Below, piece by piece: positions 1 through 32,770 of a DNA stretch of 32,770 bases. Origin of the DNA: Phycisphaerae bacterium. GTDB taxonomy: Bacteria; Planctomycetota; Phycisphaerae; UBA1845. The notes beneath the pieces were generated by a model. That model ran no database searches and had not been told where the DNA came from. It was given only the letters and a program-made list of their open reading frames with translations. The DNA lies in the NCBI GenBank assembly GCA_029260025.1, contig JAJDDZ010000345.1:1-32770 (forward strand), in the 5' to 3' direction. Both the position numbers and the translations under genes were made by a program. Within the stretch, counting starts at the first letter, position 1, and the number at the start of each line of letters is the position of its first letter.

Positions 1-1057
1 TCTCAGGGAGTAGGCTAATCATCGCCGATGTCCCAACGTATCCACCGCCATGTCCAAGGAGAGTTTCCCCGCGATACTCACCGATGTTCCAACCAAGTCC
101 ATATCCAATGCGATTTCGACCGGGAATGCTTGTCCGCCCAGAAGTTCTCTTGGCTTCTAGAGTTTGCATGGCGGAAATGTTCGATTCGGAAAGCAAAGTG
201 GTTTCGCCTACGCGCCCCCCATTAAGATTGACCCTGAGCCAATGCGCAAGGTCGAGCGCACTGGCACCCATCCCGCCCGCCGCGTGCATTGTGCGATTCG
301 TCTTACGAGCGCGAGCTGGAACAATTTTCCCATCGACCAACTGTGTCGGGGTCGCACAATCTTCCCGTGAATACATCTCATCAGCAAAACACGTCGCATC
401 TTTCATGCCCGCCGGCGCAAAGATTCGCTTTGTCAGATAGTCTTGCCAGCGGTATCCACTGACTGCGTCAACAATGCGTCCCGCAAGCGTATAGTGAACA
501 TTGGTATATTCGAAAGAACCTTTCGGCGTCGCCTCACTTAGGAACTTGTAATAACGATCGTCTGTTATGTCGCCAGTGTACGCATCCAGCCAAACGATCG
601 GACCACTGTCGATTCCCTTTGCGTGGGACAAGAGATCGCGAACCGTAATACGTTGCGTCGCCTCACCGTCGGCGAGTGCAAATCGAGGCAGATACTTTTT
701 GACAGGCGCATCGAGATCGACTTTCCCTTGCTCAACCAGTTGAAGAATCGCCATCGCGATGAACGTCTTCGTGCAAGATGCGATGTAGAAGGGCGTGTGT
801 AGCGTGACGGGTTTATTCGATCCCGGATCGCGCACACCGAGCGTCTCTAACATGATAATCTCATCTCCTCGAACGACTACGACAGCCATCCCAGGTATAT
901 GCAGGTCGGTCATCGCCTGTTTCCACCGTACCGGAAGATCCGCCAATTCCTTCGGCGGTGTGATGCGCTCGACGCGGTCTCCAGCGACGCATGGGGCGAC
1001 AGAAACAGGGGCAATTAGAGCGGCGAAAAACCCTATCGTGATTGCGGCGCGCTTCAT
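1..1057 (-). CDS. Secreted serine hydrolase, beta-lactamase (class C / PBP4*) fold, 3' end missing
   Basis: The frame opens at an ATG preceded by AGAGGAGA about ten bases upstream and runs off the left window edge, giving 352 visible residues. An N-terminal hydrophobic signal peptide (about residues 1-26) predicts export. The three signatures of the serine beta-lactamase/transpeptidase-like fold are visible in order: SCTK (S94, K97; SxxK nucleophile), YTN (Y184-N186; YxN) and HGGG (H336; the third KTG-like box). Family members are usually esterases, D-aminopeptidases or peptidoglycan hydrolases rather than true beta-lactamases, so the substrate cannot be named. It sits 117 bases downstream of a co-oriented AraC regulator, which may control it. 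Only the last few tens of residues appear to be missing. Confidence 0.9.
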   Translation of the reverse strand, partial: MKRAAITIGFFAALIAPVSVAPCVAGDRVERITPPKELADLPVRWKQAMTDLHIPGMAVVVVRGDEIIMLETLGVRDPGSNKPVTLHTPFYIASCTKTFIAMAILQLVEQGKVDLDAPVKKYLPRFALADGEATQRITVRDLLSHAKGIDSGPIVWLDAYTGDITDDRYYKFLSEATPKGSFEYTNVHYTLAGRIVDAVSGYRWQDYLTKRIFAPAGMKDATCFADEMYSREDCATPTQLVDGKIVPARARKTNRTMHAAGGMGASALDLAHWLRVNLNGGRVGETTLLSESNISAMQTLEAKRTSGRTSIPGRNRIGYGLGWNIGEYRGETLLGHGGGYVGTSAMISLLPE

Positions 1058-1174
1058 GATCAGTTCTCCTCTGGTGGATGTTATTCTAGCTCGCATCCGC
1101 AAGTGTACAGCATTCTCGTGTCGGCGTATTGAACGGATGAAACCTAATCGCGAAGTCGAGACTAGTTGCGGGAT

Positions 1175-1993
1175 TCAGCGCAGCAATTGGCGAAACGCAC
1201 CCGGCGTGATCCCCATTTGAGACTTGAAAACCCGGGTCATGTGCGCCTGGTCTGCGAATCCCGAGGAATTCGCGATCTCCTTGAGTGGACTATTGCTTTG
1301 CGTAAGCATCGACGCGACGTGTGTTGCTCGCCGACGATGAATGTACTCGCCAACACCCGTCCCGTGGAATCGGCGGAAGACACGCGTCAAATAGACCGGA
1401 TGCGTGCCCGCGAGCTTTGCTAACTCGCCGACTCGAAGAGGTCGCGCCACGCTTTCGTCGATCAGTGTCTTAAGATCCTTCAACCACAAGGGCGCGGCCA
1501 CAGGAAGTGGCTGGCTACCCGCCCCAACCTCGCCGCACAAAAAATCAAAGACACCATCAACCTCAGCATTCAGGATTTCCGGATCGCGACCGCGAAACGC
1601 CTGGAATAAGTGAACCATCGCCCGAGTCAGCGCTCCACTCGACACCCAATGATAGTCCCAACCCAAAGCCGAATGAAAACTCGGAACGCTCGCCTCGTTT
1701 GCAAGAACCTCGATCACTAATGTGCGAGCGCCACTTGGAGAGAACTTATTAGAATGAATGGTTCCCGCGGGTTTCAGGACGACACTGCCGGGACGACATT
1801 GTCGCGTGCACCCTTGTGAGGTCTCGGAGAGTTCTCCCGTAAGAATGATAGTCGCGTTCGCAGTGGTGTGGCTATGCGGTGGGACAAAGAGTCCCCCAGG
1901 ATAGGTCGCCTCAATCAGGCGCACACCGGGTAACTCGACGGTTCGCCGCTTCTGCCCGATCGTTATGTCTTTGTGCAACGCCACCATTTGCAT
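1175..1993 (-). CDS. AraC-family transcriptional regulator with cupin-like sensor domain
   Basis: A 272-residue protein. The N-terminal half (about residues 1-140) has the AraC-type cupin look: PPHSHTTANATIIL resembles a sensor-barrel strand with its histidines, and GSVVLKPAGTIHS resembles the second barrel motif. The C-terminal 100 residues (about 170-272) form the double helix-turn-helix domain, with ELAKLAGTHPVYLTRVF for the first and EIANSSGFADQAHMTRVFK for the second, ending in the usual G-I-T-P-xx-(F/Y)R signature. The first ATG has AGGA five bases upstream and is preferred over a second Met two codons later. It lies upstream of the serine hydrolase on the same strand and divergently from the B12-binding protein. 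The effector is unknown. Confidence 0.9.
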   Translation of the reverse strand: MQMVALHKDITIGQKRRTVELPGVRLIEATYPGGLFVPPHSHTTANATIILTGELSETSQGCTRQCRPGSVVLKPAGTIHSNKFSPSGARTLVIEVLANEASVPSFHSALGWDYHWVSSGALTRAMVHLFQAFRGRDPEILNAEVDGVFDFLCGEVGAGSQPLPVAAPLWLKDLKTLIDESVARPLRVGELAKLAGTHPVYLTRVFRRFHGTGVGEYIHRRRATHVASMLTQSNSPLKEIANSSGFADQAHMTRVFKSQMGITPGAFRQLLR

Positions 1994-2122
1994 CGATTCC
2001 TAGCCCAAACCCCGACTCCCCTACGCTAGTAGATTCGAGCTAATTCTTCTAGTATTTGGCACTCCGGGATAGAGGAAGATTTCGGGTTGACATGTTCTCG
2101 CATTCTCGGCGACGATGGTCCA

Positions 2123-3064
2123 ATGGAATCACCACGAATCGTCTCTTTATTGGCCAGCGGTACTGAAATCCTCTACGCGATCGGTGCCGGCGACAATGTC
2201 GTTGGCGTGAGTCACGAATGCGATTTCCCGCCAGAGATCGCTGGGAAGCCTCGCCTGACGAGGGCGAATGTCGATGCATCGAGGTCGAGCGGCGATATTG
2301 ATCGTCAGGTCAAAGAAATGGCGCGCGATGGGCGGGCGATGTACGCCATTGATGTGGAAAAACTGGCTGAATTGCGGCCGGACCTGATCGTGACTCAGTC
2401 CCATTGCGAAGTGTGCGCCGTGAGCTTCCGAGATGTCGAGCGGGCGGTCGGAGAGTGTGAAGCCCTCGATAGGACAAGAATCGTAACGATCAACCCCTCG
2501 AACCTTGAAGCTGTCTTCGACGACATACGACGAGTAGCCCTAGCAGCAAGTTGCGAAAGCGGGGCAGATTCATTAATCCGAATCTTAGATGGGCGTATCG
2601 ATCGTGTTCAGTCCAAGACCTTGCAGATTCACAACGGTGACCGCCCGCGCGTCGCGTGTATCGAGTGGATCGATCCGGTCATGCTCGCCGCCAACTGGAT
2701 ACCCGAGCTGATTGAGGCTGCAGGTGGACGAAGTCCAATCGCAGATGCTGGCGAGGCTAGTACCTATACGGATTGGGCAGATGTGGTTGCATTTGATCCT
2801 CAGGTCATCGTAGTGGCCGCATGCGGGTTCGACCGACATCGCACGGTCGAGGAAATGGGCGCTCTGGCAAAGCGACCGCACTGGCAGGAGCTTTCTGCCG
2901 TCCGAAATGACCGGGTCTTTGCGGCGGATGGGAACGCCTACTTCAACCGATCCGGTCCGCGACTGGTGGATACGCTCGAAATCTTTTCCCAAGCTATTCA
3001 TCCCGAGTTGTTTCGCCGCACGTTTGAAGAAGATGTGTGGGGCAGTGTTTCGCAGCAACTGTGA
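2123..3064 (+). CDS. Cobalamin-type ABC substrate-binding protein (BtuF-like), apparently without signal peptide
   Basis: 313 residues from ATG 2123. A TTG twelve codons earlier only adds an unconvincing leader. The family signatures are clear: the start RIVSLLASGTEILYAIG, then GVSHECDFP, the Cys pair in SHCEVCAV, the segment EWIDPVMLAANWIPELIEAA, and AYFNRSGPRLVDTLEI near the end. This is the TroA/BtuF two-lobed fold (COG0614), and proteins with these exact motifs are usually annotated as cobalamin-binding. No signal peptide or lipobox is visible, so the protein is probably cytoplasmic or needs another route out, and no BtuC/BtuD genes are adjacent. The epimerase gene starts 55 bases downstream, so the two are probably cotranscribed. 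Confidence 0.85.
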   Translation: MESPRIVSLLASGTEILYAIGAGDNVVGVSHECDFPPEIAGKPRLTRANVDASRSSGDIDRQVKEMARDGRAMYAIDVEKLAELRPDLIVTQSHCEVCAVSFRDVERAVGECEALDRTRIVTINPSNLEAVFDDIRRVALAASCESGADSLIRILDGRIDRVQSKTLQIHNGDRPRVACIEWIDPVMLAANWIPELIEAAGGRSPIADAGEASTYTDWADVVAFDPQVIVVAACGFDRHRTVEEMGALAKRPHWQELSAVRNDRVFAADGNAYFNRSGPRLVDTLEIFSQAIHPELFRRTFEEDVWGSVSQQL

Positions 3065-3119
3065 AATGCGGATCGCTTTCCGGGTTGACCACCACCCTGT
3101 CCACGGCGAAAGTACCGCT

Positions 3120-4202
3120 ATGATGAATGGGAATACAGGCGACTCGAGAACATCAATGGTCACAGGCGGCACCGGCTTATTGGGTAGCCACATCGCCGAG
3201 CAGTTGCGTTTGCAAGATTGGAACGTCAACGCGCTTTGTCGCAAAGGAAGCAAGACCGATTTTCTTGAAAGCATCGGCGCGACGATAATTTCAGGCGACT
3301 TGACTGACCAGGCTGCGTTACGCGAAGCCTGCGAAGGTAGTGACGTGGTGTTTCATGCCGCAGCCCGCGTGGGCGACTGGGGTCCGTGGGAAGATTTCGT
3401 GAGAATCTCGATTGACGGGACGCAGAATCTGCTTGACGCTGCCGGCGCTGCGAATGTGAAGCGGTTCCTGCATATCAGCTCGATCAGTGTCTATGGCCAC
3501 CCGGACGGCGAAGGAATGGCGCTCGATGAAAGCGCCCCTATTGGCAGGAACGTTCACAAGTGGAGCTACTACACCCGCGCAAAAGTCGAGGCGGAAAGTC
3601 GGGTATGGGCTGCCCATAAGTCTGGTAAAGTTCCTGTTTCGGTCATTCGACCAAGTTGGCTTTATGGACCGCGCGATCGCGCGACCCTCCCGCGACTCGT
3701 GGATTCCATTCGCCGACGTAAGCTCAAGATCATCGGCGGTGGGTCGAATCGATTGAACGTTGTTCATGCTGGCAACGTCGCTGAGGCATCGATCCTAGCA
3801 GCAACGAACGATGTAGCTATCGGTGAAGCGTATAACTGTTGTCACGATGGCGTGATGATGCAAAGGCAATACTTCGACATGATCGCGGACGCTCTGGGCG
3901 AGAAAAGGATTACGAAATCCGTCCCCTACCGCGTAGCGTACAACGCGGCCTTCATGATGGAATGCTTTGGCCACGCTTTCAACACCAAGAATCCTCCTCT
4001 GGCGACGCGTTATGCGATTTGGCTGATGGGGCGGCGATGTTTCTTCGAGTGCGATAAGCTCAAAGAGCAACTGGGCTGGTCATCGACGGTTGGATATGAG
4101 GATGGGATTCGCGCCGCGGTAGATGACTATCTCGCTACGTTTGAAACCGGCGGCCGCGTAAACCAGCGAGCCAAGGAAACAGCCAAGGTCCCTGCATTGT
4201 GA
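3120..4202 (+). CDS. NAD(P)-dependent epimerase/dehydratase, extended SDR
   Basis: 360 residues from tandem ATG codons at 3120/3123. The longer open frame upstream overlaps the preceding gene and is not needed, because the dinucleotide-binding motif VTGGTGLLG (GxxGxxG, G16-G19-G22) comes right after this start. The catalytic pair YTRAK (Y151, K155) and the preceding Ser cluster HISSISVYG fit an extended short-chain dehydrogenase acting on a nucleotide sugar, a sterol-like or a dihydroflavonol-like substrate. RPSWLYGPRD is the usual downstream substrate-loop motif. The substrate cannot be read from the sequence. It lies 55 bases after the B12-binding protein and ends before a strong terminator. 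Confidence 0.88.
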   Translation: MMNGNTGDSRTSMVTGGTGLLGSHIAEQLRLQDWNVNALCRKGSKTDFLESIGATIISGDLTDQAALREACEGSDVVFHAAARVGDWGPWEDFVRISIDGTQNLLDAAGAANVKRFLHISSISVYGHPDGEGMALDESAPIGRNVHKWSYYTRAKVEAESRVWAAHKSGKVPVSVIRPSWLYGPRDRATLPRLVDSIRRRKLKIIGGGSNRLNVVHAGNVAEASILAATNDVAIGEAYNCCHDGVMMQRQYFDMIADALGEKRITKSVPYRVAYNAAFMMECFGHAFNTKNPPLATRYAIWLMGRRCFFECDKLKEQLGWSSTVGYEDGIRAAVDDYLATFETGGRVNQRAKETAKVPAL

Positions 4203-4228
4203 TTTCACTCGGCAGGAATGACGATAAA

Positions 4229-4262
4229 AAAACGACCGGGCTCAAGTGAACCCGGTCGTTTG
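4229..4262. terminator. Bidirectional intrinsic terminator
   Basis: A perfect ten-base stem, AACGACCGGG (4231-4240) with CCCGGTCGTT (4251-4260), around a ten-base loop. It is preceded by a run of A and followed by TTGGTTTTCTT. The A-run serves as the T-tract for the minus strand, so it can end both the SDR gene (plus) and the barrel-protein gene (minus), which converge here. Confidence 0.85.
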
Positions 4263-4289
4263 GTTTTCTTCTGAGATGCGTTTTGTCGG

Positions 4290-5177
4290 TTATTGGAGCT
4301 CGACAATGTACATGATTTTCGCACCGAACTCTGTGCCTTCGTCATTCCCGTCGATACCCCACTCCGTAGCAAACGCAAGCTTCTGATCGTCGGCGAGCTC
4401 CCATTCCAAGCCGAGCTCGAGGGTGTGGTTGCTATCTCCCTCTTCAAACTGCTTACTGCTCCAGATGTAGTCCCACGTGAAGAGAGTGTCGTCGCCTATT
4501 TGGTAGTCCATACCAAACGCCAGACCGTACTGAGTGTTTTCTTCGTCGCCGTTATCATGGTCGTGAAGAAGGCCAAATCCATTCGAGAAATCGAAATCAT
4601 TATCGTCGTCGTTATTGTCCCCGTTGATGAACTTGACAAACGGGTTCAGATGAAAATGCGACTTATCAGGAGTTACAGTCCAAGTCATGAGACCTCGCCA
4701 CGTGTAATCTACGCCACTTGAATCGATTCCAGTAGGCAAGCGAAAAATGTTACGCATGGCAAAAGCAGGTCTGTGATGTCCGCAGTTGCCGCAGTCCGAT
4801 TCTTCCCAGAGGCGCCAGTGCCAACCCAAAGAGATGTCGCCGTTTCCATCGACGCGGCCTTCGCCGAGAACAAATGGGACTTCAAGGATTCCCTCGTGAT
4901 TGGGTGCGAAGCCGTATTCTATTCCCAGCTCATATCCCAGCGGATCGTCCTCGCCTTCTTTTTCGCGTGACCAGCCGATTGTGTTCTTAATCTCCCAGGT
5001 TCCCTCGGAAACCGGTGTCGCAGAACGAAGGAAGACAGGTCCTGAAATATCAGAATCGTCGCCGCTGACCCTTGTAACGGAGGTCGTCCGGTCGCTCTCT
5101 TGAGCACTGACATTTTCGACCGCCATGAAGATGGCCGCGCAGAACGCAGCCGTGCAAAGTATCCATTTTTTTTGCAT
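4290..5177 (-). CDS. Outer-membrane beta-barrel-like protein with Asp-rich loop
   Basis: 295 residues starting at an ATG with AAAGGAGC about eight bases upstream. A clear signal peptide ends near SAQE (about residue 27). The mature part is a series of alternating polar/aromatic strands such as WEIKNTIGWSREKE, YELGIEYGFAPN and HTLELGLEWELAD, typical of small outer-membrane barrels, including the family annotated as transporter/phenol MetA-pathway proteins. Two features stand out: a Cys cluster (SDCGNCGHH) and a long Asp/Asn-rich insertion around residues 184-212 (DNNDDDNDFDF and then HDHDNGDEEN). The acidic loop may bind metal. A TTGACG box with TCTAAT 19 bases downstream (5325-5295, minus strand) is a possible but weak promoter. 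The exact function is not recognised. Confidence 0.75.
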   Translation of the reverse strand: MQKKWILCTAAFCAAIFMAVENVSAQESDRTTSVTRVSGDDSDISGPVFLRSATPVSEGTWEIKNTIGWSREKEGEDDPLGYELGIEYGFAPNHEGILEVPFVLGEGRVDGNGDISLGWHWRLWEESDCGNCGHHRPAFAMRNIFRLPTGIDSSGVDYTWRGLMTWTVTPDKSHFHLNPFVKFINGDNNDDDNDFDFSNGFGLLHDHDNGDEENTQYGLAFGMDYQIGDDTLFTWDYIWSSKQFEEGDSNHTLELGLEWELADDQKLAFATEWGIDGNDEGTEFGAKIMYIVELQ

Positions 5178-5560
5178 CGAAAGAAGCTCCTTTCGCTATC
5201 GCATCGTGGCGACAGCTGGACTCTTGGTTTGGGCGTGAAGACCGCTCACCACGCACCGTACCTGAAGGGCAGCGCAATCCGCCGCCTCAGTACATTAGAC
5301 TACGCACCGGCCCGAACTCGTCAATGGACGGTCTGAGCTGGATCTGCACACGACGATCGCATGCGTGTCCATAGGCTCTTATTTCGGGAAATGGCCCCTC
5401 ATCTCATTTGCCAAAATTCTTCCATCCCCTCGGTCCTGATTTTAACCTCACCAGGCAACCAGTCTCTTGACGCTCCGTGGCCTCCGGGATACCCTCGCGG
5501 GACTCACAAGAACGCGACTTGTCCGCCTCGGCATGAGTCGCGCTACCCTGGAAAGCCCCT
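5178..5560. other. Intergenic region, no gene seen
   Basis: About 380 bases between the barrel-protein start and tRNA-Ser. It must hold the promoters of both, but apart from the weak TTGACG/TCTAAT pair noted for the barrel gene nothing is convincing. The short open frames here lack ribosome sites and recognisable protein character. Confidence 0.5.
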
Positions 5561-5650
5561 GGAGAGGTGGGTGAGTGGCTGAAACCAACGGTTTGCTAAA
5601 CCGTCGTGCGGGTATTTCCCGTACCGGGGGTTCGAATCCCCCCCTCTCCG
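5561..5650 (+). tRNA. tRNA-Ser (anticodon GCU)
   Basis: A class II tRNA of 90 bases. The acceptor arm GGAGAGG pairs with CCTCTCC, discriminator G. The anticodon stem ACGGT/ACCGT encloses the loop TTGCTAA, giving anticodon GCU. A long variable arm (GTGCGGGTATTTCCCGTAC) and a GGTTCGAAT T-arm follow. The CCA end is not encoded. Confidence 0.95.
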
Positions 5651-6344
5651 TATCCCCCGGCGTTCGACTCCCTCTCTGGACCGAGCCCATACCGCGACTT
5701 AATAAATAGCCCACATTCGCGCGCCAAGCTGCGGCGCTCCCAGCGAATAGAAACCCGACGGTGTCGAGTTTTCGTTCATCAGCAATGGCTGGCAAAGTCG
5801 GCCAATCAATAGTCAGAATCTAGAAGGCAATCCATGTGCGGAATCTAGAGTGCTTCAATCAAATATAGAGTAATCCGCCGCCGGCCCTTGTGATGCCCGT
5901 CCCGTAACTCGTGATGACGGCGACGAGTGCACGAAGGAGGTTCGCAATCCGCAAACCGGCTGCCTTTCGACCCGGACTGATCCACCGCTGGCTGGTTGTC
6001 GAAACGACTCCGGTTGCAAGCCGGAATCCTCGAAGCAGCCGCAGTATCCACAGCATTGGAACATCCACGGTAGATAAGAGGGGCGGCAACTCATCCGGCG
6101 AAGATCGCGCCGGAAGCTAGGACGCCAGAAGGACTGCGTAATCTCGCATTGATACACACCAAGGCAGGCAGTGAGACCCAAGCTCGCTTCCAGCTTTTTT
6201 TGTACCAGCAGATTCCTTCAACTTCCATTCGATCGGGCGGGTGTTACGGCGAACTGATCTACCGACATCGGTAGTGAAAGTCGAACTGAGATGCAGTCGT
6301 GTAGAGGAGGAACGAGATCCGGCGGCGTGTCCATAGAATCAAAC
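5651..6344. other. Intergenic region with degraded coding remnant
   Basis: Nearly 700 bases between tRNA-Ser and tRNA-Pro with no intact gene. Its central part holds the decayed Cys-rich fragment listed separately. There is also a short perfect palindrome CTACCG-acat-CGGTAG (6259-6274) without a T-tract. The position next to a tRNA suggested an integration scar, but no second copy of the tRNA 3' end was found here. Confidence 0.5.
5814..6077 (+). pseudogene. Decayed fragment of a Cys-rich repeat protein
   Basis: One reading frame contains EGNPCAES at about 5823-5846, a TAA at 5871-5873, and then in the same frame TRDDGDECTKEVRNPQTGC (5907-5963), followed by LSTRTDPPLAGC and a stop at 6075. 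Compared with the units of the 10.2-13.8 kb protein (CDDGDECTDDSCDPQSGC), two expected Cys positions are Arg (CGT at 5910, CGC at 5940), each explained by one T-to-C change. There is no start codon with a ribosome site, and there is an internal stop. The two CT-type cysteines (5835 and 5928) are 31 residues apart, within the range of inter-unit spacings in the neighbouring proteins. I infer the relic of a third member of this family. Chance similarity cannot be excluded. Confidence 0.45.
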
Positions 6345-6418
6345 TCGGGGCGACAGGATTTGAACCTGCGGCCTCAGCGTCCCGAACGCTGCGCTCTGCC
6401 AGGCTGAGCTACGCCCCG
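6345..6418 (-). tRNA. tRNA-Pro (anticodon CGG)
   Basis: 74 bases on the minus strand. The acceptor CGGGGCG pairs with CGCCCCG, discriminator A. The anticodon stem CAGCG/CGCTG encloses TTCGGGA, giving anticodon CGG. The D-arm (AGCTCAGCCTGGCAGAGC) and T-arm (GGTTCAAATC) are canonical. No CCA is encoded. Confidence 0.95.
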
Positions 6419-6533
6419 GTCATGTTGGATGCGATACGTTAGTCGCAAGGCATTGCCCGGTCAACTTCGCAAGAAACGCCCGTCGTACACTAAGGATCAC
6501 GCCGCATTCGTACCCACGCCGAGCAACCCTCGA

Positions 6534-6554
6534 CCGACGACCGACGACCGACGA
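6534..6554. repeat. Three copies of heptamer CCGACGA
   Basis: Three exact head-to-tail copies of a 7-base unit in the spacer between tRNA-Pro and the giant minus-strand gene. It is a small microsatellite-like tract; no function is apparent. Confidence 0.7.
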
Positions 6555-6606
6555 ACATTGAATCCCCAACCTTTTCCAGATCTAAGAAGTGACGGACGAC
6601 GACCTT

Positions 6607-6642
6607 ACAAAAAATGCCCGATGCTTTCGTGAGCACCGGGCA
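6607..6642 (-). terminator. Intrinsic terminator of the FG-GAP/Cys-rich gene
   Basis: On the minus strand a hairpin TGCCCGGTGCT...AGCATCGGGCA (one mismatch, six-base loop CACGAA) is followed directly by TTTTTT. It lies about 30 bases after the stop codon of the minus-strand giant gene. Confidence 0.85.
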
Positions 6643-6669
6643 AGATGGGTCAGGGCGTCGTATCAACCC

Positions 6670-9600
6670 CTATGGGTTTCCGTCGCAAACTTCAGGGTCG
6701 CGTTCAGCGCCCTCGAGCACGCCGTTACCGCAGCAGAACCGCCGCATTTTTCGTCCTCTCGCCATACCCGCGCAATCCGACCGACAGCCATTGCAATCCT
6801 CACCTGGCTCGCAGACGCCGTTTCCGTTACAGGTCCAGCAAAGAGACTCTTTCTTGCAATCCGGGTCCTCGCAGTCCACGAGACCATCGCAGTCATTGTC
6901 CATCCCATCCTGGCAGGTAAGCCCTGCCCGTTCGTAGGGGAGCGGCGCCCCGCAATCCTCGGGACAGAAACAGCCGCTCTCATAGATCTCGCAGATTCCA
7001 TTCCCACAGCAAGGTTCAACAACCGACTCATTCTCGCAGCCTACGCTGCGGTCGTAGCATCGATTATCGTCGCACGCGACGGGATTGCTCCCAGCGCCCG
7101 CCCCGCAGCAGAAACGCTCGCTCAGCAGACCAGTCTGAACACCGTTGCAGTCGTCCGGACACGTTAGGCAGTTTTCGCCATCGCCAGCTTCACAGGTTCC
7201 ATTCCCGCAAACCGCACCGCTGGTGTCTTGGCAGTCTGCGCCACAAGTACATGAGTCTTCGCTTTTTTCGCAGACCCCATTCCCGCAGCAGGTTGTCAGC
7301 ATGTTGTGATGACACATGCGATCTGCCCCGCAAATGTCAGTTGAACACGAATTTCCGTCGAAACATTCCTTGTGGATCGAACATTCGCACGCGGTCGCGT
7401 CGTTGCGGCAGGTCCCGCTCGCGCAGCTATCGACTGTGCAGGCGATCCCGTCGTCGCATTCAGCGTTGGCCAGGCATTCGCAACTGGTGTCGTCGTTTAC
7501 GCATGTGCCCTGAAGGCAGCTATCGACCGTACAAGCGATGCCGTCATTACAATCAAGAGGCGTTCCCCCGCAAGTCCCCGCAGAGCAAACGTCATTCGCT
7601 GTGCAAGCGTTACCGTCATTGCATGAACCGGTAATGTTGATGTGTGTGCAAGATCCACTACTACAGCTATCGAACGTGCAGGGATTCCCGTCGTCGCAAT
7701 CGGCTTTCACCGCGCAATCGCATGAAACCGCATCGTTAACGCAAACGCCGGCAGAGCAGCTATCAACGGTACATCCGACGCCATCGTTGCAATCGAGCGG
7801 TATGCCAGCGCAAGAACCACCCGAGCAGCTGTCGCTTGTGGTGCACCCATCGCCGTCGTCGCACAGACCCGTGATGTTCAAGTGCGAGCACGACCCGCTA
7901 ATACAGAAGTCACTCGTGCAAGTGTTCCCGTCATTGCACTCAGCGTTCCCGATGCACTCGCAAGATGTAGAGTCATTCGTGCACGATCCTTGCGAGCAGG
8001 TATCTGTTGTGCAAGCGATTCCGTCGTTACAATCCGAATTCGTGATACAGTCGCAAGCTGCGGCGTCGTTCACGCAAACTCCCTGCGAGCAACTATCGAC
8101 CGTACAGGCGAGATTGTCGTTGCAATCAAGCAACGCACCGGCGCAAGTCCCGCCCGAGCACGTATCGTTGGTCGTGCAGGCGTCGCCATCGTTACACGAA
8201 CCGCCGATGTTGACGTGCGAACAGGATCCCCCGCTACAAGTGTCGAACGTGCAAGAGTTGTTATCGTTGCAGTCCGCGTTCCCGACGCATTCGCACGCCG
8301 AAGCGTCGTTGACGCAAGTTCCCTGCGAGCAGCTGTCCGTCGTACAAGAAACCCCGTCGTCACAATTCAGCGACGAGCCAGCGCAAACGCCCGCTGAACA
8401 AGTGTCGTTCGTCGTACACGCGTTTCCATCGTTGCACGATGCGCTATTGTGGGTGTGATCGCATGTGCCGCTCGTCGTACAAGTGTCTGTTGTGCAGGCG
8501 TCGTTATCATTACAGTCGATACTACTGACGCAGTCCGCCGTAGAAGTCGCGCAGGTCATGTCGAAAGTGTAGACATGACCGGCATCGCGGCCAGGACCGT
8601 CCGCAAGCTGTGAACCCGCGACTGCGACACCATCCGCCACGCCGACAGCGTTACCGAACGCATCGTCAAACCATCCGTACGGTGAAGTTGCAATTAGTTT
8701 GGACTGCTCGATCCAGCTCGTTCCGTCAAAGGCGAACGGGTAGACTGCCCCACGATTCGTGATCCCCGTTTCATCATCCCAAAAGGGTGAGCCAACCACG
8801 ATGACCGACCCGCTGATCGCAACGCTCGATCCGAATTGGTCCCCAGGAGCCGTATCAGATCCCGTGAGTTTCGCATCTAGTGTCCAATTGCTTCCGTCAA
8901 ACCAATAGATGTACGCAGCCCCGGAGTCCGACCCAAGAGAATCGTGCCTCGGGGACCCACTTACAAGTGAATCGCCGGAGAGAGAAAGGACACGACCGAA
9001 AGAATCGCCCGCGGCAAGATCGCCGGGCTTCAGTTCTTGTTCTTGTGTCCAGCTACTTCCGATCTTACGGAATAGGTAGACAGTACCTGTGTTCGTCCCG
9101 CCCGTGTCTTCGCCATAAGCACCCACCGCGATAGCGTTTCCAGAAACAGCAACCGCCGATCCGAAAAAATCGTAGGCCGCAGCCCCCGCAACCGAGAGGG
9201 TTTGCGATAGGCCCCAACTAGTCCCATCAAACGAGTAGACATACGACTTACCCGAATACGAAAGCGCACCGTAAGCACCGATGACAGCCGTGTTTCCGGA
9301 GAGTCCCACGGCAAAGCCATATGACGGAGCGCTCTCAGGTGGGGTTAGTTTCTGATACTCAGTCCAGGTCCCGCCTTCGTTCCGGAAGACGTAAGCGGAC
9401 GCAGATCCTTCCGCTCCAATAAGGGCCCATTGTCCATCGGTCGCGACAGCAGAACCGAATTTGGCCCCGGCAGCACTGTCCGATGCCATCAGCTTATCAA
9501 CGACCGCCCAGCTTCCGCTACCTGAATCCACGATGTACGCGGCGCCGGTGTCGGTGAAATCGGGGTGTCCCGGCGCTCCGAGCACGGCGATTCCGTCCCC

Positions 9601-9783
9601 GACCGCCACACTCCCCCCAAGTTTGTCTTGCGACCCCCCATCACCAGACCGGTGTTGGACACCTGCGGCAGAATCACATTGGGCGCGCACTTCGCCCGAT
9701 GTGACTAAACAGAACGCTGTGATGAGCACCGTGGCGCTTTGCTTTAGCAAGGCTCCGGGCGCAGACCGGTCGGAATGATACAT
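6670..9783 (-). CDS. Giant secreted protein: seven-blade FG-GAP propeller plus nested Cys-rich modules
   Basis: 1037 residues from ATG 9783, which has AAGGAGG directly upstream. The TTG six codons earlier lies inside that ribosome site. A signal peptide (to about VRAQ) is followed by seven FG-GAP-type repeats (about residues 40-400; for example FGSAVAVSGNAIAVGAYG and FGSSVAISGSVIVVGSP), enough for a closed integrin-alpha-like propeller. Residues 421-803 are tandem Cys-rich modules of the DCNDGxxCTxDxC type, similar to the Dictyostelium CTDC repeat. The C-terminus holds several CGNGxCExGEDC units and a MopE-like calcium motif (DGMDNDCDGLVDCEDPDC). No membrane anchor or sorting signal is recognised at the end. 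It is probably an extracellular or envelope adhesion/scaffold protein stabilised by disulfides and calcium. A terminator follows, and the plus-strand Cys-rich gene is divergent from it. Confidence 0.88.
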   Translation of the reverse strand: MYHSDRSAPGALLKQSATVLITAFCLVTSGEVRAQCDSAAGVQHRSGDGGSQDKLGGSVAVGDGIAVLGAPGHPDFTDTGAAYIVDSGSGSWAVVDKLMASDSAAGAKFGSAVATDGQWALIGAEGSASAYVFRNEGGTWTEYQKLTPPESAPSYGFAVGLSGNTAVIGAYGALSYSGKSYVYSFDGTSWGLSQTLSVAGAAAYDFFGSAVAVSGNAIAVGAYGEDTGGTNTGTVYLFRKIGSSWTQEQELKPGDLAAGDSFGRVLSLSGDSLVSGSPRHDSLGSDSGAAYIYWFDGSNWTLDAKLTGSDTAPGDQFGSSVAISGSVIVVGSPFWDDETGITNRGAVYPFAFDGTSWIEQSKLIATSPYGWFDDAFGNAVGVADGVAVAGSQLADGPGRDAGHVYTFDMTCATSTADCVSSIDCNDNDACTTDTCTTSGTCDHTHNSASCNDGNACTTNDTCSAGVCAGSSLNCDDGVSCTTDSCSQGTCVNDASACECVGNADCNDNNSCTFDTCSGGSCSHVNIGGSCNDGDACTTNDTCSGGTCAGALLDCNDNLACTVDSCSQGVCVNDAAACDCITNSDCNDGIACTTDTCSQGSCTNDSTSCECIGNAECNDGNTCTSDFCISGSCSHLNITGLCDDGDGCTTSDSCSGGSCAGIPLDCNDGVGCTVDSCSAGVCVNDAVSCDCAVKADCDDGNPCTFDSCSSGSCTHINITGSCNDGNACTANDVCSAGTCGGTPLDCNDGIACTVDSCLQGTCVNDDTSCECLANAECDDGIACTVDSCASGTCRNDATACECSIHKECFDGNSCSTDICGADRMCHHNMLTTCCGNGVCEKSEDSCTCGADCQDTSGAVCGNGTCEAGDGENCLTCPDDCNGVQTGLLSERFCCGAGAGSNPVACDDNRCYDRSVGCENESVVEPCCGNGICEIYESGCFCPEDCGAPLPYERAGLTCQDGMDNDCDGLVDCEDPDCKKESLCWTCNGNGVCEPGEDCNGCRSDCAGMARGRKMRRFCCGNGVLEGAERDPEVCDGNP
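7375..8523 (-). repeat. Higher-order tandem repeat: two blocks of ABC-ABC-C modules
   Basis: Within the minus-strand giant gene, modules A (27 residues, ending in a GSCSHxNI-type tail), B (24, containing CTxxDxCS) and C (29, ending in CxC) form an 80-residue ABC unit. The order reads ABC, ABC, C' (8523-7948), then ABC, ABC, C' again (7947-7375), where C' is a lone 31-residue C-like module. The two blocks are 576 and 573 bases long, so a roughly 575-bp segment containing an internal duplication appears to have been duplicated as a whole. Confidence 0.85.
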
Positions 9784-10251
9784 CTTTCCCCTCCTTCGCA
9801 AACTAGCTATCTTAACCCCATTGGAATGTGCGATTTCTTTGGCCCAATAGCAAGCGCGAAGACTCTTCTTTTATTTTCGAAATCTGTTGTGACCCCCCAA
9901 GGCCCAGCGCGAGGAAGTTATCGGCCCAGCATCTTTCACAGAGTATATGAGGACCAAGAGTGATTTCTCAACCCGGTAGCTCAGGTGTTTTGGGTCTCTT
10001 ATATTGAACGGTTTAGCTGATTTTGGTAAAACAGGTGGTTGACGAACGTGATGGTGGGGCTTTGTCAAGAATCCGCCCTTAGTTGGGTTCGCGTCTAGCT
10101 GTAGAAAAAAAGGGTGGGTCGGGAGGATATAGGTAGGCTAGCGTTTTTTCACGTTCTTCGCGTTTTGCCAGTCCGTGCTTCAAATGCCTTGATCCGTCTT
10201 GTACGTCGAACTGAAACGAATGGGGAAATGTTACTCGGGAGATAGGTTGAG
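9784..10251. other. Divergent promoter region of the two giant Cys-rich genes
   Basis: 468 bases between the start codons of the two divergent giant genes. It must carry both promoters and probably any shared control, but no sigma-70 pair with good spacing and no clear inverted-repeat operator was seen. The region is more AT-rich than its neighbours, with a run of A near 10104-10110. Small open frames here show no protein character. Confidence 0.5.
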
Positions 10252-13200
10252 ATGAAAATGTCATTACATCGTAGTCATTGTCGGAAGTCGAATCTTGGGG
10301 GGTGCCTGCGCACATTCCGCGGCAGCCGGTTCGCCTCGCTTCTCTTTGTGTTACCAGCCGTTCTTGCCTCCGCCCCTTTGGTGGAAGTTGCGGCCCAACT
10401 CCGGACCGAGTTGCGCAGTAGTTCTCCTAAGAACAATACTAGTACGCGCAGCGAGACAGATATTCCAATCCACTTCGTCGCGGGGACCGGCGGCGAGCAC
10501 GGCGTCGGTGCGACCAAGGGATGCGTTTCCCGTTGCGTGGGAGAGGCGAGCGATTGCACGGCAACAGTACGTTTCCTGGACGACTTCGACGACGCAATTG
10601 TTGTCACCGAAGCATGGGACGACGTCGTTGCAGCTTCAGGGACCGTCCGTATACCGGCAGCCGGCAACTTGCCGATCATCGCGGTCATTGGTAACGCGTT
10701 CTGCACCGACGATGGAGGACCTTGCGACATCGCCACAGGCGCGAACTGCATTCTTCCATGCACAATGGGTAGCTCGGAAAGCGTCGTCCAAGGTCTTCCC
10801 GGTTTGCCGGGCGATGGCCGTGTTCGGTTTGCACAAAACCAATATGTGATTCAGCCAGAAGACGTCGGGAACCTCGGCGACACAGTGTTTTTCGTTTGGA
10901 ACGACATCTGCAATAGCGGCGAGTTCAACTGTCCTCATGGGCTACTCAAGACGCCCGCGGGGTCGAACACTGTCGTGCCAAATTGCGACGACCTTGATGC
11001 CTGTACCGCTGACACGTGTTCGGACGGCGAGTGCACCAACACCCCAGAGTGTCTAACGGCCGAAGACTGTGACGACCAAGACGCATGCACCGACGAAGTC
11101 TGTCAGGCAGGGTGCTGCGACCACATCGATGTCGAATGCGACGATAGTAACGAATGCACAGCCGATTCATGCGATATTGCTATCGGCTGCATCAATAACG
11201 ACATTAGCGCAGAATGCGACGATCGAGACGCCTGCACTTCAGATTCATGCGATGCGGAGTTTGGGTGTCAGAACGAAGACATTAGTGCCTCGTGCGCGGA
11301 CGCAAACGTTTGTACTGCCGATTCTTGTGACCCAGCGACCGGCTGCGTCAACGACGACATTAGCGGCGACTGTGATGATGGCAATGTTTGCACCGACGAC
11401 AGTTGTGATCCGATCGATGGCTGCATAAATGACGACAACAGCGCAAACTGCGATGACGGGAACGCCTGCACCGCAGACTCCTGCGACCCGATCAGGGGTT
11501 GCATCAACGAAGACATCAGTGCTTCGTGCGATGACGGCGATGCCTGCACCGTAGATTCTTGCAATCCAGAGATAGGCTGCGTTAATGCGGACATTCGCGA
11601 GACGTGCAACGACGACAACGCTTGCACTGCAGATTCGTGCGTCCCAGCCACCGGTTGCGTGAACACGGACATCAGCGATTCATGCGATGATGGCGACGTT
11701 TGCACAGATGATAGCTGCGTTCCTGCGACGGGATGTGTCAACGAAGACAACAGCACTCGATGCGACGACTCTGACGCATGTACGGCAGATTCATGCGACC
11801 CCACGGGTGGCTGCATCAATGAAGATATCAGTTCGTCCTGTAACGATGAAAACGCGTGTACCGCGGATTCATGCGTACCGGCAACGGGTTGTGTAAACGA
11901 TGACATCAGCGCATCGTGCGATGACAGCAACGAATGCACCGCGGACTCTTGCGTCCCCGACGGCGGCTGCGTCAATGAGGACATTAGCTCGTCATGCGAC
12001 GACGGGAATTCGTGTACGGCTGATTCCTGCGATCCGGCGACCGGATGTGTCAACGATGACACCAGCGCAACTTGTGATGACGGTAACGCATGCACGGCGG
12101 ACTCCTGCGATCCAGCGTCCGGTTGTGTGAACGAAGATACGAGCAAGTCGTGCGATGACGGCAATGACTGTACGGCGGATTCGTGCGTACCAGCCACCGG
12201 CTGCGTGAACGAGGATACCAGTGCGTCATGCGATGATGATAACGCATGTACCGCTGATTCGTGTAATCCGACGGGTGGTTGCGTCAATGAGGACACCAGT
12301 GCCTCGTGTGACGACGGTAGTGCTTGCACCGCAGACTCATGCGACCCGAAAACCGGTTGTGTGAACGAAGATATAAGCGCATCCTGCAACGATAACAACG
12401 CCTGCACCGCAGACTCGTGTGATCCGGCATCCGGTTGTGTGAACGAAGACACAAGCGATTCATGTGATGACGAAAGTGCCTGCACGGATGATAGCTGTGA
12501 TGCGGTAACGGGCTGTGTTCACGAAGACTCCAGCGACCAGTGCAACGACGACGACGAGTGTACGACGGATACCTGCGATCCGGCGACGGGTTGTGCTCAC
12601 ACAGACAACAGCGATCGCTGTGATGACGGTAACGACTGCACGATCGATCGATGTGATCCGATCGACGGGTGCGTCAATGTCGGTACTGACCCGGCGACAT
12701 GCGACGATGGTAACGAATGTACGGCTGACTCTTGTGACGCGATCGAGGGTTGCGTGCATGTGGCTGACTGCACCTCCCATGCGGACTGCGATGATGGTGA
12801 TCCTTGCACAGAAGACGTTTGTCTGATCGACGGGTGTTGCAAGTTTAAGCCACGCTCTTGTAACGATGACAACATTTGCACGAATGATTCCTGCGACCCA
12901 ACCCTGGGATGTGTCAACGAAGACCGCAGCCATCTTTGTGATGACGGAAACGTTTGTACGGCTGACTCGTGCGATCCAAAGAGCGGTTGTGTCAATGAGG
13001 ACACCAGCGCATCTTGTGACGACGGCGACGAGTGTACGGACGATTCCTGTGATCCACAGTCTGGCTGCGTTTCTACGCCCAATGATGAGTGCGGACTTGA
13101 GTGTCGCGTGACAGGTGGCGGCGTCGATCCGCGGAGGAAGGGTCTTAATTCGATCGATGCTGAGGGTGGCGAAGAAGGCAATAATCGCTACACGATGGGT

Positions 13201-13752
13201 GGTCAGGCTGGCTCGCCATTGGCGGGTCAACCGCAACCCTACGGGGAATGGACGCATCATCAGCAGACCGGACCATCAGGACGATTTGTTTTCCACGCTG
13301 GTACCGCCAGTTCACCGGATTCAACTGAGATCGACTTGATTCAGTGCAGTGATCCCGATTGGTGCAAGCAGGCAAGACCAGCTCCCGCGAAGCAGATCGA
13401 TTTCGAAGGCGTAGGTACGTTCAAGAACATGGACGACATAGCTTTGGACGCTTTGGAAACGGAAGCACCTGACGCAGCCTTCGTTGTTGGCGAGTCGTTG
13501 CACTGGTTCTCCGTCCATATCGAAGACCTGGGCGAACCAGGTCGCGAGGGCAAGGTCGAGCCACCAGTCGACATCTGTCCGGTTGAGGGATCGGCAGGAT
13601 CACTTGCGAATTGCGAATGTCCCGACTTCTATCGGTTCTCGGTCCACGCGACTAAGGACCCGGGTTCGGTGGTCGTGTATAGCGTCTTTGGTTATATCGC
13701 TGGCGGAAACCTGCAGATTCATCCGCCCACGCATTCGCATAGACGTCCATAA
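10252..13752 (+). CDS. Giant secreted Cys-rich repeat protein (slime-mould CTDC-like repeats)
   Basis: 1166 residues from ATG 10252 (a second Met follows two codons later). The N-terminus is a long basic stretch plus hydrophobic core, i.e. a signal peptide ending near VAAQ (about residue 46). Residues about 50-240 form a unique beta-rich domain with scattered Cys. From about residue 244 to 943 come Cys-rich units of the pattern C-x5-C-x4-C-x5-C, best seen as CDDGNACTADSC then DPATGC. Nineteen consecutive units have exactly 26 residues. The C-terminal ~220 residues are a separate domain with VTGGGVD, YGEWTHHQQTGPSGRFVFH and KQIDFEGVGTFKN, which I do not assign to a named family. Four Cys per unit imply two disulfides each, and the Asp-rich spacing suggests calcium binding. 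A terminator follows. It is probably an extended rod-like surface or matrix protein. Confidence 0.88.
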   Translation: MKMSLHRSHCRKSNLGGCLRTFRGSRFASLLFVLPAVLASAPLVEVAAQLRTELRSSSPKNNTSTRSETDIPIHFVAGTGGEHGVGATKGCVSRCVGEASDCTATVRFLDDFDDAIVVTEAWDDVVAASGTVRIPAAGNLPIIAVIGNAFCTDDGGPCDIATGANCILPCTMGSSESVVQGLPGLPGDGRVRFAQNQYVIQPEDVGNLGDTVFFVWNDICNSGEFNCPHGLLKTPAGSNTVVPNCDDLDACTADTCSDGECTNTPECLTAEDCDDQDACTDEVCQAGCCDHIDVECDDSNECTADSCDIAIGCINNDISAECDDRDACTSDSCDAEFGCQNEDISASCADANVCTADSCDPATGCVNDDISGDCDDGNVCTDDSCDPIDGCINDDNSANCDDGNACTADSCDPIRGCINEDISASCDDGDACTVDSCNPEIGCVNADIRETCNDDNACTADSCVPATGCVNTDISDSCDDGDVCTDDSCVPATGCVNEDNSTRCDDSDACTADSCDPTGGCINEDISSSCNDENACTADSCVPATGCVNDDISASCDDSNECTADSCVPDGGCVNEDISSSCDDGNSCTADSCDPATGCVNDDTSATCDDGNACTADSCDPASGCVNEDTSKSCDDGNDCTADSCVPATGCVNEDTSASCDDDNACTADSCNPTGGCVNEDTSASCDDGSACTADSCDPKTGCVNEDISASCNDNNACTADSCDPASGCVNEDTSDSCDDESACTDDSCDAVTGCVHEDSSDQCNDDDECTTDTCDPATGCAHTDNSDRCDDGNDCTIDRCDPIDGCVNVGTDPATCDDGNECTADSCDAIEGCVHVADCTSHADCDDGDPCTEDVCLIDGCCKFKPRSCNDDNICTNDSCDPTLGCVNEDRSHLCDDGNVCTADSCDPKSGCVNEDTSASCDDGDECTDDSCDPQSGCVSTPNDECGLECRVTGGGVDPRRKGLNSIDAEGGEEGNNRYTMGGQAGSPLAGQPQPYGEWTHHQQTGPSGRFVFHAGTASSPDSTEIDLIQCSDPDWCKQARPAPAKQIDFEGVGTFKNMDDIALDALETEAPDAAFVVGESLHWFSVHIEDLGEPGREGKVEPPVDICPVEGSAGSLANCECPDFYRFSVHATKDPGSVVVYSVFGYIAGGNLQIHPPTHSHRRP
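11203..12684 (+). repeat. Nineteen in-phase 78-bp coding repeats
   Basis: Every 78 bases from 11203 the translation restarts at an (I/T/N/S)S-xx-C phase and ends at GC(V/I)N-x-D, with no insertion or deletion through nineteen units. Irregular units flank the block on both sides (from about 10982 and to about 13090). Adjacent units differ at many third codon positions while their protein stays nearly constant, so the array is not a very recent slippage product. Confidence 0.9.
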
Positions 13753-13822
13753 TACCATCGACCGAGGGTAGGTAGCAGAAAAAGACTCGAAAGCGCTACC
13801 TGCACATAAGTCAGTAAGAACA

Positions 13823-13854
13823 GGGGGGCAAGCTTCTTCGCTTGCCCCTCTTTT
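13823..13854 (+). terminator. Intrinsic terminator of the Cys-rich repeat gene
   Basis: Stem GGGGGGCAAGC (13823-13833) with GCTTGCCCCTC (13840-13850), one G-T wobble, six-base loop TTCTTC, followed by TTTT. It sits 70 bases after the stop codon. Confidence 0.85.
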
Positions 13855-13906
13855 CATGCGCATGGTGGGGAGGGTGATGTGATCGGTGAGCTTCAAGGAA
13901 GATCGT

Positions 13907-14797
13907 CTACTTTCGCGTCAAGCTCCTGTGGATAGTCTCCATCCACCTGTCGGTCTTGATAAATCCGTTCCCCCATGACTTCCACTTCTCAGGGGCAGGC
14001 ATTTTCTTGATGAACTCAGCGCTCTTACCCGCTTTGATTGCTTTTCTCACTACGTCAGTCGTATCGACGAGCATTTGGTGATACGTCTTCAGTCCTTCGT
14101 AGTCGCTCAATGGTCCGTGTCCTGGAATGACTTTGATCCCCGGTTGGATTTGATCGATCACGCGTTGGACGTTAAGGATTAGACCATCGACATCGCCTCC
14201 ATGATCGAGATCCACAAACGGAAACATCCCCATGAACATCAGGTCGCCCATGTGTATGATGTTCGACTTGGTGAACAGGACAACGCTGTCTCCATCGGTA
14301 TGCCCGTGCGGAAAATGCATCACGCGAAGTTCTTCGCCGTTAAAATGAATGTTGAGCGATTCATCAAACGTAATAACCGGAAGCGCGCCAGCCGGTAGGG
14401 GGGCAATTGTTCGACCAAACAGTTCTTGCGGGGTTGCGAGTCGCTCACGGACGTTGGTGTGAGCGATAATCGTTCCCGTTTCGCCGAAGAATTCATTCCC
14501 GCCCGTATGATCGCCATGCCAGTGTGTGTTCAGGATGAACTTCGGCTTTTTTCCGCCGAGTTTGTCGATCGCGGTAAGAATTCGTTCCGCCAGCGGCGCA
14601 TATTGATCATCGATCAACAGAACGCCATCCTCGCCAATCGAAACCGCGAGATTCCCACCTCGCCCCTCGAGCATATGAACATGCTCGGTGATTCTGGTCG
14701 CTTTGATTTCGACACCAGAGAAATCCTGCTGACCCATCGCCGCAGAAACACCCAACAGCGTCATTGCGAACGCACCCATACTTAGGAATCGAATCAT
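13907..14797 (-). CDS. Secreted metallo-beta-lactamase-fold hydrolase
   Basis: 296 residues with a signal peptide (about 1-22, ending AAMGQQ). The zinc-binding set is complete: THWHGDH (H92, H94, D96, H97), H166 in HFPHGHTDGD, D185 in HMGDLMF and H227 in PGHGP. This is the alpha-beta/beta-alpha metallo-hydrolase fold. Periplasmic members with this arrangement include SoxH/quinoprotein-relay-type proteins and B3-like lactamases, so the substrate is open. The arm after the fold (about 250-296) is short and basic. It is convergent with the Cys-rich repeat gene, and no partner gene is adjacent on its strand. Confidence 0.88.
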   Translation of the reverse strand: MIRFLSMGAFAMTLLGVSAAMGQQDFSGVEIKATRITEHVHMLEGRGGNLAVSIGEDGVLLIDDQYAPLAERILTAIDKLGGKKPKFILNTHWHGDHTGGNEFFGETGTIIAHTNVRERLATPQELFGRTIAPLPAGALPVITFDESLNIHFNGEELRVMHFPHGHTDGDSVVLFTKSNIIHMGDLMFMGMFPFVDLDHGGDVDGLILNVQRVIDQIQPGIKVIPGHGPLSDYEGLKTYHQMLVDTTDVVRKAIKAGKSAEFIKKMPAPEKWKSWGNGFIKTDRWMETIHRSLTRK

Positions 14798-15100
14798 CGG
14801 AGAGTTTCCCTTTCGTCACAGAACCCGGTTGTCGAGGCAGTAGCTCTTCAGCCTACCCGGATCAGGGCCATTTGGAAGGCGCACAGAGTCAACACCCACT
14901 ATCTAGTGGCGTCTCTCAAACGTCGGAGACACGATCGAAGCTGGCACGATTAGCAGAAGGAGTTGTTCGCATGCAAACTTAGATACAAGTCTTTGCAAAC
15001 AAATGGGTTAGGGAAATCATCGCGACGAATCTCGACCTGGAGTTCGCTCTCGGTGAGCAACACCCAGACCTGACCTTGGATTCAACGAGGCAGGGGGGAC
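14798..15100. other. Intergenic region, nothing recognised
   Basis: About 300 bases between the metallo-hydrolase start and tRNA-Cys. It should contain the promoter of the metallo-hydrolase gene (minus strand), but I see no convincing elements, RNA structure or coding sequence. Confidence 0.4.
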
Positions 15101-15174
15101 AGGCGGCGGTGGGATTCGAACCCACGGATAGCGGATTTGCAATCCGCCCCCTTAGTCCACTCGGGCACGCCGCC
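15101..15174 (-). tRNA. tRNA-Cys (anticodon GCA)
   Basis: 74 bases on the minus strand. The acceptor GGCGGCG pairs with CGCCGCC, discriminator U as expected for Cys. The anticodon stem GCGGA/TCCGC encloses TTGCAAA, giving anticodon GCA. The T-arm is GTGGGTTCGAATCCCAC. No CCA is encoded. Confidence 0.95.
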
Positions 15175-15475
15175 ATGTGATTCTTGCTGGTAGGCCGACC
15201 TTAGTACGCCTTCCCCTCCAGCGGGCACATATCTATAGTCTTCAAGCCCGTTACGGGCAACCCCAAAACCGCACTCAATCGCGCAAACCGACAGTCTAAC
15301 TTCGGAAATCTACACGTCCAACCCAAGAACGCACTCCCCTCGGACCCGCCAGACCGACAGAACGCCGATCCGCCGTCGATTGCACCCTCAGCTTCATTCG
15401 AGACAGCCTAGTTCCGATATTCCGCCAGAGAGCCATCTATTTGACCAGAAAAGACCACTAAAGGCGGTATCCCTG
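15175..15475. other. Leader region of the sugar operon
   Basis: About 300 bases upstream of the dehydrogenase gene. It contains one small hairpin, GCCCG-TTA-CGGGC (15246-15258). The long frame that extends the dehydrogenase upstream to 15380 begins at a TTG and shows no conserved character. The operon promoter is probably here but could not be pinned down. Confidence 0.4.
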
Positions 15476-16729
15476 ATGTCCCATGACGGCAAACTAACAC
15501 TCGGAATAATCGGTTGTGGCCACTGGGGACCAAACCACGTTCGCGTGTTCAACGAAATCGACCGGACCGAGGTCTCAGCCTGCTGCGACCTGAGTGACGA
15601 CCGCCTCGCGCGCATCGCCGCCCGCTTTCCCAATGTTCGCACAACCAAAGACTACAAATCAATCCTCGCCGATGAAAAGATCGACGCCGTCGTTGTTGCG
15701 ACTCCGACGAACACCCACTTTCGTTTCGTCCAAGAGGCCCTCCAGGCCGGCAAGCACGTTCTTGTCGAAAAACCCCTCTGCCAAACCGGCGCCGAGGGCG
15801 AAGCGCTCGCAGCACTCGCCAAGAGATCTGACCGCGTCCTGATGGTCGGGCATGTCTTCCTGTTCAACGCCGGAATCGCTCGCCTGCGCGACACGATCAA
15901 GAGCGGCGACCTCGGAGCGATTCATTACCTCGACGCAGTTAGGACTAACCTGGGACCCATACGCGGCGACGTAAACTCCCTCTACGATCTAGCCACCCAC
16001 GACATCAGCATTTTTAATTATCTACAAGATGCCGCACCCGTGGCAGTGTCGTGCCTGGGAAGTCGCATCACCCAGGACGAAATTGAAGACGTTTGCTTTA
16101 CAACGATCCAATACGCCGACGGAACCCTAGCCCATGTGCATGTTAGTTGGCTAAACCCGCGCAAGGTTCGGACGATGACCGTCGTCGGTTCCAAGCAGAT
16201 GGCCCACTGGGATGACATTGATCCTGTCGATACACTTCGCGTCTACGACAAGGGTCTCGCCGAGGAACCCATGTACAACTCGTTCGGCGAGTTCCAATGC
16301 TCACTCCGAAGCGCCGACATGCACGTCCCCGCCATTCCCGTGGTAGAACCCCTCAAAAAGCAGGCCCAGGCGTTCGCGTCTTGGGTGCTCGATGGCACCC
16401 CATGCGGATGTGGCGCTGAAGACGGGCTTGTGGTTGTGCGAACGCTGGAAGCTGCGATGGAATCACTCGCAAACGGCGGGGTGATGTGCCCGATCGACTA
16501 CGGCACCGCCCAATTGCTCAAACAAGCAGACGCTCCCACACGCGCGATTCTCGCAAACAGGCTAGCCGCAACACCAAAACGAAAAAAAACAAAAACGCCC
16601 GGCTCATCCATGAAACCAAAGAAAACTAACTACGAAACGACGAAACGCAGCATGCATTCATCCAACAACAAGACAGACCTACCAGGCAGCGCAACAACCA
16701 TCGAATCAGGTTCAACCAAGAAGGGGTAA
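15476..16729 (+). CDS. Gfo/Idh/MocA-family sugar-nucleotide dehydrogenase (WlbA/WbpB-like)
   Basis: 417 residues from ATG 15476, with AAGGCGG about eight bases upstream. The upstream extension of the frame is ignored because the Rossmann motif LGIIGCGHWG (GxGxxG) starts at residue 9. The family's EKPL motif (E98-K99-P100) is present, followed by the GHVFLFNAGI and ATHDISIF segments typical of this family. The last ~50 residues are a Lys/Thr/Ser-rich low-complexity tail not needed for the fold. By its neighbours (acetyltransferase four bases after its stop, DegT aminotransferase at the end of the operon) it most likely oxidises C3 of a UDP-N-acetylglucosaminuronate-type sugar. That substrate is inferred from context, not seen in the sequence. 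Confidence 0.85.
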   Translation: MSHDGKLTLGIIGCGHWGPNHVRVFNEIDRTEVSACCDLSDDRLARIAARFPNVRTTKDYKSILADEKIDAVVVATPTNTHFRFVQEALQAGKHVLVEKPLCQTGAEGEALAALAKRSDRVLMVGHVFLFNAGIARLRDTIKSGDLGAIHYLDAVRTNLGPIRGDVNSLYDLATHDISIFNYLQDAAPVAVSCLGSRITQDEIEDVCFTTIQYADGTLAHVHVSWLNPRKVRTMTVVGSKQMAHWDDIDPVDTLRVYDKGLAEEPMYNSFGEFQCSLRSADMHVPAIPVVEPLKKQAQAFASWVLDGTPCGCGAEDGLVVVRTLEAAMESLANGGVMCPIDYGTAQLLKQADAPTRAILANRLAATPKRKKTKTPGSSMKPKKTNYETTKRSMHSSNNKTDLPGSATTIESGSTKKG

Positions 16730-16733
16730 GAAT

Positions 16734-17336
16734 ATGACAAGAACCTCAACTGATGCATGCGTTTTCATACATCCGACCGCGATCTGCGAAGCGCCCATCA
16801 AGGGCGGCACGCGCGTATGGGCTTTCGTCCACGTCATGAACGGCGCAACGATCGGAAGTGACTGCAACATCTGCGACCACGCATTCGTAGAAGACGGCGC
16901 CGTCATCGGCAATCGCGTCACGCTAAAAAATGGCGTCATGGTATGGAACGGCGTCACGCTTCACGATGACGTCTTCGTAGGTCCGGGCGTCGTATTTACC
17001 AACGATCGGTATCCCCGAAGCTTGCGCATGCCAGAAATCGCAAAACTAGGAAGAACCGCCCAATCCATCAAGGTCCCCACCGCCGTCAATCGCGGCGCAA
17101 GCATTGGTGCAGGCGCAACGATCGTCGCCGGCATCACCATTGGAGAGTTCGCCATGATCGGCGCGGGTGCAGTCGTAACAAAAAGCGTCCCCGCCCATCG
17201 ACTCGTCCACGGCAACCCCGCACGTCCCGCCGGATGGGTCTGTGTTTGCGGGCGACCGACCGAAAGCGACGAATCATGCAGCGAATGCGGACGCCGATGG
17301 CGCGTGGAGTGCGATAGTCTAATCGCAGTGGAGTAA
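16734..17336 (+). CDS. Hexapeptide-repeat N-acetyltransferase (WlbB/WbpD-like) with Cys-rich tail
   Basis: 200 residues with AAGGGG upstream of the ATG, four bases after the dehydrogenase stop. Left-handed beta-helix hexapeptides run through residues ~10-90 and ~115-165 (for example VAGITIGEFAMIGAGAVVT). WNGVTLHDDVFVGPGVVFTND is characteristic of the 3-amino uronate N-acetyltransferases that complete UDP-di-N-acetyl-amino uronic acids. After the helix comes a small CVC...CSEC module (C170, C172, C182, C185), a zinc-ribbon-like end often seen in this subgroup. It acts after the DegT aminotransferase in the proposed pathway, in the cytoplasm. Confidence 0.87.
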   Translation: MTRTSTDACVFIHPTAICEAPIKGGTRVWAFVHVMNGATIGSDCNICDHAFVEDGAVIGNRVTLKNGVMVWNGVTLHDDVFVGPGVVFTNDRYPRSLRMPEIAKLGRTAQSIKVPTAVNRGASIGAGATIVAGITIGEFAMIGAGAVVTKSVPAHRLVHGNPARPAGWVCVCGRPTESDESCSECGRRWRVECDSLIAVE

Positions 17337-17340
17337 CCGC

Positions 17341-18063
17341 GTGTACAAAGGCAAAAAGCTCATCGCAATCATTCCCGCATTCAACGAAGAGGCCAAGATC
17401 GGTCACGTCGTTGACCGAATCGACGCCCAGCTAGTCGACAAAATTCTCGTCGTAGACGACGGATCCACAGACAAAACCGCAGAGGTCGCACGCCGTCAAG
17501 GCGCTACGGTACTCTCAACAGGAAACCCAACAGGCGTAGGCGCCGCCATCCGTCGAGGCATGCAGTACGGTCGCGACGCCAACTTCGATGTCGCAGTCAT
17601 CCTCGCAGGAAACAACAAAGACGAACCCAAGGAAATCCCAAGGCTGCTCGACCCGATCTGTGACGAGGCCGCCGAGTTCGTCATGGGATCGCGGTATTTG
17701 CCTGGCGGATCATCCGGCGGCGACATGCCCATCTACCGAAGACTCGCTACGCGTCTTCATCCGTGGCTCATGAGTGTTTTCACCCGCAGGCGACTAACCG
17801 AAACGACAAACGGCTTCCGCGCCGTCCGCCTGTCCATCCTCGATGACAAGCGACTGCATCTGAATCAGAAATGGCTCGATACATACGGACTAGAAGTCTA
17901 CTTCCTCTGGAAAGTTATCAAGCTCGGATACCGACACAAAGAAGTCCCGTGCACCAAGATCTACCCCTCAAAAAAACTCGGAATCACAAAAATGCGACCC
18001 GTCATCGACTGGTGGGCCATCCTCCGCCCGATCTTCCTACTGGGTTTCGGCATTCGCAGATAA
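17341..18063 (+). CDS. Family 2 glycosyltransferase (GT-A fold)
   Basis: 240 residues beginning at GTG 17341, four bases after the previous stop. The start LIAIIPAFNEE and the nucleotide-binding VVDDGSTDKT (D39-D40) are classic GT2, close to the polyprenyl-phosphate sugar transferase group. Where that group has its metal-binding D-A-D/D-G-D segment this protein reads ILAGNNKDEPKEIP (residues 88-100). The motifs GSRYLPGG and ETTNGFRAVR fit the acceptor region. One hydrophobic stretch (WWAILRPIFLLGFGI) lies at the C-terminus and may touch the membrane. It probably transfers the uronic-acid-type sugar made by neighbouring genes, or primes a lipid carrier. Donor and acceptor are unknown. Confidence 0.85.
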   Translation: MYKGKKLIAIIPAFNEEAKIGHVVDRIDAQLVDKILVVDDGSTDKTAEVARRQGATVLSTGNPTGVGAAIRRGMQYGRDANFDVAVILAGNNKDEPKEIPRLLDPICDEAAEFVMGSRYLPGGSSGGDMPIYRRLATRLHPWLMSVFTRRRLTETTNGFRAVRLSILDDKRLHLNQKWLDTYGLEVYFLWKVIKLGYRHKEVPCTKIYPSKKLGITKMRPVIDWWAILRPIFLLGFGIRR

Positions 18064-18203
18064 GTTCTCCGAATCGTTATCGGAACCACTCCGATCTACG
18101 AATCCGAGTCTCGCCGCGCCCCTAGCTCCACTCACCCTTCTTTTCGGACGAAAAACTACTATTCGGATCCCACACAACAAAGCGAGGGAACCGTTATCAA
18201 TAG

Positions 18204-19730
18204 ATGTCGCAAAACCGGCTGCGCATAAACGCGCAAGCAATCGGAGTCAGTGCAACTGTGAACGTAATGCTCATCAATCCGCCTTGGCAGACCAAGGACG
18301 GAAACATCTGGCACGGTGTCAAGGGCACATCCCCGCCGCTGGGACTTTTGTACGTCGCGGCCTACGCCGAATCGCATGGCCACAAGGTTCGCGTAATTGA
18401 TGTCGATGCAGAACAACTCTCGCTCGACGACATCGCCGACGCCGCCCGCAAAGATCAACCCGACTGGGTCGGAATCACCGCCGTCACCAAGCAGGTCGTC
18501 GCAGGAAAGCTCGCCGCCGACCGCATCAAAGAAGTGTCGCCGAATTCCAAGATCGTCATCGGCGGAATTCACGCAACCGCAATGCCAGAAGAGCTACTGC
18601 GAGAGGAGAGTATCGACTACGTCATCCGTGGCGAGGGCGAGGTTCCTTTCACTGCGCTTCTCGATGGCGAACCCATCGAGTCCATCGGCGGACTTTCCTA
18701 CCTCGGCAAAAATCCACTTCAGCCATTTCACCACAACGACATGGCTGAACCAATCGAAGACCTCGACGCGCTCCCGACCCCCGCGTATCACCTGCTCCCA
18801 TTCGACGCCTACAAACCAGCCCTAGGCGCCTATCGCCGCCTCCCCGCGATGAACATGACAATGACAAGGGGTTGCCCTGGCAAATGCACCTTCTGCAACT
18901 CCGCCGAAACCGCGCTGAGAACACGATCCCCAGAGCATCTGGTCAACGAAATTCAAAGGCTCCAGGCAACATACGGCATCCGCGAAGTAAGCTTCTACGA
19001 CGACACCTTCACGATCTACAAGCAAAACGTGATGCAGCTTTGCGATCTAATCATCGAACGCGGGATTGATCTCACCTGGTCCTGTTTCGCAAGAACCGAT
19101 TGCGTCAGTCCCGGTCTCCTCAAAAAAATGAAAGACGCCGGCTGTCATCAAATCCTCTTCGGACTCGAGTCCGCAGACCCCGGCATTCTCGAAACAATTA
19201 GAAAACCCATAGATATCGATCTAACCCGCCAGGCTGTCCGAATGGTGCAAGACGCAAAGATCGACGTCCGAGCAGCCTTCATGTTCGGGAACCCCGGCGA
19301 AACAATCGACACCATGCAGCGAACCATCGACTTCGCCGTTTCGCTTGACCCCGACATTTGTATTTTCAATATTACAACGCCATACCCCGGAACCCAGATG
19401 TTCGACTGGGCACACAAAAATGGCTACCTCAAAACACTCGACTGGGCAGAATACGACCTCGCCAACGCGGTCATGGAGTTACCCTCAGTCACCCGTGACG
19501 AAATCAACTTCATGTACCGCGCCGCCTATCGCGCGTTCTACTTCCGCCCGCGATACTTGCTCAAACGACTACTGCGACTCAGATCGTGGGACGACATAAA
19601 GGTTCACTACTACGCCTTCAAGTCGATCTTCGTGACCAGAACAACAAGCCGTCGAAACGTAGGGAAACTTGGAAAAAACGCCGCCGCCACGCGCAACGAA
19701 GCACCCAGCGTCGCAGCCGCCGCATGCTAA
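18204..19730 (+). CDS. B12-binding-domain radical SAM protein
   Basis: 508 residues. The N-terminal ~150 residues match the cobalamin-binding Rossmann domain of this class (VMLINPPW, PPLGLLYVAAYAE, VIGGIHATAMPEE, YVIRGEGE). The radical SAM cluster motif is RGCPGKCTFCN (C224, C228, C231; CxxxCxxC), followed by the SAM-binding region (VSFYDDTFT, ILFGLESADPGI). The arrangement resembles BchE/HpnR-type methylases and cyclases. The C-terminal ~30 residues are Ala/Arg-rich and variable. ATG 18204 is used; a GTG at 18258 directly before the conserved N-terminus is an alternative, since the ribosome site for 18204 is weak. Its place in a sugar operon suggests modification of a glycan or lipid carrier; the substrate is not known. 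Confidence 0.87.
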   Translation: MSQNRLRINAQAIGVSATVNVMLINPPWQTKDGNIWHGVKGTSPPLGLLYVAAYAESHGHKVRVIDVDAEQLSLDDIADAARKDQPDWVGITAVTKQVVAGKLAADRIKEVSPNSKIVIGGIHATAMPEELLREESIDYVIRGEGEVPFTALLDGEPIESIGGLSYLGKNPLQPFHHNDMAEPIEDLDALPTPAYHLLPFDAYKPALGAYRRLPAMNMTMTRGCPGKCTFCNSAETALRTRSPEHLVNEIQRLQATYGIREVSFYDDTFTIYKQNVMQLCDLIIERGIDLTWSCFARTDCVSPGLLKKMKDAGCHQILFGLESADPGILETIRKPIDIDLTRQAVRMVQDAKIDVRAAFMFGNPGETIDTMQRTIDFAVSLDPDICIFNITTPYPGTQMFDWAHKNGYLKTLDWAEYDLANAVMELPSVTRDEINFMYRAAYRAFYFRPRYLLKRLLRLRSWDDIKVHYYAFKSIFVTRTTSRRNVGKLGKNAAATRNEAPSVAAAAC

Positions 19731-19754
19731 CAACAGATACCGGAGGAAAGTAAG

Positions 19755-20897
19755 ATGTCGATTCCGCTAGTAAACCTGCAACGCATGCACGATTCAATGC
19801 GCGACGAAATCCAAAACGCCATCAACGGCATCCTCGACCGCGGCGACTTCATTCTCGGCGATGAAGTCAAAGAGTTCGAAATGGAATTCGCAGAATATTG
19901 CGGAACAAAGCACTGCATCGGCGTAGGCAGCGGGCTCGACGCACTGACCATCTCACTCCGCGGTCTAGGCATCGGCCAAGGCGATGAAGTCATCGTCCAG
20001 GCAAACACCTTCGTAGCAACAGCCCTCGCCGTAAAACACGTCGGAGCAACCCCAGTCCTGGTAGATCATGATCCCGAAGGCTACGGACTAGACACCCGAA
20101 GGGTAGCAGAAGCAGTCACCGACAAAACAAAAGCGATCCTCCCCGTCCATCTCTATGGCCAACCATCAGACATGGACGAAATTAACGAAATCGCCAGAGA
20201 GAACGACTTGCTAGTCATCGAAGACGGCTGCCAAGCGCATGGTGCTCGCTACAAGGGTCAGCGCGTCGGGGGTCTCGGCGACGCGGGCGCGTTCAGCTTC
20301 TACCCCGGCAAAAACCTCGGCGGTCTAGGCGACGGCGGCGCGATCGTCACAAACAATGACAAACTAGCAGAGTGGGTCCGCTCCGCCAGAAACTACGGCT
20401 CCACCATCAAGTACCACCACACAGTGCAGGGATTCAATTCGCGCCTAGACAGCATCCAGGCAGCCGTCCTCCGCATAAAGCTTCGCAAGCTAGACGACTG
20501 GAACGCAAAGCGTCAGCACGCTGCCACCGTCTACCGAAAATTCCTAACAGGAAGCGCGATCGACCTCCCCACACAATTGACAGGCCGCGACCATGTGTAC
20601 CACCTATTCGTCGTACGCGTCCCGCGCCGCGACGACCTACTCGCCCACCTTCATGAAAAGGGCATCGGCGCAGGAGTCCACTACCCAATCTCAATCAACC
20701 GCCAGATCGCCATGGAAGACTGCTGCAAAGTCCCCCAGCCACTGCCAGAATCAGAAACCCTATGCGACGAAATCATCTCGCTACCAATCGGTCCCTTCAT
20801 CACCGAAGATGAAATCGAAACAGTAGCAACAGAAGTCGCAACCTGGGTAAAAGAAAACGCCCACGCCAGAGGAGGCGCAGCCCCAATCCCAGTCTAA
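19755..20897 (+). CDS. DegT/DnrJ/EryC1-family sugar aminotransferase (WlbC/WbpE-like)
   Basis: 380 residues with CCGGAGGAAAG just upstream of ATG. The PLP enzyme signatures are clear: GVGSGLDAL for phosphate binding, [11 protein letters not shown] (D157) and the Schiff-base lysine in [16 protein letters not shown] (K186). [14 protein letters not shown] follows in the usual place. It would convert the 3-keto sugar made by the dehydrogenase into the 3-amino sugar that the hexapeptide enzyme acetylates. The usual first enzyme (C6 dehydrogenase) and the C2 epimerase of the Wlb route are not in the window. A strong terminator follows. Confidence 0.88.
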
Positions 20898-20911
20898 TAC
20901 GAAAATCAATA

Positions 20912-20950
20912 GCGACCGCCGACGGGGGATGCGGCGGTCGCCCCTTTTCC
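20912..20950 (+). terminator. Intrinsic terminator of the sugar operon
   Basis: A perfect ten-base stem GCGACCGCCG (20912-20921) with CGGCGGTCGC (20932-20941), followed by CCCTTTTCCC. It starts 15 bases after the aminotransferase stop codon. Confidence 0.85.
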
Positions 20951-20989
20951 CACGCCCCAACCGTCCGCTTCAATTAGACCACGCCCTTT

Positions 20990-21559
20990 CTAGCTCCGCG
21001 CTTTGTACGCGCCGGCAAGCCATTTCATGATCTGATCGTCAATGTCATTGCGGTTGCTAAGCGAAACACAGTGCGTCGCATTGTCGCAAAACGCGGTCGT
21101 GGTTTTCAGGCGTTTCGTCGCGCGCACCGTGGGCAGACGGAGTCCCAAATCGATCCGAGTCTTGGTAGGTGCTTTGGCGATCGCGAACGTGTACTTCCGG
21201 GCGAAAGTCGTTTGCGTCTTGCGCACCCCAACCGTCACGTCAGACCCAAGTTTCTTCATTTCGCGGACGAGCTTGTCGTAGACGGGCCGGAGCACTTCCT
21301 TGTCGCCCCTGAATTGAGCTTTCAGCATTTCTTCTTCTGTTGGGGGGTTGTCGCCTGCTTCTTGGCGAGTCGCTTCGGCGATGAGGTAACAGGTCGTCAT
21401 GCCAAGCCCGTGCTCCGCCTTAAGAAACTTGCGGATATCGTTGCGGTCAGTAAGTCGCGACCGCTTAGCGATTCTAATCCACTCGTTCAGGGTTTTGCCG
21501 GTTCTGGTTTCTAGGTTCTTGATGACCGCGTCTTGCATTTGGGATGGGGATAAGGCCAT
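20990..21559 (-). CDS. DUF4287/DUF5655 domain protein
   Basis: 189 residues. The N-terminal ~70 residues match the DUF4287 type (TGKTLNEWIRIAK, then HGLGMTTCYLIA), and the rest the DUF5655 transport-like domain (VYDKLVREMKKLGSDVTVGV, RKYTFAIAKAP, IDLGLRLP, HCVSLSNRNDIDDQI). Such two-domain proteins are common in soil and environmental bacteria; their role is unknown. GGAG lies about ten bases upstream of the start. The gene is single, with no close partner, and converges on the sugar operon. Confidence 0.8.
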   Translation of the reverse strand: MALSPSQMQDAVIKNLETRTGKTLNEWIRIAKRSRLTDRNDIRKFLKAEHGLGMTTCYLIAEATRQEAGDNPPTEEEMLKAQFRGDKEVLRPVYDKLVREMKKLGSDVTVGVRKTQTTFARKYTFAIAKAPTKTRIDLGLRLPTVRATKRLKTTTAFCDNATHCVSLSNRNDIDDQIMKWLAGAYKARS

Positions 21560-21791
21560 GGGCGTGCTCCGAGTTAGGTTGGCTGATCAGCGGCAATGTT
21601 CTATCGCTCGGATGGGCGGGGGGCAATAGATCCCCCGACGAATGTGAGCTACCCTGAGTAGTAGGTAACGATCGCAGCTGTCACTTGATCGAATGCAAGC
21701 TTAGCGGCTCCTTGAAATGCGCGCATAGCAAGTCCGCCCAACAATGTTCTTACATGGGAACCCGGCCGACAGGGCTTCTTGTGCCGGGGCG

Positions 21792-23192
21792 TTATGGTTG
21801 GAGGAACAGAGTTGGTTTGTCAAAGATCTTGGGGTCGGTTCTTGTTCGTTTTTGGCGGATTCGCTCTGCTAGGATTTGTTTTGCCATTCTGATTTGCGGA
21901 TCCGCCCCAGCGCTATACGCAATCGTTCGCTCAACCGGATAATCCGGCAAAATCGGTTTCCCTTCGAGCTCAAACCGATGCCCCGGCAAGAGAAGCAGCC
22001 CATCGTCCCCAACTCTTCGAATCCCCCCAACCGAGATAACATGCCCAACCGAAGGCTCACCAACCAAAGGTGCCCGGTGGTACTTGCGCACCTGGTCAAC
22101 GATGATCTCCTTCGCACTTCGAGTACCGTCGGCGATTAGTATGACAACGGGTTTGGTCCATTCCGGATTGATTCGCATCTCAGGAGAATCTCGATCACTC
22201 CCCAAGAGGAACGCAAGAGGTCTGTGCCACATCCCCCCAAACCCATCGCGATAATCCAGGAGCAACCCGTCCACATCCTTCTGCAAACCAAGCAGCGAGT
22301 CATACTCCCCGCCACCGCCAAGCGTCGTCCAAGCATGAACGTAGGCAAACTTCAACCCGTCATGTTCGATCACGCGAACGCTATTATGGATCGCCCTCTG
22401 CATCGCCTCGTAAAGAGATTCCTTAACGGGCACAACGTCGATGTTGTAAGTAAGCCCAGCCTTCCGCCGAACCCGCAGCCTCACCGACCGACCTTCCGTC
22501 CCGGCAAACGCCGTCACAGGTTGATAAGTGAATCCATCGACCGAAACCAACTCATCACCAACGCGAACATCAACCCCGTCGCAAGGCGAGCCTTCAAGAA
22601 TCCCCCGAACATGCCAACGCCCATCGATCCGCTCAGGAATAATCCCAACGTGCGCAACGTCGCCGGCGTTCCCGCCAAACACACCCCGCATATGCCAAAA
22701 CTTCCACTGCTCGTCGTAGTAATATCCAAAATGCGAAATCCCCGCGTCATGAATCAACCGATTAACCCCAGCCGCGAACTGACGATGCGTCCGCGCCGAC
22801 ACAATCTCCTCGCGATGTTGCCCAATAAGAGTCCGCCATTTCCTCACCCCGACCAGATTCGGCGCGTTAGAATCGCCGACCAATTCAAGAATCCTCCCCA
22901 GCCGGGCTTCCGTCGTGGCAGGACTAAACTTCGTAAGTTCGCCGAAAGCAGGGCGGGCGCTCGCAAGTAAAGTCGCGCATGACAGCACGACCAAGGCGAA
23001 AAACGTGTACCGCGTCCGTTCGGATGACCGACTGCTATAGAGTGTGCGTACGATCGCGCTCACCAGCCCTTCATGTAAGAACCCATTCGTTTCCCGATTG
23101 TAGAGTCGAAGACGCCAGGGTCTCCCGTCGAAGGTCAAAGAAGTTGTAAGCGTTTGCGGCGGTGGTTGGTGTCGAAGCATGAGGAAAGCCAA
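21792..23192 (-). CDS. S41 (C-terminal processing peptidase)-like exported protease with PDZ domain
   Basis: 466 residues as opened. The true start may be the GTG at 23063 (residue 44), which lies just before the signal-peptide-like stretch TFFALVVLSCATLLASARPAFG. Then come an N-terminal helical domain, a PDZ-like domain (about 180-245, with GSPCDGVDVRVGDELVSVDG) and the S41 core (VDGLLLDYRDGFGG; nucleophile S359 in DGTRSAKEI). In characterised S41 enzymes the general-base Lys is 25 residues after the Ser; here that position is His384 (GEPSVGHV). It may therefore use a tricorn-like mechanism or be inactive. It is divergent from mraZ and not obviously part of the division cluster. Confidence 0.78.
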   Translation of the reverse strand: MAFLMLRHQPPPQTLTTSLTFDGRPWRLRLYNRETNGFLHEGLVSAIVRTLYSSRSSERTRYTFFALVVLSCATLLASARPAFGELTKFSPATTEARLGRILELVGDSNAPNLVGVRKWRTLIGQHREEIVSARTHRQFAAGVNRLIHDAGISHFGYYYDEQWKFWHMRGVFGGNAGDVAHVGIIPERIDGRWHVRGILEGSPCDGVDVRVGDELVSVDGFTYQPVTAFAGTEGRSVRLRVRRKAGLTYNIDVVPVKESLYEAMQRAIHNSVRVIEHDGLKFAYVHAWTTLGGGGEYDSLLGLQKDVDGLLLDYRDGFGGMWHRPLAFLLGSDRDSPEMRINPEWTKPVVILIADGTRSAKEIIVDQVRKYHRAPLVGEPSVGHVISVGGIRRVGDDGLLLLPGHRFELEGKPILPDYPVERTIAYSAGADPQIRMAKQILAERIRQKRTRTDPKIFDKPTLFLQP

Positions 23193-23438
23193 GGCGGCTC
23201 TTTCCAGGGCGTGGCTCAGCGGTCGAATTGTGGTCGCGGTGGGGCGAAGTCGCTCCCATCGCGCAGTGCTTGCGCCCCAAGAATGGGACAGTCGTCAAAG
23301 GAACGGCAAAGTTTTCCTGAGCAACGTAACCCGCAACATGAAGTGGCCGACCATCCATTCGACCACAAGATAGTGTGCTATCGCGACTCGAAATCGCGCC
23401 TCAAACGCCTCAATCGGCGATCAATTCTCTTTTTTTCC
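23193..23438. other. Divergent spacer between protease and mraZ
   Basis: With the mraZ leader this spacer is about 315 bases long. An open frame on the plus strand (23154-23534) has no family character and overlaps the mraZ promoter, so it is not called. MraZ proteins usually bind TGGG-containing direct repeats ahead of their own gene; I could not find a convincing set here. Confidence 0.4.
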
Positions 23439-23467
23439 TTGTCACTAGTGCCACATTTAGGTATATT
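23439..23467 (+). promoter_or_regulatory. Sigma-70-type promoter of mraZ
   Basis: TTGTCA (23439-23444) and TATATT (23462-23467) are separated by exactly 17 bases, 42 bases before the mraZ ATG. It is the best-formed promoter in the window and likely the main promoter of the dcw cluster. Confidence 0.6.
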
Positions 23468-23508
23468 GTGCGCATCAGAACCACGAATTGGCCGAAGTGC
23501 ACTAGAGC

Positions 23509-23994
23509 ATGAAGTTTTTCACAGGGCAATATGATCGATCGATCGACGCCAAGAACCGGATCCAGCTTCCATCGCAGCTCAGAGCTGTCGTGGACGAGAC
23601 TCGTGACGGTTCCGGCTTGGTCGTCACTCTCGGCGAACATCGTGGGACGCTATCCATTTTTACAGAGCGTGGGTTTGAAGAGCTTGCGGTCAGAGTCGAA
23701 ACGGAGTTCGAGTCTGGACCCGAGTGGCTGCGGTTTGAGCTTCAGTTCTACGCCCTCGCATCGAGGGTCGAGGCAGACAAACAAGGACGTTTAGTCTTGC
23801 CCGATCCGCTTGTAAAAAAGTCCAGGCTCGCCGAAGAGGTGTACCTCGTCGGACGCAAGGACAGGATCGACATCTGGGATCGCGCCGACTTGGACCGAGC
23901 ATTGGGCATCGATTGGGAAGGCGACCAGTGGCCAGATTGGCCTCGCTATGTTCGAAGGAGACCAGCCTCGCCACAAGCCTCACCAAAGGAGTAG
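23509..23994 (+). CDS. mraZ: Division/cell-wall cluster transcriptional regulator MraZ
   Basis: 161 residues. Two SpoVT/AbrB-like halves each carry the DxxxR signature of the family: DAKNR in YDRSIDAKNRIQLPSQLR near the start and DKQGR in EADKQGRLVLPDPL near residue 95. The C-terminal ~30 residues (from WEGDQWPDWP) extend past the usual MraZ length of about 140-150. MraZ is a ring-forming DNA-binding repressor of the dcw promoter and heads the cluster here as in many bacteria. An upstream promoter is clear, and 262 bases separate it from rsmH. Confidence 0.93.
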   Translation: MKFFTGQYDRSIDAKNRIQLPSQLRAVVDETRDGSGLVVTLGEHRGTLSIFTERGFEELAVRVETEFESGPEWLRFELQFYALASRVEADKQGRLVLPDPLVKKSRLAEEVYLVGRKDRIDIWDRADLDRALGIDWEGDQWPDWPRYVRRRPASPQASPKE

Positions 23995-24057
23995 TCGCGG
24001 CAAGAAAGCAAAGAGCAAGCGATCGTAAAACAGGCCACCATCGCGTAGGCGGTAGAA

Positions 24058-24222
24058 GTGCAAGGATGCACCTCGCCCGCGCGAGCGGACGCAGGAAGTA
24101 AAGGACTAGGGCGGTGCGAGTGGCGGATAAGTCGCCATCGTGTGTACGTTGTCCTCAGACGCTACGTCTTCGGGCGTAACGGGCGCGAGCGTCCGCGTTG
24201 GGGGTGAGCGTCGCCACGGACG
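24058..24222 (+). ncRNA. Candidate structured RNA between mraZ and rsmH
   Basis: Helices visible by eye, in order: GTGCA/TGCAC (24058-24062 with 24067-24071, four-base loop); CTCGC/GCGAG (24072-24085); AGGAC/GTCCT (24102-24106 with 24151-24155) enclosing TGGCGG/TCGCCA (24121-24137), which continues by wobble pairs below; TACGTC-TTCG-GGCGTA (24163-24178), a cUUCGg tetraloop hairpin; and CGTCCG/CGGACG (24190-24195 with 24217-24222). The rsmH start codon follows 34 bases later. No protein frame fits. It could be a cis-acting leader controlling rsmH and the genes below it, or a small RNA. I do not recognise a known family; the actinobacterial mraW motif is in a comparable place, but I cannot show similarity. 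Confidence 0.42.
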
Positions 24223-24256
24223 AGTGACGACCCCCCGATTTGTTGGTTGACAGATT

Positions 24257-25174
24257 GTGTGCGAATCCGAATCGATAGGCCACACCCCGGTACTACCGGA
24301 AGAAGTTCGCGATCTACTCGCCGTAAGCGAGGGCGACATCGTTGTCGATGCAACGGTCGGCCTCGGTGGACATAGTTCACTTCTCGCCAAGGCGCTCGGC
24401 GCAAGCGGTAGGCTCATCGGACTGGACGTAGACCCTCTGAATCTAGACATTGCCAGAAAGCGCCTAGAAGGCGTCACCCCGCGCGTTGATCTCTTGCAAG
24501 GCAACTTCGCCGAGCTGGGAGAGCTTCTTTCCTCGCTAGAAATCGCCAAAGTAGATGTCATACTCGCCGACCTGGGCGTCAGTTCAACCCAATTGGATCA
24601 AGGCGATCGTGGCTTTTCCTTTCGTCATGATGGCCCCCTCGACATGCGAATGGACCCCCGCCTCGAGGTCACGGCCGAGGACCTGGTCAACCGCTGGAAA
24701 GAAGACGACATGAGCAGTGCGTTATACTACAACGCGCAAGAGTTTCGCTCGCGAAAAATCGCCAAACGAATCTGTCATGTTCGCCGTGAAGGTCGCATCA
24801 AAACAACCAAGGAATTGGCGGCCATAGTTTGTAGATCGATGGGCGTTTCAGACGGCAATTCTCGCCGATCCAAGATTCATCCCGCCACCAAAACCTTCCA
24901 GGCGTTGCGGATGGCCGTCAACCAAGAGATACCAAACTTAGAGACCCTTCTCGAAATCGCGCCTAACTTCTTGAACCCCGGCGGCCGAATTGGCATCATC
25001 GCCTTTCATAGCGTCGAGGATAAAGTTGTAAAACTCGACTTTCGCAAGCGGAAGAGCGAAGAGGTTTACCAAGTTTTGACGAAGAAACCTGTAACGGCTT
25101 GCGAAGATGAACGATTAGCCAACCCGCGATCCCGAAGCGCGAAATTACGAGTTGCCAAAAGGTTAAGCGACTAG
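24257..25174 (+). CDS. rsmH: 16S rRNA (cytosine(1402)-N(4))-methyltransferase RsmH
   Basis: 305 residues from GTG 24257; an in-frame stop just upstream rules out earlier starts, and the ribosome site is poor. The start HTPVLPEEVRDLL, the SAM-binding VDATVGLGGHSSLLA, the motif ADLGVSSTQLD, the signature GPLDMRMDP and the end-region AFHSVEDKVVK are all diagnostic for RsmH (MraW). It methylates C1402 of 16S rRNA in the decoding centre. It is the usual second gene of dcw clusters. The weak start signal together with the structured spacer upstream suggests translational control. Confidence 0.95.
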   Translation: MCESESIGHTPVLPEEVRDLLAVSEGDIVVDATVGLGGHSSLLAKALGASGRLIGLDVDPLNLDIARKRLEGVTPRVDLLQGNFAELGELLSSLEIAKVDVILADLGVSSTQLDQGDRGFSFRHDGPLDMRMDPRLEVTAEDLVNRWKEDDMSSALYYNAQEFRSRKIAKRICHVRREGRIKTTKELAAIVCRSMGVSDGNSRRSKIHPATKTFQALRMAVNQEIPNLETLLEIAPNFLNPGGRIGIIAFHSVEDKVVKLDFRKRKSEEVYQVLTKKPVTACEDERLANPRSRSAKLRVAKRLSD

Positions 25175-25216
25175 GGTTCGTGAGGCGGTTGCAATCGACA
25201 ACAGGAGTGTGAAGCG

Positions 25217-26206
25217 ATGGCGAGTGAAACGAAAGTCGGACTACTCGCTGGACTGGCGTTTATCGTCGTCTTTGCGGTGATTCTCGCAAACCGAGGTCAA
25301 GTCGATCCGCTTCTCTCACAAAAACCTCTCTCGACTGAGCGTCACGTAATCCTGGGCGAGCAATCCGTCCCCAAGGACCACTATCAAGCGAGAAAAACCT
25401 CCGTCGAGCTTCCAAAAGAAGGATTTCAACCGAACCACGCCGTCAAAGCCAGAACGGATCACTCTCCCGATCCCGACCAGAGAATCCTAGGCGAGCGTGC
25501 CACCCATCGCCCACAACCAGCAAAAAAGACCCTCCCGGGAACGCGCAACATCACGTTCGCCAACCAGGAACTCTCGCCCCAGATCGCAATCGCCAACAAC
25601 CAACCTCGACCGCAAACCCGATTTCAAGAGATACAACCCAAAACGCAGATTCAATCCCCAGTATCCGACACGCAAGCCGTTGCTGCAAAGCAACCATTAG
25701 CTAATCCTCTAACACTACAACAACAGCTACCCTCTCAATTAGAGAAGCCGAAGGTTGCCGGGACAAAGTACGTCGTCCTCGCAGGCGACACGCTCTATGG
25801 CATCGCCGGGAAACATTACGCTAAGGGCGGGGGCAACGCAGTCCGCGCCATCGTCAAAGCAAACGGAGATACACTGCCCAATCCAGACAAGCTACGCGTC
25901 GGCACAGTCCTCGTCCTCCCAAAGCTTTCGCGCAACATCAAATCCAAGGCGAACCCGGCAGCTTCCGCTAGGAATAATCAACAGAAACAAGAACCAAAAA
26001 GAAAAACAAACACCGACCAGGGTTTCGACTGGTACCAGGTCAAAAAGGGCGACCGATACGCCAGTATCGCCAGAGAGAAACTAGGCGACGTAAAGCGATG
26101 GCGAGAGGTCTTCGAGCTCAACAAAGACAAGTTCCCCAACCCAGACCGCATCCGCGACGGCGTCTTAATCAAAATTCCAAAGTCAAAAGGGGGCAAAAAG
26201 GGTTGA
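25217..26206 (+). CDS. Membrane-anchored protein with two LysM domains
   Basis: 329 residues with CAGGAG ahead of the ATG. A single N-terminal membrane helix (about residues 6-25) is followed by a Pro/Gln/Lys-rich linker (about 30-180). Then come two LysM modules: about 183-235 (YVVLAGDTLYGIAGKHY...PDKLRVG) and about 271-323 (WYQVKKGDRYASIAREKLG...PDRIRDG), separated by a Lys/Gln-rich linker. LysM binds the glycan chains of peptidoglycan, so the protein should tether the inner membrane to the wall at or near the division site. It sits between rsmH and the FtsL-like gene, where typical dcw clusters have nothing of this kind, and its stop overlaps the next start. Confidence 0.88.
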   Translation: MASETKVGLLAGLAFIVVFAVILANRGQVDPLLSQKPLSTERHVILGEQSVPKDHYQARKTSVELPKEGFQPNHAVKARTDHSPDPDQRILGERATHRPQPAKKTLPGTRNITFANQELSPQIAIANNQPRPQTRFQEIQPKTQIQSPVSDTQAVAAKQPLANPLTLQQQLPSQLEKPKVAGTKYVVLAGDTLYGIAGKHYAKGGGNAVRAIVKANGDTLPNPDKLRVGTVLVLPKLSRNIKSKANPAASARNNQQKQEPKRKTNTDQGFDWYQVKKGDRYASIAREKLGDVKRWREVFELNKDKFPNPDRIRDGVLIKIPKSKGGKKG

Positions 26207-26499
26207 ACACGCTACGTCGATGTGTCATGGTCGCATCGCTCGCCGCCATTGCGATAGGCGTCGTGCACATTCGCGCGGAACAGTCGCGTTGCGCCTCCCA
26301 AGTGATGGCTACCGAAGGAAAATGGCTCGCCCTCCGCGGCGACCTCGGCGACCTCCAGGCAAGAAAGGCACGCTTGCGAACGCCGAACCGCTTACGAAAC
26401 AGAAACTTCTTCTTCGACACCGGCCTCGTCCCCCCCGGTGAGTCAGAGGAATCGCCAGCGGACAAGTTAGCTTCGACGAATTCGTTTACAACGAACTGA
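26203..26499 (+). CDS. FtsL-like bitopic division protein
   Basis: 98 residues starting at TTG 26203, which overlaps the TGA of the LysM gene; AAGGGGG lies about ten bases upstream. An ATG eight codons later is the alternative. One membrane helix (MVASLAAIAIGVVHI) is followed by a heptad-like, Glu/Arg/Leu-rich stretch (QVMATEGKWLALRGDLGDLQ, then KARLRTPNRLR). The size, the single helix plus coiled coil, the L-R-T-P ending and the place directly before the FtsI-type transpeptidase match FtsL, which joins FtsB/FtsQ to activate septal synthesis. FtsL diverges so fast that sequence alone does not prove it. The last 30 residues are extra. Confidence 0.65.
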   Translation: MNTLRRCVMVASLAAIAIGVVHIRAEQSRCASQVMATEGKWLALRGDLGDLQARKARLRTPNRLRNRNFFFDTGLVPPGESEESPADKLASTNSFTTN

Positions 26500-26506
26500 T
26501 TGAATC

Positions 26507-28261
26507 ATGCCCAACGACCAGGCCGAGACCAGCCATCTTCGAATTCGGGCGGCGGTTCTTGTCTGCGTTTGCGTCTCGATTCTCTTCATAGGACTCGGCG
26601 CCAGACTCTACCAAATCAACACGGAGTTCTCAGCAAAGCTCACCGCCATCGCCAGAGGGCAACAGCAAAGCGGCTCGGTCCTACCAGCAAGGCGAGGAAT
26701 GATCCTAGATGTACGGGGAAGGGTCATTGCCAGCACCGAGTCAAGACCAGACGTCTTCGTAGACGCGACCTTGGTCAAAGACATCGAAAGACTCGCCGCA
26801 AAGTTGGCCTCACGAGTAAACGAACCGGCCGCCGCTATCGCCGAAAAAATCCGAGCACGACCCGACTCGCGTTTCATCATCGTCGCTCGAGAGATTGACG
26901 ACGTAACCGAAGACGCAGTCTCGACGCTGGGAGAAGCAGCAGTCGGTCTATCACAAAGAGCCGTACGAACCTACCCACTTCACGAATCCATGGCCCACGT
27001 CCTCGGCTGGGTCGGTCATGATGGCGAAGGAATGGAAGGGCTAGAGTTAGAATACGACAAACACCTCGCTGGCACCCAAGGATGGCGCGGAACTATTCGC
27101 GACGCAAGACGCAGGGCGATAGGCAGATCGGAAAGAGGACCCGTCGCGCCACAAGACGGCGGTCACATCGTCTTAACCATAGACGCCGAAATCCAACGAG
27201 TCACAGAGAACGCCCTCGCACGCGCCGTCCTCGACAAACGCGCCGAAAGCGGTGTCGCGGTTGTCATGTCAGCAAGAACCGGGGAAGTCCGCGCGATGGC
27301 ATGCTACCCCACCTTCGACGCCAACGAAGCTCCGACTATTCCGGCGGCAGTCCGACGAAACCGATCCGTCACAGACCCGACAGAACCAGGCAGCACTTTC
27401 AAGCCCATCATCATGAGCAGCGCGCTAGACGGCGGCTTCGTTTCAAGAACAGAGAAGATCGACTGCGAAATGGGCACACTTCGTCTAGGGCGCCGCGTCG
27501 TGAAAGATACAAAACCCCACGGATTAATGAATGTAAAGGGCATCATCGCCAACAGCAGTAACATCGGCATGACCAAGATCGGCATGCGAATGGGCAACGA
27601 GGTCTTGCACGACACAGTCCGCCGCTTCGGATTCGGATCGATCACCGAGGTCGGGTTCCCAGGCGAGGCTCGCGGTCTAGTTCGCCCGCTAAAAAAATGG
27701 AGTCGGTCTTCGACCCCATCCGTATCTTATGGTTACGAGGTCAGCGTCACCGCGCTTCAATTGGCAACCGCCTTCGTAGCCCTCGTCAACGACGGCGTAC
27801 TACTCCGCCCCAGGCTCGTCCGCGCGATCCTAGATGCAAGCGGCGACGTCTCCCAGGAATTCGTAGATCCAGACCCGCTTCGAAGAGTCGCCTCGACTGA
27901 AGTGTCACGCTACGTCACTCGCGAGCTAATGCGAGCCGTCGTCGAAGAGGGCGGCGGACACAGAGCACGCTCAGACAATTACACCGTCATGGGCAAAACT
28001 GGAACCGCAAAACTCCTCTACAAAGACAAACCCGCCTACGAACCAGGAGCTTATCTCGGCACCTTCGTAGGCGCCGCCCCCATCGGATCCCCGGAATTGG
28101 TCGCCGTCGTTATGATTCGCCGTCCCGCCCAAGGTCTCGCGTATTACGGCGGAGCGGTCTCCGCCCCAGCCGTCAAAGATATTCTCGATCGATCGCTAGC
28201 CTACCTCGGCGTACTCCCAGACCGCCCCAAGGAAGCCAGGCAAGCCACGTATCGACCCTGA
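26507..28261 (+). CDS. ftsI: Class B penicillin-binding protein, FtsI/PBP3-like septal transpeptidase
   Basis: 584 residues. It has a short cytoplasmic tail, one membrane helix (about 14-32), a dimerisation/pedestal region with the R-G-x-I-x-D box (ARRGMILDVRGRVIA), and a transpeptidase domain with all three active-site motifs: STFK (S296), SSN (S350-N352) and KTG (K497-G499). It crosslinks peptide stems of septal peptidoglycan outside the membrane. There is no C-terminal PASTA domain. It starts seven bases after the FtsL-like stop. The position and order argue for the division enzyme rather than an elongation PBP2. Confidence 0.92.
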   Translation: MPNDQAETSHLRIRAAVLVCVCVSILFIGLGARLYQINTEFSAKLTAIARGQQQSGSVLPARRGMILDVRGRVIASTESRPDVFVDATLVKDIERLAAKLASRVNEPAAAIAEKIRARPDSRFIIVAREIDDVTEDAVSTLGEAAVGLSQRAVRTYPLHESMAHVLGWVGHDGEGMEGLELEYDKHLAGTQGWRGTIRDARRRAIGRSERGPVAPQDGGHIVLTIDAEIQRVTENALARAVLDKRAESGVAVVMSARTGEVRAMACYPTFDANEAPTIPAAVRRNRSVTDPTEPGSTFKPIIMSSALDGGFVSRTEKIDCEMGTLRLGRRVVKDTKPHGLMNVKGIIANSSNIGMTKIGMRMGNEVLHDTVRRFGFGSITEVGFPGEARGLVRPLKKWSRSSTPSVSYGYEVSVTALQLATAFVALVNDGVLLRPRLVRAILDASGDVSQEFVDPDPLRRVASTEVSRYVTRELMRAVVEEGGGHRARSDNYTVMGKTGTAKLLYKDKPAYEPGAYLGTFVGAAPIGSPELVAVVMIRRPAQGLAYYGGAVSAPAVKDILDRSLAYLGVLPDRPKEARQATYRP

Positions 28262-28367
28262 AATCGCCACGATTGGCCTGTGCGGATCCTGTGGGTTGCA
28301 TGTGAATTCCCTTGTCCAGGGACGTTCGCATTTCGCAGGGCTCACTTGCCGATTATGATCTGCCAAC

Positions 28368-29942
28368 ATGGGGGAGGGATTTGTCAAAACGAAAATGAAC
28401 ACCGAAGTGCGACACCTTTGTGAATTGTTCCGCCACGCCGGCGTAGTGCCCGTAGAAAGCGGCCCCATACCCGAGGTTCCGGTCCGCGCAATCCAAAACG
28501 ACTCTCGCAACGTCACTGGTGGCGCATGCTTCGTGGCTGTCCGCGGCGGCGGCGCAGATGGCCACGACTTCATCGAGAGCGCCATAGCAAGAGGGGCGAC
28601 GTCGATCGTCTGCGAACGAAAGTTAGTCATGCCCACTGGAGTAGTCGCGGTCCGAGTCGCCGACTCTCGCGAAGCGCTAGCCAAACTCGCCGCCGCCAAC
28701 CAAGGCTTACGAGGCCAAGGCTCAACGCGTTTCCCGCTAGTCGGCATCACCGGCACAAACGGCAAGACAACAATCGCCTGGATGCTCCGCTCAATTCTAA
28801 ATGGCGCAGGTCACCCAGCAGCGCTTCTAGGAACAATCGAGTACGACCTGGTCTCACGAAAACAAGAAGCACCCCTTACCACCCCAGGCCAACTAGAGCT
28901 TGCGAAACTCCTAAGACAAGCACGAGACGCCGGCGCCAAATTCGGTGTCCTAGAAGTATCCTCCCACGCCCTCGACCAACGTCGCTGCCACGGACTATCA
29001 TTCGCGACCGCAATCTTCACAAACCTCTCAGGCGACCATCTAGACTACCACGGATCAATGGGAAAATACTTCGCCGCCAAGCGTCGCCTCTTTGATCTAC
29101 TCGAAGAAAACGGCGCAGCCATTATCAACATAGACGACCCACTCGGAGAAAAACTTGCCAAAGAGTACGGACCAAACGCCATCCGATACGCGCTAGATTC
29201 AACGGCTGACGTCACCGGCACCATAGAGTCTATGGACCAATTCGCAACGACGCTACGAATCCAGGCGGACGCGTGCGATGAGTCCGTCAAACTCTCACTA
29301 GTCGGAAAACACAACGCATCAAACGTCCTGGCCGTGTTCGCAGCAGCAAGATCCTGCGGATTGACCGTCACCGAAATAGTCCAAGGTCTAAAACACATAT
29401 CCGGAGTACCCGGCAGGTTGCAGCGCGTCCAAAACCAAGACCACCCCTTCTCCGTCTTCGTAGACTACGCCCACACCGATGACGCCCTACAAAACGCCCT
29501 CGGTGCAGTCAGACCGCTAACAAAGGGGCGTCTGATCTGCGTATTCGGCTGCGGCGGCGACCGCGACCGCACGAAACGACCAAGAATGGCAGCCGCAGTT
29601 GCCCAGCGCGCAGACATCGCAGTCGTAACCAGCGACAACCCCAGAACAGAACCCCCGATGAAAATCATAGAAGACATTTTGCCCGGCTTCGACGACGCGA
29701 ACACTCGCGCCACAGCACGTTCGTGCCAGCCCCTGCGTTCCTGTCAGATAGAAGTAAACCCAGACCGAAGAGCCGCAATCGCTCTAGCGATTCAATTAGC
29801 GCAAGACGGCGACACAATTCTAATCGCCGGCAAGGGTCACGAGGACTACCAGCTCGTCGGCGACACTGTACGATCCTTCGACGATGCGAAAGTCGCGCAA
29901 GAGTTGATGACCCCAGCGACAATCACGGAGGACGTCGTATGA
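28368..29942 (+). CDS. murE: UDP-N-acetylmuramoyl-tripeptide synthetase MurE (meso-diaminopimelate adding)
   Basis: 524 residues from ATG 28368; a second ATG at 28395 is equally possible, as neither has an ideal ribosome site. Features in order: substrate domain with NDSRNVTGGACFVAVRG, P-loop GITGTNGKTT (K133), the LTTPG and SGDHLDYHG motifs, VFVDYAHTDDAL, and the amino-acid specificity box DNPR (423-426) in TSDNPRTEPP. DNPR marks enzymes that add meso-diaminopimelate rather than lysine, so the wall should be of the A1-gamma type. A stretch after IEDILPGFDD (about 445-470) carries two Cys and looks lineage-specific. Its TGA overlaps the murF ATG. Confidence 0.94.
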   Translation: MGEGFVKTKMNTEVRHLCELFRHAGVVPVESGPIPEVPVRAIQNDSRNVTGGACFVAVRGGGADGHDFIESAIARGATSIVCERKLVMPTGVVAVRVADSREALAKLAAANQGLRGQGSTRFPLVGITGTNGKTTIAWMLRSILNGAGHPAALLGTIEYDLVSRKQEAPLTTPGQLELAKLLRQARDAGAKFGVLEVSSHALDQRRCHGLSFATAIFTNLSGDHLDYHGSMGKYFAAKRRLFDLLEENGAAIINIDDPLGEKLAKEYGPNAIRYALDSTADVTGTIESMDQFATTLRIQADACDESVKLSLVGKHNASNVLAVFAAARSCGLTVTEIVQGLKHISGVPGRLQRVQNQDHPFSVFVDYAHTDDALQNALGAVRPLTKGRLICVFGCGGDRDRTKRPRMAAAVAQRADIAVVTSDNPRTEPPMKIIEDILPGFDDANTRATARSCQPLRSCQIEVNPDRRAAIALAIQLAQDGDTILIAGKGHEDYQLVGDTVRSFDDAKVAQELMTPATITEDVV

Positions 29943-31369
29943 TCGCCATGAAGCTGACAAACATCGCCGAAGCGATCGCCGCACAATGTGTCGATGCTCG
30001 CGATCACCAGTCCATCATCGTCCGTCGCATCACCACAGACTCACGCGATGTCCAACCAGGCGATCTCTTCATCGCGATTCGCGGTGACAGGTTCGATGGC
30101 CACGCCTACATGTCTCAGGCAATCGCAGACGGCGCAGTTGCATGCATCGCAGACCCCGCCGGTCATTTGCATGCGATCGAGATAGGCAAAGAAATAAACG
30201 CCCCAATCCTTCTCGTCGAAGACACAATCACCGCCCTAGGCGACCTCGCAGCCCACTACCGGCGAAATCATATCCCGGTAGGAATGACAATCGTCGCCGT
30301 GACCGGCAGCAACGGCAAAACAACCACAAAGGAAATGCTCGACCACATACTAAACGGTTCCCTCCCAGGCCGCGCCTCGATCAAGAGCTACAACAACCAA
30401 ATCGGCGTACCCCTGACACTGCTCTCCGCCGAGCCAGAAGATCGATATCTCATCGTAGAGGTCGGAAGCAACTCCCCCGGCGAAATAGAAATGCTAGCCG
30501 AGATCACAGCACCACACGTCGCCGTCATAACCTCAATCGGCGAAGCCCATCTCGAAGGTCTTGGCGATTTACACTCAGTCGCCGCCGAAAAAACGTCAAT
30601 CCTAGACCACGTCCTGGAGGGAGGCCTCGCAGTCGTAAACGTAGACAGCGCCGAAATCAGACCCTTCCTGCAAAAATACCCAGACCTCCGCGTCTTCACA
30701 GTAGGCAGAAGTCCTTACGCTCAGCTCTCCGTCGCCAACGCGTCATCATCCATCGAAAAAACGACCTTCGAACTAGAGGGACGATTTCGCATAGAGCTAC
30801 CAATGCCAGGAACCCACCACGCAACCAACGCCGCCGCCGCCTTTGCCGTCGCAAGATGGTTCGGCGTCGCCGTCAACGAAATTATTTCAGCGCTAGCTTC
30901 TTTCACCCCCCCAAAGGGTCGCACTCACCGCGTCGATGCAGGCGGCATAACAATCATCGACGACGCCTACAACGCAAACCCCTCAAGCGTACTAGCAGCC
31001 ATCGACGCACTTACCGGCGGAACAGAATCTCGAAAAGTATTAGTGCTAGGCGACATGCTAGAACTAGGGGCAGAAGCAAGCGAGTGTCACGACAGAGTCG
31101 TAAGAGCAGCCATGGCAGCAGGCGTTGATGTCCTGGTAGCCGTCGGAAGTCAAACCCTAAAAGCCGCCACCCACCTCTTGCCAGATTTCGGACGCGCGAT
31201 GGTCGTCTCCTGTGTCGATACCGACACCGCCGTCGATCTCGTAGACGACGTCGTTGCCGTTGGTGACACGGTGTGGGTCAAAGGCTCGCGTGCCATGCGC
31301 CTAGATCGCGTAGTATCAAGGCTGTCGCGCCGAGTCAGTAAACCAATCCCGGTCGCACAGATTTCTTAG
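29939..31369 (+). CDS. murF: UDP-N-acetylmuramoyl-tripeptide--D-alanyl-D-alanine ligase MurF
   Basis: 476 residues. The ATG overlaps the murE stop (ATGA) and has GGAGG six bases upstream, so this start is preferred over the long upstream extension of the frame. It carries ITTDSRDVQPGDLFIAIRGD at the N-terminus, the ATP loop VTGSNGKTTTKEM, the MurF-typical NNQIGVPLTLL, GSNSPGEI and TSIGEAHLEGLG, and YNANPSSVLAAI in the C-terminal domain. It adds D-Ala-D-Ala to the UDP-MurNAc tripeptide in the cytoplasm. It is translationally coupled to murE. Confidence 0.95.
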   Translation: MIAMKLTNIAEAIAAQCVDARDHQSIIVRRITTDSRDVQPGDLFIAIRGDRFDGHAYMSQAIADGAVACIADPAGHLHAIEIGKEINAPILLVEDTITALGDLAAHYRRNHIPVGMTIVAVTGSNGKTTTKEMLDHILNGSLPGRASIKSYNNQIGVPLTLLSAEPEDRYLIVEVGSNSPGEIEMLAEITAPHVAVITSIGEAHLEGLGDLHSVAAEKTSILDHVLEGGLAVVNVDSAEIRPFLQKYPDLRVFTVGRSPYAQLSVANASSSIEKTTFELEGRFRIELPMPGTHHATNAAAAFAVARWFGVAVNEIISALASFTPPKGRTHRVDAGGITIIDDAYNANPSSVLAAIDALTGGTESRKVLVLGDMLELGAEASECHDRVVRAAMAAGVDVLVAVGSQTLKAATHLLPDFGRAMVVSCVDTDTAVDLVDDVVAVGDTVWVKGSRAMRLDRVVSRLSRRVSKPIPVAQIS

Positions 31370-31389
31370 AAACAAAAAGGCGTCGCTTA

Positions 31390-32532
31390 GTGCTCTACCA
31401 TCTACTGCAAAGAATCTTCGAAGGAAAACATTACGCCTACGAGAACGTTCTGTTCCGCGGCGCATGCGCCGCCGTCTTCGCTTTCATAGTCATCTTAGTG
31501 CTCGCCCCCGGGATGATCCGCCGACTCATCAAGTGGAAACTAGGCGACAGACCAGAGTTCGACCACGCATCCTTAAACGAGCTAACCCGCGACAAAGCAA
31601 ACGTCCCAACAATGGGCGGAATGCTAATGCTCGCAGCCGTCGCCATCGCGGTACTTCTCCTATCAGATCTAACAAATTTCTACGTCCGCATGAGTCTGGT
31701 CTGTCTAGTATGGCTCGGCGTCCTCGGCGCAGCGGACGACTGGCTAAAACTAACCGCCGGTCAGCAAGAAGGCTCCCGCCACGGCCTCCGCACAATAGAA
31801 AAACTACTATTCCAGGTAGGATTGGGAGTCGTCCTGGGTTACTTCATCTTCAAACACGGCAGTCACAACTACGCCGTCATGAGTCCCCTGGTCCAGGAAG
31901 GAGCAACCCCAGCTTACAAAATCCTAAGCGTCCCGTTCTACAAGTCCGGCCTGCAACTTTCAACCGCCATGTTCATGGTCGTGACCGTCTTCGTAATGAC
32001 CGGCACCTCCAACGCAGTAAATCTAACCGACGGCATGGACGGTCTAGCTTCCGGTTGCGTCGCAGTCTGCGCGCTAGTCTTCGCCGTTTTAACCTACGTC
32101 GTCGGAACTGAAGACATAGCTGCAAAACTCTTAATGCTCCACGTCCCCAAAACAGACGAGCTAGTCATCCTCTGCGGCGCCATCATGGGCGCCTGCATGG
32201 GCTTCCTCTGGTACAACTGTCACCCCGCAAAGGTCTTCATGGGCGACACCGGCTCGCTTCCGCTAGGAGGTCTCATAGGCTTCGTCGCCGTGGTCACAAG
32301 ACAAGAGTTAATGCTACTAATCGCCGGCGGCGTCTTCGTAATCGAGGCGCTATCTGTAATGATGCAAGTCGGCTACTTCAAATGGACAGGCGGACGAAGA
32401 ATCTTCCGCTGCGCCCCAATCCACCACCACTTCCACCTGGGAGGCTGGAGCGAACCACAAACAGTCGTAAGATTCTGGCTACTAGCAGCCATGTTCGCCT
32501 TCGCCGCACTCGCTACAATCAAACTTCGGTAA
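31390..32532 (+). CDS. mraY: Phospho-N-acetylmuramoyl-pentapeptide-transferase MraY
   Basis: 380 residues from GTG 31390, 20 bases after murF, with AAAAGG upstream. About ten membrane helices are visible. Diagnostic motifs: VPTMGGMLM, GAADDWLK (D116-D117), NAVNLTDGMDGLA (D214, D217), VFMGDTGSLPLGG and the histidine cluster PIHHHFHLGG. It transfers phospho-MurNAc-pentapeptide from UDP to undecaprenyl phosphate, making lipid I. It is complete and is the last dcw gene before the mobile-element sequence. Confidence 0.95.
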   Translation: MLYHLLQRIFEGKHYAYENVLFRGACAAVFAFIVILVLAPGMIRRLIKWKLGDRPEFDHASLNELTRDKANVPTMGGMLMLAAVAIAVLLLSDLTNFYVRMSLVCLVWLGVLGAADDWLKLTAGQQEGSRHGLRTIEKLLFQVGLGVVLGYFIFKHGSHNYAVMSPLVQEGATPAYKILSVPFYKSGLQLSTAMFMVVTVFVMTGTSNAVNLTDGMDGLASGCVAVCALVFAVLTYVVGTEDIAAKLLMLHVPKTDELVILCGAIMGACMGFLWYNCHPAKVFMGDTGSLPLGGLIGFVAVVTRQELMLLIAGGVFVIEALSVMMQVGYFKWTGGRRIFRCAPIHHHFHLGGWSEPQTVVRFWLLAAMFAFAALATIKLR

Positions 32533-32550
32533 GAGCATTGAGAGTGTAGG

Positions 32551-32580
32551 GGTGGCATGGTCCACGCTGGCGTGGCCATG
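32551..32580. repeat. Quasi-palindrome downstream of mraY, REP-like candidate
   Basis: GGTGGCATGG-T-CCACG then CTGG then CGTGGCCATG. The arms CATGG(T)CCACG (32556-32566) and CGTGGCCATG (32571-32580) pair over ten bases with one bulged T. No T-tract follows, so it is a poor intrinsic terminator. The G-rich head with a palindromic body is the usual form of extragenic repetitive palindromes. Confidence 0.5.
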
Positions 32581-32670
32581 TTGAATGAAGATCGAACGCC
32601 GGTTCGGCGACTGGCGTGCGTCTCGATTTCTGAGAGAGTTAATTTGAGCCATGTAGATGGGGATGAAAGC

Positions 32671-32738
32671 CCGTTGCTCCCGGGTTAGTTTACGAGCATC
32701 ATCGTGAGACTAGCCCACCTAACACAAAGGAGCAACGG
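32671..32738 (+). promoter_or_regulatory. Long hairpin sequestering the transposase ribosome binding site
   Basis: CCGTTGCTCC (32671-32680) pairs perfectly with GGAGCAACGG (32729-32738). Inside it GGGTTAG pairs with CTAGCCC (one G-T wobble) and ACGA with TCGT. The AAAGGAG ribosome site of the gene at 32741 overlaps the 3' arm, so the hairpin should block translation when transcription reads in from mraY. Confidence 0.6.
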
Positions 32739-32740
32739 AC

Positions 32741-32770
32741 ATGGACGATTGTAAGGTTTTTGTCGGATTG
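32741..32770 (+). CDS. Transposase N-terminus, IS110-like (partial)
   Basis: Only ten codons are in the window, reading MDDCKVFVGL, with AAAGGAGCAACGGAC ahead of the ATG. A short polar start followed by VFVGL (normally continued by DVHK or DVSK) is the usual beginning of IS110-family DEDD transposases. The identification rests on this short piece plus the non-coding structure before it, so it stays tentative. Confidence 0.5.
   Translation, partial: MDDCKVFVGL

Follow-up and report, generated by a model that had tools for sequence, protein, structure and literature searches.

A conserved and probably CsrA-binding RNA between mraZ and rsmH in one order of planctomycetes

Binding sites of CsrA/RsmE follow a simple rule, in which the protein recognizes the hexaloop ANGGAN (PMC7652899; also PMC4894983, PMC7366521). 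The small RNAs CsrB/CsrC and RsmX/RsmY/RsmZ of Gammaproteobacteria present several hairpins with ANGGA loops, the target that CsrA prefers (PMC7366521, PMC7652899), while the occurrence of FliW is anti-correlated with CsrB-type small RNAs (PMC7652899, PMC4894983). Small RNAs dedicated to antagonizing CsrA have been described in Gammaproteobacteria, which lack FliW. A second type of target is borne on mRNA. The leader of Campylobacter flaA contains a pair of ANGGA hairpins with compensatory changes, and is both controlled by CsrA and titrates it (PMC4894983). Two further RNAs come close in place or in name, namely the mraW RNA motif of Actinomycetales (RF01746) and the candidate motif TwoAYGGAY, which is listed for the human gut, Gammaproteobacteria, and Clostridiales and is given there without an Rfam accession (PMC2864571). 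Here, we describe a structured RNA between mraZ and rsmH in planctomycetes and compare it with these systems.

The conserved core of the mraZ-rsmH spacer

The window, meaning the whole 32,770-nucleotide stretch of DNA that was analyzed, belongs as contig C274 to a Planctomycetota MAG of 4.1 Mb (genome G000). The promoter, the genes mraZ and rsmH, and the spacer helices described below lie on the + strand. The open reading frame of mraZ (23509–23994), which tblastn matched to its counterpart in 32 of 36 relatives, is preceded by a sigma-70-like promoter (TTGTCA-17-TATATT, 23439–23467), the likely source of the transcript. The spacer that follows is 262 nt long (23995–24256), and rsmH (mraW, 24257–25174) begins with a GTG codon 17 nt past the last spacer helix, without a Shine-Dalgarno sequence; on the spacer length, the GTG start, and the lack of a good ribosome site, the sequence-only reading of this stretch was accurate. 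Judged by eye, the gene after rsmH (25217–26206) codes for a LysM-like protein whose N-terminus holds a membrane segment; this gene occupies the position at which the E. coli cluster has ftsL.

When relatives were searched at the DNA and protein levels, 31 distinct spacers emerged in which both genes could be placed. All of them come from the same family or order and measure between 262 and 782 nt, whereas outside this group, in other phyla as well as other planctomycetes, most mraZ-rsmH spacers are shorter than 100 nt or negative. The 3' stretch of the spacer is matched by plain BLAST in several genera.

Within the bounds 24034–24240, the minimum free energy (MFE) structure consists of exactly three elements: a hairpin P1, a middle domain closed by the helix P2, and a hairpin P3 (z −1.68). 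The span proposed earlier, 24058–24222, was wrong in that it truncates two hairpins, losing the 5' outer arm of the first and the 3' half of the last. Its folding energy is better than that of shuffled sequence, but modestly so (z −1.44, 16/200). The folding energy of the whole span, weak at z −1.4 to −1.7, was not used as evidence; P1 folded alone reaches a z of −3.3.

P1 (24041–24084) is made up of an 11-position outer stem and a 4-bp inner stem (GTGC/GCAC, 24058–24061/24068–24071), separated by an asymmetric internal loop with five bases in its 5' strand and a single base in its 3' strand. In an alignment of 12 P1 sequences that share the same register, a choice that favors the structure on percent paired, two-sided compensatory changes were present in 12 of the 15 pairs. 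They amounted to 40 cells, compared with 13.2 in shuffles and at most 11 in slid versions of the alignment, and the covariation score of 0.635 (0.267 when shuffled) was equaled by none of 500 shuffles. When all 21 P1 elements are counted in a fixed register, 64% of positions are paired versus 36–55% in the slid versions, a count that is diluted because the length of the internal loop varies.

P2 joins the sequence directly 3' of P1 (GCGGACGC, 24085–24092) to the sequence directly 5' of P3 (GCGTCCGC, 24189–24196). These strands pair in the MFE structure and compensate each other across 24 loci: strands from the same genome reach a mean of −18.3 kcal/mol, compared with −14.0 kcal/mol when they are swapped between genomes, with a p-value (3e-6) that is inexact because the genomes are related. 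P3 (24197–24239) is a GC-rich, terminator-like hairpin whose outer arms shift by 1–2 bases, while the inner stem hardly varies. Taken alone, P3 displays little covariation and does not pass the shuffle test; because the inner stem is near-invariant, it shows conservation, not covariation.

The conserved core of the spacer is thus a series of three successive helices, P1, P2, and P3, and its position is conserved as well. The middle domain inside P2 (24093–24188) folds into several hairpins, including the AGGAC/GTCCT-enclosed hairpin (24102–24106/24151–24155) and the C(UUCG)G hairpin (24168–24173). Both are present as the sequence-only reading described them, but they are lineage-specific filler outside the core and not its hallmarks. 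The shape of this domain is common only to the congener G001, whose loop is not UUCG, and in most relatives the same position is taken by an open reading frame or other sequence. Length is poorly conserved in the middle, whereas the position is preserved, as are all three helices. The proposal of a structured RNA heading the dcw genes is upheld by the strong covariation among related spacers and by its presence across the order.

An alternative fold was observed in which CTCGCCC of P1 (24072–24078) pairs with GGGGGTGAG of P3 (24200–24208). It is the MFE structure of the truncated span 24058–24222 and is not clearly kept in relatives; a switch between the two folds is possible.

Covariance models were built from P1 (R1) and from P3 (R2). 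In the genome of the window, each model returned a single match, located at the spacer (E 2.1e-8 for R1, 1.2e-6 for R2). Among genomes that were not used for building, both models matched the mraZ-rsmH spacers of G024, G028, G031, and G033 in the right order, while R1 alone matched the spacer of G058 and R2 alone that of G025. One match of R1 lies away from the spacer (G040:C54, E 0.002). In the rest of the phylum (294 genomes), R1 gave four weak matches with E-values of 0.002–0.008, which is about chance level.

ANGGA hairpin loops and CsrA

Across the 31 spacers, ANGGA occurs in hairpin loops 75 times on the + strand and once on the − strand, compared with a mean of 7.3 in dinucleotide shuffles. 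Per kb of spacer, such hairpin loops number 4.86 in close relatives and 3.98 in distant ones; the flanking genes, read on the same strand, have 0.57 and 0.71 per kb. Among all 256 hairpin-loop patterns of the form XNYZW, ANGGA stands at a z of 30.1 and the next pattern at 4.0. Most spacers hold two to five ANGGA hairpins, with up to 11 ANGGA motifs. In long spacers outside the order the motif is absent, except that L035 and L101 each have a single hairpin with it.

The window contains two such sites, the P1 loop C-AAGGAU-G (hexaloop 24062–24067) and the P3 loop C-ACGGAC-G (hexaloop 24216–24221, on the inner stem). A strict hairpin test scores only one of them, the stem of the P3 site being bulged. 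Together, P1 and P3 form two ANGGA hairpins ahead of the rsmH start codon, as in leaders of the flaA/hag type. The distance from the first base of the P3 ANGGA to the start codon is 41 nt in the window, where this codon is GTG, and 39–56 nt in most members. Since the P3 loop lies ~36–40 nt upstream of the rsmH start codon, CsrA bound there would not directly cover the ribosome site. Indeed, a check of positions in the window and in most members found no ANGGA site that overlaps the ribosome-binding site, unlike in flaA/hag-type leaders.

Some members carry additional hairpins. In L137 (G047:C189:7596-7697), the terminal ANGGA hairpin is present as a tandem duplication whose two copies, nearly identical, lie 49 nt from each other; TGTTTTT follows one of them. 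At their 5' end, the longer spacers (e.g. L121, L123, L138, L143) hold a further ANGGA hairpin and then the conserved sequence CGCAGCGAGTGGAA, which in the relatives sits some tens of bases past the mraZ stop codon; the window retains only a degenerate trace of it after the mraZ stop, TCGCGGCAAG.

The protein that would recognize these loops is widespread among the relatives. The csrA gene is present in 59 of the 60 relatives searched, including the genome of the window itself (G000:C306; PF02599, E 5.4e-25). Its product aligns with solved CsrA/RsmE structures along the RNA-binding core, including VHRKEVY, the segment with the RNA-contacting arginine. The gene fliW adjoins csrA, and FliW is likewise present in 59 of 60; beyond fliW, an open reading frame was read by eye as resembling a flagellin-type gene. 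Judging from the loop motifs, the spacer RNA very probably binds CsrA. The sequence-only reading had left the choice between a cis-regulator and a standalone small RNA open and had given no mechanism; the loops now point to CsrA.

Proposed cis action and alternative readings

In our best reading, to which we give a probability of roughly 0.5, the mraZ-rsmH transcript carries in its spacer an element that binds CsrA and whose action on the dcw genes is most likely in cis. The odds that the CsrA-binding RNA works mainly in cis are, in our estimate, about even. In this mechanism, an mRNA starting at the mraZ promoter would carry the CsrA-binding RNA between mraZ and rsmH, with P1 and P3 each presenting an ANGGA hexaloop. 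P2 would set these hairpins next to each other, which could allow a single CsrA dimer, having two RNA-binding faces, to bridge them. Once bound, CsrA may lock or melt the GC-rich P3 directly before the rsmH start, and this change in P3 would alter the passage of RNA polymerase or ribosomes into rsmH and the dcw genes. The output of the cell-wall and division genes could thereby be tied to the CsrA-FliW flagellar switch. The binding of CsrA, the bridging of P1 and P3, the direction of regulation, the action in cis, and the effect on rsmH and the dcw genes are what we infer from the sequences.

The arrangement of the transcript is consistent with this. In 10 of the 31 loci a sigma-70-like site lies upstream of mraZ, compared with 2.9 expected, while a search for the same type of site inside the 31 spacers gave one against an expectation of 1.4. 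In most of the family, only ~17–34 nt separate the end of P3 from rsmH, which leaves no room for an rsmH promoter, so that the transcript should cross P3. This short gap, together with promoters that lie upstream of mraZ and not in the spacer, favors an element of the mraZ-rsmH mRNA.

Alternatively, the RNA could end at P3 and act in trans as a sponge, either as a small RNA or as a processed 3' UTR of mraZ, titrating CsrA in the manner of CsrB and RsmX/Y/Z; we regard this as the main alternative, and as a less probable one. The number of ANGGA hairpins in most spacers resembles in kind the gammaproteobacterial sponges, and P3 looks like a terminator, with T runs in L124, L133, L138, and L148; on the + strand of the window, no terminator was called. 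Furthermore, in some distant members P3 carries a run of 5–8 T and lies 57–125 nt from rsmH, and in L138 it is followed by a promoter-like TATAAT box; the T run and the longer gap favor an RNA ending at P3 over a leader in these members. However, a run of at least five T follows P3 in few members only, and most P3 hairpins stand so close to rsmH that transcription must read through. Promoters inside the spacers are not above chance, as described above, and the window offers just two clear ANGGA sites. The presence of FliW in 59 of 60 genomes also argues against a sponge, given its anti-correlation with CsrB-type small RNAs. On balance, we give cis action a somewhat higher probability than a sponge. 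Both could possibly operate together, by analogy with the Campylobacter flaA leader (PMC4894983).

In about 17 family members (e.g. L121, L123, L126, L004, L005), the P2 loop holds an open reading frame of ~80 amino acids, which the middle domain replaces in the window. It is arginine-rich, with the consensus RLVRRIQ..., AELexRVRRLR..G..F..VRLS..VA; in several members it has a Shine-Dalgarno-like start, and in several it ends within P3. The product has no match in Pfam, NCBIfam, or PDB, which speaks against FlgM or another known family, and it appears to represent an undescribed small protein family that was lost in the genome of the window. These observations would allow for a more elaborate and rather doubtful proposal, a dual-function RNA family confined to one order that serves as a CsrA sponge, encodes in many members a small protein in the P2 loop, and links the division and cell-wall cluster to the CsrA-FliW switch.

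We consider it unlikely that the structure serves another protein or a ligand and that its ANGGA loops are coincidental or Shine-Dalgarno-like. Loops with GGA or AGGAG do look like a Shine-Dalgarno sequence, but the base at position −2 of loop GGA is A in 56 of 84 cases, while all four bases (A, C, U, and G) occur at −1. An A at −2 combined with a free −1 base is the rule of CsrA, not that of ribosome binding. Moreover, ANGGA persists in unrelated hairpins of distant members, and csrA is nearly universal in the order.

The presence of the reading frame in relatives and its absence from the genome of the window could also mean that the structure is merely the leftover of a former 80-aa gene. 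This is very improbable: the frame is absent from G000, G001, G011, G013, G021, and G024, all of which keep P1 and P3, so that the RNA core is independent of the frame, and P1 lies outside it. Least likely of all is a divergent copy of RNase P RNA, of the mraW motif, or of another Rfam class, since, despite a place before mraW/rsmH that recalls the actinobacterial motif (PMC2864571), neither the window nor 20 homologous loci gave a meaningful Rfam match at permissive thresholds, including to RF01746 and the gammaproteobacterial CsrA-sponge families, in keeping with the initial impression of an RNA outside the known classes. RNase P RNA, which the long spacers had suggested, has its single match elsewhere in the genome (G000:C318, E 4.4e-97).

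Comparison with known systems

In the literature on mraZ and CsrA, covered mainly through titles and with most subscription journals outside the search, no such RNA was found. The same held for mraZ combined with noncoding RNA and Planctomycetes, again with most subscription journals outside. Likewise, the literature searches returned no CsrA-binding RNA of planctomycetes, although csrA is present in nearly all of those searched.

Among the described RNAs, the mraW motif (RF01746) is likewise a structured RNA, named after mraW/rsmH (PMC2864571), but it belongs to a different phylum, and its covariance model does not match the spacer RNA. The TwoAYGGAY candidate, with its two AYGGAY elements, is likened here by name alone (PMC2864571).

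The spacer RNA shares with CsrB/CsrC and RsmX/Y/Z the display of several ANGGA-loop hairpins. In contrast to these, it occurs in another phylum, without a promoter of its own having been found and without a match in Rfam. It is furthermore organized as P1-P2-P3 with a long-range helix, holds a fixed place between mraZ and rsmH, and co-occurs with FliW. If the proposal is true, control of CsrA by RNA and by FliW would exist side by side in the same bacteria.

The Campylobacter flaA and Bacillus hag leaders are closer in design, as they are likewise mRNA-borne ANGGA hairpins of FliW-containing organisms. They differ in that the sites of the spacer RNA do not overlap the ribosome site and in that the downstream gene is not flagellin but the 16S rRNA methyltransferase gene rsmH, followed by the division and cell-wall cluster. 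A CsrA-type RNA at this position suggests an undescribed link from a motility regulator to the genes of cell division. If this is true, the tie between division genes and motility becomes testable in bacteria in which swimming and dividing cells alternate.
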